The notes under the pieces are model-generated. The model was not told where the DNA came from. It did no database searches and saw only the letters and a program-made list of their open reading frames with translations. 64,000 nucleotides of DNA from an uncultured Alphaproteobacteria bacterium (GTDB lineage: Bacteria > Pseudomonadota > Alphaproteobacteria > HIMB59). Location of the stretch: the NCBI GenBank assembly GCA_902574995.1, contig CACGPP010000002.1, forward strand, positions 1-64,000, written 5' to 3'. The translations under genes and the position numbers were made by a program. Shown here in pieces: positions 1 to 64,000 of the stretch (its first letter is position 1; each line of letters opens with the position of its first letter).

Positions 1-7
1 ATAATTT

Positions 8-1402
8 TCACTTTGGACTGTAGCCACCATGAGAAGAAAGTCTTGGTCTTATTTTGGATAGAATAACTCTACTAGTATTGTGGTCACCAATAAAACATTC
101 GCCTGAGTCTAGTAATCTAATCATATCTCTAAAATCTGAAATTTCAGTGCCACCTATTTTTAAATTTTGTATGATTTTGGTGGGAGTTCTTCCCATTGCA
201 GCCTCCACGTCACTTTGGAAAGTTAAACGATGGTTAATTGTAAAATCAACTTGGCTTAAAATTTTATCGTCAACAGCAGAGGGTTGTTGAGTGGCCAACA
301 CCAATGATAATCCAGCATCTCTACCTCTTTTTACATATTCAACTAAAGCAGATCTAGCAGGTGAATAACTGTCCTTAGGCGCCACAACATGAGCTTCATC
401 GATAACTAGCCATACTTTAGAGGGCAGATTGCCCAAGTCTTCTTCTCTTTCAAAGAAAGTATTAACTTTTTTCTTTCTATGATACTCACCCATAATACTA
501 AATAGCTGCCTTGAGATAATGCTTGTGATTAAAGATTTGTCTTCATTACGGAGATCCCTCAACATGAAAACATTGCAGTGACCCTCTATTAAGATATCTC
601 TAATATTCAATCCGTCATTTGAAAACAAATTAGATCTTCGGTAATCATCTAATTTGTAAAGTAATGCATTTCTTGATTGTTCAGCGACATGTTCCCAATT
701 TTCAGGATCTTCAATATATCCAACCATTTGCTCAATAGAGAATTCGCTCTCTGCAAAATGTTCGAGTGTTCTACCTATTATGTGTCCTTGAGGACTATAG
801 ACCTCTTGGCCTAAAAGTCCGCACCACTCTTCATGTGTAATTTGACTAGCCTTAATGGTGAATTCAATTTCATCACCTGTAATACTCTCTGTTCCTTTAG
901 GTATAAAAATTGAGCAATTTTCTATACTTGAAGGTTCCATTCCCCAAGATTTGAGGTCATTTATTTGATCTAAATTTTCGGGGATATTTTTATTTGGTTT
1001 ATACTTAAGGGTCCAAAATTGACTTTGGGTATCAATCAAAATAGATGTAATAGGAGTGACTGAATTTTTTACATTTGAGTCATTGGATAATTCAGAAAGC
1101 CCCTCTAATATGACCCCCAAATCAAAACTTTTGCCACTTCCTCTTGTTCCAGTAATATATGCTACATGTGGAAACGATACGTCCATCCATAGGTTATTAG
1201 CAAAATAACTTTTACCTTGAGCTTGTTCTATTACTTTTCCCAAATAAATTAAGTTTGAATAGTCATCATTCTTAATTGATCTTCCGAGAATGATGTGTTG
1301 TCCGGCTTGGACATTTTGGATACTGACTATTTGATCTTTAGTTAAAAATTTTGCTTTATCTAAAACTGCTGGAAACCTTTTGGCTAATTTGACACTACTC
1401 AT
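8..1402 (-). CDS. HerA-like DUF87-type hexameric ATPase
   Basis: A 464-residue P-loop ATPase of the HerA/FtsK type. A Walker A motif GTRGSGKS is at residues 85-92, and a Walker B motif VWLVIDEAHVVAP begins at 330, followed by KRGRDAGLSLVLATQQPSAVD, the sensor-like stretch typical of HerA/VirB4-like ATPases. Family members are DNA-translocating motors; archaeal HerA works with the nuclease NurA in end resection, and bacterial HerA-like proteins also occur in defence systems. The gene lies downstream of, and overlaps by 8 bases, the GNAT-ABC fusion gene, so the two are probably translated from one transcript. No NurA-like gene is visible, but a Cas4-like nuclease gene lies just beyond. The family call is firm; the partner and the biological role are inference. 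Confidence 0.85.
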   Translation of the reverse strand: MSSVKLAKRFPAVLDKAKFLTKDQIVSIQNVQAGQHIILGRSIKNDDYSNLIYLGKVIEQAQGKSYFANNLWMDVSFPHVAYITGTRGSGKSFDLGVILEGLSELSNDSNVKNSVTPITSILIDTQSQFWTLKYKPNKNIPENLDQINDLKSWGMEPSSIENCSIFIPKGTESITGDEIEFTIKASQITHEEWCGLLGQEVYSPQGHIIGRTLEHFAESEFSIEQMVGYIEDPENWEHVAEQSRNALLYKLDDYRRSNLFSNDGLNIRDILIEGHCNVFMLRDLRNEDKSLITSIISRQLFSIMGEYHRKKKVNTFFEREEDLGNLPSKVWLVIDEAHVVAPKDSYSPARSALVEYVKRGRDAGLSLVLATQQPSAVDDKILSQVDFTINHRLTFQSDVEAAMGRTPTKIIQNLKIGGTEISDFRDMIRLLDSGECFIGDHNTSRVILSKIRPRLSSHGGYSPK

Positions 1403-3245
1403 AATCTCGCATGAATTCCTTCATTGTTAAAATAACAGAAGAACCTCCATGACGTAACAAAATTATTTTATGAGGATTAAGACTATGAACGAAGTGCTCG
1501 TAATTTGCAGCTGCTATAAAACAAATTTTCCCAGTTTTAATAATTAATTTTCTTAAATTATGAGAAATAACTTTTGCGGTAATAGGGTCTAAATCAGAAC
1601 AAAATTCGTCTAGAAGCCAAACTTGCTCATCTCTTAACAATAATTCAGCTAGTTTAGCCCTGTAAAGCTGACCTTGACTTAAAATCTTATAATTTTTTAG
1701 ATAAATAAATGCCTCAGATAGGCCCACTGATGAAAGGGTTTTGATTGATTTTTCCATTCCATACTTTTTTGCAAAATAATCAATTAAAGAGCCTTGGAAT
1801 TTAAATATCGGTAATCTTGCTACTTCAAAATCTTTTCCTCTTTCGTCTCTAATAATTTCTAATGTTTCTGACTTAAAGGTTTTATCAATTGTCTCAAGTA
1901 AAAGTGACTTACCTGTTCCTGAAGGGCCAAGTATCAGTGTTATGTTACCTGGTGAAGCACTTACTTGAATTTTCTCTAGTATTTCAGACTTAATTGTTCC
2001 AAACTTTAAACCGAAAGACTCAAGAATAATTCTATTATATTTCGTATCTTGGATGTCTATGTTATTGGATATTTCAGTATAAAAATTTATTTCTTTAGTA
2101 GTTTCAGTGTTCTTCTTTTTTACCTTTAATGAGGTTGATTTAGGAATATTTTCTTTATTATACTCCTCTAAAAAATTTTGTGAATATTCATCAAGACCCA
2201 TGAGATAATATGGTTTTTTTGATCGTAAAATACTTTTAATAAATAACCATTGTTCATTATCTAAATCCTCCATAGAAATCTTTTCATCAATGACATTTTG
2301 AATAAATTTGCTAACTTCAGGCCAAGTTGTTTTCTTTTTTTGTATAAACCTATTAATAATTTCACGGTATTTAGCTTGAAGAGACATAATTCCAAAATCC
2401 ACTTTTTGTCCACGAAACATGGAGTCCATATCACTAATAAACCTCTCAGAGTTACCCTTAGTATCTCCTAAATAAACAAAATCTGTTTTTTCAACAAAGT
2501 TAATATATTTTAACATCTCTGCTGTGATTTCTAGAAATAACGGCCTCACACCATTAGAATGCCATTTATCCTTAATGAAATTTTTGGTTTCTTGGATCAA
2601 AAGCCTTGCTAAACCTATCCCTCTATATTCTGGAGAAACAACAATTCTACCAATTCTAACAAATAAGTTGATATGACTTCTCATTTCGTCAATTGACCAT
2701 TTATTCCAAGAAATATTATATTCTTGATTATGAAATTTTTGATTCAGTGCTTTATGACGAGGTTCGCACATTTGTAAAGGTTGTTGAATATTAACATAGC
2801 CGACCGCTACCCAATTTTTTTTCAATTTAATATAAATTAAAAGTATTAATGATTTTCCTCCTTTGCCAGCCTCATTAGTATAACCATCTTCATTTGACTC
2901 AATGACATCATTAGATCTATAATGAAAACTCTCCAGAAAATGATAATTTTCAAAATCCTCTCGAGAAGATAATTCAACAATTTTATAGTCATAGGGTATG
3001 CTGCCAAATTTAGAGGAGTTTTCTTTTTTCCAAATTGGTAGTATTTGAATTTTTTCATTATTTTTAGGATTAATTACATAAACTTTTCCATTAAGATTGT
3101 TAGGAACTTCAACTAAATTATTTGGACTAAATAAAGCAAATTTAGGAACTTCTAATCTTGCCTCTCTCTTAGTTTCTTTATCAATTAAGTTCAATTTTTT
3201 AGTCCTAAAAGAAGAATTAACAGATTTAATTTTATAAACGGGCAT
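1395..3245 (-). CDS. GNAT acetyltransferase / ABC ATPase fusion (COG2401-like)
   Basis: A 616-residue two-domain protein. Residues about 85-290 carry a GNAT fold, with the acyl-CoA binding loop YRGIGLA at 207-213 inside the strand-loop RIVVSPEYRGIGLARLL. After a charged linker, residues about 405-616 form a soluble ABC ATPase with Walker A GPSGTGKS at 440-447, signature LSQGQ at 522-526 (not the usual LSGGQ) and Walker B VWLLDE at 542-547. No membrane segments are present, so this is not a transporter. The architecture matches the COG2401 type, an ABC ATPase fused to a predicted acetyltransferase, whose substrate is poorly known. It starts the operon with the HerA-like gene and is divergent from a nuclease gene 55 bases away. 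A role in nucleic-acid modification or repair is inferred only from its neighbours. Confidence 0.8.
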   Translation of the reverse strand: MPVYKIKSVNSSFRTKKLNLIDKETKREARLEVPKFALFSPNNLVEVPNNLNGKVYVINPKNNEKIQILPIWKKENSSKFGSIPYDYKIVELSSREDFENYHFLESFHYRSNDVIESNEDGYTNEAGKGGKSLILLIYIKLKKNWVAVGYVNIQQPLQMCEPRHKALNQKFHNQEYNISWNKWSIDEMRSHINLFVRIGRIVVSPEYRGIGLARLLIQETKNFIKDKWHSNGVRPLFLEITAEMLKYINFVEKTDFVYLGDTKGNSERFISDMDSMFRGQKVDFGIMSLQAKYREIINRFIQKKKTTWPEVSKFIQNVIDEKISMEDLDNEQWLFIKSILRSKKPYYLMGLDEYSQNFLEEYNKENIPKSTSLKVKKKNTETTKEINFYTEISNNIDIQDTKYNRIILESFGLKFGTIKSEILEKIQVSASPGNITLILGPSGTGKSLLLETIDKTFKSETLEIIRDERGKDFEVARLPIFKFQGSLIDYFAKKYGMEKSIKTLSSVGLSEAFIYLKNYKILSQGQLYRAKLAELLLRDEQVWLLDEFCSDLDPITAKVISHNLRKLIIKTGKICFIAAANYEHFVHSLNPHKIILLRHGGSSVILTMKEFMRDYE

Positions 3246-3300
3246 GAATGTTTTATAATAAATTTTTACACATTTAGAGGAACCTAATTTAAGTAATTAA

Positions 3301-4518
3301 ATGCCAAAAAAAAAGCTTTATATTCCAAATCAAAAATCAACCTTTCAATTGAGTAGGTCTAATATCCAAAGTTATCTAGAATGTCCAAGGTGCTTTTATC
3401 TCGATACCGTCCTTTCTATTAAACGACCAAGTGGGCTTCCCCTTCCTATAAATATGGCCATTGATAGCATTCTCAAAAATGAATTTGATTATTATAGATT
3501 AAATGACACGCCACATCCAGAGGTAGAAAAATTTCTCCAATCTCCGATCAAGCCCTACAATGGGGAGGAATTTGTGGAATGGCGCAAAGGAGCTAAAATC
3601 TTACACAATTCAACAAATTTTGAAATTTTAGGTAAGTTTGATGACGTTTGGACCAATGAAAATTCCTCAGAGCTTTATTTGTCCGATTATAAGGGTGGTG
3701 CTGTAAGTGCCACGGGAACTAGTACTCTTCATCAAAGTTTTCGTAATCAAATGGATATATACCTATGGATAGCTAAACAGCTAGATAGTCGGTTTACTAA
3801 TCGAAGTTTTTTTTATTACAAAAAATTAAAAAAAGAAAAGTTCATGGATGACTCAAAATTTATAACTGAAATAGTGGAGTATATAGCCAATGATGATTGG
3901 GTAGAAGAAGTCATAGCCAAAATTAAGGTTTGTCTAGATAGCGATACCCCACCCGACAGTCACCAAGATTGTAAACATTGTAACTATACCTCTAAGAATA
4001 ACTCTCTTATTTCAACCATTACATCTTTGCAAGTGAAAGAACCCAAATTAAGCAAACATAAAAACGAAGAACTAGAAAAACTCCTTATTGCCGAAGAAAG
4101 ACTTAATGAAGCTAAAAACTTATACACCTATCCTGAATTAAGCGGCAAAGTTTTACAAGTAGTACGAGAGCTCTCTGAGAAAAAAAAACTCAAGGGAAAA
4201 ACATTAGAACGAGGTTTCGATGCCACAGGGTTAGTAATTAAACCAAACGATGGTCAAGCTCGTGATTTAGATAAATGGTATGGGTACATAATCATTGAGT
4301 CAGATTATTTTCGAGAATTAACATGGATAATGAATATGATACTTCGTATTTTTAAAGATTATTTTATTGGAATGGAGGCAAGAGAATACCTCTTCGATCA
4401 TATCGGTATCCGAATGCAAGAGTCTTTAAAAACAAATGAGATTAATGAAGTTTTTCACGATGTTATTGATGAAGCAGAACAACTAATAAAAAAGTTAAAA
4501 GTTAATCACCTTAACTAA
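3301..4518 (+). CDS. PD-(D/E)XK nuclease, Cas4/RecB-like
   Basis: A 405-residue protein whose N-terminal half looks like a Cas4/RecB-type nuclease. SRSNIQSYLECPRCFYLD (residues 18-35) is the typical opening helix with cysteines 28 and 31. GKFDD at 111-115 and DYK at 129-131 fit the catalytic D and (D/E)xK pattern. A further CKHC pair follows the core at about residue 225, so an iron-sulfur or zinc cluster like that of Cas4 and AddB is possible. The C-terminal 170 residues are lysine- and glutamate-rich and unassigned. It is divergent from the GNAT-ABC/HerA operon, with 55 bases between the starts, and convergent with the DUF2130-like gene. No cas genes or repeats are nearby, so a CRISPR role is unlikely. 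A partnership with the HerA-like motor is plausible but inferred. Confidence 0.7.
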   Translation: MPKKKLYIPNQKSTFQLSRSNIQSYLECPRCFYLDTVLSIKRPSGLPLPINMAIDSILKNEFDYYRLNDTPHPEVEKFLQSPIKPYNGEEFVEWRKGAKILHNSTNFEILGKFDDVWTNENSSELYLSDYKGGAVSATGTSTLHQSFRNQMDIYLWIAKQLDSRFTNRSFFYYKKLKKEKFMDDSKFITEIVEYIANDDWVEEVIAKIKVCLDSDTPPDSHQDCKHCNYTSKNNSLISTITSLQVKEPKLSKHKNEELEKLLIAEERLNEAKNLYTYPELSGKVLQVVRELSEKKKLKGKTLERGFDATGLVIKPNDGQARDLDKWYGYIIIESDYFRELTWIMNMILRIFKDYFIGMEAREYLFDHIGIRMQESLKTNEINEVFHDVIDEAEQLIKKLKVNHLN

Positions 4519-4521
4519 ATT

Positions 4522-4537
4522 CTTATAACGTTATAAG
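4522..4537. repeat. 16-bp perfect palindrome between convergent genes
   Basis: CTTATAACGTTATAAG is fully self-complementary and sits in the 32-base gap between two convergent genes. It has no loop or U-tract and is therefore a poor intrinsic terminator. It may be chance in such AT-rich sequence. Confidence 0.35.
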
Positions 4538-4550
4538 GACTCAAAAAAAA

Positions 4551-5495
4551 CTAATCTAAAAAATCATCTGGCACAGAATCCAGTTCAATTGTTTTTTTCC
4601 AAAGGCTATCAAAATCCGCTTTGCGCTGATCAATTCTTTTTTTGCTATTTTTAATTATTTTATTCAAGTCCTTTTCGAGCTTATCATGTTCTAAATACTC
4701 TTGTTTGATATTGCTATCTTGGTCTTTCATGAATGTCAGAAGCTCATCAGAAATAAAACGTCTCTCTTGTTTTTCGTCATCGCTTTTGTTGTGCAACCTT
4801 TTCTCTTCATCTTGCTTTCGCTGATAACTCAAGAGTATGAAGTCTTGGAGGCGATTAATGAGACTTGTTAAGATGGCTTTATCTTTTTTTAAGCCAAAAA
4901 TAGTATTGTTTTCGTAAGTTATATAAGGATCTTCTTCTTTATGGGTAGCAGGTAAAACAGTAGAGACGATCACTCCGTAATCTGCTCCGATCGCTCGCAT
5001 ATCTGTTTTTAACTTAGAAACCCAATTGCTTTGAAAGGAGGGGTATCCATATTTGCTCTCAAAAAGAATTTTTCCAATGACCTCATCTTTATATTTGACT
5101 GACATAATACAGTCTGCTCCTTTGGCGCCTTTTTTTACCTCTTCTAATGGATAATCAGGAAATTTTTCTATTAAAAATTTTTCAAGCCAAATTTCTTGAG
5201 CCTCTCCATCAATTTCGTTGGAACCTAAATCAAATTTTTTAGACGACTTTTCTGCTTGAGCCTTAATACCAGCTATTTCTGCTTTAGTTCTTTGATCTTT
5301 GAGTTTTTGAGTTTCAATAAGGTGCTCCTTTTCGAGATCATGAGCTTTTTTCATTTTCTCAATTTCTGCTTGGGCTAATTCTTGTGCTTTTTTTTTGAGA
5401 TCATCTCCATTGATCTCAGGTACAGGAGCAATAAAATTTTGATCAGGCGTAAAAATATTTTTACACCTTGGACATTTAATTTTTACTTCAGACAT
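4551..5495 (-). CDS. DUF2130-like protein, putative nuclease
   Basis: A 314-residue cytoplasmic protein with three visible parts. An N-terminal zinc knuckle (CPRC, cysteines 8 and 11) is followed by a long charged, probably coiled-coil stretch (about 30-90). A globular core then carries GADCIMSV and ILFESKYGYPSFQSNWVSKL, with the conserved-looking D and ExK spaced as in PD-(D/E)XK folds, then GADYGVIVSTVLP. The C-terminus is again highly charged. This pattern matches the DUF2130 family, which is usually annotated only as conserved and is thought to be related to RmuC-like nucleases. It is convergent with the Cas4-like nuclease gene. The family call is good; nuclease activity is inference from the motif. 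Confidence 0.7.
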   Translation of the reverse strand: MSEVKIKCPRCKNIFTPDQNFIAPVPEINGDDLKKKAQELAQAEIEKMKKAHDLEKEHLIETQKLKDQRTKAEIAGIKAQAEKSSKKFDLGSNEIDGEAQEIWLEKFLIEKFPDYPLEEVKKGAKGADCIMSVKYKDEVIGKILFESKYGYPSFQSNWVSKLKTDMRAIGADYGVIVSTVLPATHKEEDPYITYENNTIFGLKKDKAILTSLINRLQDFILLSYQRKQDEEKRLHNKSDDEKQERRFISDELLTFMKDQDSNIKQEYLEHDKLEKDLNKIIKNSKKRIDQRKADFDSLWKKTIELDSVPDDFLD

Positions 5496-5514
5496 TTTTT
5501 CTAATTATATATTT

Positions 5515-6153
5515 TTATAATCTTTTAAAAATAATATTTATAACTCTTTTCCAAAAACTTTGATTTTCTTGAACTAAAGATAGTTCATCGGGTTTAGATA
5601 TACTTTGATGAATGGGTTTAATGAGGGATTTACTATCATAGTCATTCAAAAACGTTTCAAAAAAAGTAAATCCTTCTGGATATGCACTGTATCCACTAAT
5701 CTCTTTATGTTTTCTTTTCCCCTCAATAGTAATATCGACAATCAGCCTCCAATGTTCTCCTCCAAATATCTCTTTATTTGGTTGATAATCTAATTCTGCA
5801 CCCCAAAAGTCAAAATACTTATTATTTAAAACTGTATCGTAAAACTGGTTTTGAATATAATCCCAGTCCAATTCAAGCGAACTATAGTAATATAACTTGT
5901 CGTAGATGTTTCCATTATCGAGTTGGGGATAGGGCAAATTCATTGACAACCCCTTCGACTCGGGTTCATAAAAAGAAATCCCTTGATCTATTTTCGATTT
6001 GTACTCTTGAATGCTTTTGTATGTATGAGAAAAGTAACTATCGATACGATACATTACAGGTTTCAAATAAAAGTAATGAGACCAGATATTAGCCCCAGAT
6101 CCTCGTAAAAAGAAAAACTGGTTTAATTCTATTTCTTTTTTTTGACCACTCAC
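5515..6153 (-). CDS. hypothetical protein, 212 aa
   Basis: Not recognised. It is soluble, with no signal peptide or membrane segment, and rich in tyrosine, phenylalanine and tryptophan (for example GEHWRLIVDITIEGKRK and SYSAYPEGF-like stretches). It ends in a basic hydrophobic tail (WKRVINIIFKRL) that could form an amphipathic, membrane-touching helix. It lies 19 bases upstream of the DUF2130-like gene on the same strand and probably shares its transcript. Codon and base composition resemble the neighbours. Confidence 0.6.
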   Translation of the reverse strand: MSGQKKEIELNQFFFLRGSGANIWSHYFYLKPVMYRIDSYFSHTYKSIQEYKSKIDQGISFYEPESKGLSMNLPYPQLDNGNIYDKLYYYSSLELDWDYIQNQFYDTVLNNKYFDFWGAELDYQPNKEIFGGEHWRLIVDITIEGKRKHKEISGYSAYPEGFTFFETFLNDYDSKSLIKPIHQSISKPDELSLVQENQSFWKRVINIIFKRL

Positions 6154-6175
6154 GTTTAAATAATAACGAAATTCA

Positions 6176-6376
6176 CTATTGATCGGAACTACTTAGATAT
6201 AAGGGGATTAAGATCCAGGGCAATGCTCCCAAAATTACAGCAATTACAGCTATCCAACCCTCTAAAACAGTGTGGGCCAAAAGGGGGAGGCCCACACCCC
6301 AAGCGAGGATTAGGAGAATGATCTGGTTATCAGATAGGCTATGGAAAATATTTCTAATGAATTGTTTCATAATCAA
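6176..6376 (-). CDS. small two-helix membrane protein
   Basis: A 66-residue protein with two hydrophobic segments (about residues 18-36 and 39-60) and a short polar C-terminus, presumably in the inner membrane. Its start overlaps the end of the upstream 319-residue gene by 23 bases. The second methionine, two codons in, would give a 17-base overlap and is equally possible. The overlap suggests translational coupling. No family recognised. Confidence 0.55.
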   Translation of the reverse strand: MIMKQFIRNIFHSLSDNQIILLILAWGVGLPLLAHTVLEGWIAVIAVILGALPWILIPLYLSSSDQ

Positions 6377-7313
6377 ATCTTTTTACTTTTTTAATTAACT
6401 CAAATTGAGGCTGAAAATTATTAATTTGAATTTCATCAATTTTATCCTCTGCATTGATAGAGAAATAAATCATACTATCGGGACCCTCTTTTGAATTTAA
6501 GATGAGACATGGCAAGGGATCTATTTTACCGAAATAACCCTTTTCATAAAAACGGACTATTCCGGACATCTTTTGCCAAAATTTCATTCGCAGTATTAAA
6601 TAACGACCTACTGCTATTCTGCCCTTTATAACTTCAGCAGACGTGAATACTCGGAAATAAACGTTATCGGCTAAGTGTTTGATCAATATACTTCCATCAA
6701 ATTCTTGATTGGCTTTGATATAGAGGTCTAATAGCTCTTCATGTTTAGCTTTTTTTTTGATCAATAGTTTATTCCTTTCTATATGTCGTTCTACTAATTC
6801 TGTTTGTGTCATGGGTTTATGATTTGGGTTTTTTTTTAATCTCTCTCTTGCAAAAGGGGCAATGAGTAATTTTTCATGATCCTCTAGGAGTAACTGAAAC
6901 TTCTGTGGTTTATGACAGATAGTTTGTTTAAAAATATTAATCTCTTCATGGGTCACTAATACATTGACATCATCCAGGGCATAAACGGTAGAGGTGCTCA
7001 ACATGGATTTATGAGGTTCTATATAATCTGGGATTTGATAAGACACTAAATATTTATAGGTAATAAAAAAATCCTCTAAGACTGTAATATGGGAGAGGTA
7101 ATAATACCTTCCATCCTCGGCAATAAAAATCTCATGACCACTTTTTTGACCAACCATTTTAATCACTGGATCCTGTGTCGGTTTGAAATCATTGACATCT
7201 ACATCAAATATCTCCTTGATAACATTCAAATTAGGATGCGGATCCATTAAATGAAGTCTCTTTGTGAGATTTCCGCAAGGTGAAGTTATGTCTAATATTT
7301 GTAAATCACTCAT
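6354..7313 (-). CDS. hypothetical protein, 319 aa
   Basis: Not recognised. It is a soluble protein of mixed alpha/beta character with no signal peptide. A helical, charged middle (about 160-205, with repeated K/E and the stretch ERNKLLIKKKAKHEEL) separates an N-terminal and a C-terminal beta-rich part. It follows the 95-residue gene by 6 bases and overlaps the small membrane protein gene downstream, so the three form a probable operon. The neighbours give no functional clue. Confidence 0.6.
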   Translation of the reverse strand: MSDLQILDITSPCGNLTKRLHLMDPHPNLNVIKEIFDVDVNDFKPTQDPVIKMVGQKSGHEIFIAEDGRYYYLSHITVLEDFFITYKYLVSYQIPDYIEPHKSMLSTSTVYALDDVNVLVTHEEINIFKQTICHKPQKFQLLLEDHEKLLIAPFARERLKKNPNHKPMTQTELVERHIERNKLLIKKKAKHEELLDLYIKANQEFDGSILIKHLADNVYFRVFTSAEVIKGRIAVGRYLILRMKFWQKMSGIVRFYEKGYFGKIDPLPCLILNSKEGPDSMIYFSINAEDKIDEIQINNFQPQFELIKKVKRFDYETIH

Positions 7314-7319
7314 ATTAAG

Positions 7320-7607
7320 TTAATGAAAAGTTGGTTTAGAAAAATTTTCAATTAAAAACTCAATAAAATCAGCATCTTCCTTACAAAAATATCGATAAAA
7401 TTTATAATCTCGTATTATTAATAAAGGGCCAATAAGTCTAATCCATAGTTTTGTAAATCTATGTATTTCAAGATTTCCAGACCAATATTTATTAAACAAA
7501 GCTATCAATCTCATTTGTATATATGCATCTAATCTAGGTTGTATTTGGTTGTTGATTTGATGATCTAAAGAAATATTAAAATTTTTAATTGTTTTAAATA
7601 AATACAT
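7320..7607 (-). CDS. hypothetical protein, 95 aa
   Basis: A small basic and aromatic protein that I do not recognise. It has no membrane segment or metal-binding pattern. It is the first gene of a probable operon with the 319- and 66-residue genes, whose promoter would lie in the 165-base AT-rich gap 7608-7772. I see no convincing ribosome binding site. Confidence 0.5.
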   Translation of the reverse strand: MYLFKTIKNFNISLDHQINNQIQPRLDAYIQMRLIALFNKYWSGNLEIHRFTKLWIRLIGPLLIIRDYKFYRYFCKEDADFIEFLIENFSKPTFH

Positions 7608-7772
7608 ATAAGTCCTTCTATAAAAAATACCGACAAAACAAAAAAATGTGTCAGCTATAAACTGTTAATTGAATTAGTAATTTGATTGAAAGTTTATAAT
7701 AACATAGGTAATTTTTAAAGTCAAGATAAATATACTTTTTAACCTCATTATATTATTCAAAATATTTTTTTA

Positions 7773-8174
7773 TTGAAAAAAATTATCTATAAATATTTAA
7801 TTGATTTTGAAATGAGCAAGGCAATAGATGATATATACAGAATGTTTGACTATTTCACAGGTCGTTTTGAACCTGAAGATAGAGAGGAATATCTTGATGC
7901 GTTAAGCACTTGTTTCAATCTCCAATTACCTTGGAGAATTGATGAAGATTTTAAAAATAACAAACAACTAAACCAAGAGATACCAATGAAATTTAAGATC
8001 TGGCTCTGTGAGAAACTCATTGAAGAGGACGGAGAGGTACAAATAGGAAAAAAATTTTACGGTAATACAGAGCCATTTAAAAACCTTCCTGAAAAATATT
8101 TCTATGACGACTCAGCCTTTATGGATGCCATCAAGAGAATTGCAGAAGCCCAAGCTAGAGAAAAAGCAAACTAA
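7773..8174 (+). CDS. hypothetical protein, 133 aa
   Basis: A small acidic, mostly helical soluble protein of unknown function. The longest frame begins with TTG at 7773; an ATG at 7812 (MSKAIDD) gives a 120-residue product. Neither start has a clear Shine-Dalgarno sequence, so the start is uncertain. It stands alone, with an AT-rich gap upstream and a hairpin shared with the convergent neighbour downstream. Confidence 0.55.
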   Translation: MKKIIYKYLIDFEMSKAIDDIYRMFDYFTGRFEPEDREEYLDALSTCFNLQLPWRIDEDFKNNKQLNQEIPMKFKIWLCEKLIEEDGEVQIGKKFYGNTEPFKNLPEKYFYDDSAFMDAIKRIAEAQAREKAN

Positions 8175-8180
8175 TAAAGG

Positions 8181-8208
8181 AATAGAGCGATTTCATTTTT
8201 GCTCTATT
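8181..8208. terminator. bidirectional hairpin terminator
   Basis: AATAGAGC (8181-8188) and GCTCTATT (8201-8208) form a perfect 8-bp stem around a 12-base T-rich loop. It lies between convergent genes and overlaps the stop codon of the minus-strand gene. A T-rich tract follows on the plus-strand side, so it may serve both directions. Confidence 0.55.
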
Positions 8209-9634
8209 TATTCTTTTTCGTTTTTAATTTTTCTTTCTCTTCTTTTAATAAATCTTTAAAAACACTATGTTGTTTAGTTAATTTTGGTGCGTGAGATAGA
8301 ATACTTTGTCTAGACGGGTCAGTACATAATTCTGCTAAAATTTTAAAATCTTTACTTTTTTTTGAAATATATTCGCCGATTGTTTGTTCATCATTATATT
8401 TTTCTTGTAAAATATTATCTGGCACTTTCAAATCATTTATTTGATCTAAGAATTTTAAGGTGCTATCAGGAGAAAAGATAGTGTAAATATCATTATAAGA
8501 TTTTTCAAAATAAAACTCTTCATCTGTTCCTCTTTTTTGATTGGCCTCTAAAATTTCATTGAATTCATTGATGAATTTACTAAACATTGTTTTTTCATGA
8601 TTTTTTTTCCAATAAGAAAAATATAAATCTAACTTTTCACTATAGTCATTGAGCTTAGTAATATATGTATCTTCATCAAAGTTAATTTTTTCAAATATAT
8701 CTTCACCAGTTAAAAAATTAGCTATTCTTTTGGATTTGTTTTCATCATGAATTGGATATTCAAATATTTCATTGATAGAATTCTTAAAATCTTCATTATT
8801 CTCTCTGTTTGCTTTAAAGTCCTTATCATTTATAAAACGTTCTCTAATTGGACCAATTAACTTGAATGTTTGATTGGTTTTATTTCTAATGTATTTGATT
8901 TGGTATAAGGCATTGAAAATATTTAAGTAATCACTAAAAAATGAGCTATATGTTTTTGGTCTATGAATGTCGCCATAATCATGTTGTCTATGTGTGTTGC
9001 CACCATGGACCCCTAGAGAAAATTCATTAATTATTTTGAAAGGTCGGATTTTATTAAATATAAAATTAAATAATGAAAAAATAATACGATCATCAATACG
9101 ATTTAATTTATTAGACTTTATTTCATGTTCTTTAATCAAACAGTAGTCCCATTCTTGAGAATCCCAAATATCAATTTTTTCAAAATTCCATTCCGATTCT
9201 AATAAAAATCTCACTTGGTTTAATGGTGACTGATAATGATCTCTAATACCAAAGGTATCATTAGAAGATCTAAAAAGTTCAAGAATATTTTTTTCAACAT
9301 AGTTTGACAGTCTTTCAGTGTTGAAGAAATTCAAAATATTGTCAGATTGAAAGGCATTAAGAGTTAATGCATCTATTTGAAAAAATCTATCTCTCCATTC
9401 AAAATGATCAATAATAAACCAAGAGTCCGTATTTAGAGCAGCGATTACATCTGTAACAGGGTACTCTTCATCATTTTGTTCCTGAATAATTTTTTTATAT
9501 GACTCATCAAAATCATAATTTCTGTATGACAATGGGGTACATAGTGCTGACATATCTTGTTTGTCAATTGTATTGCTCCAATCAAAGTATTGATTATCAA
9601 CTAAGTCAAAATTTAAATTCAGATTTATTTTCAT
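8204..9634 (-). CDS. hypothetical protein, 476 aa (second gene of coupled pair)
   Basis: Not recognised. It is a soluble protein rich in D, E, N, K and F, with no signal peptide, membrane segment or obvious nucleotide-binding motif. One glycine/histidine-rich stretch (SLGVHGGNTHRQHDYGDIHR, near residue 205) stands out and could bind metal or contribute to a catalytic site, but it matches no motif I know. The C-terminus is strongly basic (KEEKEKLKTKKNK). The start codon overlaps the stop of the 733-residue gene by 4 bases (ATGA), so the two are almost certainly translated as a coupled pair and may form a complex. Confidence 0.65.
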   Translation of the reverse strand: MKINLNLNFDLVDNQYFDWSNTIDKQDMSALCTPLSYRNYDFDESYKKIIQEQNDEEYPVTDVIAALNTDSWFIIDHFEWRDRFFQIDALTLNAFQSDNILNFFNTERLSNYVEKNILELFRSSNDTFGIRDHYQSPLNQVRFLLESEWNFEKIDIWDSQEWDYCLIKEHEIKSNKLNRIDDRIIFSLFNFIFNKIRPFKIINEFSLGVHGGNTHRQHDYGDIHRPKTYSSFFSDYLNIFNALYQIKYIRNKTNQTFKLIGPIRERFINDKDFKANRENNEDFKNSINEIFEYPIHDENKSKRIANFLTGEDIFEKINFDEDTYITKLNDYSEKLDLYFSYWKKNHEKTMFSKFINEFNEILEANQKRGTDEEFYFEKSYNDIYTIFSPDSTLKFLDQINDLKVPDNILQEKYNDEQTIGEYISKKSKDFKILAELCTDPSRQSILSHAPKLTKQHSVFKDLLKEEKEKLKTKKNK

Positions 9635-11832
9635 ATATTCTTAAGATCTCTTGTGGTATGTACTTCAATAAAATTAGAGAAGTTGACTCTTTTAACAGGT
9701 GGGACATTTTTTGCATAATCCATTTTCTTGGTATTACCTAAATTAAACAAATCAAACCCACCATACAATAATTCCAATAATTTATCTGTAAATAATGTTT
9801 GATTTTTTGATTTAAAAATCAACTTACATTTAATAAATCCATTCCAGTCTAAAATAAAAAATTCTCTCACCAATTCCCAAGCATTATGGTTTACCCACCT
9901 AGCATAAGAAAAATTAAAAGCATGGAGATTGATTGCAAAATTTGGCGTATCATTGACCATATGCGTTAAGGGTATTTTATATTTTTCTCTGAATTTTTGA
10001 ACTACTTCAAAATTATGATTGATTTGTAATCTAATTTTGTAAGGATTATTTTCTATAAAAAGATTTCTTTGTAATTTTTCAATTGAAATCTTTTTAAATA
10101 ATTCTTGGTTAATATGTTTCATGTACTTCTCAAAGCCTTGAACATTAACTGCGGTTTCTGTTTGTTTAGAATTGAAAATTTTAGAAAATATATTTTTTTT
10201 TTGTAATGTATCAATTTCAATAAAACCCTTTTCATTAGCTTTATAAATAATCAATTCAAAAGGATGCCAATTTGGCTCATTATTCATTTCTTTTCCAACA
10301 TAGTCATGATTGTTAAACTTGCCCTTAATAACAACATCCGCCTTTTCACCAAATCCCCCTGCACCATATACAAATTGATTTACTTGCTCTTGATTTTTTA
10401 GATACTTTATATCGGTTACTTCTTTGTGATTATCAAACTTATCGAGATAGAATGTATTTGATGCACTAAGTTCGATGGGTTCTTTATTTTCCTCCCAAGT
10501 TAATTTAGTAAAATCTGCATAAGAATTGAAATTAAGATCTAAGTTGTTGAATTTTTTATTTTTCCTAGCAAAATTAGAAATTTTAAGATGCTTCTTTTCA
10601 TCGATATTATCCTGCATGAATTCAATAAATTCATGAATTAAATATATAATTGACCAATCTTTGCACTTGATAATCTTTTTACCGAATTTCCATTGTGCTT
10701 GATCAATAATTCTAATTGTCGATTCCTTGTTAATAATGCGCTGATATATGTTTTCATGTAGTTCATTTTTAAAAATGTATAAACTAAAATTTTCATAAAT
10801 ACCTTTGTATGTCTCAAAGAAATCCATGTAATAATCTACTCTAGGTAAATCCAACTTATTTTTTTGAAGAAAAAACTCATAATTATAAAAAATCTCAGAT
10901 GCTTCATAAAAATTTTGTAAAAGCTGATCAAAGTTAGAGTAGTCATGTAATTCTTTGTCAATTATATTTTTTTTTTCTTTTTTAGCTTGAATGTTTGGGT
11001 TAATAAAAGGCTTAGTTTTTTTTAATAATTCGTTGATATCGTCTAGCGTTTCAGTTTTATTAAATAAACTAAAATTAATTTCATCTTCTTTTGTAAATAT
11101 TTTCAAAAAAATTCTTATAGCTTCTCCAAAACAATATCGATCTATAAATTCTTCAAGACCATTAATTGAAAAATAATTTGGATAGTTATTAATGTGATCA
11201 ATTAAATCATAAATATTTGTCAATGAATAAAATGGTATAGACATTCTAAGTTTTGCTTTTTTTTGTGTATTATACAGAAGATAATTTTTGATATTATCAA
11301 TTGGGGATATGTCTTTAATCGATAAAAAATGTAAAAATTCTTGTACATAGAAGTTATAATAGAAGTTATTTAAATTATTTATAATAAATCTTGGATTATC
11401 GTTTTTAGAATGAGGTCCGCCGTATAAATCATTTTTTAAATTATGAAAAAAAAATAGACCTAAATAATCTTTAAGATAATTTTTATTATGATGAGTTACC
11501 CAATTTTCACCCATGCCAAAAACTAAACATAAATTTACTGTTTGAACTATCCTTGCTATTTCTTTATCTGTTTTAAAATTAAATTTTTGATTTTTTGTAA
11601 ATTGGAATGGTTCAAATTTATTATCTTCTTTAATTTGGTAAATAAAATCTGATAAATTTCTCACATGATCACTAGATGCACCCCCTCCATATTCCCAAGT
11701 ATTAAAAGACCTAAATAAGTTATCTGTAATATTTTCATCTTGAGATTTTTCTTCATCAAAAAAGAAAATGTCGTCAATGTTCCCATATCTTGATGTCAGG
11801 TAAAAATACTTAGTTATAAAAATATTTTTCAT
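9631..11832 (-). CDS. hypothetical protein, 733 aa (first gene of coupled pair)
   Basis: Not recognised. It is a large soluble protein, very rich in N, K, F, Y and I, whose gene looks more AT-rich than the sugar-uptake genes later in the window. A glycine-rich stretch VYGAGGFGEKADVVIKG near residue 490 and WHPFELIIY after it suggest a compact C-terminal domain. The N-terminal half seems helical. There are no P-loop, HTH or membrane features. It heads a two-gene operon with the 476-residue partner (ATGA overlap) and sits between AT-rich spacers. The two-gene, solitary, large and unfamiliar layout is like that of defence or conflict cassettes, but nothing in the sequence proves this. Confidence 0.65.
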   Translation of the reverse strand: MKNIFITKYFYLTSRYGNIDDIFFFDEEKSQDENITDNLFRSFNTWEYGGGASSDHVRNLSDFIYQIKEDNKFEPFQFTKNQKFNFKTDKEIARIVQTVNLCLVFGMGENWVTHHNKNYLKDYLGLFFFHNLKNDLYGGPHSKNDNPRFIINNLNNFYYNFYVQEFLHFLSIKDISPIDNIKNYLLYNTQKKAKLRMSIPFYSLTNIYDLIDHINNYPNYFSINGLEEFIDRYCFGEAIRIFLKIFTKEDEINFSLFNKTETLDDINELLKKTKPFINPNIQAKKEKKNIIDKELHDYSNFDQLLQNFYEASEIFYNYEFFLQKNKLDLPRVDYYMDFFETYKGIYENFSLYIFKNELHENIYQRIINKESTIRIIDQAQWKFGKKIIKCKDWSIIYLIHEFIEFMQDNIDEKKHLKISNFARKNKKFNNLDLNFNSYADFTKLTWEENKEPIELSASNTFYLDKFDNHKEVTDIKYLKNQEQVNQFVYGAGGFGEKADVVIKGKFNNHDYVGKEMNNEPNWHPFELIIYKANEKGFIEIDTLQKKNIFSKIFNSKQTETAVNVQGFEKYMKHINQELFKKISIEKLQRNLFIENNPYKIRLQINHNFEVVQKFREKYKIPLTHMVNDTPNFAINLHAFNFSYARWVNHNAWELVREFFILDWNGFIKCKLIFKSKNQTLFTDKLLELLYGGFDLFNLGNTKKMDYAKNVPPVKRVNFSNFIEVHTTRDLKNI

Positions 11833-11991
11833 ATTTTGAGTTTCATAAATTAACTATTACTAACAAAATTATTATAAGCAAAATTATGGAAATCTTTAAA
11901 AATTTAAAAAAAAATAAAGCTAGGAGAAAAATGAATAAAATCAATAAAATTACGTACATATAAGGTTATTTCTAAAATAATTGTTATTCAT

Positions 11992-12035
11992 TGTCAATAA
12001 ATGATATTGACATTTTATGATAATGATACTATCTT
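11992..12035 (+). promoter_or_regulatory. promoter with overlapping 21-bp operator; leaderless start
   Basis: A perfect inverted repeat TGTCAAT-N7-ATTGACA spans 11992-12012. Its right arm contains a consensus -35 box TTGACA (12007-12012). After a 17-base spacer comes TATCTT (12030-12035), a fair -10 box. Transcription would begin 6-7 bases later, at or next to the ATG at 12042, which has no ribosome binding site, so the mRNA is probably leaderless. The repeat overlapping the -35 suggests repression by an unidentified dimeric regulator. Confidence 0.5.
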
Positions 12036-12041
12036 TAGAAT

Positions 12042-12248
12042 ATGAAAAAAATTACTCAAGATACCCATATCCTCGATGACATGTGCGATTGCCTAATTGA
12101 GGCTTTTGGCAAGGTTTCAATTGATGGGGAACTGTCCCTCAACAAACTAAAAGCTAGTCTTGAAAAAGAAATTCGATCAAAAAAGAACCTAACGGAATGG
12201 ATGAAGGAACTGATTGAATTTGATGATGAAAGGTCAACCAAGCACTAA
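12042..12248 (+). CDS. small acidic protein, 68 aa, first gene of ARPP-1 operon
   Basis: A short helical soluble protein of unknown function. The ATG is placed exactly where transcription from the upstream promoter should begin. Its stop overlaps the start of the next gene by one base (TAATG), so the three genes 12042-14378 are translationally coupled. The high content of charged residues and absence of a hydrophobic segment suggest a cytoplasmic accessory subunit or regulator. Confidence 0.6.
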   Translation: MKKITQDTHILDDMCDCLIEAFGKVSIDGELSLNKLKASLEKEIRSKKNLTEWMKELIEFDDERSTKH

Positions 12249-13414
12249 TGGCAAGCTTATCTCAAGTCGTTCGGGTTTTATCAGAGCACATTTACTGTAC
12301 AGATGAAACTGATAAACAAGTCTTCAATGATCTACGCATAAGGTCCATTGAGCTGACAAAAATGGGTCTTCAAGGCGAGGAGCCTTTAATTACTACTGAG
12401 GGACGTGGTCGTTTCTCAAAAGACGTTAGTGCCCAAGATTGTGCCCTACTTCTTATTTCCATTTTAGTGAATGATAAAGCCAATGGAGTAAGTGAAGTCG
12501 TTCGCCAAGTTCGCCACATTAAAGCTACTAATGTTATATCCTCTGATAAAAATTTAAATACTATTGCTCAAATTTTAGATAAGCCAACAGAAGAGATTAC
12601 CTTATTAGATGCTTTGGTTTGTATTCTAGAAGATCAAGTTCAAGAACAAGAAGAGCTCGAAATGGTTTTCTCCATTATGGCAACGCATTATAAAAAATTA
12701 GAAAATCAATCCATGGGATTTCATATTTCGATTGATTGGGTTCCCAAAGAGTTTTTAGAACATTCTGCCATCAACAAACAATCAGAAGAGGATCAAAAAA
12801 AAGTAAAACATATCCATGCTTTTCATGAACACCCTATTTGGGCCAAACGTTTTGAGTCTTCGCATACAAGTTTTGGTCTTTCTAACTCTACCATTATTCA
12901 AGAATTAAAAAAAACGTCATCAAATCTTCCTTCAGGTCGCTACCAAGCACTCGAAGATGATGCTTTTGTGATTCAGAAAAATTCCTCGTATGTTCGAAAA
13001 ATTAAAATTGGCGGAGATGTAATCGGCATCCTAGCTGATCTTATTCAAGAGGAAGAACCAGCCATGAAAATGATGGCTGCTGAGATGGCACCCTCGAGTT
13101 CTGAGTATTTTGATGAGCCTTTGCTTCGTCGAATTCTTTACTACTTAATGGATACCAACATTCGCTCCTTTGCAGAACTCAATACTAAATCTGAAAAATT
13201 TGAACAATTCTTCAAAGAAATAGCCAATTATTGCGAACAACAAGACGTCCCGATACCTCGAATTGGAGACATTCGAGATATTCAGCGTCGCTTCCATGAC
13301 CTGGATCGTGGAAAACTGGACTCCATTGAGTCCATCAACACTGTGTATGAACAATACCGCTTTAACAAAGAAAAACTTCAACAAACTCTGACGGGTGGAA
13401 AGAAGGATACGTAA
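12248..13414 (+). CDS. hypothetical protein, 388 aa, ARPP-1 operon
   Basis: Not confidently recognised. The first 90 residues, including TTEGRGRFSKDVSAQDCALLLIS, resemble N-terminal segments I have seen in alphaproteobacterial hypothetical proteins near phage genes; this is a weak impression. The rest is soluble and mainly helical, with a possible beta segment around residues 230-260 (YVRKIKIGGDVIGILADLI). There are no catalytic motifs I can name. It lies between the 68-residue gene (1-base overlap) and the ARPP-1-like gene (one base between stop and start), so all three probably work together. Confidence 0.6.
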   Translation: MASLSQVVRVLSEHIYCTDETDKQVFNDLRIRSIELTKMGLQGEEPLITTEGRGRFSKDVSAQDCALLLISILVNDKANGVSEVVRQVRHIKATNVISSDKNLNTIAQILDKPTEEITLLDALVCILEDQVQEQEELEMVFSIMATHYKKLENQSMGFHISIDWVPKEFLEHSAINKQSEEDQKKVKHIHAFHEHPIWAKRFESSHTSFGLSNSTIIQELKKTSSNLPSGRYQALEDDAFVIQKNSSYVRKIKIGGDVIGILADLIQEEEPAMKMMAAEMAPSSSEYFDEPLLRRILYYLMDTNIRSFAELNTKSEKFEQFFKEIANYCEQQDVPIPRIGDIRDIQRRFHDLDRGKLDSIESINTVYEQYRFNKEKLQQTLTGGKKDT

Positions 13415-13415
13415 A

Positions 13416-14378
13416 ATGCTTTTAGTATATGATGATATTTATCAAAACCCCTCTTCAAATAAAAAAATCATTAAAGATTTTTTTGAAGGGAAAACAATTA
13501 AACTCTCCCGGCCCCTCTCCTACAGAGGTCTGACTTTAGTTGGGATTTCCTCACCTCAAAAAGGAGATGGCCAACGCTACATCAATCTGGCCCAAGGAAT
13601 TCAATCTGGCGAAATACAAATTCGTGAGATTAGCGAGTCTGGGTCAGTCCCCAAACTGGCTATTCAAAACCGTGGCAATCAGCCTTTATTTATTATGGAT
13701 GGGGAGGAATTAGTTGGAGCTAAACAAAATAGAATTACCAATAGTTCTTTTGTCATTGGTCCGAACTGTACCACAACCATTCCTGTTAGTTGTGTGGAAC
13801 AAAATCGTTGGGATTATAATTCTCGAAACTTTGCAGCTAGTGAGAACATCATTTTTAACAAAGGTCGCAAAGAAAAATTTCAGGATATTCATAATCGTCC
13901 CGACTATCAAACCGATCAAGGTAAAGTCTGGGGAAATATTCATGAAAAAATGAGCCGTTTAAATGCTCATAATCGAACTGCGTCTATGCATCAAGTCTAT
14001 GATGATCAAAAATCAACACTGCAAGATTATGTGTCTAAGTTCAAAGCTCAAGAAAATGATATTGGAGTAATTTATGCGATCGGAAATCGTATTGAGGGCG
14101 TAGATATCTTTCATGGTACTTATATGTTTGAGCACTATTTACCTAAAATTATCAAAAGTTGTGTCTTGGACATTCTAGATCAAGGGATTAATCAATCTCA
14201 AATCCCCGTATCGAAATTTAAAAAGTTTTTTGACGATATTTGCCATTTACCCGTCACGGCAAATAAAGACTACTTCGGTTTAGGCGAAGAGTATCGCTCA
14301 AAAAATACAGACAGATTGAAGGCTAATCTTGTTAGTCATCACCTGCCTGTACATTTGTTAGGCATCACTGTTCATTAG
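13416..14378 (+). CDS. ARPP-1 (DUF6569)-like protein
   Basis: A 320-residue soluble protein. The core motif LFIMDGEELVGAKQNRITN followed by TTIPVSCVEQNRW is the hallmark I associate with the ARPP-1/DUF6569 family, a domain found with ADP-ribosylglycohydrolase and rhodanese-phosphatase proteins in predicted nucleotide or NAD-linked and biological-conflict systems. Its biochemical activity is not established. I place the start at the ATG at 13416, one base after the preceding stop, because AAGGA lies 8 bases upstream; a GTG at 13395 would add seven residues inside the upstream gene. No ARG or phosphatase partner is visible here, only the two upstream unknown genes. Last gene of the operon, ahead of a GC-rich hairpin. 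Confidence 0.7.
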   Translation: MLLVYDDIYQNPSSNKKIIKDFFEGKTIKLSRPLSYRGLTLVGISSPQKGDGQRYINLAQGIQSGEIQIREISESGSVPKLAIQNRGNQPLFIMDGEELVGAKQNRITNSSFVIGPNCTTTIPVSCVEQNRWDYNSRNFAASENIIFNKGRKEKFQDIHNRPDYQTDQGKVWGNIHEKMSRLNAHNRTASMHQVYDDQKSTLQDYVSKFKAQENDIGVIYAIGNRIEGVDIFHGTYMFEHYLPKIIKSCVLDILDQGINQSQIPVSKFKKFFDDICHLPVTANKDYFGLGEEYRSKNTDRLKANLVSHHLPVHLLGITVH

Positions 14379-14390
14379 CACGATGAACAA

Positions 14391-14444
14391 CCCCCGCTCT
14401 CAGTTCTTTGTTGTATCTCCTTTCTACTTTTCTAAGAGCGGGGG
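14391..14444 (+). terminator. GC-rich long-loop hairpin after ARPP-1 operon
   Basis: CCCCCGCTCT (14391-14400) and AGAGCGGGGG (14435-14444) are perfect complements separated by 34 bases. The 10-bp, 80% GC stem is conspicuous in this AT-rich window and starts 12 bases after the operon's stop codon. A short AAACTTTT follows. A terminator or mRNA-end structure is the simplest reading; the long loop is unusual. Confidence 0.5.
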
Positions 14445-14488
14445 AAACTTTTATGTTAGAGAGTTAAAAATAATTATATAAATAGAAC

Positions 14489-14593
14489 TTAAGCTTCTAA
14501 TATTTCATCATTCAAAATAAATTTTTCATCTACTTGATTAAGTTCGGTAATCTCATCTTTATTAATACAGTTTATAATTTCTTGGACTGACAT
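14489..14593 (-). CDS. 34-aa small ORF downstream of FtsB-like gene
   Basis: ATG at 14593 to TAA at 14489 encodes a 34-residue acidic peptide beginning MSVQEIINCINKDEI. It starts two bases after the stop of the FtsB-like gene, which favours translation from the same mRNA, but there is no clear ribosome binding site and no known family. It could be a non-coding chance frame. Confidence 0.3.
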   Translation of the reverse strand: MSVQEIINCINKDEITELNQVDEKFILNDEILEA

Positions 14594-14595
14594 TT

Positions 14596-14880
14596 TTAGT
14601 CAAGCTTTAATAAGGTCTCTCCATTTTCAGGTTGAGAAGATTGTTTTGAGAGTTCATCTAAAAAATCATCTTTTTCATAATACAAAGATTTCAAATCCAT
14701 ATCGACAGCTAATGACTTTTGCTTCAAGTTATAATGAAAGTCTTGAAACAATTTTAATTCAAACTTATTTATAAGATAATTTTGTATATTATATCTTCCA
14801 TTAAAAGTATGGTAGGTGAGATAAAAGAGAATAAAAATAAAAAATATATTTATCAATATTTTAGCACTAAAAAACTTCAT
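14596..14880 (-). CDS. FtsB/DivIC-like small membrane protein
   Basis: A 94-residue bitopic protein with an N-terminal membrane segment (residues about 8-24), followed by YHTFNGRYNIQNYL and a helical periplasmic stretch ending in EKDDFLDELSKQ. The order of membrane helix, YHxxxGxxxL, coiled coil and a terminal D/E-rich piece is that of alphaproteobacterial FtsB (septum-formation initiator), which acts with FtsL and FtsQ at the division site. The length fits the family. The usual alphaproteobacterial context between eno and pdhA is absent, which lowers confidence. It could instead be an unrelated single-pass protein. Confidence 0.45.
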   Translation of the reverse strand: MKFFSAKILINIFFIFILFYLTYHTFNGRYNIQNYLINKFELKLFQDFHYNLKQKSLAVDMDLKSLYYEKDDFLDELSKQSSQPENGETLLKLD

Positions 14881-14995
14881 AACTTTCCTCTAAATAAATT
14901 TAACATTGCTGTTTAATAGCAAGACAGTTAATAAGAATTAATATGTTAATTAAATGTGAATAAGTTTTTTTGGCTAGTGAATAGGCAGTTTAAAA

Positions 14996-15532
14996 CTAGG
15001 ATATTGCACAGAGTGTATGAGCTTCATGAATTTTTTCTTGAAAATTTTCAAAACTCCAACTTTCTTTGGGAATATCAAAATACTTTGCATACTCTTTTTG
15101 AATAGTCATAGTCATTAAATTGCCTTTTAACATATCTTGGTTCATTTTGATGAACTCTTTTGAAAGTGGGATATTCTGAGCTACATAAATACCTGCAATC
15201 TCGCCTAATCTGAATGGTGATGTAAAAGCAACACTAGCTAATATCTCTTGGCCACCAAAATTTAAATAAATTTGTTGATCTTCAAAGATTTGATTTAAAG
15301 GTGATGGGTTATCCTGCATAGTGTAAATGAAGAAAAAAACATTAAACCTGCAACCATTATCCTTATCAAAATTAAAGTGGATGTTATTTCCATGTTGGAT
15401 TTCGCCATTTTTTTTTAAAGTGATGAAATTTTCACCTTGATCAATTTGCCATGGGTCAGCTAAGGCAAAAGTTGGTGTCAGCCAAATTAAGAAGAATATA
15501 AAGTATTTTAAAATCACGTTTGAATAGTGCAT
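14996..15532 (-). CDS. exported protein, 178 aa, two-cysteine type
   Basis: The protein begins MHYSNVILKYFIFFLIWL with a clear signal peptide (cleavage likely after FALA) and is then a beta-rich periplasmic domain. A cysteine in NGCRF and a second near the C-terminus in AHTLCAIS may form a disulfide. I choose the ATG at 15532, which overlaps the upstream stop as TGATG; a TTG at 15541 would add three residues. The pattern (Trp soon after the signal, NxCxx, C-terminal AHxxC) resembles the exported products at 16331 and 19441, and distantly the IalB-type periplasmic proteins of alphaproteobacteria. Function unknown. Confidence 0.6.
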   Translation of the reverse strand: MHYSNVILKYFIFFLIWLTPTFALADPWQIDQGENFITLKKNGEIQHGNNIHFNFDKDNGCRFNVFFFIYTMQDNPSPLNQIFEDQQIYLNFGGQEILASVAFTSPFRLGEIAGIYVAQNIPLSKEFIKMNQDMLKGNLMTMTIQKEYAKYFDIPKESWSFENFQEKIHEAHTLCAIS

Positions 15533-15945
15533 CAGTCCCAAAGTATTCCTAGTAAGACTTTAAGATCCTGCTGATGACATTTAGGACAGCACAGATCTGG
15601 GATAGTTTCATTGTCACTATCCTCTGGCATATATTCTCTCTCCTTTTGACATGACCTACAATAAGACTCTGTTTGAAATATGAGATCTCCTTGTTGGTTG
15701 TACAATGTAAGGTGACACTTATTTTCTAATGAGTGGCATTTACTACACTGATAAAGAGAGTAACCTCGTGAATAATGGGTATGAATTTGTTTTCGGTGCT
15801 TTAGTAGTTGTACTGTTTTTTTGTCATTGCCTCTAAGTGCATGGAGTATGTCATCAATATTTCCAAATAAAAAGCCAACTCCCATTGTGATCTCTTCAGA
15901 TTTGTAATGACATTTTTGACATTCAATAAAATAGCTATGACCCAT
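15532..15945 (-). CDS. double zinc-ribbon protein
   Basis: A 137-residue cytoplasmic protein with four zinc knuckles: CQKC near the N-terminus, CSKC in the middle, then CRSC and CCPKC near the C-terminus, enough ligands for two zinc ribbons. The frame is open to 16062, but its first 39 codons would be read from a tRNA-like sequence and a spacer, so I use the ATG at 15945 (MGHSYFIECQKCHYK), where the metal-binding domain begins. A TATAAT lies about 10 bases upstream, which would suit a nearly leaderless transcript. It is coupled to the exported-protein gene downstream (TGATG). Nucleic-acid or protein binding is likely; no family assigned. Confidence 0.55.
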   Translation of the reverse strand: MGHSYFIECQKCHYKSEEITMGVGFLFGNIDDILHALRGNDKKTVQLLKHRKQIHTHYSRGYSLYQCSKCHSLENKCHLTLYNQQGDLIFQTESYCRSCQKEREYMPEDSDNETIPDLCCPKCHQQDLKVLLGILWD

Positions 15946-15987
15946 AAGAGGTATTATAAGTTTTTTTGAAAACTCCCCAAATAGTTT

Positions 15988-16077
15988 TGGTGCAGCCGGA
16001 TCAGGAGTCGAACCTGCATCTTCCCTTCCCGCAAGAAATCTCAGTGTGGGACGCTTTTCCATTTAAGCTAAGGCCGC
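15988..16077 (-). pseudogene. degenerate tRNA-like sequence (class II length, encoded CCA)
   Basis: Read on the minus strand, the 90 bases start GCGGCCT and end GCACCA. The acceptor stem pairs in 6 of 7 positions. The D arm is canonical (GCTT/AAGC around AAATGGAA, with A14, G18-G19 and A21). The T arm has GCAGG-TTCGACT-CCTGA, with four of five pairs and a normal loop, but two extra bases lie between it and the acceptor strand. The anticodon arm does not fold: CTGAGAT resembles a Leu(GAG) loop but its flanks do not pair. I read it as a tRNA relic or tRNA-like element rather than a working tRNA. Confidence 0.4.
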
Positions 16078-16106
16078 ATAAGTAAATTTTGATTTCATAA
16101 AAAGTA

Positions 16107-16334
16107 TTATTTCCCATATTTAGGAACTACCGGAGGCTCGGGCTCCTCTAGCAATGTACATTGCTCTTTGTTAGCAGGTAATTCATCAAAAGGGCGTGTT
16201 ACCCAAATGTGTGAAAAAATAATATCCCCGTTTTCATTTTGAAAGCACTTCTTACCAAAATGAAGTTGACTGTGATTTTGCTCATCTGCAACATACAAGA
16301 ATATAACTGCAGCTAAAAAATGTAAAAAAGTCAT
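16107..16334 (-). CDS. small exported protein, 75 aa
   Basis: The N-terminus MTFLHFLAAVIFLYVADEQ looks like a short signal peptide or membrane anchor. The remainder is polar, contains two cysteines (GKKC and EQC) and ends in a proline-rich EEPEPPVVPKYGK. It overlaps the end of the 16331 gene by four bases (ATGA), which indicates coupled translation with that exported protein. No family recognised. Confidence 0.5.
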   Translation of the reverse strand: MTFLHFLAAVIFLYVADEQNHSQLHFGKKCFQNENGDIIFSHIWVTRPFDELPANKEQCTLLEEPEPPVVPKYGK

Positions 16335-16933
16335 GTTTTTAGTCCTTTCTGAGAATTGTTTAGACTGGCCGAGATGGGATCAGGTATTTTTTTGCAGTGC
16401 CTATGCGCTCTGTCCATCGCCTCCTCTACTTGAGGCATGGCCCACTGAATTGTAGGCAGGTCTATGAAAGTTCTTAAGGCTACTGGTTCCTCGAATGGGA
16501 CATCAGTGACTGTTAAGCGAGAGCGTTTATGAAAAGTATAATATTCTTTAATTGTTTCATGATTGTATGAACCCATCCCAATTAAAATCATGTGTCCGTT
16601 TTTATATGGATATATTTCATGCACCATTCCGGTGGTTGAATGACCATTTTCCTGAAGCTCAATTTCTTTATCTAATAATTTTGTGAGATCAGGGTGAACT
16701 GATAAGGTAAATAATTCAAAGAATTGAAGCACACGATCACAATTATTTTTTGTCATAACAAAAATAATATTTTCTGAGTCTTCAACATCACCACTACGTT
16801 CAATTGCAATCATTTCCTCTTCCAATAATTGAATATTCCAACCATGAAATTTTTCTAAAGTCATCGCTGAGCTTAAGGAGTATAAAAAGAGAGTGATAAT
16901 TATTAATATTAAGTTTTTTCCTCTTTGTACCAC
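16331..16933 (-). CDS. exported protein, 200 aa, two-cysteine type
   Basis: The open frame extends upstream to 17116, but the added 61 codons are basic and serine-rich with no protein-like pattern. I use the GTG at 16933, which gives VVQRGKNLILIIITLFLYS, a good signal peptide, followed by MTLEKFHGWNIQLL. An ATG at 16864 would lose the signal peptide. The mature part has one cysteine in KNNCDR and another near the C-terminus in AHRHCKKI, the same layout as in the products at 14996 and 19441. It is coupled to the 75-residue gene. Probably periplasmic; function unknown. Confidence 0.5.
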   Translation of the reverse strand: MVQRGKNLILIIITLFLYSLSSAMTLEKFHGWNIQLLEEEMIAIERSGDVEDSENIIFVMTKNNCDRVLQFFELFTLSVHPDLTKLLDKEIELQENGHSTTGMVHEIYPYKNGHMILIGMGSYNHETIKEYYTFHKRSRLTVTDVPFEEPVALRTFIDLPTIQWAMPQVEEAMDRAHRHCKKIPDPISASLNNSQKGLKT

Positions 16934-16969
16934 GGCTAATTTACAGGAGGATGGGATTAGCCTTAGCCG
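16933..16969 (-). promoter_or_regulatory. leader hairpin with alternative pairing
   Basis: CGGCTAA (16933-16939) and TTAGCCG (16963-16969) form a 7-bp stem, and a second TTAGCC (16957-16962) could compete for the same arm. The structure touches the GTG chosen as start of the minus-strand exported-protein gene, so it might affect translation. The rest of the gap up to 17162 holds nothing else I can name. Confidence 0.25.
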
Positions 16970-17162
16970 CAGCACAGAAAGGAACAATGAAAAAACCACC
17001 TCAATTTTTCCTCTCTCTTTTTTTTGTTTGTCATTTATTAACCTGGTAGGAAATGACTTAGAGAAGGAGTAACTAGAAAACAGAAAGGAAGAGAGAGGTC
17101 TTTGCACTGAAGACAAAAATATTAAATTTTAAAAGTAAAGATTGGGAAAAGTTTATGAAATT

Positions 17163-18548
17163 TTAGACAGTTATACCATTGTTAAGAATATTCCAATTAT
17201 TCTTAATAGCCCATCCAAAGATGGCCATAAATAGAAAATAGCTCAGACATAGAGACCAAAATAATTTTTTATCAATTGTATTATAGCGACCCGTTTGATG
17301 ATCACGATGGTAATCCCAGTAACTCCAAATTGTTATAATAGTAGAAAGACCTGTGAACAAATAAGATATCAAAATCCAAGCATCTAAAATACTGATTTTA
17401 TTGATTTTTGGAAGTCCATCACCAAATGTAAATTGAAATACCACGAGGGTCAGCAAAGAGCCCAGTGAAACTGCTAGCTTAGACTCAAGTTCACGGGCTG
17501 GTATCCAAAATACACTAAACGATAGATAAACTAAAAAGATAACTGGTAGAATTATTTTCAAAATATAGTAGAAGGATTTTCTTGTAAGCTCAAAGTTGAA
17601 ATGAACCTCTTGTTGCACACCCTGACCGTAAATTTTTGTAGGACAGCAATCAAAATCATGATGTGTTATTTGCCACTCGTAAAGATTTTCGTTGGCCCTG
17701 TCAATCACAAATTCAGGATTATATAATGCAGATGTACTCAGATCAGTGTCTTGGAAAACAAAGCCTGCTGATGTTGCTATTCTATCGAATGGAAATTTTT
17801 GAAATTCTGAAATATTATTTGCCTGGTAATTTATTTTTTGAACTAAATGAAAATTGTAAGGTTTGTTACTTGTTACTAATAAGCTATGAAACTCGGATCG
17901 ATAAATAAATGAAGTAATATCTGATGCATCGAAATTAGGATACCATATTTTTTGGAGAATATTTTCTAATTCAGCAGATTTTCTAAAAATACATTTTATT
18001 TCAGAGTCTTCATTTTCAGCAAACTTGGCTTTATCTAAACCTAATATTAGGGGTAGTTTATGAATTAAATCTTCATTTCTCCACTTTAGATGTACTTCAA
18101 AATCTAAACTAGTTTTACTACTTTGTTGAATAATCTCTATGTCTCTCAAGATAATATCAAATTCAACAATAGGGTGTCCCAAATACGGGGTTCTCTCTAA
18201 ACTAATTGTTTTAGCTTCACCGTCAGATCCAATTACTTTTAACGAAACATTCCTAGTAGCTAAAAATTTCTTTACATTATCTTCTTCAATATTAGATATA
18301 TCCTCCCCATTAATTTCAATAATCTGATCTCCTGTAGATATAGAAGACTCAAAGGCAGAGGAGCCAAAGCGTATTTTGTCAATAAAAGAGCCATTTTCCT
18401 CCAAAACTACACCTACATCATTGTAGGCCAGACGTATATTAGACGTTTCCCTGAAGTCTTTTTTTAGAAGTCGCTCACAAATTTCTGCTCCCCAGCTAAC
18501 ACTGGAAAAGAAAACCCAAAATCCTAAAATTATCCCCCTTAAAAACAA
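17163..18548 (-). CDS. pentameric ligand-gated ion channel with N-terminal PDZ-like domain
   Basis: A 461-residue membrane protein. A signal peptide (1-21) is followed by a PDZ-like domain at about 37-122, with SAFESSISTGDQIIEINGEDI matching the carboxylate-loop and helix region of bacterial PDZ domains. Next is a Cys-loop-receptor-type ligand-binding domain (about 125-323) with FPFD of the Pro-loop at 252-255. Four membrane helices follow: M1 (324-350, with the ILP proline), the pore-lining M2 (356-379, SKLAVSLGSLLTLVVFQFTF, then GLPKI), M3 (383-413) and M4 (428-448). Prokaryotic homologues such as GLIC and ELIC are channels opened by protons or small amines. The loop lacks the animal disulfide, as in other bacterial members. 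A PDZ domain on a channel is unusual. One base separates it from the upstream HTH gene. Confidence 0.85.
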   Translation of the reverse strand: MFLRGIILGFWVFFSSVSWGAEICERLLKKDFRETSNIRLAYNDVGVVLEENGSFIDKIRFGSSAFESSISTGDQIIEINGEDISNIEEDNVKKFLATRNVSLKVIGSDGEAKTISLERTPYLGHPIVEFDIILRDIEIIQQSSKTSLDFEVHLKWRNEDLIHKLPLILGLDKAKFAENEDSEIKCIFRKSAELENILQKIWYPNFDASDITSFIYRSEFHSLLVTSNKPYNFHLVQKINYQANNISEFQKFPFDRIATSAGFVFQDTDLSTSALYNPEFVIDRANENLYEWQITHHDFDCCPTKIYGQGVQQEVHFNFELTRKSFYYILKIILPVIFLVYLSFSVFWIPARELESKLAVSLGSLLTLVVFQFTFGDGLPKINKISILDAWILISYLFTGLSTIITIWSYWDYHRDHQTGRYNTIDKKLFWSLCLSYFLFMAIFGWAIKNNWNILNNGITV

Positions 18549-18549
18549 A

Positions 18550-19014
18550 TTAAAGTGATTTTAACACACTCTTAATTTTACTCAACTGATCATCTAATTT
18601 TTGGATGTCTTGGTAAATTTTCTCTTTTTCATGTGGGACTATTTTTGATCCCCCTGAACTTTTCTCATCCATTGACTCACGTACAGCATCCATTAAATCT
18701 CCCAATCTTCCGCCTATTGCTAATATCTCTGATTGTACTTCACTCTCACTAGCAGGTTTTCCGGGTTGTGCGGTTGCTAGATAATCTTTCAAAAAATTGC
18801 TAAAGGGAGTTTTTTGGTAAATTTTATGCATAGCATGCTCTAACCGTATGACAGTTCTAAATTGTATATTCCTATCAATATCGTCAGGGTCAGCACATTT
18901 GTATATATAAGACTTAGACTTACCGGTGATATCTTGAATGTCTTGATCACTTAAATTTTTAAGAACTTCTTTTAGGGTATGTTCAATGGTGATAATTTCT
19001 TTTGTTTTAGACAT
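18550..19014 (-). CDS. HTH protein, phage-CII/XRE-like
   Basis: A 154-residue soluble protein. The N-terminal third contains a helix-turn-helix-like segment (LSDQDIQDITGKSKSYIYKCADPDD, about residues 21-45). The C-terminal half has two amphipathic helices separated by a GSK-rich linker, suited to oligomerisation. The layout resembles phage CII-like regulators of alphaproteobacteria. It lies one base upstream of the PDZ-channel gene, the closest possible operon spacing, and may regulate it. It is divergent from another HTH gene at 19121. DNA binding is inferred. Confidence 0.55.
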   Translation of the reverse strand: MSKTKEIITIEHTLKEVLKNLSDQDIQDITGKSKSYIYKCADPDDIDRNIQFRTVIRLEHAMHKIYQKTPFSNFLKDYLATAQPGKPASESEVQSEILAIGGRLGDLMDAVRESMDEKSSGGSKIVPHEKEKIYQDIQKLDDQLSKIKSVLKSL

Positions 19015-19120
19015 TCCTTACTATAGCAATTTATGTTAAGCGGGTAATCAATAATCTATGTCCAAAAGTAAAAAAGCTTTGGACTATTTGTAGAAATAAT
19101 AATTCCTCATTATTGTTATC

Positions 19121-19441
19121 ATGAAGTCTAATTATACTACTCCTACTTTAGGTAGAAGGTTATCCCCTAATAAAAAAAATGAACCACAATCCTTAAGAGA
19201 TATTGAAGAGTATTTGCGTTGTTTAGCACAAATCAGACGAGAAAATAATATTTCAGTTGAGGATGTGATGCAGCATTTGAATTATTCTCGTAGCACTCTT
19301 GATGCTCTTGAGAATGGCAATCTAAAATTTATTCAGTATCCCTTAAATTACTTTTTTACTAGGCAATATGCCTCTTATCTCAAAGTGCCCTTTCCTCAGC
19401 AATTTTTAATGAGCCATTTCAAACCAGGAGAAAAAAAGTAA
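19121..19441 (+). CDS. RodZ-type HTH_25 protein, cytoplasmic only
   Basis: A 106-residue protein whose residues about 33-96 match the N-terminal helix-turn-helix domain of RodZ: IRRENNISVEDVMQHLNYSR, STLDALENGNLKFI and the trailing FFTRQYASYLKVP. Unlike RodZ it has no membrane segment or periplasmic domain, so it is a stand-alone HTH module and may bind DNA. Its stop codon overlaps the next start as TAATG, and the three genes 19121-20414 form a coupled operon. Confidence 0.6.
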   Translation: MKSNYTTPTLGRRLSPNKKNEPQSLRDIEEYLRCLAQIRRENNISVEDVMQHLNYSRSTLDALENGNLKFIQYPLNYFFTRQYASYLKVPFPQQFLMSHFKPGEKK

Positions 19442-19968
19442 TGAGAGCATTATTATTGTTATTTATCAGTGTTTTTTTAAGCAATTGTTCTTTGAAAGCA
19501 GAGAATAGTCCTATGCATCATGAATTTGATAATTGGATACACATGGAGGCCAAAGAAGAAAACTTGGACTTAGTCTTTAGTTTGGAAAACCAAGATCAAA
19601 TGATTATTTTTATTGTCGATCCAAACTTAAGTTGCGATGCTCGTTTAGTTTATACCAATCGAGAATTTGAGCCCAAAGATTTTGACGTTATGAGCGGTGA
19701 AACTTTTGATTGGAAGCTCTCAGGTCAATCTTATAAAGACGAAAATGCGAGCCGATTGAATGCCGATGGATACGTTCGGTGGGAGTTAATGAGTTTTTAT
19801 AAACACCACTTCTCCAAGCTGGAAGATCTGTTGTCCAAAAGAGGACAAATTTCATTTTCTATCAATGATCCTCTCAACAGATTTGAAAAACAAGAGATAG
19901 AAATGAAAGCTAACGGACTCAGTTCTGCTCTTAACAGCGCTTTGGATACGTGCCAGGGATGGACATGA
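19441..19968 (+). CDS. exported protein, possible lipoprotein, 175 aa
   Basis: The N-terminus MRALLLLFISVFLSNCSLKA is a signal peptide. LSNC could act as a weak lipobox, although Asn before the cysteine is unusual. The mature protein has a Trp soon after the signal (FDNWIHM), a cysteine in NLSCDARLVY and a C-terminal cysteine in ALDTCQGWT, the same arrangement seen in the exported products at 14996 and 16331. It overlaps both neighbours and is translated with them. Function unknown; envelope location is likely. Confidence 0.6.
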   Translation: MRALLLLFISVFLSNCSLKAENSPMHHEFDNWIHMEAKEENLDLVFSLENQDQMIIFIVDPNLSCDARLVYTNREFEPKDFDVMSGETFDWKLSGQSYKDENASRLNADGYVRWELMSFYKHHFSKLEDLLSKRGQISFSINDPLNRFEKQEIEMKANGLSSALNSALDTCQGWT

Positions 19969-20414
19969 TTAAAAAATTATTATGTGTGGTCATGCTCCTA
20001 ACCTGGTCTTTACCGATCAAAGCAGAAATTAATCAGTCAACAATTTTTGTGCTGGGTAGTTTAGATAAAGAAACAAAGCAATTATTTAGAGAAACAATTT
20101 ATGACCAAATACATAATTACGTTCAAACAATTAGTATAGAACAACAGTCGAACATATACGTGTTTCCCTATCAAAATCAAAATCAATGGCAGGTTGTAAG
20201 TTTGCATGTCCAAGGAAATGAAAACCATTCATATCTTCTCGATCTCTCTTTAGAGGGTCATCCTCTACGGTCATTAGATGAAATCCGCCAACTCGTTGGT
20301 CTAGATGGTTCTCTAAAATACATCGGTTGGAGCAGCTATGATGAGCTTCCACCAGAAAAGGTCTTTATTGCTTCAAAAATTATTGCTCAAGATTATCTGT
20401 ATTTGTATTTTTAA
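19965..20414 (+). CDS. exported protein, 149 aa
   Basis: The protein starts MIKKLLCVVMLLTWSLPIKA, a typical signal peptide with cleavage after IKA, then a soluble domain of about 130 residues with a YVFPYQNQNQWQVVSL strand region. I choose the ATG at 19965 because it forms an ATGA overlap with the preceding stop; GTG at 19950 and ATG at 19959 are possible but add residues before the signal peptide. Third gene of the HTH_25 operon. No family recognised. Confidence 0.55.
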   Translation: MIKKLLCVVMLLTWSLPIKAEINQSTIFVLGSLDKETKQLFRETIYDQIHNYVQTISIEQQSNIYVFPYQNQNQWQVVSLHVQGNENHSYLLDLSLEGHPLRSLDEIRQLVGLDGSLKYIGWSSYDELPPEKVFIASKIIAQDYLYLYF

Positions 20415-20424
20415 AAAAAGTTCT

Positions 20425-20601
20425 ATGAGTGTTCTAGTCTTTGTTTCTTTGATGTCTTATCAAAGCGGTTTCATTCCATTGGTGGTAATAGTAGGTGTCT
20501 TATTATACATGTTCATAGTTTTATTTTTTTTCTTAACCTACGACCATCAAAGATCGTCAACTCCATCAATAGCAGAAACCACCATTAACGACTCAATATA
20601 G
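20425..20601 (+). CDS. possible small membrane protein, 58 aa
   Basis: An ATG at 20425 opens a frame with a long hydrophobic stretch (about residues 18-41, IPLVVIVGVLLYMFIVLFFF) and a polar tail. It has no good ribosome binding site, and its last 55 bases overlap the convergent zinc-ribbon gene, so it may be a chance frame. Confidence 0.3.
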   Translation: MSVLVFVSLMSYQSGFIPLVVIVGVLLYMFIVLFFFLTYDHQRSSTPSIAETTINDSI

Positions 20602-20759
20602 CGCTTTTTGCTACAATCGTAGCAAATCGTAATCATTTCATCGCTGATTTTATTGATATATTTCTTTGAGACTTCCTTGTAATCACCACATTCAGAACAC
20701 TTATTATGAGGAATTTCATTATTTTCAAATAACTCCTCTTTACCATTCCACCAGCCCAT
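20547..20759 (-). CDS. small zinc-ribbon protein, 70 aa
   Basis: A 70-residue cytoplasmic protein with two knuckles, CSEC (about residues 21-24) and CYDC (about 46-49), spaced as in a single zinc ribbon, within a charged helical context. It starts MGWWNGKEELFE. No family beyond the zinc ribbon can be named. It is monocistronic between convergent and divergent neighbours. Confidence 0.5.
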   Translation of the reverse strand: MGWWNGKEELFENNEIPHNKCSECGDYKEVSKKYINKISDEMITICYDCSKKRYIESLMVVSAIDGVDDL

Positions 20760-20832
20760 TACTGATAAATATCATACATATGGATCAGTCTTTGATAGAA
20801 GTTACGCATAAATTAAAAAAGTTGTTAATAAA

Positions 20833-21405
20833 TTATTTGGTTAATTCATTAATTAAGATATTGAGATCACTGATAAAAGTCTTCTGATCAATAGACGTAT
20901 CAAGATACATGGTACAATGATGATTGGCGAAGTGATCTGTTAGAAATTTGATAACATTATCCTCACCACTCCACGATTGACTAAAATCCTGTGAGGCTTG
21001 AAAAAAAGATTTCAATGACTCCTCACTACAATTATCCCAAAACGCAGGACAAAAGTTTGTTCCATCTCCTTTAAACAAATTAATATAAGCATCTAATACT
21101 AAGATTTCAAAATTAGGATAATTGACTTTTTTATATTTACTTACATCCACGCCATCCAAATCAGTTAAAAATTGCTTTAATTGAGAGTCATAATATAAGT
21201 CATAATCTAAGTTTTTTGCACCTTCAAAATTATCATCAAAGAATTTAATTATTTGTTTTCGTATTTCAATCTCTTCAATAGGGTCCAATGAAAAGTAAAC
21301 TTCTTCTAAATAGCCAACACAGTAATCTTGATCAAATGAATATAAATTTTGATAAAAACTTAAATTAATAATAAAAGTAATTATTAAGAAATATATTTTT
21401 GACAA
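20833..21405 (-). CDS. exported hypothetical protein, 190 aa
   Basis: The signal peptide MSKIYFLIITFIINLSFYQN (cleavage near LYSF) is followed by an acidic, mainly helical domain with four cysteines (DYC, NFC, DNC, HHC) that could form two disulfides. It lies 5 bases downstream of the exported nuclease gene, so both are probably on one transcript. I do not recognise the family. A periplasmic or secreted role next to a nuclease is plausible but unproven. Confidence 0.55.
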   Translation of the reverse strand: MSKIYFLIITFIINLSFYQNLYSFDQDYCVGYLEEVYFSLDPIEEIEIRKQIIKFFDDNFEGAKNLDYDLYYDSQLKQFLTDLDGVDVSKYKKVNYPNFEILVLDAYINLFKGDGTNFCPAFWDNCSEESLKSFFQASQDFSQSWSGEDNVIKFLTDHFANHHCTMYLDTSIDQKTFISDLNILINELTK

Positions 21406-21410
21406 AATAT

Positions 21411-21875
21411 TTAATTATTTTTTCGGAAATCCCATGGATACTCAAATTTCATAGACCACATTCCAAGCTTATTTGATTTAGCATATTCCTCATCTAATAT
21501 ATATTTGTCTGAATACTTTCTATAAGCAAATGCAAAACCCTCTCTGACTAAATAACTGCTTAATGACTCTCCATTTACAAAGCACTCACCTAATACTCTT
21601 CCATAAAAGTCTTTTCCCTCATCTGTACAACTAATTTTATTATTTGTAACTTTTATAAGTAAAATATCTTTTGATATTTCTCCACATGCAACCTTCCCTT
21701 CACTTGCAATACACGTCTGATTAATTTCAGGAGCATCTATTCCACTAAAGCGTATTTTGACATCACCTAATTTAATTGTATCTCCGTCAACTACAGTGAC
21801 GTGAGAAGCAGAAAGATTATTCGATTGAAGAAAAATTATTGATACTGAGCAAAAAATGATGGTTTTCAGTGACAC
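21411..21875 (-). CDS. exported staphylococcal-nuclease-like thermonuclease
   Basis: A 154-residue SNase-family nuclease. After a signal peptide (cleavage near LSAS), VVDGDTIKLGDVKIRFSGIDAPE contains the conserved aspartates and arginine of the active site. The DFYGRVLGE region supplies the second arginine, and LVREGFAFAYRKYS and the C-terminal ANK-like helix complete the fold. The four cysteines suggest disulfides. It would hydrolyse DNA and RNA outside the cytoplasm, possibly to gain phosphorus or nucleosides. It starts with GTG and overlaps the end of the DUF4396 gene by 10 bases. Confidence 0.85.
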   Translation of the reverse strand: MSLKTIIFCSVSIIFLQSNNLSASHVTVVDGDTIKLGDVKIRFSGIDAPEINQTCIASEGKVACGEISKDILLIKVTNNKISCTDEGKDFYGRVLGECFVNGESLSSYLVREGFAFAYRKYSDKYILDEEYAKSNKLGMWSMKFEYPWDFRKNN

Positions 21876-22312
21876 GCGATATTATATTTTTTTAATCTCC
21901 AGTAATTATAAGGCCAAGGAGTGATAAATCCTACAAAAAGCATGATTGGAACTACCCACCAAGTGATGATGGCACCTCCAGTTAAAACAAGATCAGTAAT
22001 ATTCATGGCTAGCTCCATAGCAATCATAGAAATAAAACTCATGCCCATTGCCGTTTTGAAAGCTTGATTTAACTTAAAATTTTGACGAATTAAAATAATT
22101 GTCTCAGCAATAATACTTAAAATTAATCCATTAATTATCGCTAAAGCCATTATTGCCATAATTGGCCATGGGACTTGCATGATTTGGAAATATAAGATTG
22201 TTCCAATATCTCCCGTGCCACAAAATACAACACATGTGAAAGTATTTTTTGCACTTCTTCTCCATGTATGTCTGCATTTCCAATTAAAGTTATGTGTTAA
22301 TGTTATGGACAT
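21866..22312 (-). CDS. DUF4396 membrane protein
   Basis: A 148-residue protein matching DUF4396. A cytoplasmic or re-entrant start WRRSAKNTFTCVVFCGTGDIG replaces the usual His/Cys-rich HCxxGC-type segment. Four hydrophobic segments follow, and the C-terminus ITPWPYNYWRLKKYNIACH is the family's closing motif. In other bacteria this family often sits beside copper or metal-resistance genes; its activity is unknown. Here it is divergent from csoR across a 41-base gap holding a palindrome, which supports metal-dependent control. Cysteines in the first segment and the terminal CH could bind metal. Confidence 0.75.
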   Translation of the reverse strand: MSITLTHNFNWKCRHTWRRSAKNTFTCVVFCGTGDIGTILYFQIMQVPWPIMAIMALAIINGLILSIIAETIILIRQNFKLNQAFKTAMGMSFISMIAMELAMNITDLVLTGGAIITWWVVPIMLFVGFITPWPYNYWRLKKYNIACH

Positions 22313-22325
22313 TTTTATTTACTAC

Positions 22326-22342
22326 ATACTAGTATATAGTAT
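22326..22342. promoter_or_regulatory. palindromic operator between DUF4396 gene and csoR
   Basis: ATACTA-N5-TAGTAT is a perfect 17-bp inverted repeat in the 41-base divergent gap. CsoR operators are usually palindromes with G/C-rich arms. Here the arms are AT-rich, but position and symmetry fit a CsoR site serving both directions. Confidence 0.5.
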
Positions 22343-22353
22343 ATAATTTCAAC

Positions 22354-22647
22354 ATGTCAAATATAATTAAAATAAATAAAAATCCAGATCATATTAAAAA
22401 TATTCATCGTATTAATCGCATTCATGGTCAACTTAAAGGCGTAGAAAAAATGATTGTTGAAAAAAGATATTGTCTTGAAATTTTACAACAAACAAGAGCC
22501 ATAACTTCGGCAATAAAGTCTCTAGAAAATAACATACTCAATAAACACATTGACCACTGTGTTGTTGATGCAATGAAAAAAAACGACAAACAAAAAAAAC
22601 AAAAAATAGAAGAATTACAAGATCTACTTAGAAAATTTAATAATTAA
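22354..22647 (+). CDS. csoR: CsoR/RcnR-family metal-sensing repressor
   Basis: A 97-residue all-helical DUF156 repressor. RLNRIHGQLKGVEKMI-type sequence (here RINRIHGQLKGVEKMI) begins the DNA-contacting helix. The metal ligands are Cys40, His65 and Cys69, with exactly the C-x24-H-x3-C spacing of Cu(I)-sensing CsoR; RcnR and FrmR differ at these positions. Copper binding would release the operator. It is divergent from the DUF4396 gene and 5 bases upstream of a cytochrome c gene, so it probably controls a copper-response cassette. The family call is strong; copper specificity is inferred from the ligands. Confidence 0.85.
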   Translation: MSNIIKINKNPDHIKNIHRINRIHGQLKGVEKMIVEKRYCLEILQQTRAITSAIKSLENNILNKHIDHCVVDAMKKNDKQKKQKIEELQDLLRKFNN

Positions 22648-22652
22648 AAACA

Positions 22653-23135
22653 TTGTCGTTTCTTTTCAAAAGAATTTTAATATTTGTTATTGGTTTTGCA
22701 GCAATAATAATTTCTCTTCTGTATTTTTTAAACCCTAATAAAAAAGAAAATGACAATATTAAAATAACTAATATCAAAATTGATGAAAAATTAATTAGCC
22801 AAATTAACTTAGGTAAGTCTCTATATGTAACTCATTGTGCATCATGTCATGGTGACAACTTACAAGGTCAACCCAACTGGAGTACTAAAAAAGATAAAGA
22901 TGGTCATAACCTCTCTCCACCCTTAAATGGCACAGGTCATACATGGCATCACAGTCAAGACCAGCTCTTCAGCATAATTAGGTATGGGTTTAAAATTTAT
23001 AATGAAAACTACGATGGTAAGATGCAGGGAAACGACAAGCTAAATGACAATGACATATGGTCCATTTTGGCTTACATGAAATCTGTTTGGCCTGAGTCAA
23101 TTCAAAAAAAATACGATACTATTAGTAAACATTAA
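22653..23135 (+). CDS. membrane-anchored monohaem cytochrome c
   Basis: A 160-residue c-type cytochrome. An N-terminal uncleaved-looking anchor (residues about 5-26) is followed by the haem site CASCH at 62-66, the flexible GQPNWSTKKDKDGHNLSPPLNGTGHTWHH-type loop (positions about 72-100) and a distal methionine in DGKMQG. DIWSILAYMKSVWP is the typical C-terminal helix. It faces the periplasm and carries electrons. The TTG start 5 bases after csoR suggests cotranscription. Similar cytochromes accompany copper-tolerance genes in other bacteria, fitting the csoR context. Confidence 0.8.
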   Translation: MSFLFKRILIFVIGFAAIIISLLYFLNPNKKENDNIKITNIKIDEKLISQINLGKSLYVTHCASCHGDNLQGQPNWSTKKDKDGHNLSPPLNGTGHTWHHSQDQLFSIIRYGFKIYNENYDGKMQGNDKLNDNDIWSILAYMKSVWPESIQKKYDTISKH

Positions 23136-23314
23136 TTTTAAACATAGCTGAGCAACTAAAATCCCTAATAAAGTGGGTTGAATATGAATAAAGGTTGATA
23201 ATATTGATCTTTTGATATCAGCTAATTGCATATTATTTAGGCTTTTAATGTGTTTGAAAACATATTCATTTTGTTAAATTCATTCTCACATATTTTTATA
23301 GGAGGAGGATTTCT
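23136..23314 (+). promoter_or_regulatory. leader/promoter region of the alpha-glucoside operon
   Basis: This 179-base gap precedes the binding-protein gene. It contains TGTTTGAAAACA (23251-23262), an almost perfect palindrome that could be an operator, and ends in a very strong ribosome binding site, AGGAGGAGG, 6 bases before the ATG. No regulator gene is adjacent. I could not fix a -35/-10 pair. Confidence 0.35.
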
Positions 23315-24625
23315 ATGAAATTACTAAAAATACTATCAGCATTGATTGCGCTTTCTCTATTTGGAGCGAGTCATTCAAATGCTGGTTCTCATGCTTATTC
23401 AGGTCCAGATCTGTCAGGAGAAAAGTTAACAATTTTTGGACCATGGCTCGCCCCACAAGATGATGACTTTAGGGACGTAATCAGCATTTTCGAAGCAGCA
23501 ACAGGAGCATCTGTAGAGTATGGTGGTTCTGATGAATTTGAATCAATTATTAATATTGACTGTCAAGCAGGTAGTCCAGCTGACATAGCTGTATTCCCTC
23601 AACCAGGATTAGCAGCTAACATAGCAGCTACAGGTTGCTTATCTCCATTAGGTGATGATGTCAAACAAATGGTTCTTGACAATTATGCTGCAGGTCAATC
23701 ATGGGTTGATCTTACAACATATAAAGATCCCGTTGGATTTGAAAAATTTTACGGTGTCTTTTACAGAGTGAACGTAAAAAGTCTAGTGTGGTATTCACCA
23801 GATAACTTTGAAGATAATGGTTACGAAATACCGACAACAATGGAAGACTTATTAGCATTAGCAGATCAAATGGTCAGCGATGGAAATACACCCTTTTGTA
23901 TTGGACTCGGATCAGGGGGCGCGACCGGGTGGCCTGCAACCGACTGGATGGAAGATATAATGCTTAGAACTCATTCACCAAACACATACGATCAATGGGT
24001 TTCAAATGAAATGAAATTTAATGATCAAAGGGTTATAGATGCAATGGAGTTTTTTGGTTCAATTGCTTTAAACGACGCTTATGTTAATGGTGGAACTAAA
24101 GCTGTTGCCACAACAGACTTTAGAGACTCTCCAAATGGTCTTTTTACTGCGAATCCAGAATGTATGATGCACAGACAAGCTTCATTTATTCCAGCGTTCT
24201 TTCCTGAGGGTCTAGAGGCAGGCGTAGATTATGACTTCTTCTACTTCCCACCTTTTGCTTCTCAAGACTTAGGTAAACCTGTTCTTGGTGCTGGAACTTT
24301 AATGGCTCCTACTAATGACAGAAAAGTTACAACTGAGTTCATGAAGTTTTTACTTCACCCTGAAGCTAACGAGAGATTTATGGAAAAAGGTGGTTTTTTA
24401 ACACCTCACAAATATGTGGATACCAGTAAATACTCTAGTGATACATTCAGAGGTCTTCATGAAATCTTAATGAATGCAACAACTTTCAGGTTTGATGGAA
24501 GCGATTTAATGCCAGGCTGGGTAGGTGCTGGTTCTTTCTGGACAGGTATGGTTGATTATACTAATGGTAAATCAGCTAAAGATGTAGCAGACGAGATCCA
24601 ATCTAGCTGGGAAGCTGGTCAATAA
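23315..24625 (+). CDS. aglE: alpha-glucoside ABC transporter, substrate-binding protein
   Basis: A 436-residue periplasmic family 1 binding protein. Signal peptide 1-23 (cleavage after SNA). SGEKLTIFGPWLAPQDDDFRDV and the aromatic patches WPATDWMED and PGWVGAGSFWTGMVDY are characteristic of AglE, which captures sucrose, trehalose, maltose and related alpha-glucosides for import. It is followed by two AglF/AglG-type permease genes and a GH4 alpha-glucosidase, fully consistent with that role. The ribosome binding site is near-perfect and a hairpin lies in the gap to aglF, both suited to excess production. Confidence 0.85.
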   Translation: MKLLKILSALIALSLFGASHSNAGSHAYSGPDLSGEKLTIFGPWLAPQDDDFRDVISIFEAATGASVEYGGSDEFESIINIDCQAGSPADIAVFPQPGLAANIAATGCLSPLGDDVKQMVLDNYAAGQSWVDLTTYKDPVGFEKFYGVFYRVNVKSLVWYSPDNFEDNGYEIPTTMEDLLALADQMVSDGNTPFCIGLGSGGATGWPATDWMEDIMLRTHSPNTYDQWVSNEMKFNDQRVIDAMEFFGSIALNDAYVNGGTKAVATTDFRDSPNGLFTANPECMMHRQASFIPAFFPEGLEAGVDYDFFYFPPFASQDLGKPVLGAGTLMAPTNDRKVTTEFMKFLLHPEANERFMEKGGFLTPHKYVDTSKYSSDTFRGLHEILMNATTFRFDGSDLMPGWVGAGSFWTGMVDYTNGKSAKDVADEIQSSWEAGQ

Positions 24626-24647
24626 AAAAATAGTTAATTTCTAAACT

Positions 24648-24675
24648 AAGGGCGAATAGTATATTATTTGCCCTT
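24648..24675 (+). promoter_or_regulatory. intercistronic hairpin aglE-aglF
   Basis: AAGGGCGAATA (24648-24658) pairs along 11 bases, with one G-T wobble, with TATTTGCCCTT (24665-24675) around a 6-base loop. There is no U-tract, so it is more likely an mRNA-stabilising or partial-attenuation element that raises binding-protein over permease expression. Confidence 0.6.
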
Positions 24676-24692
24676 GGTATCTTTCTAACACA

Positions 24693-25676
24693 ATGAGTAT
24701 TTTCTCTCTTGCGATTACTGTTCTTATTGGAGTTCTTTTTTTTGTACTATTTTTTCACTTATCAAATTTTTTACTAGATTATTTTAGAGTAAAAGCATCA
24801 AAAAATTTTGCTTTTGAAAATTCTATAAGGGTTATTATTTTTATAGCACCTGCTTTTATAGTGTTATTTGTTTTTATTATTTATCCTGTATTTGAAACTA
24901 TAAGATTGAGTTTTTACGATAAAATAGGTGAAAACTTTGTGGGACTTTTCAATTATACTTGGGCTATTAATGATCCTGATTTTAAAAGAAGTATCATAAA
25001 TAATTTAGGCTGGTTAATTGTTGTTCCAACATTAAGTACTTTTTTTGGTTTAGTAATCGCAAATTTAGCAGATAGAGTTTGGTGGGGGTCAATTGCAAAG
25101 TCAATAATTTTTATGCCTATGGCAATTTCATTTGTTGGAGCAGGAGTGATATGGAAATTTATGTATGACTACAGGGGCCCTAGTGATCAACAAATTGGAC
25201 TTTTAAATGCCGTAGCAGTTGCTTTGGGTTTTGAACCACAAGCGTGGTTAACAATTCCTATATGGAATAATCTTTTTTTAATGGCAATAATGATATGGAT
25301 ACAAACTGGTCTTGCCCTAGTTATTTTTAGTGCAGCACTTAGGAGTATTCCTAATGAAACACTAGATGCCGCTAGGATAGATGGTGCCAGTGAGTTGAAA
25401 ATTTTCTGGTCAATTATCATTCCATATCTAGAGCAAACAATCTTGGTGATTTGGACGATAATTACAATTCTAGTTTTAAAAGTTTTCGACATTATATATG
25501 CAATGACCAATGGTCAGTGGCAAACAGAAGTTCTAGCAAATTTGATGTATGATTGGATGTTCAGAGGGGGTGGCGACTCAGGTAGGGGAAGTGTACTTGC
25601 TTTTTGTATCTTGATTGGAGTTATCCCAATATTAGCTTGGAACCTATACAGACATAAACAAGAGCAAAAAGTATGA
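24693..25676 (+). CDS. aglF: alpha-glucoside ABC transporter, permease AglF
   Basis: A 327-residue inner-membrane permease of the CUT1 family with an extra N-terminal helix (residues about 3-25) before the usual six. The ATPase-contact EAA loop reads LDAARIDGASELKIFWSIIIP. AglF forms the channel with AglG. The next gene starts 4 bases inside its end (ATGA overlap), ensuring equal synthesis of both permeases. Confidence 0.85.
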   Translation: MSIFSLAITVLIGVLFFVLFFHLSNFLLDYFRVKASKNFAFENSIRVIIFIAPAFIVLFVFIIYPVFETIRLSFYDKIGENFVGLFNYTWAINDPDFKRSIINNLGWLIVVPTLSTFFGLVIANLADRVWWGSIAKSIIFMPMAISFVGAGVIWKFMYDYRGPSDQQIGLLNAVAVALGFEPQAWLTIPIWNNLFLMAIMIWIQTGLALVIFSAALRSIPNETLDAARIDGASELKIFWSIIIPYLEQTILVIWTIITILVLKVFDIIYAMTNGQWQTEVLANLMYDWMFRGGGDSGRGSVLAFCILIGVIPILAWNLYRHKQEQKV

Positions 25677-26812
25677 GGAAACTAACTTTTACCTCGGTAT
25701 TCTCACAACTTTTATTATTATTATTTGTAATCGCATGGATTGTTCCAACATTTGGACTATTTATCAGTTCTTTAAGAGATAAAGATGTTTTAGCTATAAG
25801 TGGGTGGTGGACCTCATTTACTACTACTGAGGTCAATGAAATATACCGTACAAAAGGTAAAGAAGACCAAATCAAAGAGGGAGATTACTATTTAATAAAA
25901 AGTAATTTATTTGATGAAAATCAGATTAAAGAGATTTATAGGTTTGGAGTTACCTCTAAAAACATTGATGAATATGAGGTTGGTGAGACCGCATTATTTA
26001 AAGATAAAACAGAAATAACAGTTTTTGAAAATGGTGATTATATTTGGAAGTCAAAAGAAGAATTTAAAAAGAAAAAAGGAAAAAGAATTTTTGTATCAGC
26101 CAAAAGCCCTCCAAGCTTTACACTTGATAATTACAAAGAGGTGCTTCTTAAAGAGGGATTAGGACAGGCATTTTTAAATACATTTGCAGTAGCGCTTCCT
26201 GCAACTTTAATACCCTTAATAATCTGTTCTTATTTTGCGTACGCCCTTACTTGGATGAAATTTTACGGTAGAGATCTTTTACTAGCTACTATAATAGCTT
26301 CCCTTGTTGTTCCGTTGCAGATGTGCTTAATACCTGTGCTAACAATATACAATGACTTTGGAGCACTATTCGGAGTCTCTGCTAAATCTTATCCCGGTAT
26401 TTGGATGGCGCATACGGGATTTGGTCTCGCCTCAACTACTTTTTTACTATGGAATTTTCTAAAAACACTACCTAGCGAAATGATCGAGGCTGCAAGAGTT
26501 GATGGAGCGACACATTACGATACTTTTATAAAAATTGTAGTGCCATTATCAATACCCTCTTTTGCATCGATTTTTATCTTACAATTTTTATGGGTGTGGA
26601 ATGATTTGCTTGTTGGTTTAGTTTTTTTAGACAAACATCCAAGTGAAATTATTTTAACAGCAAAGTTAAAAGAGCTACTTGGATCGAGAGGAGAAAATTG
26701 GGAAATTTTAACAACAGGTGCCTTTGTATCAATGACGGTCCCTTTATTTATTTTCTTTTCCCTTCAAAGATATTTTATAAGAGGACTTGTAGCTGGATCA
26801 GTAAAAGGCTAA
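25673..26812 (+). CDS. aglG: alpha-glucoside ABC transporter, permease AglG
   Basis: A 379-residue MalG-type permease. Helix 1 is followed by a periplasmic insertion of about 110 residues (from SGWWTSFTTTEVNEIYR to SAKSPPSFTLDNY), which is normal for AglG and distinguishes it from other CUT1 permeases. Five further helices follow, and the EAA loop is EAARVDGATHYDTFIKIVVPL. It pairs with AglF and AglK. Start overlaps aglF by 4 bases. Confidence 0.85.
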   Translation: MRKLTFTSVFSQLLLLLFVIAWIVPTFGLFISSLRDKDVLAISGWWTSFTTTEVNEIYRTKGKEDQIKEGDYYLIKSNLFDENQIKEIYRFGVTSKNIDEYEVGETALFKDKTEITVFENGDYIWKSKEEFKKKKGKRIFVSAKSPPSFTLDNYKEVLLKEGLGQAFLNTFAVALPATLIPLIICSYFAYALTWMKFYGRDLLLATIIASLVVPLQMCLIPVLTIYNDFGALFGVSAKSYPGIWMAHTGFGLASTTFLLWNFLKTLPSEMIEAARVDGATHYDTFIKIVVPLSIPSFASIFILQFLWVWNDLLVGLVFLDKHPSEIILTAKLKELLGSRGENWEILTTGAFVSMTVPLFIFFSLQRYFIRGLVAGSVKG

Positions 26813-26832
26813 TGATAATAGTTAAATAAATT

Positions 26833-28152
26833 ATGGGAAAAAGAATTGTAATTATAGGAGCAGGAAGCACTAACTTTGGTTTGAAGATAATTGGAGACTT
26901 TTATAAATCTCAAATTCTTAGAGGATCCACTATCGTCCTCCACGACATAAGACCCGAGGCAGTTGAAAAAACAAGGAAAATTGCTGAAAATTATAAAGAA
27001 AAACTCCAGGTAAATTTTCAAATTGAAGCTACTACTTCTAGAGAAGAAGCTCTAAAGGGTGCTGATTTTTGCTTAATATCAATTGAAGTTGGAAATAGAT
27101 TTGAACTCTGGGAACAAGATTGGGCTATACCAGTTGAATATGGTTTTAAACAAATTTATGGAGAAAACGGAGGACCCGGAGGTCTTTTTCACGCTTTAAG
27201 AATTATACCGGTGATCATAGAAATTTGTGAGGACATAGAAAAGATTTGCCCGGATGCTGTTGTATTTAATTACTCTAACCCCATGCAAAGAATATGTCAT
27301 GCACTTACCACAAAATTTCCAAATCTAAATATAATTGGTTTGTGTCACGAAATTCATTCTATGGAAAGACAATTACCAACTTTGCTCAATACCGACCTCG
27401 ATAATATAGAATTTGAAGCAGGTGGACTAAACCATTTTAGCATCTTATTGGATGTCAAATATAAAGACACAAAAAAAGATGGATATCCAATTATTCGAGA
27501 TAAATTTAATAGCTATTACTCAAACTTGATTAACGATCACGAAGGTTTTGAGTCAGACCCTGGAGCTGAAAGAGGGGTCTTCTTTGAGTTATTTAAAAAA
27601 TATTCTTTTCTTCCCATTACAACCGACAGTCATGTCGGAGAATACATGCAATGGGCTTTTAGCGTGGCTGATCACAAAGGGATTTCAGATTTTTATAAAA
27701 AATATAAAAATAGATGTTTAAATTTTTATGAAGATGACTTTTTGTATGGGAGGTTTTTTGATAATAGCAAACCAAAACTTGATGAGAGAGTTGTTCCAAT
27801 TATTGAGAGTATTATTGAAGATGACAATAGACTTGAACATGCAGTAAATATCCCAAATAATAATTTAATTGAGTATTTACCAAATGATATTGTAGTAGAA
27901 GTACCAGCTGTTATTAATAAGAAAGGTGCGAATGGAAAAAAACTAGATAATTATCCTAAAACATTTGGAGCTCTTTTGAATTCGCAAACTGGAGTCATAA
28001 AATTAACAACAGAGGCAATTTTAAATAGATCAAAACATGGTGCGTATTTAGCTCTTTTATCAGATCCTATTGTTGATGATGCAATTAAGGCTGAGGAACT
28101 TTTAAATACTATGATTAATAAACAATCAAAATTTTTAGGATACTTAAACTAA
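26833..28152 (+). CDS. GH4 glycosidase, probable alpha-glucosidase
   Basis: A 439-residue NAD- and Mn-dependent family 4 glycosidase. IVIIGAGSTNFGLKII is the Rossmann nucleotide-binding start, NYSNPM contributes to substrate and metal binding, and CHEI with the later NHF supply the metal ligands. In GH4 the residues after the Cys-His track specificity: CHE is associated with alpha-glucosidases and CHSV with alpha-galactosidases. It is cytoplasmic and would hydrolyse imported alpha-glucosides by the oxidation-elimination mechanism. Placed between aglG and aglK, whose start overlaps its stop. Alpha-glucuronidase or galacturonidase activity is a less likely alternative. Confidence 0.8.
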   Translation: MGKRIVIIGAGSTNFGLKIIGDFYKSQILRGSTIVLHDIRPEAVEKTRKIAENYKEKLQVNFQIEATTSREEALKGADFCLISIEVGNRFELWEQDWAIPVEYGFKQIYGENGGPGGLFHALRIIPVIIEICEDIEKICPDAVVFNYSNPMQRICHALTTKFPNLNIIGLCHEIHSMERQLPTLLNTDLDNIEFEAGGLNHFSILLDVKYKDTKKDGYPIIRDKFNSYYSNLINDHEGFESDPGAERGVFFELFKKYSFLPITTDSHVGEYMQWAFSVADHKGISDFYKKYKNRCLNFYEDDFLYGRFFDNSKPKLDERVVPIIESIIEDDNRLEHAVNIPNNNLIEYLPNDIVVEVPAVINKKGANGKKLDNYPKTFGALLNSQTGVIKLTTEAILNRSKHGAYLALLSDPIVDDAIKAEELLNTMINKQSKFLGYLN

Positions 28153-29228
28153 TGGCTGATATAGAACTCAGCTCAATTAATAAATTTTTTGGAAAAACCC
28201 ATGTTATTAAGGATTTTTCACTTAAAATCAAAAGTCAGTCATTCACAACACTTGTTGGGCCATCTGGATGTGGAAAGTCTACATTATTAAGAATGATAGC
28301 TGGGTTAGAAGAGACTAATTCGGGTAAAATATCGATTGGTGGAGAAGAAGTAAATAACCTCCCTCCCAAAGAAAGAAATATCGCAATGGTTTTTCAATCA
28401 TATGCTCTTTACCCCCATATGACTGTTTTTGATAATATGGCATTTGGATTGAAATTAGAGAAAAGACCCAAAGATGAAGTTAAAGAAAGAGTGCATGAGG
28501 CTGCAAAAATTTTACAAATTGAAGATTATCTTCTGAGAAAGCCTAAACAATTGTCAGGAGGTCAAAGACAAAGAGTTGCTATTGGTAGAGCAATAACTAG
28601 AAAACCTAAGGTCTTTTTATTTGATGAACCTTTATCTAATTTAGATGCCGCTTTGAGAGTTCAAATGAGAATTGAATTAGCAAAATTACATGATCACTTG
28701 GATGCAACAATGGTTTATGTGACTCATGACCAAACTGAGGCAATGACTTTATCTGATGAGATTGTTGTATTAGATCAAGGTGAGATTTCTCAACAAGGTA
28801 AGCCAATAGAATTATATAATAACCCAAAAAATTTATTTGTTGCAGGTTTCATTGGCTCTCCAAAGATGAATTTTGTCAATGCTAAAACTTTATCAGTAGA
28901 TCAAGATAAAGTTGAAATTAATATTTTAGGTTCAAAGATTAAAATTTCAAAAACAATTAAATCAAATGAAAATACTGATATAATTTTTGGTATTAGACCT
29001 GAGGATATAATTATTACTGATGACTCAGATTATGATTTCCAAGGCAAAGCTTTCGTTGTGGAGAAATTAGGTTCAAACACTTTTATTTATTTAGATAATG
29101 AGGGCGACCCAATAGTAGTTGAAGCATCAGGAGATAGCCTAATTAAGGTTGGTGACGATGTTAAAATTAAATATGATTTAAACAAAATTAATTTATTTAA
29201 TTCTAGTAACAAAATTAGAATTGATTAA
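28152..29228 (+). CDS. aglK: sugar ABC transporter ATPase, AglK/UgpC type
   Basis: A 358-residue CUT1 ATPase: Walker [10 protein letters not shown]-loop [12 protein letters not shown], signature LSGGQRQR, Walker [14 protein letters not shown] and a C-terminal TOBE/OB regulatory domain (from about residue 240). Completes the AglEFGK importer. Its start overlaps the GH4 stop by one base and its end overlaps the GH1 start, so the operon is fully coupled. Confidence 0.85.
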   Translation: MADIELSSINKFFGKTHVIKDFSLKIKSQSFTTLVGPSGCGKSTLLRMIAGLEETNSGKISIGGEEVNNLPPKERNIAMVFQSYALYPHMTVFDNMAFGLKLEKRPKDEVKERVHEAAKILQIEDYLLRKPKQLSGGQRQRVAIGRAITRKPKVFLFDEPLSNLDAALRVQMRIELAKLHDHLDATMVYVTHDQTEAMTLSDEIVVLDQGEISQQGKPIELYNNPKNLFVAGFIGSPKMNFVNAKTLSVDQDKVEINILGSKIKISKTIKSNENTDIIFGIRPEDIIITDDSDYDFQGKAFVVEKLGSNTFIYLDNEGDPIVVEASGDSLIKVGDDVKIKYDLNKINLFNSSNKIRID

Positions 29229-30543
29229 CTTATCTTCTCTTCAAGACTTTCCTAAAGATTTTAAATTTGGAGTTGCTACTTCCTCTTATCAGATTGAAGG
29301 AACCATGTACGGTAATTGTGGTAAATCTATTTGGGACGATTTTGCTGAGAGAAAATTGAATGGCGTTGATGGGAAGCTTGCTTGTAAACATATTGAATAT
29401 TTCAAAGAGGATATTAAACTTATAAAAAACGCGGGTTTTAAGACATATCGTTTCTCATTTGCTTGGCCAAGATTATTTCCAGACAACAATAAAGATGTAA
29501 ATTTAAAGGGTGTAGATTTTTACAAGCAATTATTAGAAGAAATAAATAATTGTGATTTAGAGGCATTCCCAACAATTTATCATTGGGACCTTCCCATAAG
29601 ATTTCAAAAAATTAAAGGTTGGGAGAATCAAGAAACCTGTAAGCATTTTGGAGATTTATCTTTTTTCATTTCAAAAACTTTTGGAGATCAATTTGAAAAA
29701 GTTTCAACCATTAATGAGCCTTGGTGCATATCTTTTTTAAGTCATTATCTTGGAGAACATGCGCCAGGTATTAAAAATATCCAATCAGCTGCTAAAACAA
29801 TGCATAATATTTTATTTGCGCACTCACAATCTGTTGAAGCATTAAGGTCATGTAATTCTCATCAGATCGGAATAGTTTTAAATAATCAGTTTGGTCAATC
29901 TATAGATAGTAATGAAGAAAATATTCAAGCAACAAAACTGTTTGATGAAATTCATAATAGATGGTTTACCGATGCGATCTTTAAAGGTAAATATCCGGAA
30001 TTAGCTTTATCTATCTTAGAAAAATACCTACCAGAAAATTATAAAACACAATTAGAATTAATATCTACACCAATTGATTGGATAGGATTGAATTATTACA
30101 CCCGCTCTTTAGTCAAATATAAAAAATCAAAAGATGGTGTTAATTATGAGTGTAATAGTGGAACACTAAAAAAAACGGATATGGGATGGGAATTTTATCC
30201 TGAGGGATTGAGCTACTTTATTAAAAGAATAAATGAAGAATATGACAATAAAATTCCAATTTATATTACCGAAAATGGGATGGCAAATAATGATAAACCA
30301 ACTTCTAAAGGAGAAGTTTATGATGAAGATCGAATAGAATTTTTTAATTTACATTTAAAACAAATATTAAGTTGTTTGAATGAAGGTTTGTCTGTTAAGG
30401 GATATTTTGCCTGGTCATTACTTGATAATTATGAATGGGCATTTGGCTATTCCAAGAGATTTGGATTAGTCTATGTTGATTTCGATAGCTTTAAACGAAT
30501 TCCAAAAAAATCTTATTATGAATTCTCAAAGTATTTAGCCTAA
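29221..30543 (+). CDS. GH1 beta-glucosidase/beta-galactosidase
   Basis: A 440-residue GH1 (beta/alpha)8 barrel. The acid/base is Glu166 in TINEPW and the nucleophile Glu351 in YITENG; the opening FKFGVATSSYQIEG is also typical. No signal peptide, so it acts on imported beta-glucosides. The start is TTG at 29221, overlapping aglK by 8 bases; no ATG occurs before the conserved N-terminal strand, so TTG is accepted. Its presence in the agl operon implies that the importer or its relatives also bring in beta-linked disaccharides. Confidence 0.85.
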   Translation: MINLSSLQDFPKDFKFGVATSSYQIEGTMYGNCGKSIWDDFAERKLNGVDGKLACKHIEYFKEDIKLIKNAGFKTYRFSFAWPRLFPDNNKDVNLKGVDFYKQLLEEINNCDLEAFPTIYHWDLPIRFQKIKGWENQETCKHFGDLSFFISKTFGDQFEKVSTINEPWCISFLSHYLGEHAPGIKNIQSAAKTMHNILFAHSQSVEALRSCNSHQIGIVLNNQFGQSIDSNEENIQATKLFDEIHNRWFTDAIFKGKYPELALSILEKYLPENYKTQLELISTPIDWIGLNYYTRSLVKYKKSKDGVNYECNSGTLKKTDMGWEFYPEGLSYFIKRINEEYDNKIPIYITENGMANNDKPTSKGEVYDEDRIEFFNLHLKQILSCLNEGLSVKGYFAWSLLDNYEWAFGYSKRFGLVYVDFDSFKRIPKKSYYEFSKYLA

Positions 30544-30603
30544 ATTAAAACTATAGTCACTGATGTATATTTATACAAAAAATGCTAAAGTTTTCACGGT
30601 ATT

Positions 30604-31635
30604 ATGGCTAATTTAAACCTTAAAAGTGTAAAAAAAACTTATGATAAAACTGAAGTGATCCATGGTGTAGACCTTGATATCAACTCTGGTGAGTTCATTG
30701 TGTTTGTTGGACCATCTGGTTGTGGTAAGTCTACACTCCTTAGAATGATAGCCGGACTAGAGGATATAACTGAAGGAGAAATATCTATAGGTGGAGAGGT
30801 TGTAAATAAAATTATTGCAGCAGAGAGGGGTGTTGCGATGGTTTTCCAGTCATATGCCCTTTATCCTCATATGACAGTTTTTGACAACATGTCATTTGCT
30901 CTAAAACAAGCTAAGACACCTATTGATGAAATCAAAAGTAGAGTTTTAGAGGCAGCAAAAATTTTGCAAATTGAGAGTTTATTTGAAAGACTACCTAAAC
31001 AATTATCAGGTGGTCAACGACAACGTGTTGCTATTGGAAGAGCTATAGTGAGAAATCCAAAAGTATTTTTATTTGATGAGCCTTTATCTAATTTAGATGC
31101 AGCACTTCGCGTTCAAACGAGAATAGAAATAGCTAAGCTTCATAATCAATTAGCCGCAACTATGATTTATGTAACACATGACCAAGTCGAAGCAATGACA
31201 CTTGCGGATAGAATTGTTGTTATTAATCAGGGAATTATTGAACAAGTTGGAACACCCATTGAACTTTATAACTCTCCAAAAAATCAATTTGTAGCTGAGT
31301 TTATTGGTTCTCCAAAAATGAATATGATAAATTTAAAGGATGGATATAAATTAAATATGACTAATTTAAATATTCCAAGTGGAGCAACCAAAATAGGAAT
31401 TAGACCTGAGCACCTCGATGTGTCAAATGATAGTTCATGTAAACTCAAAGGAACCATAAGACATATAGAGAATTTAGGTGAGCACTTATTATGTTACATT
31501 AACTTGGAAAAAGATAATGAGATCACGGCTAAACTTGATGTAAATAGTAGAATCAAAATTAATGAAAATATTTATCTTGATTGGCATCAAAATCATCAGC
31601 ACTTCTTCGATTCCTCAGGTGTTTCAATCGACTAA
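30604..31635 (+). CDS. second sugar ABC transporter ATPase, MsmK/UgpC type
   Basis: A 343-residue ATPase closely similar to the aglK product: [32 protein letters not shown] and [11 protein letters not shown] are all intact, with a shorter TOBE region. No transporter subunits accompany it on this strand. It sits between GH1 and GH42 genes, 2 bases upstream of the latter. The galactoside transporter encoded at 41589-44650 lacks an ATPase, so this protein is the obvious candidate to energise it. CUT1 ATPases are often shared between transporters. Confidence 0.8.
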
Positions 31636-31637
31636 AG

Positions 31638-33587
31638 ATGTCTAAGAGTCCCGAATTAGGGGTATGTTATTACCCAGAGCATTGGCCTGAAGAAATGTGG
31701 ATAACTGATGCCAAGAATATGAGCAAAAATGGTATCAAGTGGGTAAGAATTGCTGAATTTGCTTGGTCTCGTATCGAGCCAAGTTGGGGTGTTTTTGACT
31801 GGAATTGGTTGGATAAGATTGTGGATATATTGGGAAATAATGGCTTAAAGATTGTAATGTGCACTCCAACTGCCACACCTCCTAAATGGTTGGTTGATCA
31901 AATGCCAGACATGATCGCCATAGATGAAAATGGACAGGCTAGAAAATTTGGATCTCGTAGACACTATTCCTTTTCTCATACTGGTTATCAAAAAGAAAGT
32001 CAGCGCATAACTAAAGCAGTAGCAGAGAGATATGGACAAAATAATTTTGTGAAAGCATGGCAAACGGATAATGAGTTTGGTTGTCATGAAACTACGTACT
32101 CTTGGTGCTTGTCTGCTTTGCGAGAGTTTAGAATTTGGCTTGAAAAAAAATATCAAAATATAGATGATTTAAATAAATCTTGGGGAAATGTTTTCTGGTC
32201 TATGGAGTATCGCTCCTTTAAGGAAATAGAACTTCCTAACTTAACAGTTACTGAGGTAAATCCTTCTCATAATTTTGATTTCCGAAAGTTTAGCTCGGAT
32301 CAAGTTAAAAATTTTAATTGTCAACAGGTGAAGATATTAAATGATTACTCTCCTGGAAGGCCCATTAGCCATAACTTTATGGGTCACTTTACAGAATTTG
32401 ATCATCGTGAAATATGTGAAGATTTAAATATTGCTGCTTGGGACAGTTATCCTTTAGGCTTTCTTCAAAATATGCAAACTATCGCTAGAGAAGATAAAAA
32501 ACTTCTTGAAGACTGTTACAATATTGGCGATCCTGATTTTCAATCTTACCATCATGACCTTTATCGAGGGATGGGTCGTCTTTGGATAATGGAACAACAG
32601 CCTGGTCCAGTTAATTGGGCTAAATATAATCCTATTCCTGTAGCTGGTGCTGTAAGGATGTGGACATGGGAAGCATTTGCTCACGACGCTGAGGTTGTAA
32701 GTTATTTTCGTTGGAGACAAGCACCTTTTGCACAAGAACAAATGCATGCAGGATTAATGTACCGTGATAATACACCAGCAATCGGTAGTCACGAGGTCAT
32801 GCAAGTAAGCAATGAGATACAAATGCTCAATTTACCAGAAACACAGAAATCCGAAATTGCATTATTGCATGATTATGAGGCTTGTTGGATAACTGAACTG
32901 GATGGACAAACAGAGGATTTTCACTACACGCGCCTGTTGATTGATTTTTATAAATCGGTCAGAGTTAATGGTGGGTCTCTAGATATTGTAGGAAAAAAAG
33001 CTGATTTTACTGGTTATAAATTAATTATTATTCCCTCTTTTGTACATCTTGAAACTGACACTTTTAAAAAAATGGTTTCTTCTGGAGCAAAAATTTTAGC
33101 TGGTCCCAGGACGGGAATAAAAAATAGAAATTTTCAAATTCCGCAAAACTTAAGCCTAGAGGGACTTGGATATAAAGTTACAAGAGTAGATGCCCTACCA
33201 TATGAACTTCCTGTTGAAGTAGAATGGAAAGGCCAGAAGGGAAAGTTACACGTATGGAGAGAGCAAGGAGACAGTTCAGGTGTGTCTGAGGGTAAATCAG
33301 AGGATGGTTTTCCTGTTATCACTAGTGGGAACCAAGGAAGTTATTTGTGTGGATGGCCGAATGAGACCTTGTTGACCTCAATAATGAAAGAACAAATGAC
33401 TGCATCAGGTTTAAAACCAATTACACTACCCGAGTATCTTAGAGTAAGGCAAAGGGGTAATCTATTATTTTTTACTAATTACGGAAAAAAAGATGTAGTC
33501 ATACCGAATGCTTTTCAAGGCGAAATTCTCCTTGGATCAAAAAAAATGAAACAAGCAGATGTAACTATTTTAAAAATTAATAAATAA
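31638..33587 (+). CDS. GH42 beta-galactosidase
   Basis: A 649-residue cytoplasmic enzyme. GVCYYPEHWPEEMW is the family's opening, Glu in WQTDNEFGCH is the acid/base and Glu in RLWIMEQQPGPVNWA the nucleophile. A trimerisation domain (from about 400, AHDAEVVSYFRWRQ) and a C-terminal beta domain follow. The start is the ATG at 31638, two bases after the ATPase stop. It releases galactose from imported beta-galactosides for the galT/galK pathway encoded on the opposite strand. Confidence 0.85.
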   Translation: MSKSPELGVCYYPEHWPEEMWITDAKNMSKNGIKWVRIAEFAWSRIEPSWGVFDWNWLDKIVDILGNNGLKIVMCTPTATPPKWLVDQMPDMIAIDENGQARKFGSRRHYSFSHTGYQKESQRITKAVAERYGQNNFVKAWQTDNEFGCHETTYSWCLSALREFRIWLEKKYQNIDDLNKSWGNVFWSMEYRSFKEIELPNLTVTEVNPSHNFDFRKFSSDQVKNFNCQQVKILNDYSPGRPISHNFMGHFTEFDHREICEDLNIAAWDSYPLGFLQNMQTIAREDKKLLEDCYNIGDPDFQSYHHDLYRGMGRLWIMEQQPGPVNWAKYNPIPVAGAVRMWTWEAFAHDAEVVSYFRWRQAPFAQEQMHAGLMYRDNTPAIGSHEVMQVSNEIQMLNLPETQKSEIALLHDYEACWITELDGQTEDFHYTRLLIDFYKSVRVNGGSLDIVGKKADFTGYKLIIIPSFVHLETDTFKKMVSSGAKILAGPRTGIKNRNFQIPQNLSLEGLGYKVTRVDALPYELPVEVEWKGQKGKLHVWREQGDSSGVSEGKSEDGFPVITSGNQGSYLCGWPNETLLTSIMKEQMTASGLKPITLPEYLRVRQRGNLLFFTNYGKKDVVIPNAFQGEILLGSKKMKQADVTILKINK

Positions 33588-33590
33588 AAG

Positions 33591-34322
33591 TCATCTTATG
33601 CTTCTTCCACCATCAACAGGTATAGTTAGTCCTGTCATAAAAGATGAAGCCTCACTTGCAAGAAAATAAATTACACTTGCTACTTCTGTTGGTTTGCCAA
33701 TCCTACCGATAGGATGATTTTCCCGCATTTTTTTTTCATATTCTTTTTTTGATAAATCTTTTTTAAAGGAAGCTAACATTGGTGTATCAATAGCACCAGG
33801 AGCAACAGCATTAACTCTTATATTGAAATTAGATAAATCCAAAGCCAAAGATGCTGTAAAAGATATTATTGCACTTTTTGATGTTGCATAAGCCAACATA
33901 TTTTTTGCTCCTCTAATGCTATTTATTGAAGCTAAATTTACTATGGAAGATTTCTTACTTTTTTTAAGAAATGGTAATGCATATTTGCAAGCCAAAAAAG
34001 TGCCCATCACATTATTATTGAAGTGATATGTCCATTCACTCATCGAGGTTGTCTCTAAATTACCGCTCAGTCTCACACCAGCACTATTTACTAGAACGTC
34101 AATTTTTCCGTGCTTTTTTTTTATAATTTTGGATAGATTTTTCCACTCAGAATTATTAGTTATATCTATTTGATAGTATTCAATATCTTTACTTTTATTA
34201 TTAATTTTTTTTAGGGAAGTGCCTATAACCCCGTAGCCATTATTTGAAAAAATCTTGGATGCACTTTTTCCAATACCTGACTCAGCTCCTGTTATCAGGA
34301 CAATTTTTTTTTTAGTTATCAA
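33591..34322 (-). CDS. SDR-family dehydrogenase
   Basis: A 243-residue classical short-chain dehydrogenase. TGAESGIGKS is the nucleotide-binding loop, NSAG the structural motif, and the Ser...YATSK tetrad the active site (YxxxK). PGAIDTPM and the C-terminal GLTIPVDGG complete the pattern. It lies 2 bases after the iolD-like stop on the same strand. In a sugar island the likely substrate is a polyol or sugar (for example an aldose or inositol derivative), but the exact substrate cannot be read from the sequence. Confidence 0.8.
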   Translation of the reverse strand: MITKKKIVLITGAESGIGKSASKIFSNNGYGVIGTSLKKINNKSKDIEYYQIDITNNSEWKNLSKIIKKKHGKIDVLVNSAGVRLSGNLETTSMSEWTYHFNNNVMGTFLACKYALPFLKKSKKSSIVNLASINSIRGAKNMLAYATSKSAIISFTASLALDLSNFNIRVNAVAPGAIDTPMLASFKKDLSKKEYEKKMRENHPIGRIGKPTEVASVIYFLASEASSFMTGLTIPVDGGRSIR

Positions 34323-34324
34323 GA

Positions 34325-36172
34325 TTAAACGCCTTTGCGCTGTTTGCTCTTTCCAGCTTCAAAATCATTGAGAGCTTTTTTGTTATCTTCGGTAATTGGA
34401 TCTTGTAATGTTGGGGACTCCCAAAAAGCTCCTCCATTTTCTAACCATAAATATCCATGTGTTTTTATAGATATCACATAAGTTTTATCTGAGTCTTTTG
34501 CTCTCTTGAAAGCTGCTTCTAACTCAGATGTAGAACTTACAGTTTCTGCATTTGCCCCCATGCTTTTTGCATGCATTTCAAAATCTACGAATTGGAGATT
34601 GGTTGCATTAGCAGCACGAAGATTGCAAATATATTCCTTACCTCCTTTTGCAAGTTGAAGTCTATTGATAACCATATGTCCTCCATTATCACAGACGATA
34701 ATGATTAATTTTTTGTTATAAATTACAGAACTATAAATATCACTATTACTTAGTAAATATGAGCCATCTCCAACAAATACAACAACATCTTGATCGGGTT
34801 TTGCCATTTTGATTCCCAAAGAACCCGAAATTTCAAACCCCATTGTGGAGTAGCCCCACTCTGATTCCCAGGTATTCAGTTGTTTTGGTTTCCACACTTG
34901 AACTACTTCACCTACAAGTCCACCAGCGGCGGTTACAACTATATCCGAGTCATCTGCATTTCGATAAACTGCCCCAACTGCATGAGCATATGAGGGTTCC
35001 TTTTGGTTTGTAGGTCCGCTTTCTTTTTTAACATATGTGTTCCACTTTTCTCTTTCTTTAACTGCTCTTTGATACCAACTATCATTAGCCCTCCAGTTAC
35101 CTAATGCTTCTGATATTTGCTGAAGACCGATTTTTGCATCGCTTATAACACCAGTTGCCATATGTTTAGTGACGTCGTATCTTGATGTATTAATAGAAAC
35201 TAATTTAAAATCTGGATTTTCAAAATTAGACCAAGATGCAGTTGTGAAGTCAGCAAGTTTTGTTCCGATAGCAATTGCTAAGTCTGTATCTTTAGAGAGA
35301 TTGTTTGCCGAACCCTCACCTAAAGCACCTATTGCGCTGATATAATATGGATCATCCTTAGTCATACATCCGATACCCATAACAGTAGACGTGACAGGGA
35401 TATTGTGTCTCTTTGCAAAATTTGAGAGTTCTTCTTCCGCGCCAGAATAGAGAACTCCTCCTCCTGAAATAATTAAAGGCTGTTTTGAATTTTTAATTTT
35501 ATCAACTGCCTGTTTGACTTGAATTGGGTCAGGATGCACTCTTCTAATCTCATGAATTTTCTCCTCAAAAAAAATTTCAGGAAAATCAAATGACTCACCT
35601 TGAACATCTTGTGACATTGCGATGGTGGCAGGACCGCATTCTGCTGGATCAAGCATTAATTGAATAGCCTGAGGAAGTGAGGATAAAATTTGTTCTGGTC
35701 TTGTTATTCGATCAAAATATTTTGAAACTGGTCTAAAAGCATCGTTAGCAGTTTCAATTGGTGAATTAAAATTTTCAACTTGTTGCAAAACAGGATCAGG
35801 GAAACGACTTGCAAAGGTGTCTCCAGGTAAAAGTAAAAGGGGCAATCTATTACTCAATGCTACAGCAGCAGCGGTTACCATATTGGTTGCACCTGGACCA
35901 ACACTTGATGTACAAATGTATATTTGTCGACGCCTCATTGCTCTTGCGTATCCAATTGCAGTTAAAGCCATACTTTGTTCATGATGACCTCTATATGTGG
36001 GGAGTTCTGATTGGAATTCCTCCATAGCTTGACCCAAACAAGCTACGTTACCATGACCATAAATTGCAAATGCTCCAGGAAATAATGGTACTTTTTTACC
36101 ATCGATAATAGTTTTCTGTGCAATTAAATATTTAAAAAGTGCATGTGCACAAGATAATTTGATGGTTTTCAT
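34325..36172 (-). CDS. iolD: IolD-like trihydroxycyclohexane-1,2-dione hydrolase (TPP enzyme)
   Basis: A 615-residue thiamine-diphosphate enzyme. The N-terminal domain includes LFPGAFAIYGHGNV and the catalytic Glu region TYRGHHEQSMA, and the TPP motif starts at GDGSYLLSNSD. The length and the GHGN/RGHHEQ signatures match IolD, which opens the ring of the dione formed from myo-inositol. The frame is open 66 codons further, but ATG at 36172 has GGAGG 5 bases upstream and begins the conserved MKTIKLSCAHAL. No iolG, iolE, iolB or iolC is nearby. Transcribed with the SDR gene. Confidence 0.8.
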   Translation of the reverse strand: MKTIKLSCAHALFKYLIAQKTIIDGKKVPLFPGAFAIYGHGNVACLGQAMEEFQSELPTYRGHHEQSMALTAIGYARAMRRRQIYICTSSVGPGATNMVTAAAVALSNRLPLLLLPGDTFASRFPDPVLQQVENFNSPIETANDAFRPVSKYFDRITRPEQILSSLPQAIQLMLDPAECGPATIAMSQDVQGESFDFPEIFFEEKIHEIRRVHPDPIQVKQAVDKIKNSKQPLIISGGGVLYSGAEEELSNFAKRHNIPVTSTVMGIGCMTKDDPYYISAIGALGEGSANNLSKDTDLAIAIGTKLADFTTASWSNFENPDFKLVSINTSRYDVTKHMATGVISDAKIGLQQISEALGNWRANDSWYQRAVKEREKWNTYVKKESGPTNQKEPSYAHAVGAVYRNADDSDIVVTAAGGLVGEVVQVWKPKQLNTWESEWGYSTMGFEISGSLGIKMAKPDQDVVVFVGDGSYLLSNSDIYSSVIYNKKLIIIVCDNGGHMVINRLQLAKGGKEYICNLRAANATNLQFVDFEMHAKSMGANAETVSSTSELEAAFKRAKDSDKTYVISIKTHGYLWLENGGAFWESPTLQDPITEDNKKALNDFEAGKSKQRKGV

Positions 36173-36285
36173 TATTCCTCCAAAAACTAAACCTATTATA
36201 GATATTACATGATAGAAAAATAATTTGAATGAAAAACCTTTTAAAATTGATACTTTTTTGAAATAACTTTTAATCAGATAATAAA

Positions 36286-37248
36286 ATGAAAATTGCAATA
36301 TTAGGAACAGTTCATCCAAAAGGGTTAGAGTTTTTAAAAGAAAATAAGCTAGAAATAGTCGAGGTAACAAATTTTAACTATCAAAACCTACAAGTGGAAT
36401 TAAAGTTTGTTGATGCAATCCTACTGAGAACTTCTAGGCTAGATCAAGATATTTTAGAGCATTGTAAAAATTTAAAAATTATTTCAAGACATGGTGTTGG
36501 TTATGACAATGTTGATTTAGATTATTTAAATAAGAAAAAAATTGCTCTTTGTATTACATCAACATCTAATGCCGTAAGTGTTGCTGAACATGTAATGTCA
36601 TTCTTTTTGTATTTAACAAAAAATTTATCTCTTTCTGATAAATTAGTGAAAGGAGGGAATTTTACTCAAAGGTCCGAACTGCCAAACTTTTTTGAATTAT
36701 ATAAAAAAAAATTACTTATAGCTGGTTTTGGTAGAATAGGAAAAGAAGTTGCAAAGAGATGTCTTGGTTTTGATATGGAAGTATATGTTTATGATCCATT
36801 TTTAAATAGTGATTTAATAAAAAAAACTGGTTGTATACCCATAGAAAAAAATGATGGTTTAGCACTTGCAGATTTTGTTAGCATACATTTACCGTTAAAT
36901 GAGGACACAAAAGATTTTATATCGCAAACAGAATTAGATCTTATGAAAAAAAAAACAATTCTAGTAAATACATCTAGGGGTGGGATAGTAAATGAAAATG
37001 ATTTATATCAAGCCCTTCACTCAAAAAAAATCTTAGGTGCAGGAATGGATGTTTTTGTGTCTGAGCCCCCAGAGTCCGATCATCCTTTTTTTAAGTTAGA
37101 TAATATTTTATTAACGCCTCATAATGCTGCATTAACTTTGGAATGCAGAGAGAGAATGTCTCTAGAAGCATCACAAAATATATTCTACTATTTAAAAAAT
37201 ATTACGAAATTAAACATGAAAAATTTAGTTAATAAGAAATTTCTTTAA
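36286..37248 (+). CDS. D-isomer-specific 2-hydroxyacid dehydrogenase
   Basis: A 320-residue NAD-dependent dehydrogenase of the phosphoglycerate-dehydrogenase superfamily. The coenzyme loop is GFGRIG, the catalytic Arg lies in NTSRGGIV, the Glu in SEPP and the His in TPHNAAL. No ACT domain, so it is not a regulated SerA. It is divergent from iolD across a 113-base gap and convergent with the lactonase gene. Within this island it may oxidise or reduce a sugar-derived hydroxyacid (for example a glyoxylate/hydroxypyruvate-like product). Confidence 0.8.
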   Translation: MKIAILGTVHPKGLEFLKENKLEIVEVTNFNYQNLQVELKFVDAILLRTSRLDQDILEHCKNLKIISRHGVGYDNVDLDYLNKKKIALCITSTSNAVSVAEHVMSFFLYLTKNLSLSDKLVKGGNFTQRSELPNFFELYKKKLLIAGFGRIGKEVAKRCLGFDMEVYVYDPFLNSDLIKKTGCIPIEKNDGLALADFVSIHLPLNEDTKDFISQTELDLMKKKTILVNTSRGGIVNENDLYQALHSKKILGAGMDVFVSEPPESDHPFFKLDNILLTPHNAALTLECRERMSLEASQNIFYYLKNITKLNMKNLVNKKFL

Positions 37249-37250
37249 AA

Positions 37251-38123
37251 TCAAATATCAGTTAAAAGTTGAGCACGGCCTTGAGTACCAGTTTCAATTT
37301 TATAAAGATTTCCACCTTCATTATCACTAGTAGGATCTGCTCTTAAAGATGTTATGTAAAGACTATTTAAATTAGCACCACCAAATGTTACACATGTGGG
37401 CGTATTGGTTGGAAGATTAATTTTTTCTATTATTTTTTCATCTTTTGTATCAACACAAATTATACATCTACCCCTGACTCTTGCTGACCAATAATTATTA
37501 TCTATATCTACAGTAGCCCCATCAGGTTCACCAACATTTTTAAAGATCATATTTGTTTCTAATTCATAAAACTTATTGAAATTTTTAGTGTACTCGAATT
37601 TTTGTATTCGACCAGTTGGAGTATCAGCAAAATACATGATATTTTCGTTTTCTGAAAAGGCTATTCCATTAGAAACTGTGACATTTGACAAAAGTTGTGT
37701 TAGAGATAAATTTGGTGCAAGTCTATAGAGATTAGCAATGGGCTTTCTTTTTGCTTTATCTGGATCTTCATTATAGGTACCAAATACTATGCCTCCATAA
37801 GGATCTACTTTTGCATCATTAATTCGAGTTTGATTATTTGTGATTTCAACTTCGCATATTTTGTCGAATGAAGAAAAATTTTTATCAGAAATGGTTATAA
37901 AGTTGGGAAATCCAATAATAAATCCCTCTTTTTTCCTTGGAAGAATAAACCCTGCCCTATCTGGTAAATTAAATACAAAGCTTTGATTGTTATCATCAAG
38001 CATCCATGCCTTCTTTGATTCTATGTCTGTCCAAACTAGGCAGTTATATCTTGGGTCCCAAAAACAGCTTTCGCCAAGTAAATTTTTGCATTTAAGAATT
38101 GTTGTAACTTTTAATTTATTCAT
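37251..38123 (-). CDS. SMP-30/gluconolactonase-like sugar lactonase
   Basis: A 290-residue six-bladed beta-propeller lactonase. LGESCFWDPR has the metal-binding Glu near the N-terminus, VSNGIAFSENENIMYFADTPTGR the Asn and propeller motif, and GEPDGATVDIDNNYWSA the second Asp/Asn. The C-terminal TCVTFGGANLNSLYITS is also diagnostic. It would hydrolyse aldonolactones such as galactono- or arabinonolactone. It is the last gene of the galactoside operon, one base after galK, suggesting an oxidative branch in addition to the Leloir genes. Confidence 0.85.
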   Translation of the reverse strand: MNKLKVTTILKCKNLLGESCFWDPRYNCLVWTDIESKKAWMLDDNNQSFVFNLPDRAGFILPRKKEGFIIGFPNFITISDKNFSSFDKICEVEITNNQTRINDAKVDPYGGIVFGTYNEDPDKAKRKPIANLYRLAPNLSLTQLLSNVTVSNGIAFSENENIMYFADTPTGRIQKFEYTKNFNKFYELETNMIFKNVGEPDGATVDIDNNYWSARVRGRCIICVDTKDEKIIEKINLPTNTPTCVTFGGANLNSLYITSLRADPTSDNEGGNLYKIETGTQGRAQLLTDI

Positions 38124-38124
38124 T

Positions 38125-39210
38125 TTAAATTGGTGTAATATTTCGTCCTATGTTGGTGACTAAATATGATTTAGGACAATGTTCTAATATTTTTTTGATA
38201 ATATCATCTCTGCGAGTATTTGACGACAAAACCACAATGCAACCTCCAAATCCAGCACCCGTAAGCCTTGCGCCTAAAGCACCGTTTGACTGAGCAGTTT
38301 TAACAATATGATTTAATTCAGGACTAGATATTTCATAATCTTTGTCCATGGAAATATGACTTTCATTCATTAAATTTCCAAATGCATGGGCATTATTATC
38401 TTTTAAAAATTGTACAGCCTTTAATACTCGATCGTTTTCAGTAATGACATGTCTAGCTCTTCTTAAAATTTTAGAATCTTTAATTTTATTTAAATCAGAA
38501 ATTTCTGCATGGCGTAATGATGAGATATTAAGAAATTTAGTAGCTATTTCTGTCTCTCTTTTTCTTTCATTATACAACCCTTCTGAGAGTTTTCGCGTGC
38601 TTCCAGAATGAATAATTATGAAGGTATAATCTCTAAAGATAGGTACTATTTCTGTATTCAAATTTTCACAATCCAAGAATAGTACTTGTCCAAATTCAGA
38701 TTTTGATGATGACATTTGATCCATTATTCCACAAAAGGTTCCTATAAAATGATGTTCTATCAGTTGTCCTATTTTTGCTATTCTAGTTGATGATAGTTCA
38801 TGTCCAACCATTTGGCATAAGGCCCTCAACATTGCTATTTCAAATGCGGCTGATGAAGATAATCCCGATCCTGTTGGGATACTGGAGGTAACCGCAATAT
38901 CTAAACCTTTAATAAGTTGTCCTTCCTTTGCCATGTAATATAAAGCTCCTCTGACAAAATCTATCCAGGTTCCATCAATATTTGAGTCAGATAGTACAGT
39001 CTTTTCACCAAATTCTTCTGAAATACCAACAATTTTAAAGTCTAATCGAGGACTCAGACTTACTTCAATTTTCTGTTCGATTAATGTTGGAAGCACGAAA
39101 CCTTTATTATAATCGGTGTGCTCACCAATTAAATTTACTCTTCCATGTGCCTCTGATGACGATACTGCAGGATAGTGGAAGTACTGCTCAAATAAAGACT
39201 GACTATTCAT
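38125..39210 (-). CDS. galK: galactokinase
   Basis: A 361-residue GHMP kinase. GRVNLIGEHTDYNKGFVLP is the galactokinase signature, SSIPTGSGLSSSAAFEIA the phosphate-binding loop and LTGAGFGGCIVVL motif 3. It makes galactose 1-phosphate. The start is ambiguous: ATG at 39210 lies within the last codons of galT (GATGAATAG), whereas GTG at 39225 would add five residues; I use the ATG. Coupled with galT. Confidence 0.9.
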   Translation of the reverse strand: MNSQSLFEQYFHYPAVSSSEAHGRVNLIGEHTDYNKGFVLPTLIEQKIEVSLSPRLDFKIVGISEEFGEKTVLSDSNIDGTWIDFVRGALYYMAKEGQLIKGLDIAVTSSIPTGSGLSSSAAFEIAMLRALCQMVGHELSSTRIAKIGQLIEHHFIGTFCGIMDQMSSSKSEFGQVLFLDCENLNTEIVPIFRDYTFIIIHSGSTRKLSEGLYNERKRETEIATKFLNISSLRHAEISDLNKIKDSKILRRARHVITENDRVLKAVQFLKDNNAHAFGNLMNESHISMDKDYEISSPELNHIVKTAQSNGALGARLTGAGFGGCIVVLSSNTRRDDIIKKILEHCPKSYLVTNIGRNITPI

Positions 39211-40261
39211 CAGGTAGTTCTTCACCTCTCAAGATACGAGCTGAGCGTTCTGGAGGAAGATCTACTAAAAAAAACCCTGCAATTTGCTCGACACCTGCTA
39301 AATATTTTAATTTTGTTTTTGATCTGCGAATCGGTTGAAAGCATAAATGAAAATGATGAGAATTCTCAAAACCTTTAGGAGATAGCTGCCATGCAAGAGT
39401 ATACGGCATAGGATCACCAAATACTTTGTTTAAACTTTGAGAGGCATCAAGCATAAGTTCAGCAAGATCTTTTTGCTCTTTTTCTGAAAGTTCAAAAATA
39501 TTAGATGTCCTTCGATAAGGCACTACCCAAATTTCAAAGGGGTATCTAGCCCAACGAGGTACAAAGGATATAGCAGAAGAATTTTTTTTTAAAATTAATT
39601 CTTTAGATATATTCAATAAATATTTTTCGAGAGGTTTTGATTTTTGTACTATAGCTTGCCTTTTAATCAATTCTGGAATGTGTCCAAAACTATATATTTG
39701 TCCATGAGGATGATCTAAAGTTACCCCAATTTCTTTTCCTTTGTTTTCAAATGGTAAAATAAATTCAATTTTTGGATTATTATATAATTCTTCAGTGCGG
39801 TTAGATAGTGCATGAATAATTAGTTGAATTCTCTCAATAGGTAAATTAGAGAACTCATCGTTATGTTTTGAACTATAAGAGATTACATCACAAGTTCCTA
39901 CTGCCTGATTGGTTTCTACTTCTAAATAAGGTATATCAGACTCATCTAATTTGAATGAGCTGAAACGATTTGTAAAGATGGCAACTTCATATTGGTCAAC
40001 AGGAATGTCACTTGGTGCTTCGTCATTTTTCATTGGACATAAAGGACATTCAAGGACCTTAGGTAAAAAGGTTCTGTTTTGTCTTGATGTTGAGTATCCT
40101 ACCCATTCAGAGCGAACTGGGTGGAATCTAAGATGAGTTTTGTTATCAAAGATTGGGGGCAAACCTTCAAAAACTTTGTAGTTTATGTGATTTTGGCTAA
40201 ATAAAATAAGTTCTTTTCCATCACCTCTGTCAATTCTTTTTATATATAGATTATATGTCAT
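39203..40261 (-). CDS. galT: galactose-1-phosphate uridylyltransferase
   Basis: A 352-residue GalT of the HIT superfamily. CPLCP supplies zinc ligands, the catalytic HPHGQIYS carries the His-Pro-His nucleophile motif, and NSHHFHLCFQPI is the second histidine-rich region. It exchanges UMP between glucose and galactose 1-phosphates. Its start overlaps the GH4 stop by 4 bases (ATGA). No galE is in the window, so the epimerase must lie elsewhere. Confidence 0.9.
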   Translation of the reverse strand: MTYNLYIKRIDRGDGKELILFSQNHINYKVFEGLPPIFDNKTHLRFHPVRSEWVGYSTSRQNRTFLPKVLECPLCPMKNDEAPSDIPVDQYEVAIFTNRFSSFKLDESDIPYLEVETNQAVGTCDVISYSSKHNDEFSNLPIERIQLIIHALSNRTEELYNNPKIEFILPFENKGKEIGVTLDHPHGQIYSFGHIPELIKRQAIVQKSKPLEKYLLNISKELILKKNSSAISFVPRWARYPFEIWVVPYRRTSNIFELSEKEQKDLAELMLDASQSLNKVFGDPMPYTLAWQLSPKGFENSHHFHLCFQPIRRSKTKLKYLAGVEQIAGFFLVDLPPERSARILRGEELPDE

Positions 40262-41586
40262 TTGAAAACAGGTAACATTGAACCATGAGCATCTAGCAAC
40301 TCATCAACCATTTTCCAAATTTGATCTAAATTAAGTTCACCAGCAGTGTGTGGGTCTAGCATGGCAGCATGATAAATACTCTCTTTCTTAAGAGTTTTAA
40401 GAGCCTCAACTGTTAATTGTTGAACATTAATATTGGTCTGAATTAGATTTGCTAAGTGCATAGGTAATGGTGGTACTGATTGTGGAGTGAGGTCATTTTT
40501 TCCAACAATACAAGGAACTTCAACACAGCAATTTTTAGGTAAATTAGGTATGAAATTTTTATTAAGAACATTTCCATAAACAGTGTCTTGATTTCCAGTT
40601 ACCATTGATAAAATTATTCTCGAAGCATACTCTACAGATTTATTATATTCTTTTTGAGGTTTGCTAATTAAATCTTTTTTTTGGATTTCCCATTCTTGAA
40701 TTTGTTTTTTACAGCGTCGAATGTATTCATTAACTGGAATATCAAACTTTGAAATTAATTCTTTTTGGTGATTTTTAATAAACCAAGGTGTATATTCTGC
40801 GAAATGTTCAGATGACTCTGTAACAAAATAACCAAGTCTTTTCAATACTTCATATCTTACATGATTTGAACAACCATCCCAATTAGTTCCAAAATTACCT
40901 TCCTCTCCTGCCTTAAAAATTTTAGGGTAAAGATCTTCCGTTAAACCATTATCTAATTTTTTTTCAAACTTTGTAAAAAATGACATATGATTTATTCCAG
41001 AGCACTCATATTGAATTTTGCTTAAATCTTCATTTATGTCTCTCGCTAAATCAGCAGCTGTACCTTGGACAGAATGACAAAGTCCTACATATTGGAGCTC
41101 AGGAACAAAGTCTGAGAGAGCTAGACAATTGATTGCCATAGGATTTACATATTGAAGCATCCATGCTTTAGGGCATTGATCCATTATATCTTTGGCAATT
41201 TCAACTAAAACAGGAACTGTTCTCAACCCGCGCATAATACCCCCAATACCCAGCGTGTCTGCAATGGTTTGTTGAAGTCCATACTTGGCTGGTATTTCAA
41301 AATCAATAACAGTTGAGGGTTCATAACCTCCAACCTGTATCATAACTATAACAAAATCAGCGCCTTTAAGAGCCTCTTTTCTATCTAACGTAGTTGTTAT
41401 TGAAGCCGAAGCTTTTAGCGACTTACATATATTATCAGCAACTATTTTTGATGTTTTTAATCTTTTTGGTTCTATATCATGTAAGGCAATATCAAACGAA
41501 TTTAATTCTGGCTCAAGTAAAATATCTACCAAAATACTTTTCATGAAGACAGTACTACCCGCACCTATAAAAGTAATTTTAGCCAA
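40258..41586 (-). CDS. GH4 alpha-galactosidase (MelA-like)
   Basis: A 442-residue family 4 glycosidase. ITFIGAGSTVFMKSILVDIL is the Rossmann start (positions 4-23), QYVNPM the substrate loop, and CHSVQGT the motif that in GH4 marks alpha-galactosidases such as MelA; NHMSF follows. Needs NAD and Mn. It would release galactose from melibiose- or galactosylglycerol-type solutes imported by the adjacent transporter. Only 2 bases separate it from the permease gene, and it overlaps galT by 4. Confidence 0.85.
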   Translation of the reverse strand: MAKITFIGAGSTVFMKSILVDILLEPELNSFDIALHDIEPKRLKTSKIVADNICKSLKASASITTTLDRKEALKGADFVIVMIQVGGYEPSTVIDFEIPAKYGLQQTIADTLGIGGIMRGLRTVPVLVEIAKDIMDQCPKAWMLQYVNPMAINCLALSDFVPELQYVGLCHSVQGTAADLARDINEDLSKIQYECSGINHMSFFTKFEKKLDNGLTEDLYPKIFKAGEEGNFGTNWDGCSNHVRYEVLKRLGYFVTESSEHFAEYTPWFIKNHQKELISKFDIPVNEYIRRCKKQIQEWEIQKKDLISKPQKEYNKSVEYASRIILSMVTGNQDTVYGNVLNKNFIPNLPKNCCVEVPCIVGKNDLTPQSVPPLPMHLANLIQTNINVQQLTVEALKTLKKESIYHAAMLDPHTAGELNLDQIWKMVDELLDAHGSMLPVFK

Positions 41587-41588
41587 TT

Positions 41589-42440
41589 CTATCCCTTACT
41601 AGCGCCTAGTGTAAGACCAGCTATAAAATGTTTTTGCATTAGAAAAAACATTATCACAGGTGGAACTGCTGCGATTATTGATCCAGCAGATAGAAGATGA
41701 TAGACAGTAACCCATTGACCATTTAGAGATTTCAAACCTGCAGTAATTGGCATTGCGTGTTGTCCTTGAATTAAAACAGTTGCCCAAAAAAAGTCATTCC
41801 AAATAAATGTAAATATTAGCACAGACAACGCAGCGATAGCCGGTCTTGTAAGGGGAACTACTATCTTCAAGAATATATTAAACTCTGAAGTACCATCGAT
41901 CCTTGCGGCCTCAAATAATTCATTTGGTAAAGCTTTGATAAAATTTCTCATAAATAAAGTACAAAAGCCAGTTTGAAAGGCAACATGAAATAAAACTAAC
42001 CCTGTAACTGTATCATACAAACCCATTTGGAAAGTCAGGTCTCGAACTGGTATCATTAAAATTTGAAATGGAACAAAGTTTCCAGCTATAAATGTGAAAA
42101 AGATAAAAAGATTTGCTTTAAACTTATATGATGCTAAAGCAAAACCTGTCATACAACTTATAGCAACAGCGCCTATTACAGTCGGGATAGTTATTTTAAA
42201 ACTATTTATTATGTAAGACAGCATTGGAGTATTTTGAAAAACATCTTTAATATTACTAAACAATAAAAATTCACTAGGTATGCCCCAATAATTTCCTGCA
42301 GTAATATCTCCAAGGCCTCTTATAGAGGTGAGCATAATCCCTATAAGAGGGATCAACCAAATGAATAAAGATACAGGTACAAGTATTTTGTATGAAATCC
42401 TGTTAATTAAAGGTCTTTTTTGAATTGGTATAGGAAACAT
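41589..42440 (-). CDS. galactoside ABC transporter, MalG-type permease
   Basis: A 283-residue CUT1 permease with six predicted helices and the EAA loop FEAARIDGTSEFNIFLKIVVP. The C-terminus HFIAGLTLGASKG is typical of MalG-type subunits. The stop of the upstream permease gene abuts its start. Substrate inferred from the GH4 alpha-galactosidase, galT and galK downstream. Confidence 0.85.
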   Translation of the reverse strand: MFPIPIQKRPLINRISYKILVPVSLFIWLIPLIGIMLTSIRGLGDITAGNYWGIPSEFLLFSNIKDVFQNTPMLSYIINSFKITIPTVIGAVAISCMTGFALASYKFKANLFIFFTFIAGNFVPFQILMIPVRDLTFQMGLYDTVTGLVLFHVAFQTGFCTLFMRNFIKALPNELFEAARIDGTSEFNIFLKIVVPLTRPAIAALSVLIFTFIWNDFFWATVLIQGQHAMPITAGLKSLNGQWVTVYHLLSAGSIIAAVPPVIMFFLMQKHFIAGLTLGASKG

Positions 42441-43358
42441 TTAAAGTCCTTTTTTCTCACTTTGATACATCCGATAAATAAAAAATAATATATAGAACAT
42501 CATTATGGTGAATAAAACTGCTGCAATAGCTGAACCATAACCCATTCTATATCCATATTCGCTTAAAGCGGTCTCGAACATATAATAAGCTAAAACATTG
42601 GTTGAACCATATGGTCCACCTTGTGTCATAATAGCAACCATGTCAAAACTTCTTAGAGATCCGATCACAGTTACAACAATTGCTAAAAAAGTGGCTGGCT
42701 TTAACTGAGGTAAAATAATATTTTTAAATAAAGAAAGGCCTTTAGCACCATCCATTCTACCTGCCTCAATTTGATCTGTATTAAGATTGTTTAAACCTGT
42801 TAAATACAAGATCATACAATATGCAATTTGTGGATAAATTCCGGCAAAGATAATTCCATAGGTAGCAAAATTCTCATCTGCTAAGATGGCATAATTACTG
42901 AGACCTATTTTATCTAAAAAAGGCCCTATGACCCCTCTTGGGTTATAAAACCATGAAAATATAATTCCAATTACAACTTGAGAAATTACAAAAGGAAAAA
43001 AGAAAAGAGATTTGATAAGTCTTATACCAAAAATGGTTTGATTTAAAAATACAGCTAATCCCAATCCTATTGGAACTGCTAACATAAATAAGATTAACCA
43101 CTTAAGATTGTTCAATAACGAAATATAAAAATACTCGTCATCCAATAATTCTATATAGTTTGTTAAACCAACGTAAATTGCTGGAGATAGACCATCCCAT
43201 TGTAATAAAGAAATGTATAGAGAATTAAAAATTGGCCAGATTACATAAACTAAAAAAAGCAATAAACCTGGAAATAAAAAAATCCACGGTGTTAATCTTT
43301 GTTGATTAAGTTTCCACCATGAAGACTTTCTATAAACTATATGTGTGGAATTAGGCAC
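42441..43358 (-). CDS. galactoside ABC transporter, MalF-type permease
   Basis: A 305-residue CUT1 permease with six helices, EAA loop EAGRMDGAKGLSLFKNIILP. The start is GTG at 43358, 9 bases after the intercistronic hairpin, with no clear Shine-Dalgarno, so it may be translated less efficiently than the binding protein. Partner of the permease at 41589. Confidence 0.8.
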   Translation of the reverse strand: MPNSTHIVYRKSSWWKLNQQRLTPWIFLFPGLLLFLVYVIWPIFNSLYISLLQWDGLSPAIYVGLTNYIELLDDEYFYISLLNNLKWLILFMLAVPIGLGLAVFLNQTIFGIRLIKSLFFFPFVISQVVIGIIFSWFYNPRGVIGPFLDKIGLSNYAILADENFATYGIIFAGIYPQIAYCMILYLTGLNNLNTDQIEAGRMDGAKGLSLFKNIILPQLKPATFLAIVVTVIGSLRSFDMVAIMTQGGPYGSTNVLAYYMFETALSEYGYRMGYGSAIAAVLFTIMMFYILFFIYRMYQSEKKGL

Positions 43359-43367
43359 GCTATGAAG

Positions 43368-43397
43368 AGGGGTGGTTCAAATTTCAAAACCACCCCT
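43368..43397 (-). promoter_or_regulatory. intercistronic hairpin between galactoside binding protein and permease
   Basis: AGGGGTGGTT (43368-43377) and AACCACCCCT (43388-43397) form a perfect 10-bp GC-rich stem with a 10-base loop. It lies between the binding-protein stop and the permease start, the same position as the hairpin after aglE, and has no strong U-tract. Confidence 0.65.
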
Positions 43398-43408
43398 ATT
43401 AATATTGA

Positions 43409-44650
43409 TTATTTATAAACTCTTTGGCGTACTTTTTCTAAACGCTCAAGAATTTTATCTCTTCTATCAGGATTAACCATATACTCTTGAAAACCCTTCA
43501 TTCCCTCAGAGGCCATTTCAGCTGGGGCATCTCTATCGTAGAATTGGGCCATTGCATATGCGTTATTTAACATATTTAAACCTGCTTCTAAAAATGGATC
43601 TGGATCAACTTTAGAGCCACTATTAACTGGAAGTTGTCCAAGGGTTTTGTTCATCTCCTCCTGAACATCTGCTCTACTTAAAAAGATTAGGAATCTTTTT
43701 GCATCTGTCTTATTTTTTGCTCCAGATGCAATATGCATTGTGTCCGTTGGTGCCTCTTCAGCCATAGGTATACCAGGAGTGATCTCTGGAAATTGGAAAA
43801 AGCCGAGGTTATCGTTTGTTAATCCACCTTCTTTGAATAGTGCAACTGAGAAGTTACCCATAACATACATCGCTGCCTCTCCATTAATCATTGGAGGGAT
43901 TGCTTCTTGCCAAGCAAGTGATGCATGATTTTCTAGAAAATATCCAGGTTTTACTAACTCATCCCACTTATCAAATACAGCATGTACCCTAGGGTCAGTG
44001 TAAGGTATTTCACCTTTTGTCAAAGCCATGTGGAACTCATAACCATTTGTTCTTAAGTTTAAATAGTCAAAGACACCTGCTGTTGTCCAAAGATACTTTG
44101 ATCCAATCGTGATTGGTGTAACACCTGCGGCTTTCAATGTTGCGCAGGCAGCAACAAATTCATCCCAAGTTGTGGGTACAGAAATTCCGTTGGCCTCAAA
44201 AATATCTTTTCTGTAATAAACACCCCACTGGTAATAGGTGTATGGAATACCCCACTGTTTGCCACCAATAGTCATTGGTTTCTTAGCGTGAGACATACCC
44301 TCTGTTAAGTTTCCATCAACCCATCCAGTATCTGACCAGATATCTGATACATCCTCAACAAGTCCTGCTCTTACAAATGGAAGCATTCTATTTCCAGCAT
44401 ACCAATTGAAAACATCAGGGGGGCTTGTGGTTAAAAAATTTCTAATTGCTTGTTTGTATCCTTCATGATCAAAGTTATTAACTTCAATTGTAACGTCAGG
44501 ATTTTCCTCTTGGAATTTATTAAAAGCCCATTCAAACGCTGCTTTAGGAGCTGGATCAGTCAAATCGGTATTAATGACTAATGTTCCTGCGAATGAAGAA
44601 GAAAACCCCATAGCTAAAATAGCTGTTAAAGTAGCTATGATTTTTTTCAT
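43409..44650 (-). CDS. galactoside ABC transporter, substrate-binding protein
   Basis: A 413-residue family 1 periplasmic binding protein: signal peptide 1-21 (SSFAG), GGKQWGIPYTYYQWGVYYRK and the C-terminal FLIFLSRADVQEEMNKTLGQLP region are typical of CUT1 binding proteins. It has a strong GGAGG ribosome binding site 7 bases before the ATG. First gene of the operon that runs through permeases, GH4 alpha-galactosidase, galT, galK and lactonase, so an alpha-galactoside ligand is likely (inference). Confidence 0.85.
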   Translation of the reverse strand: MKKIIATLTAILAMGFSSSFAGTLVINTDLTDPAPKAAFEWAFNKFQEENPDVTIEVNNFDHEGYKQAIRNFLTTSPPDVFNWYAGNRMLPFVRAGLVEDVSDIWSDTGWVDGNLTEGMSHAKKPMTIGGKQWGIPYTYYQWGVYYRKDIFEANGISVPTTWDEFVAACATLKAAGVTPITIGSKYLWTTAGVFDYLNLRTNGYEFHMALTKGEIPYTDPRVHAVFDKWDELVKPGYFLENHASLAWQEAIPPMINGEAAMYVMGNFSVALFKEGGLTNDNLGFFQFPEITPGIPMAEEAPTDTMHIASGAKNKTDAKRFLIFLSRADVQEEMNKTLGQLPVNSGSKVDPDPFLEAGLNMLNNAYAMAQFYDRDAPAEMASEGMKGFQEYMVNPDRRDKILERLEKVRQRVYK

Positions 44651-44665
44651 TTTATCCTCCTACTA

Positions 44666-44678
44666 ATCTAAATTAGAT
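44666..44678. promoter_or_regulatory. 13-bp palindrome upstream of galactoside operon
   Basis: ATCTAA-A-TTAGAT is a perfect palindrome 15 bases upstream of the binding-protein start. It may be an operator or 5'-UTR hairpin. In AT-rich sequence chance cannot be excluded. Confidence 0.3.
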
Positions 44679-44769
44679 CTTACTTAATTAAGCAATCCTA
44701 TTATTACAATAAAATTAATCTATTGATACAGTAAAATAGCTGAGTAATGGTCTAATTTATAAGCTTATA

Positions 44770-45072
44770 TTATTTAATATTCTGGATACAATTTTCTAAA
44801 ATCGGGGGAAGGAAGTCAAAATTGTTTGACCAAGCATAATGTATTTCTGTTTTCATAAAATCAATATCATCTAAAGGAAAATGGCCATCATCGTATTTAT
44901 CTAATAATTCTTGTTTTTTTGCAAACATCTCCTGTGAAGTTTTTTCATCTTTCATCGATGAAAAAAATTCTGAAGCTAACTCATAAGTTGCAATACAAAT
45001 AATTTCATTCTCATCATATGCATATAAACTACTGCTAAAAAATATGAAAATTAAAAGTAAAATTTTTCTCAT
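44770..45072 (-). CDS. small exported protein, 100 aa
   Basis: Signal peptide MRKILLLIFIFFSSSLYA, then an acidic helical domain of about 80 residues with two cysteines (IICIA and ENCIQ) that may pair. It follows the PQQ-type dehydrogenase gene by 20 bases and may be cotranscribed. No family recognised. Confidence 0.5.
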   Translation of the reverse strand: MRKILLLIFIFFSSSLYAYDENEIICIATYELASEFFSSMKDEKTSQEMFAKKQELLDKYDDGHFPLDDIDFMKTEIHYAWSNNFDFLPPILENCIQNIK

Positions 45073-45092
45073 ATGATTAGGATAAATTAAAG

Positions 45093-46178
45093 CTATGGTT
45101 TTAAAACAAATAAATTTGAGTTTTTCTCATCAGCAATAATATATATATTTCCCAATGTATCTATTTCCATATCTCTGACTCTACCGATTTTATCTTTAAA
45201 TATTATTTCCTCTTTAAAAAATTTTTTGTTTTTTCTGTGTAATACTGACAAGTATTTGAATTTTAATGAGGAAACCAAAAGTGAATTCTGCCACTCTGGA
45301 AAAGCCTCTCCTTGATAGAATTTAATTCCACTAATTGCAATTGAAGGTACCCAAATAAATTCTGGTTTTATAAAACCAGGTTCCCAAGCATTGCCATCTC
45401 CAATTTTAGTTCCAGAGTAATTTGTTCCTCCCCATCCTATTTTCTTCCAACCATAATTAGTACCTCTAACGACTTTGCCTATAAAATCTCCTCCTTTAGG
45501 TCCATGATTAGATATATAAATAGATTTAGTATGAGGATCCAAAGTCATCCCTTGAGGGTTCCTAACACCAATTTGAAATAACTCAGGAAGCCAATCATTA
45601 CCCGATATGAAAGGATTATCTTTAGGGTGCTCACCATTTTTATGTATTCTGATTATTGATCCAATTGAATTTGAGAAGTCCTGAGCAATCATGCCTTTTC
45701 CTCTTTCGCCAATGCTTATATAAAGGTAATCATCAAGAATTTCTATTCGAGAACCAAAGTGTTTTCCATTACCAAAATATGGTAAAGCCTCATATATGAG
45801 ATTTTCATTAATGAGCTTATTTTCTTTAAGTTCAGCAGAGTATACTGCGGTTGTGTATTTGCCATTTTTCTTAATTGAGCCAGTAACCCATATAAAATTC
45901 TTTTCACTTACAATATCTAAAAGACCTCCTTGACCATGTTGAACAAAAGGAATGTTGTGTTCAATTTTTGTTTTTGAATAATCATTTGTATTGATGAGGA
46001 AAATTTCACCTGATTTTTGAGTGATCAATAAGTGATCATATATCCAACTCATCCCCCATGGATTATCAAGAGAAACTCTGGTTTTTTCTAGAGTTTTTGA
46101 ATATAAATGGGTGCTGAAAAGTATTAAGAGACTAAAAATAAATAAAAAAATGGTCTTAGAAAAAATTATTATCTTCAT
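45093..46178 (-). CDS. PQQ-dependent aldose sugar dehydrogenase-like (YliI/Asd type)
   Basis: A 361-residue exported beta-propeller. After a signal peptide, LDNPWGMSWIYDHLLITQKSG is the family opening; HGQGGLLDIV, YISIGERG, RNPQGMTLDP and NHGPKGGDFIGKVVRGTNYGW follow in the order seen in soluble aldose sugar dehydrogenases. It would oxidise free aldoses in the periplasm using PQQ. Whether PQQ is made or scavenged cannot be told here. It lies close to the sugar-uptake island but is separately arranged. Confidence 0.8.
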   Translation of the reverse strand: MKIIIFSKTIFLFIFSLLILFSTHLYSKTLEKTRVSLDNPWGMSWIYDHLLITQKSGEIFLINTNDYSKTKIEHNIPFVQHGQGGLLDIVSEKNFIWVTGSIKKNGKYTTAVYSAELKENKLINENLIYEALPYFGNGKHFGSRIEILDDYLYISIGERGKGMIAQDFSNSIGSIIRIHKNGEHPKDNPFISGNDWLPELFQIGVRNPQGMTLDPHTKSIYISNHGPKGGDFIGKVVRGTNYGWKKIGWGGTNYSGTKIGDGNAWEPGFIKPEFIWVPSIAISGIKFYQGEAFPEWQNSLLVSSLKFKYLSVLHRKNKKFFKEEIIFKDKIGRVRDMEIDTLGNIYIIADEKNSNLFVLKP

Positions 46179-46218
46179 ACAGTCAGTAATGAACTGCCAG
46201 TTATAAGCATTTTAAAAG

Positions 46219-47253
46219 TTATTTTACACCAAGTTTTTTTTGAAGATCACTAGAAGAAGTAGTGTATCTAAAAACATACTTTTTATCACTATGACAATAC
46301 TCAAACATTTTTTTTGCTGCAAGGGCAGCTTCATGAAATCCACTCAAAATTAACTTTAATTTACCAGGATAAATACAAATATCCCCAACAGCGAAAACTC
46401 TTGGAACAGAAGTTTCAAAATTTTCAGTATTAACTGATATTAAATTTTTCTCTAAATTCAAACCCCAATCTGAAATTGGACCTAATTCTATTTTTAAACC
46501 AAAAAAAGGAAATATAGCATCAATATCATCCATGGTTGTCTCATCATCAAGTGTCACTGTGACTTTACCATTATCATTTTTTTCAACCTTTTTTAAACTT
46601 CCCATATTGAAATTTACATCGCCTTTATCAACTAAAGACATAACTTTATTTACAGAGTCTTGAACTCCCTTAAATTCTTTTCTTCTGTGGACCAAAGAAA
46701 CTTTTTTGGCTATTCCCTGAAATCCCATAACATAATCAAGCGCAGAGTCACCACCGCCAATTATTAAAATATTCTTATCTTGAAAATCAGATCTTTTTTT
46801 AACAGAGTAAAAAATATTTTTATTTTCTAGCTCCTGAGAGCCCTCTGCAGGAAGCTTTCTTGGAACAAAACTACCAGCGCCCGCTGCAATCACTAAAGAC
46901 TTGCATTTAATGGATGTGCCCTTATCGGTTTCAACTAAAATATCATTATCATTTAAAGATATTTTAGAAGTTAATTGATTGAGATGATAAGAGGGATTGA
47001 AAGGCTCAGCTTGTTTTATTAAATCATCAGTTAGTTCTTGGCCTGTAATAGCAGGCCTACTTGGAATATCATATAAATTTTTATCAGGATATAATTCTGC
47101 GCACTGCCCTCCTATTTTATCAAGGTTGTCGATTAAATGAGCCTTCATATCTAAAAGACCCAATTCAAAGACTTGAAACAGACCACATGGACCAGCACCG
47201 ATAATAACAACGTCTGTTTCGTGGCTTTCGCCTGATTTAATAATATTGGTCAT
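46219..47253 (-). CDS. ferredoxin-NADP reductase, thioredoxin-reductase-like (type 2)
   Basis: A 344-residue flavoprotein: FAD motif VVIIGAGPCGLFQVFELG, NAD(P) motif ILIIGGGDSALDYVMG and the second FAD motif PRVFAVGDICIYPGKLKLILSG. It lacks the CxxC redox pair of thioredoxin reductase and has the long C-terminal part of YumC-type ferredoxin/flavodoxin-NADP reductases. Cytoplasmic, exchanging electrons between NADPH and ferredoxin. Monocistronic. Confidence 0.85.
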   Translation of the reverse strand: MTNIIKSGESHETDVVIIGAGPCGLFQVFELGLLDMKAHLIDNLDKIGGQCAELYPDKNLYDIPSRPAITGQELTDDLIKQAEPFNPSYHLNQLTSKISLNDNDILVETDKGTSIKCKSLVIAAGAGSFVPRKLPAEGSQELENKNIFYSVKKRSDFQDKNILIIGGGDSALDYVMGFQGIAKKVSLVHRRKEFKGVQDSVNKVMSLVDKGDVNFNMGSLKKVEKNDNGKVTVTLDDETTMDDIDAIFPFFGLKIELGPISDWGLNLEKNLISVNTENFETSVPRVFAVGDICIYPGKLKLILSGFHEAALAAKKMFEYCHSDKKYVFRYTTSSSDLQKKLGVK

Positions 47254-47288
47254 GTCTTATTATTATAATAAATGTTACTTGAGTTAGA

Positions 47289-47381
47289 TTATTTGTTTCT
47301 TTTGTAAATATCAAAAACCATTATCGCTATTGCTAAAACTGCGCCAAATATACCCAATAAAAGCGAGGTTTCTAAAGTCAT
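47289..47381 (-). CDS. 30-aa single-pass membrane peptide
   Basis: ATG at 47381 to TAA at 47289 encodes 30 residues: a short N-terminus, a hydrophobic helix (LLLGIFGAVLAIAIMVF) and a basic tail (DIYKRNK), the layout of small regulatory or photosystem-like membrane peptides. It fills most of the gap upstream of the ferredoxin-NADP reductase gene. Weak ribosome binding site; coding status unproven. Confidence 0.4.
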   Translation of the reverse strand: MTLETSLLLGIFGAVLAIAIMVFDIYKRNK

Positions 47382-47457
47382 ATTTATAATCTAACCAGTT
47401 AACTCTATTATGGTAATCAATGCATTTCTAGTTTAAAAAAAAACTAGGAGAAATAAG

Positions 47458-48570
47458 GTGGGGGCAAAAAAGTCAGATTTTTTTGATTCAAGAGATAAAT
47501 ATTTATCATTTGTAAATTCTACCAACGAAAAAAGTCGAATAGCTTTTCAATTAGCAAAGTATTTAAAAAATTCTAAAATTACTAAAGATGCATTTAGAAT
47601 TTTTGATGCTGGGACAGGAGATGGCTCAGTTATCTGCACATTGCTGTCGGCTGTTCATGACAAATTTCCAGAAGATCCAATTATAGTTGTTGGAAAAGAA
47701 ATTAGTATCGATGATATTAACAGTCTTCTTAATTATCTTGGTTATAGATTTTTTGAACATAAGAATTTAGTTTTCTGTATAACGAATGCCTCCTACAGAG
47801 AAATTAATGATAATCGTTTCACAGATTGTAAGTTAATTAAAAAAGAATTAGTTGGAAATTCAAGTTTTAGTTTCAATCAGCAACTCATGAATATGGGTGA
47901 GGTTATAAGAAAAAATTGGGATATAAAAGAAGATACTTCTTCAACCATATTGAGACCGAGGCAAAAGACATTGATGGTTATTTATAGGAAGGATCAAAAA
48001 ATTGCATTAAAGCATTTGATACCAAGTAAGTTAGAGAGTATTCCAAAGTTTTACGACTATATAATTGCATCTCAAGCTTTCAGGCTAAGATCTCCTTACG
48101 ACAGAACACTTAAGCTAGTACTTATTCCATTATTAAAAATGTTAGATGTAAAAGGTCAGCTATTTTTTATTTATTCATCTGGAAATGATTTTTCAAAAAA
48201 GCTTCTCAAATTATTCTTTCCAAAAATTAATCCCTATCAGTTTAGTAATCCCAAAAAATTTATAGAAAGCCTGAATAAAAAAATACCTCAATTTAAAAAA
48301 ACATTTAAAGTATCCACATCTTCATTTTTATTTTCATTTATAAACCTATCATTGTCCTCTAAGAAAAAATTTTCACCAATGAACTCTCTTGGATTATGGA
48401 ATGCCATCACCTATGTTGGTCAAATATCCGAAAATGAACAAAAAAGTATAAAAATAAGCATTAATTTCCTTGATAAAATTAGCAATAGTGCAAAAAAACT
48501 CAAATTGCAATTTAGTGATCATCTTTTAAGGTTTGAAAAGAATAATGTTAATGGTCATTTAGATGAGTAA
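47458..48570 (+). CDS. class I SAM-dependent methyltransferase-like protein
   Basis: A 370-residue cytoplasmic protein. IFDAGTGDGSVICTLL is a good motif I for SAM binding, and YDYIIASQAF and GQLFFIYSSGND fit motifs IV and post-IV of a Rossmann methyltransferase. The substrate is unknown. The start is GTG at 47458 with AGGAG 8 bases upstream. Its end overlaps the DddP-like gene by 8 bases, so the two are coupled and may share a pathway. Confidence 0.6.
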   Translation: MGAKKSDFFDSRDKYLSFVNSTNEKSRIAFQLAKYLKNSKITKDAFRIFDAGTGDGSVICTLLSAVHDKFPEDPIIVVGKEISIDDINSLLNYLGYRFFEHKNLVFCITNASYREINDNRFTDCKLIKKELVGNSSFSFNQQLMNMGEVIRKNWDIKEDTSSTILRPRQKTLMVIYRKDQKIALKHLIPSKLESIPKFYDYIIASQAFRLRSPYDRTLKLVLIPLLKMLDVKGQLFFIYSSGNDFSKKLLKLFFPKINPYQFSNPKKFIESLNKKIPQFKKTFKVSTSSFLFSFINLSLSSKKKFSPMNSLGLWNAITYVGQISENEQKSIKISINFLDKISNSAKKLKLQFSDHLLRFEKNNVNGHLDE

Positions 48571-49849
48571 TTTTACAAGTAAATTTGCTGACCGTAAAAT
48601 TGGCCCAAAGTTTTTCGAAACAATTAACCAAAATTTTGAAAATCAAGTTTACAAACCTAGACTCTACGAAGAAAAAATAGACTTCGACCGTTTACGAATG
48701 TACCGACTAAATAGAGTTTTAGAACAACTACGATCAAATAATGTTGGTGCTTGCATATTATTTGATCCGATCAATATAAGGTATGCAACCGATAGTAGAA
48801 ATATGAGTTTATTTACAATGCATGAACTTGTGCGATTTGTATTTATTTCTGCAGAGGGAAAAGTAATACTATTTGATTATCCCAAGAGTGAACATCTCTC
48901 AGAGCATTTGTGCACGATTGATGAGATACGAGCAGTTGATAGTTGGGATTTTTTTTCAGCAAGTAATTTTGTTGATAAAAATGCAAAAAAATGGGCTGGA
49001 ACTGTTCAAGATTTAATGAGAGAGCATTCACCTGATAATAATTGCCTTGCAATAGATGTTTCCGATCCAGTTGGAATACAAATGTTACTTAAACAATTTA
49101 ACGTTAAACTAGTGAACGCTCAAAAGTACATTGAGCTTGCAAGATCAATTAAATCTGATGATGAGCTAATTTGCATGAGAGCTTCAATTGAAACTGCTGA
49201 AAAAGGTATGCGGCTAATGAAAGATAAACTTCAAGCAGGTATGACAGAAGAGGAACTTTGGTCATATATGCATAAAGTCAATATTGAAAATGGTGGGGAA
49301 TGGTTTGAGACTCGTCTTCTAGTATCTGGACCACGAACAAATCCTTGGCTTCAAGAATGCAGTAACAGGGTCATTGAGTCTGGAGATTTAGTTGCATTTG
49401 ATACTGACATGATTGGACCATACGGTTACTGCGCTGACATCTCTCGAACCTTTGTTGAAGGCAATCGTCTAAATGACGAACAAAAAAGGCTTTACTCATT
49501 GTCTTTAGAACACATTAATCATAACAAATCTCTGATTAAAGCTGGTTTAAATTTTAGAGAATTTGCAGAAAAATCATGGAAATTGCCAGATAATTGTTAC
49601 GATAATCATTACCCTTGTATAATACACGGGGTAGGGCTTGCAGACGAATGGCCACTAATTGCTTACCCGAATAAAGATTTTAGTAATGCGGATTACTCAG
49701 CCAACTTTGAGGAAAATATGACTATTTGTGTAGAGAGTTATATTGGAGAAGTTGGCGGCAAAGAGGGTATTAAACTTGAGGATCAGTTCGTTGTAACCAA
49801 AGATGGCTTGAAGCAACTAAGCTCATTTCCTTACGAGATAGATACATAA
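48563..49849 (+). CDS. dddP: M24-family enzyme, DddP-like (putative DMSP lyase)
   Basis: A 428-residue pita-bread (M24/creatinase-fold) protein. RMYRLNRVLEQL, CILFDPINIRYATDSRNM, GGEWFETRLLVSGPRTNPW, IAYPN-type and HGVGLADEWPL segments follow the order and wording I know from DddP, which cleaves DMSP to dimethylsulfide and acrylate. Metal ligands of the fold are all present: FDTDM, CADISRTF, IIHGVG, CVES and KLEDQF. Ordinary Xaa-Pro peptidases share the ligands but not the NIRYATDS or SGPRTNPW stretches. It is coupled to the methyltransferase gene and followed one base later by an SMR gene. Specificity is inferred from similarity and was not aligned. Confidence 0.65.
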   Translation: MSNFTSKFADRKIGPKFFETINQNFENQVYKPRLYEEKIDFDRLRMYRLNRVLEQLRSNNVGACILFDPINIRYATDSRNMSLFTMHELVRFVFISAEGKVILFDYPKSEHLSEHLCTIDEIRAVDSWDFFSASNFVDKNAKKWAGTVQDLMREHSPDNNCLAIDVSDPVGIQMLLKQFNVKLVNAQKYIELARSIKSDDELICMRASIETAEKGMRLMKDKLQAGMTEEELWSYMHKVNIENGGEWFETRLLVSGPRTNPWLQECSNRVIESGDLVAFDTDMIGPYGYCADISRTFVEGNRLNDEQKRLYSLSLEHINHNKSLIKAGLNFREFAEKSWKLPDNCYDNHYPCIIHGVGLADEWPLIAYPNKDFSNADYSANFEENMTICVESYIGEVGGKEGIKLEDQFVVTKDGLKQLSSFPYEIDT

Positions 49850-49850
49850 A

Positions 49851-50171
49851 TTGATTGGATATTTTTATTTAGCTGCAGCAATCTTCTTCGGGATACTTTC
49901 AAATAATTTTGCAAAAATATCAAATGGATACGAGAAATTCATACCAACTTCACTAAGTGCTATTTCCATAGTAATCGCAGTCTTTTTTATTTCTAAGGTA
50001 ATGAAATTTTTGCCAATGGGAATTGCCTATGCTTCTTATGCTGGTTTAGTAATTTTTGGAACGTTCATATTAAGTATAATTAAGTTTGGTCATAGTCCAA
50101 ACTTATTTGGAATACTTGGTTGCGGGCTAATTATACTTGGTATTGTTATGGTAAACACTTTGGGTAAATAA
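49851..50171 (+). CDS. SMR-family small membrane protein lacking Glu14
   Basis: A 106-residue four-helix protein of the small multidrug resistance fold. It aligns without gaps to EmrE over the first helices: YFYLAAAIFFGILSNNFAK versus the EmrE helix, MKFLPMGIAYASYAGLVIFG over helix 3. The essential membrane glutamate 14 is glycine and Trp63 is tyrosine, so EmrE-like proton-coupled drug export is not expected. TTG start one base after the DddP-like stop, so cotranslated. It may be a partner or lipid/metabolite carrier. Confidence 0.7.
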   Translation: MIGYFYLAAAIFFGILSNNFAKISNGYEKFIPTSLSAISIVIAVFFISKVMKFLPMGIAYASYAGLVIFGTFILSIIKFGHSPNLFGILGCGLIILGIVMVNTLGK

Positions 50172-51065
50172 TTACTTCATTCCAGTCATAGTGATACCTT
50201 CAACAAATCTTTTTTGAGCAACTATGAAAGCCACAATAAGTGGAATGGTAACAGTAACTATCGACGCCATCATAGGTCCAAATTCATCACTATCAATTCC
50301 ACCTCTAAATTCTCTTATACCAAGTGGTGGTGTAAATAAATCTCTATTACCTGTTATCACAATTCTTGGCCAAAAATAATCATTCCAGTGAGCAACAACT
50401 GAGAAAATAGCAAAAGCGAGTAACGCTGGTATGGCTACAGGGAGCATAACTTTCCATACAATAGAATATTCTCCCATTCCATCCATTCTTGCAGCGTCAA
50501 TCAGTTCATCTGGTACTGTCATAAAAAATTGCCGCATAAGAAAAATTCCAAACACAGATATCGTCCACGGTATTATTAAGGCCGCATAGGTATCCACCAG
50601 TCCAGCTTTTGCTAACATGACATACAGTGGTAAAGCGATTGCATGTACAGGTATTAATAAACAGAACAGAACCATCGAAAAGACAAATTCCCTTCCTTTA
50701 AACCTGAGTTTGGCTAGTGCATAAGAACATGGAAGTGCGATCAACACTTGTATTAAAAAGATTGAAACAGTCACGATCAAACCGTTCATTAAATACCTTG
50801 GAATTGGGGCTTTTTTGAACGCAAACCAGAAATTGTATTTATAAGGTCGCATTGTACATACCTCTTCGGTGTATCCGTGCTTAGTACAAACTGGAAAAGT
50901 TTGAATCTCCTGCGCTCCGACTAAACCTCCAGATATTGACTGTATTTCTTGTTGTGATTTTAGAGACATTGAAACCATCATGTAGAATGGGATCAAGACA
51001 ATTAATGCTCCAATAATGAGCAGTCCGTGCTTCCATGACTCTCCAATATAATGTCTAGCTAACAT
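50172..51065 (-). CDS. CUT1 ABC permease, UgpE-like (phosphonate island)
   Basis: A 297-residue permease with six helices; EAA loop IDAARMDGMGEYSIVWKVML. Between helices 1 and 2 is a periplasmic insertion with two cysteines (VCTKHGYTEEVCTM) that could form a disulfide, not seen in the two sugar systems of this window. I use ATG at 51065, one base after the upstream stop with AAAGGG before it, rather than the TTG at 51089. Convergent with the SMR gene with no gap. Confidence 0.8.
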   Translation of the reverse strand: MLARHYIGESWKHGLLIIGALIVLIPFYMMVSMSLKSQQEIQSISGGLVGAQEIQTFPVCTKHGYTEEVCTMRPYKYNFWFAFKKAPIPRYLMNGLIVTVSIFLIQVLIALPCSYALAKLRFKGREFVFSMVLFCLLIPVHAIALPLYVMLAKAGLVDTYAALIIPWTISVFGIFLMRQFFMTVPDELIDAARMDGMGEYSIVWKVMLPVAIPALLAFAIFSVVAHWNDYFWPRIVITGNRDLFTPPLGIREFRGGIDSDEFGPMMASIVTVTIPLIVAFIVAQKRFVEGITMTGMK

Positions 51066-51066
51066 T

Positions 51067-52023
51067 TTAGTAGTGTACCCTTTTCTCAATCACATATCTT
51101 TGGAAGAATGTTAGCAAGATTATAAAGATTATAAACACAACAGTAATCGCTGCGCCAATACTTGTAATATTTTGTTGAATTGCTTTTTCAAAAATTGCGT
51201 ACATCATTACATACGTTGTTTTGGCAGGACCGCCTTTTGTAAGAATTTCAATTGTGTCAAATACTTGAAATGATCTTATTGTCGTTATGGTAACCACAAA
51301 AAGAGTTGTAGGACCTAACATTGGCCAAGTTACAAGTTTAAATTGTTCCCAAGTTGACTGAGCACCATCCATTTCTGCAGCATGATACAATTCTCTTGGT
51401 ATACTTGTTAAACCAGCTAAGTATAACACCATATTAAATCCAAAGGCTTGCCATACTCCAATAAAACAAATTGTCCAAATCGCTGTTTTTTTATCTTTGA
51501 GCCAATAAGGGAAATCCATATTGTTAGCACAAGCAACACTGTACCAACTATCCTCGGAACTAACCCACGGTAGCCAATGAAAACCTAAAATAAATTCTCT
51601 AATACCTCCGCATCCATTGGCAAGAAAAGAATTAATTATTCCAAGAGTTGGATGAAGAGTAAATTCCCAAGCAATAGCCATTGCCAATAAAGTAGCCATC
51701 ACCGGAAGAAAGAAAATTGTTTTATAAATATCAGCTCCAAATCGAAGAGAGTTGAGCATAATGGCTGCAACTAAACCTAATACAACTGAAACAGGGACAA
51801 CGATTAAAACGTAAGTTGCCGTTGATATAATCATTTTTATATAAGTTTTTCTGGAGAACATTTTTTCATAATTCTCCGTACCTACCCATTCGAAACTAGA
51901 ATTACCAAGATTGTAATTAGTAAATGAGATACCTCCGGCTAAAAAAATTGGAAGTATTAATATGACAATCATTAGTATGATTGCTGGCCAAACAAACCAA
52001 ATATGTGCTTTAGAGTGGTGCAT
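51067..52023 (-). CDS. CUT1 ABC permease, UgpA-like (phosphonate island)
   Basis: A 318-residue permease with six helices and EAA loop YHAAEMDGAQSTWEQFKLVTWP. A cysteine-containing periplasmic loop (NGCGG and VACANNM) of about 50 residues lies between helices 3 and 4. It starts 2 bases after the ATPase stop. Resembles glycerol-3-phosphate-type UgpA more than sugar permeases, but the call cannot be exact by eye. Confidence 0.8.
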   Translation of the reverse strand: MHHSKAHIWFVWPAIILMIVILILPIFLAGGISFTNYNLGNSSFEWVGTENYEKMFSRKTYIKMIISTATYVLIVVPVSVVLGLVAAIMLNSLRFGADIYKTIFFLPVMATLLAMAIAWEFTLHPTLGIINSFLANGCGGIREFILGFHWLPWVSSEDSWYSVACANNMDFPYWLKDKKTAIWTICFIGVWQAFGFNMVLYLAGLTSIPRELYHAAEMDGAQSTWEQFKLVTWPMLGPTTLFVVTITTIRSFQVFDTIEILTKGGPAKTTYVMMYAIFEKAIQQNITSIGAAITVVFIIFIILLTFFQRYVIEKRVHY

Positions 52024-52025
52024 AT

Positions 52026-53144
52026 TTATCGGATACGCTCACCAGATGTTTCAAAAAGCATAGCCTCTGCATGAGAGGGACTTATTCTAACTGTTTCCCC
52101 ATTTGAAAACAGTCCAGCTTGTGGTGAGCCTCTGACTATGATTTTAGAGTCAGATTGATCAACTTGAACATGGTAAAATATATCAGAACCAAGGTTTTCT
52201 CTGTATGAAACTGTAGCCTCAAATGCAGGTTTGTTTGAGTCTTTTGTAATTTCTAAATGTTCTGGTCTCACAGCAACTAAAGCTTTTTGACTGTTAGTAT
52301 TAAATTTTCTTTCAAGCTTAATACCCATAAATTCAACAGAACCATCAGAGCTAATCTGAGCAGCAAATGTGTTAATCTTTGGGCTGCCAACAAATTCTGC
52401 GACCCTTAAAGATGATGGATTATTATAAACCTCACTTGGGGTATCAAGTTGCAAAAGTTCCCCATCAATCATTACCGCCATTCGAGTTGACATTGTAAGT
52501 GCTTCAGCTTGATCATGCGTCACATAAATGAAAGTGGTCTTTAAAGAATTATGAAGCTCAGATAGTTCAGATCTCATATGAACTCTTAATGCAGCATCAA
52601 GATTTGATAAAGGTTCATCCATTAAGAATGCGACTGGTTCTCTTACCATCGCTCTTCCTAGTGCCGCTCTTTGTCTTTGACCACCAGATAGTTGACCTGG
52701 CTTCCTATCAAGTAGTTCTGTTATTTTTAAAGTTTCAGATGTTTTGAAAACAAGGTCATCAATTGATTTCTTTTTTTCTTTTCTACTTGGTACAAAATTA
52801 CCAATAAGAGGCAACCTCTCTACAAAACTATAGTCTCTTAATTTCAAAGGTGTTTCTAAATTTTTTCTGACTGTCAGGTGCGGGTAAAGAGCGTAAGATT
52901 GGAAAACCATTGCTAAGTCTCTCTTGCTAGCTCTGGTGCTGTTAACATTCTTATCATCAATAATTACATCGCCACTATTTTGTTGCTCCAATCCGGCAAT
53001 AATTTTTAACAAAGTGGATTTGCCACAACCGGACGGACCGACTAATGTTAAAAATTCACCATCTTGGATATCAAGGCTTAGTTGTTTAAGCACCTCAGTT
53101 GAGCCAAATGACTTATTGATATTCTTTAAAGAAATTGTCCCCAT
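52026..53144 (-). CDS. CUT1 ABC ATPase, UgpC-like (phosphonate island)
   Basis: A 372-residue ATPase: [28 protein letters not shown] and [12 protein letters not shown] are intact. A 25-residue basic insertion after the Q-loop (RDYSFVERLPLIGNF...KEKKKS) distinguishes it from the other two ATPases of the window. A TOBE-type C-terminus is present. First gene of the transporter operon, divergent from phnA; the inverted repeat in between suggests joint control. Confidence 0.85.
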   Translation of the reverse strand: MGTISLKNINKSFGSTEVLKQLSLDIQDGEFLTLVGPSGCGKSTLLKIIAGLEQQNSGDVIIDDKNVNSTRASKRDLAMVFQSYALYPHLTVRKNLETPLKLRDYSFVERLPLIGNFVPSRKEKKKSIDDLVFKTSETLKITELLDRKPGQLSGGQRQRAALGRAMVREPVAFLMDEPLSNLDAALRVHMRSELSELHNSLKTTFIYVTHDQAEALTMSTRMAVMIDGELLQLDTPSEVYNNPSSLRVAEFVGSPKINTFAAQISSDGSVEFMGIKLERKFNTNSQKALVAVRPEHLEITKDSNKPAFEATVSYRENLGSDIFYHVQVDQSDSKIIVRGSPQAGLFSNGETVRISPSHAEAMLFETSGERIR

Positions 53145-53226
53145 CTATTTTTATTCCTCAACGCTAAAATAGTTCTGATTAAGACATTTTAAAAGTAAAT
53201 TTGTAAAATTTATGTTAAAACTTTAT

Positions 53227-53258
53227 GAACAAATTTTAAATTGATCAAAAATTTGTTC
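53227..53258. promoter_or_regulatory. 11-bp perfect inverted repeat, candidate operator of phosphonate island
   Basis: GAACAAATTTT (53227-53237) and AAAATTTGTTC (53248-53258) are perfect complements around 10 bases. The element sits in the divergent gap between the ABC ATPase gene and phnA, 22 bases before phnA. It does not resemble the direct-repeat Pho box. A dimeric regulator of both operons is a reasonable inference. Confidence 0.55.
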
Positions 53259-53280
53259 TTTATAGAGAGCAGTTATAATT

Positions 53281-54516
53281 ATGAGTGATAAAATTGACAT
53301 TAATAAAAGACAATATAATAAATCACTTTCTTCAACTGTAGTAGTTATATGCCTCGATGGTAGTCAAAAAGAGTATATTGATATCGCTTCTTCAAAAGGA
53401 TTGACACCAAATCTTGATAAAATATTGGAAAATGGCCAATATTTGATGGCTAACAGTGCTATTCCCAGTTTTACAAACCCTAACAACATTTCGATAGTCA
53501 CAGGGCAGCCAAGTGATGTTCATGGAATAAGTGGTAATTTCTTTTATACACCATCAACCGGTGAAGAAGTGATGATGAATGATCCAAAATATTTAAGAGC
53601 TCCAACTATTTTTGAGAAATATTATAATGAAGGTTATAAAATAGCAGTAATCACTGCTAAGGACAAATTAAGAACTCTTTTAGGTAATGGTTTAAAATTT
53701 AATGAAGGAAGAGCAATCTGTTTTTCATCAGAAAAATCAGATCAGGCTACTCTCAGTGAAAATGGTATTGAAAATATTAATGACTGGATTGGAATGAAAG
53801 TACCTGAAGTATATTCTCAGGATCTATCAGAATTTGTTATGGCAGCTGGGGTAAAATTACTTGAGGAATTTAATCCTGATATTATGTATTTATCTACCAC
53901 TGACTTTATTCAACACAAATATGCACCTGGAGATAAAGAAGCAAATGATTTTTATCAGATGTTTGATAAGTATGTCAGTAAAATTTGTAGTAATGGGAAT
54001 TCAGTTGTCATCACTGCAGATCATGGAATGAAGTCTAAAGCAAATATTAATGGAGAACCTAATGCCATCTTTCTACAAGATTATTTAGATGATCAAATGG
54101 GTAAAGATGAGGCTAAAGTAATACTTCCAATTACTGACCCTTATGTAGTTCATCATGGTTCACTGGGATCGTTTGCCACTATATATGTAAAAGATAAATC
54201 AAAAATTGATGAAACAATTAGCAAAATATCATCAATTAAAGAAATTGAAGTAGTTGTTAAACAAGATGAAGCATGTAGAGAATATAGGCTACCTTCAGAT
54301 AGAATAGGTGATATCGTATGCATGTCATCTGAAGATATGACAATTGGTACCTCAAAAGCTAATCATGATCTTTCAAAATTAAAGGAACCCCTTAGATCTC
54401 ATGGAGGTCATCATGAAAGAGAAGTTCCTTTTATCTCTAATAAAAAACTAAACATTGCCAAAGATCAAAGTTTAAATAACTATGATGCATTTTTTTATGC
54501 TATTAATGGAGCTTAA
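53281..54516 (+). CDS. phnA: phosphonoacetate hydrolase
   Basis: A 411-residue alkaline-phosphatase-superfamily enzyme. [16 protein letters not shown] holds the first metal aspartate, [13 protein letters not shown] the nucleophilic threonine, [13 protein letters not shown] and ITADHGM further metal ligands, and [10 protein letters not shown] the last histidine region. These features match phosphonoacetate hydrolase PhnA, which splits phosphonoacetate to acetate and phosphate in the cytoplasm. It is followed after 2 bases by phnY, its usual partner. Specificity is supported by both sequence and neighbour. Confidence 0.9.
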
Positions 54517-54518
54517 TC

Positions 54519-55958
54519 ATGACTGATAAAATTATTAATGAGGGTATGAGGATTGGTGGAAAAACTGTTCACACCGATAACAAGATTGATGTTATCTATC
54601 CCTTCACAGGTAAAGTTATAGGCACAGTACCAGCTGGCACAGCAGAACATGCTCAAAAAGCCTTTGATATTGCTGCAAATTATAAGCCTAATTTATCTAG
54701 ATATGATCGTCAAAAAATACTTCAAAAGACTGCTGAAACACTTGTTGAAAGAAAAGAACAAATCTCTGATCTAATTTCACTTGAGTCTGGGCTATCGAAA
54801 CAAGATACGCTTTATGAAGTTGGTAGGGCCTTTGATGTATTTTCTCTTACTGCTCAGCTTTGTATCCAGGATGATGGAGAAATTTATTCTTGTGATTTAA
54901 CACCTCATGGAAAACAAAGAAAAATATTTACAATTAGAGAACCGCTTAACACAATATCTGCAATCACTCCATTTAATCATCCTTTAAATATGGTTGCCCA
55001 CAAAATTGCTCCATCAATAGCAACTAACAACTGTACTGTTTGTAAACAAACTGAATTGACCCCTTTAACAGCTATGCTACTAGCAGATATTTTATATGAA
55101 TGTGGCCTTCCTCCAGAAATGTTTTCGATTTTAACAGGGTGGCCCGAAGACATTGGGAATGAAGTAATTAAAAATAAAAATATAGATTTAATTACTTTTA
55201 CAGGAAGCGTTGGTGTTGGAAAACTGATAGCTGAAAATGCAGGTTACAAAAGAACTGTTTTAGAGTTAGGTGGAAACGACCCTTTAATAGTTTTGAGTGA
55301 CTTAGATGATGATGATTTAAATAAAGCAGCGGATCTAGCAATCATGGGAGCAACAAAAAACTCTGGTCAACGATGCACTGCTGTAAAAAGAATATTAGTT
55401 CAAGAATCAGTAGCTGATAAATTTGTCGAGCTTGCTTTGGAAAAAGCAAAAGCAATTAAATTTGGTGATCCCATGGATATTAACAATCAGTTGGGTACAG
55501 TAATTAATAAAGAGGCAGCTAGTATGTTTAATGACAGAGTAAATAAAGCTGAACAGGATGGTGCAAAAATTCTTTATAACCCTGGGGTCCAAGAAGCTCT
55601 TGTGCCACCAATTTTTTTAGACAACGTTAATTATAAATCAGAACTTGTTGTTGAAGAAACCTTTGGTCCAATTGTGCCTGTCATTAGAGTTCCCAATGAT
55701 GATGAAAAAGTAATGGAAATTTCAAATTCAACGGCCTTTGGTTTGTCATCAGGTGTTTGTAGTAACGATTTTAGAAGAATTAAGAAATACATAAGCGGTC
55801 TTTATGTAGGCACGGTTAATATTTGGGAGGTGCCCGGTTACAGAATTGAGATGTCACCTTTTGGCGGAATAAAAGACTCAGGATTAGGCTACAAAGAGGG
55901 TGTAATAGAGGCTATGAAAAGTTACACAAATGTAAAAACCTTCTCATTACCTTGGTAA
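54519..55958 (+). CDS. phnY: phosphonoacetaldehyde dehydrogenase
   Basis: A 479-residue aldehyde dehydrogenase. [11 protein letters not shown] is the cofactor loop, LELGGNDPL the glutamate motif and [11 protein letters not shown] the catalytic cysteine; [17 protein letters not shown] and [16 protein letters not shown] are further PhnY-type segments. It oxidises phosphonoacetaldehyde to phosphonoacetate with NAD. Two bases after phnA, so the pair forms a unit. A general aldehyde dehydrogenase role is unlikely in this context. Confidence 0.9.
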
Positions 55959-56090
55959 TCAATAGCTTTTAAAAATTACTCACAGATTTTTTCTCACAAA
56001 TACTGATTATTTCTACTTTGCTTTAAAAATTTAACATATTCTTAACTTTAAGGATTTAATAATTAATTATCATTATTTTAAGGAGGGACT

Positions 56091-57326
56091 ATGAAAAAAG
56101 TAATCTTAGGATTTTTTGCATCAGTTTTTGCATACAACGCTAATGCTGTAGAGATTGAATTTGCATATCCTTATTCAGGTTTGTTCGATGTGACATACCA
56201 GGCAATTATGCCAGAGTTTGAAAAAGCTCATCCTGACATTAAAGTTAAGTTCAGAGCAACTTATGAAAACTATGAAGATGCTACTGCTACTATACTAAGA
56301 GAGTCAACATCAGGAAACTTACCTGATATCACCATGCAAGGTCTTAACAGACAAGCACCTTTAGTAGACAAAGGTATCGCTTTATCTCTAGAACCTTTCA
56401 TTGCTAATGAGCCAGATTTTGCAAAAGACGGTTATCATGAAGCTATGTTGAGCTTATCTACCTTTGGAGGAGAGGTTTATGGCTTGCCATTTTCAGTATC
56501 AACTCCAGTTGGTTACTACAACATGGATCTTTTAGCAAGTGCTGGTGTTAGCAGCATTCCATCAAATTGGGATGAGGTCATTGACGCTTGTAATAAATTA
56601 GAAGCTGCAGGACACGGTACACTTTACTTTGGATGGAATATTACAGGTAACTGGTTCCATCAAGCTCTAATGCATAGCCAAAATGTTCCAATGGTTAAAG
56701 ATGGAGCTGTTAATATGGGAGGAGATGCTGGTCTAAAAACTTTAGAGCAAATGAAAGATATCATGGGTGGCTGTAATATGCCTAACTATTCTATTGCTGA
56801 CGGACAAGCTGCATTTAATGCAGGTACTATTGGTATGATGTTTTGGAGTACTAGTAGTTTAGGCTCTGTTGAAGCTGCAAAAGCAGACTTTGAACTAAAG
56901 ACTGCGCCTTTCCCAGGAATACCTGGTGTTAATGGTGGAACTCCAGCTAGACTACCTGCCGGTGGTAACGCAGCGATGTTAGTTACTACTTCAGATGATC
57001 CTGAAAGAGTACAAGCAGCATGGACATTTTTAAAGTTTATCACATCAGGTGTAGGAGCAGCTGCTGTTGCAGAAACAACAGGTTACGTTCCTCCTAACAA
57101 AGCTGCAAATGACCTGTTAGGTGATTTTTATGATGCAAACCCCAACAAGTTAACTGCTGTTAATCAGCTGCCTTTGTTAGCTGATTGGTTCGCATATCCT
57201 GGAGAAAACGGTCTTGCTGTGACTCAGGTAATCTATGACTACACTGAGACCATTGCTACAGGTGACGCCGACGACATGGCCGATCTTCAGGAAGAAATGA
57301 TGGAGGAAATTGAAGACTTAATGTAG
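56091..57326 (+). CDS. CUT1 substrate-binding protein, UgpB-like (phosphonate island)
   Basis: A 411-residue family 1 binding protein: signal peptide 1-19 (cleavage after NANA), then FAYPYSGLFDVTYQAIMPEFEKAHPDIKVK at the front and GGNAAMLVTTSDDPERVQAAWTFLKF in the second lobe. The product most resembles UgpB-type proteins that bind glycerol-3-phosphate or its diesters. A strong AAGGAGGG site lies 4 bases before the ATG. It complements the ATPase and permeases encoded divergently at 50172-53144; together they make a complete importer. Ligand unknown; a phosphonate ester is inferred. Confidence 0.8.
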   Translation: MKKVILGFFASVFAYNANAVEIEFAYPYSGLFDVTYQAIMPEFEKAHPDIKVKFRATYENYEDATATILRESTSGNLPDITMQGLNRQAPLVDKGIALSLEPFIANEPDFAKDGYHEAMLSLSTFGGEVYGLPFSVSTPVGYYNMDLLASAGVSSIPSNWDEVIDACNKLEAAGHGTLYFGWNITGNWFHQALMHSQNVPMVKDGAVNMGGDAGLKTLEQMKDIMGGCNMPNYSIADGQAAFNAGTIGMMFWSTSSLGSVEAAKADFELKTAPFPGIPGVNGGTPARLPAGGNAAMLVTTSDDPERVQAAWTFLKFITSGVGAAAVAETTGYVPPNKAANDLLGDFYDANPNKLTAVNQLPLLADWFAYPGENGLAVTQVIYDYTETIATGDADDMADLQEEMMEEIEDLM

Positions 57327-57359
57327 GTCTTTTCAATTCCGTTTATCATTAGATTTTTA

Positions 57360-57394
57360 AACAGCAGCTAGTATACTGGCTGCTGTTTTTTTTT
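57360..57394 (+). terminator. intrinsic terminator/attenuator after phosphonate binding-protein gene
   Basis: AACAGCAGC (57360-57368) pairs perfectly with GCTGCTGTT (57379-57387) around a 10-base loop, followed by an uninterrupted T-run to 57394. It is a textbook rho-independent terminator. The next gene starts only 2 bases later, so its expression needs read-through or a promoter upstream of the hairpin. Confidence 0.85.
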
Positions 57395-57396
57395 AA

Positions 57397-58479
57397 ATGA
57401 GCATCAAAACTACAACCATTGGAGCTTATCCAAAACCTAATTACACCCCTATAAGAGATTGGTTTCTCCAAGATAAATCTGACGAAGAAAAAAAACAATC
57501 CAAGGGATTGTTATCAAATTGGGATCCCAAAAGTGAAGACCATAAAATATATGAAGAGAAAGATGAGGATAAAGAAAAACTATTCTTAAAAGCTATTGAA
57601 GAAGTAATTCTTGATCAGACAAGTAGCGGAATAGATATCCCCACAGATGGTGAAGTAAGGCGAGAAAACTATATTTTTTATCAATTGAGATTTTTTAATG
57701 GGGTAAGCTTTGAACACTTAACGACTAAATCAGTTAGGAAAGGAGCTTTTGAAGCAACACTCCCAACAATTACAAGTAAAGTTTCAAATAAATCATTACG
57801 ATTAGTAGATGATTGGAAATCTGCGCAGCAGTTTACTAATAACCCAGTAAAAATAACTATACCTGGTCCTATGACAATAACTGACTCCATTGCTGATGAC
57901 TATTATAATGATCCCAAAAAAATGGGTTATGATTTAGCATTATGTATTAGCAATGAAGTTAAAGCTCTATCTGAAGCTGGTTGTCAATACATTCAAATTG
58001 ATGAACCAGTGTTCGCCAGAAAACCAGAAGAAACACACGATTATGGTATGGAAAACTTAGAAAGAGCAATGCATGGAATACTAAAAGAAACTCAAAAAGC
58101 TTGTCATATTTGCTGCGGTTATCCTAACTCGCTTGACTCAGAACACTACAAAAAAGCAGACCTAGATGCATATGATAAAATTGCTGACTTAGTTGAAGAC
58201 TCTAGTATAGACGAAGTTTCTTTGGAAGACTCTCACCGACCTTTAGATTTAAAATTATTAGAAAAATTTAAAAAAACCAAAGTTATTATGGGTTTGATTG
58301 ATGTAGCTAAAAGTCGTATGGAAAGTGTCGAGGAAATTCAAAAAAGGATCAGAGAAGTTCTTGAGCATATTGATGAGGAAAGATTAATTGCTGCTCCTGA
58401 TTGTGGTCTAGGGTTTTTTGATAGAAATCAAGCAAAACAAAAAATGCAAATTCTCTCAAAAGCTGTTAAAAATCTCTAA
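57397..58479 (+). CDS. core-MetE-like cobalamin-independent methyltransferase
   Basis: A 360-residue protein equal to the C-terminal catalytic half of MetE; the N-terminal half (about 390 residues) is missing. Zinc ligands are present: HxC in ACHICCGYPNS, Glu in EVSLEDSHRP and Cys in APDCGLGFF. Full MetE transfers a methyl group from methyl-folate to homocysteine; short core-MetE proteins have been proposed to use other methyl donors, such as methylcobalamin proteins. Its place between phosphonate genes and downstream of a terminator is odd. 5 bases upstream of the alcohol dehydrogenase gene. Confidence 0.75.
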   Translation: MSIKTTTIGAYPKPNYTPIRDWFLQDKSDEEKKQSKGLLSNWDPKSEDHKIYEEKDEDKEKLFLKAIEEVILDQTSSGIDIPTDGEVRRENYIFYQLRFFNGVSFEHLTTKSVRKGAFEATLPTITSKVSNKSLRLVDDWKSAQQFTNNPVKITIPGPMTITDSIADDYYNDPKKMGYDLALCISNEVKALSEAGCQYIQIDEPVFARKPEETHDYGMENLERAMHGILKETQKACHICCGYPNSLDSEHYKKADLDAYDKIADLVEDSSIDEVSLEDSHRPLDLKLLEKFKKTKVIMGLIDVAKSRMESVEEIQKRIREVLEHIDEERLIAAPDCGLGFFDRNQAKQKMQILSKAVKNL

Positions 58480-58484
58480 ATCTT

Positions 58485-59597
58485 ATGTGGGAATATTATA
58501 ATCCGGTAAATGTTATTTTTGGTTCAGAAAAATTTAGTGAAATTGAACATATAATAAGTAATCGAAAGTACATTCTTGTTACCCATCCTGATGATAACTT
58601 TGATACATATAGAGAGTTTTTTAACAATTTATCAAATAAGCCTCTAGAAATCTTTGATGATGTTCAACCAAATCCAGACTATCAAGATTTAATTTCTGCA
58701 GGGGAAAAATTTTCAAAAATAGAAAGTCAAATTGATACAGTTGTTGCTCTTGGAGGCGGATCTGTCATGGATACGGCCAAATTACTTTCGGCTTTTAAAG
58801 GTGAAAATAAATATTTAAATGATTTTGTAAGAAATAAAAAATCAGCTTACGTTCAAGATCCAAAAAAAATTATAGCTATACCTACTACTTCGGGCACATC
58901 GAGTGAACTTACATGTTGGGCTACAGTCTGGGATATAGAATATAAAAGTAAATTTTCATTAGCAGATAAATCTTTATATCCTGAAATATCAGTTATTGAC
59001 CCTAAGTTAATGATCAACAAGCCAAAAAATCTGACTATTTCTACTGGTCTTGATGCATTGTCCCACTCCTTAGAAAGTATTTGGAATGTAAACTCAAATC
59101 CGATTTCAACATTTCACGGAATTGCAGGTGCTCAAACCGTGATCAATACACTTCCAAAACTTGTAAATGATTTAAAAAACATAGAGTTGAGAACTTTAAT
59201 GGCTAAAGCTTGTGTTCATGCAGGACTAGCTTTTTCAAATACTAAAACTGCAATAGCACATAATATTTCATACCCGATAACAATTAATTTTAATGTTCCA
59301 CATGGTATAGCTTGTTCCTTTACTTTGCCGACAATAATGAGGAGTCTGATTGGCCAAGATGAAAAAACAGAAAAATCCCTAGAAAAAATTTATAATGTCG
59401 ATCTCATTGAGAGTTCAAAAAGACTATCTGAGACATTGAGAATTCTTGAGGCACCATTGAATTTAAATGAAATTGGAATACCAAAAATTGAATGGGATAA
59501 ATATGTTGAGGATGCTTTTCAAGGTGAAAGAGGAAAAAATTTTATTGGAAATAAAATCTCATTTGATAAAGCGTGTTCTGAGATGAATTTCTTCTAA
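58485..59597 (+). CDS. iron-type (group III) alcohol dehydrogenase, phosphonoacetaldehyde reductase-like
   Basis: A 370-residue group III alcohol dehydrogenase. GGGSVMDTAK binds NAD, and the metal ligands lie in LDALSHSLES, AIAHNISYP and VPHGIACSF. The opening WEYYNPVNVIFG resembles the PhpC-like phosphonoacetaldehyde reductases that interconvert phosphonoacetaldehyde and 2-hydroxyethylphosphonate. Next to phnA and phnY and without PhnW, it most sensibly works in the oxidative direction, feeding PhnY. Direction and substrate are inference. The stop overlaps the convergent trxA stop by 4 bases. Confidence 0.75.
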   Translation: MWEYYNPVNVIFGSEKFSEIEHIISNRKYILVTHPDDNFDTYREFFNNLSNKPLEIFDDVQPNPDYQDLISAGEKFSKIESQIDTVVALGGGSVMDTAKLLSAFKGENKYLNDFVRNKKSAYVQDPKKIIAIPTTSGTSSELTCWATVWDIEYKSKFSLADKSLYPEISVIDPKLMINKPKNLTISTGLDALSHSLESIWNVNSNPISTFHGIAGAQTVINTLPKLVNDLKNIELRTLMAKACVHAGLAFSNTKTAIAHNISYPITINFNVPHGIACSFTLPTIMRSLIGQDEKTEKSLEKIYNVDLIESSKRLSETLRILEAPLNLNEIGIPKIEWDKYVEDAFQGERGKNFIGNKISFDKACSEMNFF

Positions 59598-59920
59598 AGT
59601 TTACTGTTAATCCAACTTCTTAAGTCTGCTTCTGAACCTAAGCCAATCTTTGCATCAGCCATTGATCCATCTTTAAAGAGTATCATTGTGGGTATACTCC
59701 TAATGTTAAAGTTTGCTGGAGCTTGAGGATTTTCATCTATATTAATTTTTTTTATAGATATCTTATCGCCCATTTCAGAGGCTAAATTATCCAAAATAGG
59801 AGCAATAGCCTTACATGGACCACACCACTCAGCCCAAAAATCTACCAAAACAGGCTTATCCTTTGATCCTTCAAGAACTTTTTGATTAAATTCATCGTCA
59901 TTTATTTGTTCAACTGTCAT
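59594..59920 (-). CDS. trxA: thioredoxin
   Basis: A 108-residue thioredoxin with the redox centre WAEWCGPCKA, the cis-proline RSIPTM and normal length. Reduces disulfides in the cytoplasm. It lies 19 bases downstream of murU on the same strand; the addB-addA pair that often precedes trxA in alphaproteobacteria is missing here. Confidence 0.92.
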   Translation of the reverse strand: MTVEQINDDEFNQKVLEGSKDKPVLVDFWAEWCGPCKAIAPILDNLASEMGDKISIKKINIDENPQAPANFNIRSIPTMILFKDGSMADAKIGLGSEADLRSWINSKL

Positions 59921-59939
59921 ATATTTAATATGGTTATTA

Positions 59940-60581
59940 TTATTTATATTTCAAATATTCATCTTTAGTCCCAACATGAGCATTGATTTTAGTAGTCTCA
60001 TATCCATAGATTTTTTCATTTAACGAACAATCTTTCCAAAAATCTTGAATGTTAAAAATTTCAGGGTAAGGACGCAAAGAGTTTTTTCTAATAATATGAC
60101 AACCTTGAAATGAAGTATTGCAAAGTTTTGATGGAAAGTTAATAAGCCCTTCATTATTTACCTCAAGATCAAAATTATTATTTTTAGAATTTATAAGAAG
60201 GACGCTATCAAAACTTTTATTTTCATCAAAAAATTTAATTGATTTTTCTAATTCATTTTCAAAGGACTGGTCCCATAAATTATCTGTATTTAGAATTACT
60301 GTATCGTTTCTTTGTATGTTTTTGATACCACCTCCTGTTCCTAAGATAGTTTCTTCATAAGAAATTGAAATATCAGGGTAATTTTCAGAGACAAATCTCT
60401 CTAACATATTATGTTTATAGTGGGTATTGATATAAATTTTATCAAATGACATATTTTTAATGAGATCGATTGCATAGCTAATAAGTGTTTTATTTTTTAT
60501 TTTTAATAAGGGTTTAGGAATATCTTTGGTTAAGTTATCCATTCGCATTCCATAACCTGCAGCTAATATTAGAGCGTCCAT
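59940..60581 (-). CDS. murU: MurNAc-1-phosphate uridylyltransferase-like nucleotidyltransferase
   Basis: A 213-residue nucleotidyltransferase. LILAAGYGMRMDNLTKDIPKPLLKI is the NTP-binding start, GTGGGIKNI the sugar-phosphate loop and NTDNLWD the metal-binding aspartate. With AmgK it recycles peptidoglycan sugars by making UDP-MurNAc. It abuts amgK with no gap. A little shorter than typical MurU (about 225-240). Confidence 0.75.
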   Translation of the reverse strand: MDALILAAGYGMRMDNLTKDIPKPLLKIKNKTLISYAIDLIKNMSFDKIYINTHYKHNMLERFVSENYPDISISYEETILGTGGGIKNIQRNDTVILNTDNLWDQSFENELEKSIKFFDENKSFDSVLLINSKNNNFDLEVNNEGLINFPSKLCNTSFQGCHIIRKNSLRPYPEIFNIQDFWKDCSLNEKIYGYETTKINAHVGTKDEYLKYK

Positions 60582-61550
60582 TTAACTTGTTTTGTTATAT
60601 ATCTCCATAAATATTTCTCTTAAATCCCAAAGTCTTAAATATTCGACATGTTTAAATATTTGAGCCCATGTATTTTTTCTAAAGACTTTAAGATATTTTG
60701 GTTTTCCAGCATTATATAATTGCACCCAATTACCAAGAATTCTCAGATTACGTAAAAGACTAATCATATGAATGTCTGACCTAAGCTCCTTGAGATTAAG
60801 TTTCATTCTTCTTGCATAAAGCTTCAATAATTTATCTTCAACTTTAGTAGAATAAGATCTCCTAGCATCAAAAATCAATGAAGAAATATCTAATAATGGA
60901 TGGTTGTAGTGAGTATCTTGATGATCAATAACATAAACTTTTTGATTGTAATAAATTAAATTGTCTAAAAAAAAATCACCGTGAGTTAAAGTTGGCTTAA
61001 ATTTTCTATATTTTTCAGTACTTTTTTTCAGAGATACTTTCACAAGTTTATTAAGATAAAAACCAATTTGGATCTTGTGATCATAGTGGTTAATAAAAGT
61101 CTCAATACCGTTTAAAGCATCCTTGAGTAAATTATTTTGTGATTTTACCGGAACGCCTGAAAACTTTTTCTTGGGTTTTTGAAGATTTGTAAGAGCTCTC
61201 ACAGCCAATGGAAGTATTTTTTTAATTTGTGGTTTTTGGAAATATTTTGATGCATTTGCAATAGGGAAATAATCCATGATTACAAACTTATATAAATTAC
61301 TTTGGTCAATTATTTTTGGTGTATTAACATTTTGAGAAATAAAAATATCAGTAGCTTTAATATATTTTTTAAAATCACTCGGTTTATTTAAAAAAGAGAG
61401 GACAAGCAATGATTGATTTGCTGTTTTACATAATTTAAAAATTTTATCAGATGCATCAGACTTGAAATTTAAAAAGCCCCCTATTTTAAAATTTTTATTT
61501 TGAAGGTGGTTTTTTATTTTGATTAGATTTATTTTATTTTGTGAAGCCAT
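60582..61550 (-). CDS. amgK: AmgK-like cell-wall amino-sugar kinase
   Basis: A 322-residue aminoglycoside-phosphotransferase-fold kinase. LTHGDFFLDNLIYY is the catalytic loop (HGDxxxxN) and VYVIDHQDTHYNHPLLDISSL the metal-binding motif. AmgK phosphorylates MurNAc or GlcNAc at the anomeric position, bypassing de novo UDP-MurNAc synthesis. It overlaps tsaE by 22 bases and abuts murU, the conserved alphaproteobacterial order. Confidence 0.8.
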   Translation of the reverse strand: MASQNKINLIKIKNHLQNKNFKIGGFLNFKSDASDKIFKLCKTANQSLLVLSFLNKPSDFKKYIKATDIFISQNVNTPKIIDQSNLYKFVIMDYFPIANASKYFQKPQIKKILPLAVRALTNLQKPKKKFSGVPVKSQNNLLKDALNGIETFINHYDHKIQIGFYLNKLVKVSLKKSTEKYRKFKPTLTHGDFFLDNLIYYNQKVYVIDHQDTHYNHPLLDISSLIFDARRSYSTKVEDKLLKLYARRMKLNLKELRSDIHMISLLRNLRILGNWVQLYNAGKPKYLKVFRKNTWAQIFKHVEYLRLWDLREIFMEIYNKTS

Positions 61551-61978
61551 TTTTTATTACTTGATTTTATCTCTATATTTCTTTTCTCACCAGTAACCAA
61601 AATATTAATAGATAAAGCCATATGGTTATATCTTTTAATAAGATTTTCTAATGGCCACTCGATAAGAATACAATTATCATTAAAATACTCATCCAAATCT
61701 AGTTTGTTATTTTGAACTTGATAAAAATCAAAGTGAATAATATTAAACTTATTAAAATTGTAAATATGTTCTCTTTGATACGTGGGACTCCCTTGGAAGG
61801 AAAAAGTTTTTTTTTCTGACTTGCTAATTTCACTTAAGATATATCTAATTAAAGTTGTCTTACCAGAACCAGCCTCTCCTTCAAAAAAAATAATCTGGTT
61901 TTTAGAAATAGACCTAGATATATTTCTAGCTAAAGGTTTTAACTCAATTTCATTTGAGACTGCAAATCTCAAACTCAA
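61529..61978 (-). CDS. tsaE: tRNA threonylcarbamoyladenosine biosynthesis ATPase TsaE
   Basis: A 149-residue P-loop protein with Walker A EGEAGSGKTTLIRYIL, then GSPTYQ, IHFDFYQV and LDEYFNDNCILIEWPE-type sequence (ILIEWPLEN), all characteristic of TsaE. It assists TsaB-TsaD in making t6A37 of ANN-decoding tRNAs. The stop of metK is directly upstream. Confidence 0.88.
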   Translation of the reverse strand: MSLRFAVSNEIELKPLARNISRSISKNQIIFFEGEAGSGKTTLIRYILSEISKSEKKTFSFQGSPTYQREHIYNFNKFNIIHFDFYQVQNNKLDLDEYFNDNCILIEWPLENLIKRYNHMALSINILVTGEKRNIEIKSSNKKWLHKIK

Positions 61979-63151
61979 TTAAGCTAGTGATTTGAAATCG
62001 GACACTAAATCTAGAGCTTCCCATGAAAAAGCTCCTGAAGAGTTGTCATGTGTTCTACCAAAATGACCATAAGCTGCTGTTTGTTCGTAAATTGGCTTAT
62101 TTAACTGTAATTTCTCTCTGATTCCTCTTGGAGAAAGATTCATGATGTCAGGTATCGCAGACTCAATTTTTGCTTCATCTATTTTATTAGTGCCTTGAGT
62201 ATTCACATAAATTGACAATGGTTTGGCGACACCGATTGCATAAGACAACTGGATAGTACACTGATCACATAAACCAGCAGCAACAATATTTTTTGCTAAG
62301 TATCGTGAAGCATAAGCAGCAGAGCGATCGACTTTTGTAGGATCTTTTCCTGAGAAAGCCCCTCCACCGTGAGGTGCTGCACCACCATAAGTGTCCACTA
62401 TTATCTTTCTCCCAGTCAGACCCGTATCTCCGTCAGGTCCCCCAATTACAAAATTACCTGTTGGATTAACGTAGTATTCTTTATCATCTAAATTTTTTAA
62501 TAACTCTTCTGGGATAGACTCTTTTAATGCTGGGTTTACTATTTCTTTAACATCAGCAGGAGACAATCCATCAGCATGTTGTGTTGATATAACAACAGAT
62601 GTAACTGCACTTGGTTTACCATCAACGTATTTAAGAGTTACCTGGCTCTTTGAGTCAGGCTCTAATCCTTTTAAGCTGCCATCTTTTCTTCCCTTAGCCA
62701 TTATCTCTAAGATTTTATGAGAATAAAAAATTGGTGCCGGCATCAGTTCAGGTGTTTCCGTACAAGCGTATCCAAACATAATTCCTTGGTCACCCGCCCC
62801 TTCGTCTTTGTCAGATGATGAGTCTACACCCATTGCAATATCTGCAGATTGTCCGTGAAGTAAATATTGGATATCAGCGGTTTGCCAATGAAAACCATCT
62901 TGCTCATAGCCGATGTCTTTTATGCACTCCCTTACTTTTGAAATAATTTCATCTTTGTCTTCTTGGACTGGTCCTCTTACTTCACCAGATAAAACAACTT
63001 TGTTGGTTGTTGTTAATGTTTCACAAGCGACTCTAGCAAATGGGTCTTTGGAGATAAAATGATCGACAACTGCATCAGAAATTCGATCAGAAACTTTATC
63101 TGGGTGTCCCTCAGACACTGACTCAGATGTAAAAATATAATTTTTTCTCAT
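61979..63151 (-). CDS. metK: S-adenosylmethionine synthetase
   Basis: A 390-residue enzyme. [20 protein letters not shown] is the methionine/ATP-binding start, [12 protein letters not shown] the P-loop-like hexapeptide region and [20 protein letters not shown] the second signature. It makes SAM from methionine and ATP. I use the ATG at 63151, one base after the ahcY stop (TGAAATG), rather than an extension to 63196 inside ahcY. With ahcY it forms the activated-methyl cycle. Confidence 0.95.
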
Positions 63152-63152
63152 T

Positions 63153-64000
63153 TCAGTACCTATATGTATCTTTCTTAAATGGGCCTTGTTGCTCAACTCC
63201 TAAATAATCGCTTTGTTCCTTGGACATTTCAGTCAGTTTAGCACCAACTTTTTGTAAATGAAACATTGCAACCATTTCATCTAGTTTTTTAGGAAGGACA
63301 TAGACTTTATTTTCATAGTTTTTGTAATTCTCCCAAATTTCGATTTGAGCTAAAACCTGATTTGAGAATGATGCACTCATCACAAAACTAGGATGACCAG
63401 TGGCATTACCTAGGTTCACCAACCTTCCCTTTGAAAGAATTATTAGCTTCTTACCATCCGGAAATGTTACTTGGTCAACTTGAGGTTTTATCTCTTCCCA
63501 TTTATAGTTTTGCAAATCATCTATTTGAATTTCATTATCAAAGTGTCCGATATTACAGACAATTGCTCGGTCTTTCATTTCTCTCATATGCTCTTGGGTA
63601 ATGATATCTTTGTTGCCTGTTGCAGTTACAAATATATCAGCATACTTACATGCATCATCCATAGTGACAACCTCATAGCCTTCCATTGCTGCTTGAAGTG
63701 CACAAATAGGATCAACTTCTGTTACTTGAACTCTAGCCCCGGCCCCTCTTAATGAAGCTGCGCTACCTTTTCCAACATCTCCAAACCCAGCAACAACAGC
63801 AACTTTACCAGCCATCATTACGTCAGTTCCTCTTCGAATTCCGTCTACTAAACTCTCCTTACAACCGTATAAATTATCAAATTTACTTTTTGTAACCGAG
63901 TCATTCACATTTATAGCAGGAACTTGAAGAGTTCCTTTGGATGCCATTTGCTCTAAACGAAGAACGCCTGTGGTAGTTTCTTCAGATAGTCCTCTAACAT
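63153..64000 (-). CDS. ahcY: adenosylhomocysteinase, 5' end outside window
   Basis: Only the C-terminal part is present (about 282 residues); the frame is open to the window edge, with [17 protein letters not shown] as the first readable block. [19 protein letters not shown] holds substrate and NAD contacts, [12 protein letters not shown] is the NAD loop, and PFKKDTYRY is the canonical C-terminus. It hydrolyses S-adenosylhomocysteine to adenosine and homocysteine. Upstream of metK in the same operon. Confidence 0.95.

Follow-up and report, generated by a model that had tools for sequence, protein, structure and literature searches.

The locus raises two questions: whether a single bacterial gene joins a PDZ domain to a pentameric ligand-gated ion channel (pLGIC) and, if so, what such a channel would sense and to what it would report. 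The window, as we call the whole 64,000-nucleotide stretch of DNA that was analyzed, carries the gene on its minus strand, where the frame runs from 18548 to 17163 through 461 codons with zero internal stops; the plus strand across the same interval contains many. The original prediction had read a signal peptide, a PDZ-like domain and the parts of a pLGIC from one frame, without naming the strand, and that reading is confirmed by the following features.

17163..18548, minus strand: PDZ-pLGIC channel gene, 461 aa with a TTG start (HMM matches and ~25 full-length homologues)
18486..18548, minus strand: predicted signal peptide, residues 1-21 (hydrophobic start, then A-E-I-C)
18180..18431, minus strand: PDZ domain, residues ~40-123, with D44-V-G46-V-V-L as the equivalent of the carboxylate loop (PF00595, AlphaFold and VIA)
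17577..18170, minus strand: pLGIC ligand-binding domain, residues ~127-324, with the Pro-loop F252-P-F-D255 and pre-M1 R323 (invariant columns and TIGR00860)
17643..17648, minus strand: vicinal cysteines C301-C302 in the loop C region (25/25 type A channels; placed by alignment with nAChR)
17166..17576, minus strand: four-helix membrane domain, residues 325-461, with P335 in M1 and E355 at -2' of M2 by alignment with GLIC (PF02932 and low-confidence model helices)

Homologues of the channel occur in 36 of the 162 genomes of the order, 31 of them within the source genus; two families in the order, small genomes and a GC content of 32.7% point to the marine HIMB59/AEGEAN-169 clade as the probable source (compare PMC10734472). 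An intact channel of 450-463 aa, at 51-98% identity, is encoded by ~25 genomes of that genus, all independent, in which the whole PDZ-plus-channel architecture is kept, and the copies found in named records belong to separate, independent assemblies of uncultured Alphaproteobacteria. Thus, the architecture and its conservation are directly established, and the gene is not an assembly join. At one genome's loci (G145; L026, L041 and L065), the frames of both the channel and its neighbor HTH1 are broken, through either decay or sequencing error. Outside the home order, no alignments to the PDZ part were obtained from thin samples of the class (385 genomes), the phylum (398) and the order of genome G555 (32). 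Viral contigs contained no homologues of the PDZ-channel, and a search of an anti-phage defense library gave no useful match.

Residues ~40-123 are, by profile and predicted structure, a PDZ domain with a PDZ fold. The Pfam model PF00595 matches residues 47-105 of the window copy significantly (E 8.2e-9; 36.2 bits against a cut-off of 23.2), with relatives matching PDZ models more weakly; the NCBIfam DegP and Prc models give weak matches to the same part, and a profile of the N-terminal part retrieved almost exclusively PDZ proteins from among PDB chains. AlphaFold modeling of residues 22-129 from 11 sequences returned a PDZ fold with a mean pLDDT of 79.6 (ca. 90 in the core), for which Foldseek and VIA ranked highest the PDZ domains of CtpA, CtpB, Prc and HtrA/DegS, with VIA Z values from 11.9 to 9, mostly over 73-85 residues (11.9 for CtpA, 11.7 for CtpB with peptide, 9.2 for DegS). 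Both the Pfam PDZ search and the comparison with DegS/DegP had been suggested alongside the original prediction, and both came out in its favor. Within the equivalent of the carboxylate-binding loop, D44 and G46 show no variation among the type A channels (25/25), and position 88, which corresponds to the class I helix position, is D or E rather than His in 22 of 25 sequences. In the predicted models, the linker that follows is very short, with the PDZ domain ending at ~123 and beta-1 of the ligand-binding domain starting at ~127. We do not claim a clear PDZ domain for the wider family (L103, L104, L105 and L108), where the matches are weak: PF00595 gives E 0.14 for L103, and profile comparison gives a P of 0.008 but a probability of 5%.

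The channel part was similarly assigned. Pfam PF02932 (Neur_chan_memb), a further check proposed at the outset, scores above its cut-off over residues 332-432 (E 2.3e-9; 38.3 bits against 28.1), the NCBIfam LIC model TIGR00860 covers residues 196-433 with E 5.5e-19 at a score below its own curated cut-off, and PF02931 (Neur_chan_LBD) is below significance for the window copy and reaches 27.2 bits, against a cut-off of 26, for the relative L104. The best PDB sequence matches of the channel are pLGICs (nAChR, GLIC and the DeCLIC group; E ~1e-10). The full-length AlphaFold model, built from 14 sequences, is poor (pLDDT 52), and the orientation of the domains is not readable from it. The Pro-loop residues F252, P253, F254 and D255 are invariant (25/25), as are R323 before M1, P335 in M1 and both E353 and E355 in the type A channels; C24 and C186 likewise do not vary. 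The cysteine pair that forms the Pro-loop disulfide of animal-type Cys-loop receptors is absent around residues 245-262. Other prokaryotic members of the family have no such disulfide either. Because the alignment places a Glu at -2', as in GLIC, the channel is predicted to be, and probably is, cation-selective; presumably it assembles as a homo-oligomer, a pentamer.

The genes around the channel form a module, whose features are as follows.

18550..19014, minus strand: HTH1, a putative DNA-binding regulator of 154 aa, one base before the channel (conserved neighbor, co-occurrence)
19020..19028, minus strand: extended -10-like element TGCTATAGT, 5 nt before the HTH1 ATG (function presumed from the intergenic alignment)
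19060..19084, no strand assigned: candidate operator GTCCAAA-N11-TTTGGAC, a conserved inverted repeat between the two divergent HTH genes
19121..19441, plus strand: HTH2, a divergent HTH protein (PF13413, HTH_25) that co-occurs with the channel
19441..19968, plus strand: secreted protein of the divergent arm (conserved neighbor)
16925..17108, minus strand: structured RNA between the channel and the secreted-protein gene (fold z, compensated pairs, covariance model)
16331..16933, minus strand: secreted protein, likely starting at the GTG at 16933 (conserved neighbor; start deduced from the alignment)

An HTH gene one base upstream, and its possible coupling to the channel, had been remarked on in the original prediction; the link is now supported more strongly, by co-occurrence and by the neighbors of related channels. 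A single base separates the end of HTH1 (18550) from the start of the channel (18548), and throughout the genus the genes keep the order HTH1-channel-secreted protein, with HTH2-secreted proteins running divergently from them. HTH1 and the channel are found together in 30 of 52 genus genomes (31 when G119, whose contig stops inside the channel, is counted), the channel occurs without HTH1 in one, and 20 have neither gene (Fisher p about 1e-12). Moreover, in family f2, HTH1 homologues lie immediately after pLGIC genes (L104 and L107) or divergent from one (L105). This linkage is observed directly, and constant company under changing gene order is strong evidence of a functional tie between HTH1 and the pLGIC. 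HTH1 has only weak matches to known families (PF06892, Phage_CP76: E 0.11 for the window protein), and its binding to DNA is accordingly putative; the L104 homologue scores above the cut-off of that model (30.4 bits against 26). In four f2 genomes, HTH1 homologues occur with no channel detected (L099, 7880-8344; L100, 5837-6511; L101, 4747-5226; L102, 6467-6949); L099 and L100 have another small neighboring gene in common, which may be a different partner. Immediately past the downstream end of the module, the DNA at 14596-15600 is highly variable between relatives, with differing small genes, and in some genomes this variable stretch holds a second locus, of HTH1, pLGIC and PrsW.

Two noncoding elements accompany these genes. 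The inverted repeat GTCCAAA-N11-TTTGGAC looks like a local operator, to which HTH1 or HTH2 may bind, and its form is conserved even at loci whose channel has no PDZ domain. The pattern AGTCYAAA-N9..14-TTTGGAC has exactly one match in each of 28 of the 52 genus genomes, 27 of them at the channel locus, compared with two matches for a reversed control pattern. A regulon extending beyond the channel locus was considered and rejected: the single extra site, in G157, lies between unrelated genes and is probably due to chance. The interval 16925-17108 is a new candidate structured RNA. Its fold is more stable than that of any of 200 shuffles (z -5.1), 12 pairs have changed on both sides (0 of 500 shuffles have as many), and sliding the partners lowers pairing from 96% to 49-59%. 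Of 162 genomes, 26 match a covariance model, each with a single copy that always lies at a type A channel locus, and PDZ-less loci have none; in the two type A genomes with no match (G122 and G143), the contigs stop in or just beside the gene. The RNA matches no family in Rfam, and a search for a tRNA in the conserved stretch downstream of the channel found none. It probably leads the secreted-protein gene, which would put the real start of that gene near 16933; the listed longer frame, to 17116, overlaps the RNA.

Related channels have a further recurrent neighbor. Genes for PrsW intramembrane proteases adjoin or overlap pLGIC genes at L056 (9915-10739), L059 (1389-2204), L103 (5510-6163), L104 (5130-5798), L105 (9346-10128), L107 (7963-8628) and L108 (5564-6367); these loci span two orders, the home order and, through one genome (G555), another. 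The five PrsW proteins tested match the Pfam model with E 1e-25 to 1e-34. PrsW is rare in the order (20 copies in 19 of 162 genomes), and about eight copies lie near a pLGIC, a recurrence that also points to envelope signaling. No PrsW is encoded at the window locus, the one in the window genome being on another contig (L118), and we found no report of the pairing in the literature. The PrsW pairing is thus context, outside the window module.

Our preferred reading, to which we assign a probability of roughly 0.45, is that the gene encodes an envelope sensor: a cation-selective pLGIC that is tuned by its PDZ domain and coupled to a regulator encoded at the same locus. It is backed by the PDZ and channel HMMs, the Ctp/Deg-like fold, the invariant D44 and G46, the co-occurrence with HTH1 and the operator; cation selectivity, modulation by the PDZ domain and signaling to HTH1 are what we infer beyond these. 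The Pro-loop channel would sit in the inner membrane, with its Ctp/Deg-type PDZ domain in the periplasm, a few residues from the first strand of the ligand-binding domain. There, the PDZ domain would bind a C-terminal peptide or a partner protein and, once bound, would bias channel opening through beta-1, while the channel's own site in the ligand-binding domain would still bind a small ligand. Ion flux, or the conserved cytoplasmic M3-M4 loop, would then act together with HTH1, which would respond by regulating its own operon, within a module made up of HTH1, channel, cis-RNA and secreted protein on one side of the inverted-repeat operator and HTH2 and a secreted protein on the other. The N-terminal domain (NTD) of DeCLIC, which modulates gating, is a precedent for such an accessory domain (PMC12664993). 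A narrower version, in which C-terminal peptides from damaged or processed envelope proteins set the opening by binding to the PDZ domain, and the channel reports to a dedicated cytoplasmic regulator of its own operon, we consider unlikely; if true, it would be an electrical envelope-stress pathway in bacteria. The original prediction had offered, as speculation, opening by unfolded or proteolysed envelope proteins. The conserved D-x-G loop and the Ctp/Deg-like fold suggest that the PDZ domain may bind C-terminal peptides, and its divergence, its degeneracy or loss in paralogues and the E/D in place of the class I His seem to count against opening by them.

It is a real possibility that a small molecule, protons or ion depletion gates the channel at the canonical ligand-binding domain, the PDZ domain being a tether or assembly aid with no part in gating. 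In the known prokaryotic pLGICs GLIC, ELIC and DeCLIC, gating takes place at the ligand-binding domain or close to it. Consistent with this, the conserved vicinal cysteines of loop C suggest a specialized orthosteric site; within the set of Tasneem et al., a loop C cysteine dyad was limited to a subset of animal cation channels. Furthermore, the same HTH neighbor is kept by relatives that have no PDZ domain: G112 and G118 retain the HTH1-channel pair with a PDZ-less channel that is ~30% identical, and of the PDZ-less L063, L064 and L059, two have HTH1 directly upstream, which shows that the PDZ domain is not needed for the HTH link. However, with so short a linker between the PDZ domain and beta-1, a bound PDZ domain would probably affect the ligand-binding domain, as the envelope-sensor reading has it.

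The channel gene passes between species in the form of alleles that have diverged deeply. When the window is compared with L035, L042, L037, L006 or L038, the flanks are ~90-100% identical in DNA, whereas the channel from about codon 45 to its stop falls to 46-76% identity, returning to 99-100% just past the stop. The exchanged segment, 17163-18410, is sharply bounded, within the gene at one end and directly past the stop codon at the other, and synonymous divergence within it is saturated. The window allele changes five times on the upstream tree and once on the downstream tree, showing that recombination moved it, on the upstream side at a minimum; in L019-L022, which are mosaics, the C-terminus differs. 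From this swapping, selection in marine bacteria seems to act on the channel itself.

We consider doubtful the idea that the PDZ domain is a non-binding spacer, the relic of an earlier fusion, which is drifting and which some paralogues have lost. It is indeed the most divergent, and fastest-changing, part of the ectodomain (39% identity between the two main alleles, compared with 62% for the ligand-binding domain and 84% for M1-M3), degenerate in the paralogue L056, absent from L063, L064 and L059 and undetectable in other family members. Yet within alleles it is under purifying selection (dN 0.006-0.046 versus dS 0.23-0.40), and dN so far below dS gives, on this measure, no indication of positive selection. 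The invariance of the D-x-G in all 25 carboxylate loops and the 36 bits of the window copy as a PDZ domain likewise argue against a relic.

A ligand closer to hand would be the channel's own periplasmic C-terminus, which the PDZ domain might clasp within or between channels. The tail, on the correct side of the membrane, ends in Phi-x-V in 21 of 25 channels (ITV in the window) and fits a class II PDZ-ligand pattern, with Val at P0 and Ile, Val or Leu at P-2 in 21 of 21 and a variable P-1. Nevertheless, the last codon and stop always read GTC-TAA-A, even though GTC makes up 12% of Val codons, and the same GTCTAAA nucleotides recur in another frame at L063; the constraint is thus at least partly at the level of DNA or RNA, and we demoted the motif as a PDZ ligand. 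In addition, the four 450-aa chimeras have no such tail, and a PDZ domain atop the ligand-binding domain is probably too distant from a tail of ~13 residues, making this clasp very improbable. At the gene end (17161-17170, minus strand), GTCTAAA, kept as nucleotides across frames, resembles an operator half-site. Finally, a frameshift or assembly artefact fusing two genes, which the original prediction had named as a way to fail and which we looked for in related genomes, is already refuted by the ~25 full frames and has nothing found in its support, frames being broken only at one divergent locus (L026/L041).

As structural models for nerve receptors, bacterial pLGICs hold a central place. 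According to a 2016 inventory, a biological role is known for no microbial member (PMC4795631). The PDZ-pLGIC family offers a rare handle on what these channels do in bacteria, in a setting that can be tested: a constant regulator that has a candidate operator, together with a cis-RNA and a partner protein that is secreted, and with PrsW added at related loci; a PDZ input would be a new class of stimulus for pLGICs. As had been supposed, the fusion is apparently undescribed within the searchable literature: it is absent from a 2004 survey, the 2016 inventory and the DeCLIC paper, and full-text searches on pLGICs and PDZ domains, which covered neither subscription literature nor domain-architecture databases, returned only papers on animal receptors, model channels or unrelated matters.

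Compared with known systems, the window channel shares with GLIC and ELIC the Pro-loop FPFD, the pre-M1 Arg, the M1 Pro and the four-helix membrane domain, and with GLIC the Glu at -2' of M2, but adds an N-terminal PDZ domain, vicinal cysteines in loop C, a fixed HTH partner, an operator and an RNA. DeCLIC, a Desulfofustis pLGIC, also has an extra periplasmic domain ahead of the ligand-binding domain; that domain, however, comprises two jelly-roll lobes and about half of the receptor mass (PMC12664993), whereas the window channel has a single PDZ domain of ~80 residues. Other pLGICs have a sensor domain where the window channel has its PDZ domain, after the signal peptide and ahead of the ligand-binding domain, and L125 resembles the PBP-I type among them; their listed domains sense small molecules, and PDZ is not one of those listed. 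With nAChR alpha subunits, the channel has in common an adjacent loop C cysteine pair followed by Tyr (CCPTKIY in the window) and a cation-type channel, although it is bacterial and has no Cys-loop disulfide, and the likeness of the cysteine pairs may be convergent. The closest folds to residues 40-125 are the PDZ domains of CtpA/CtpB (S41) and DegS/DegP, at a sequence identity of ~12-25%; those domains recognize envelope peptides and regulate a protease, whereas here the PDZ domain is carried by an ion channel.
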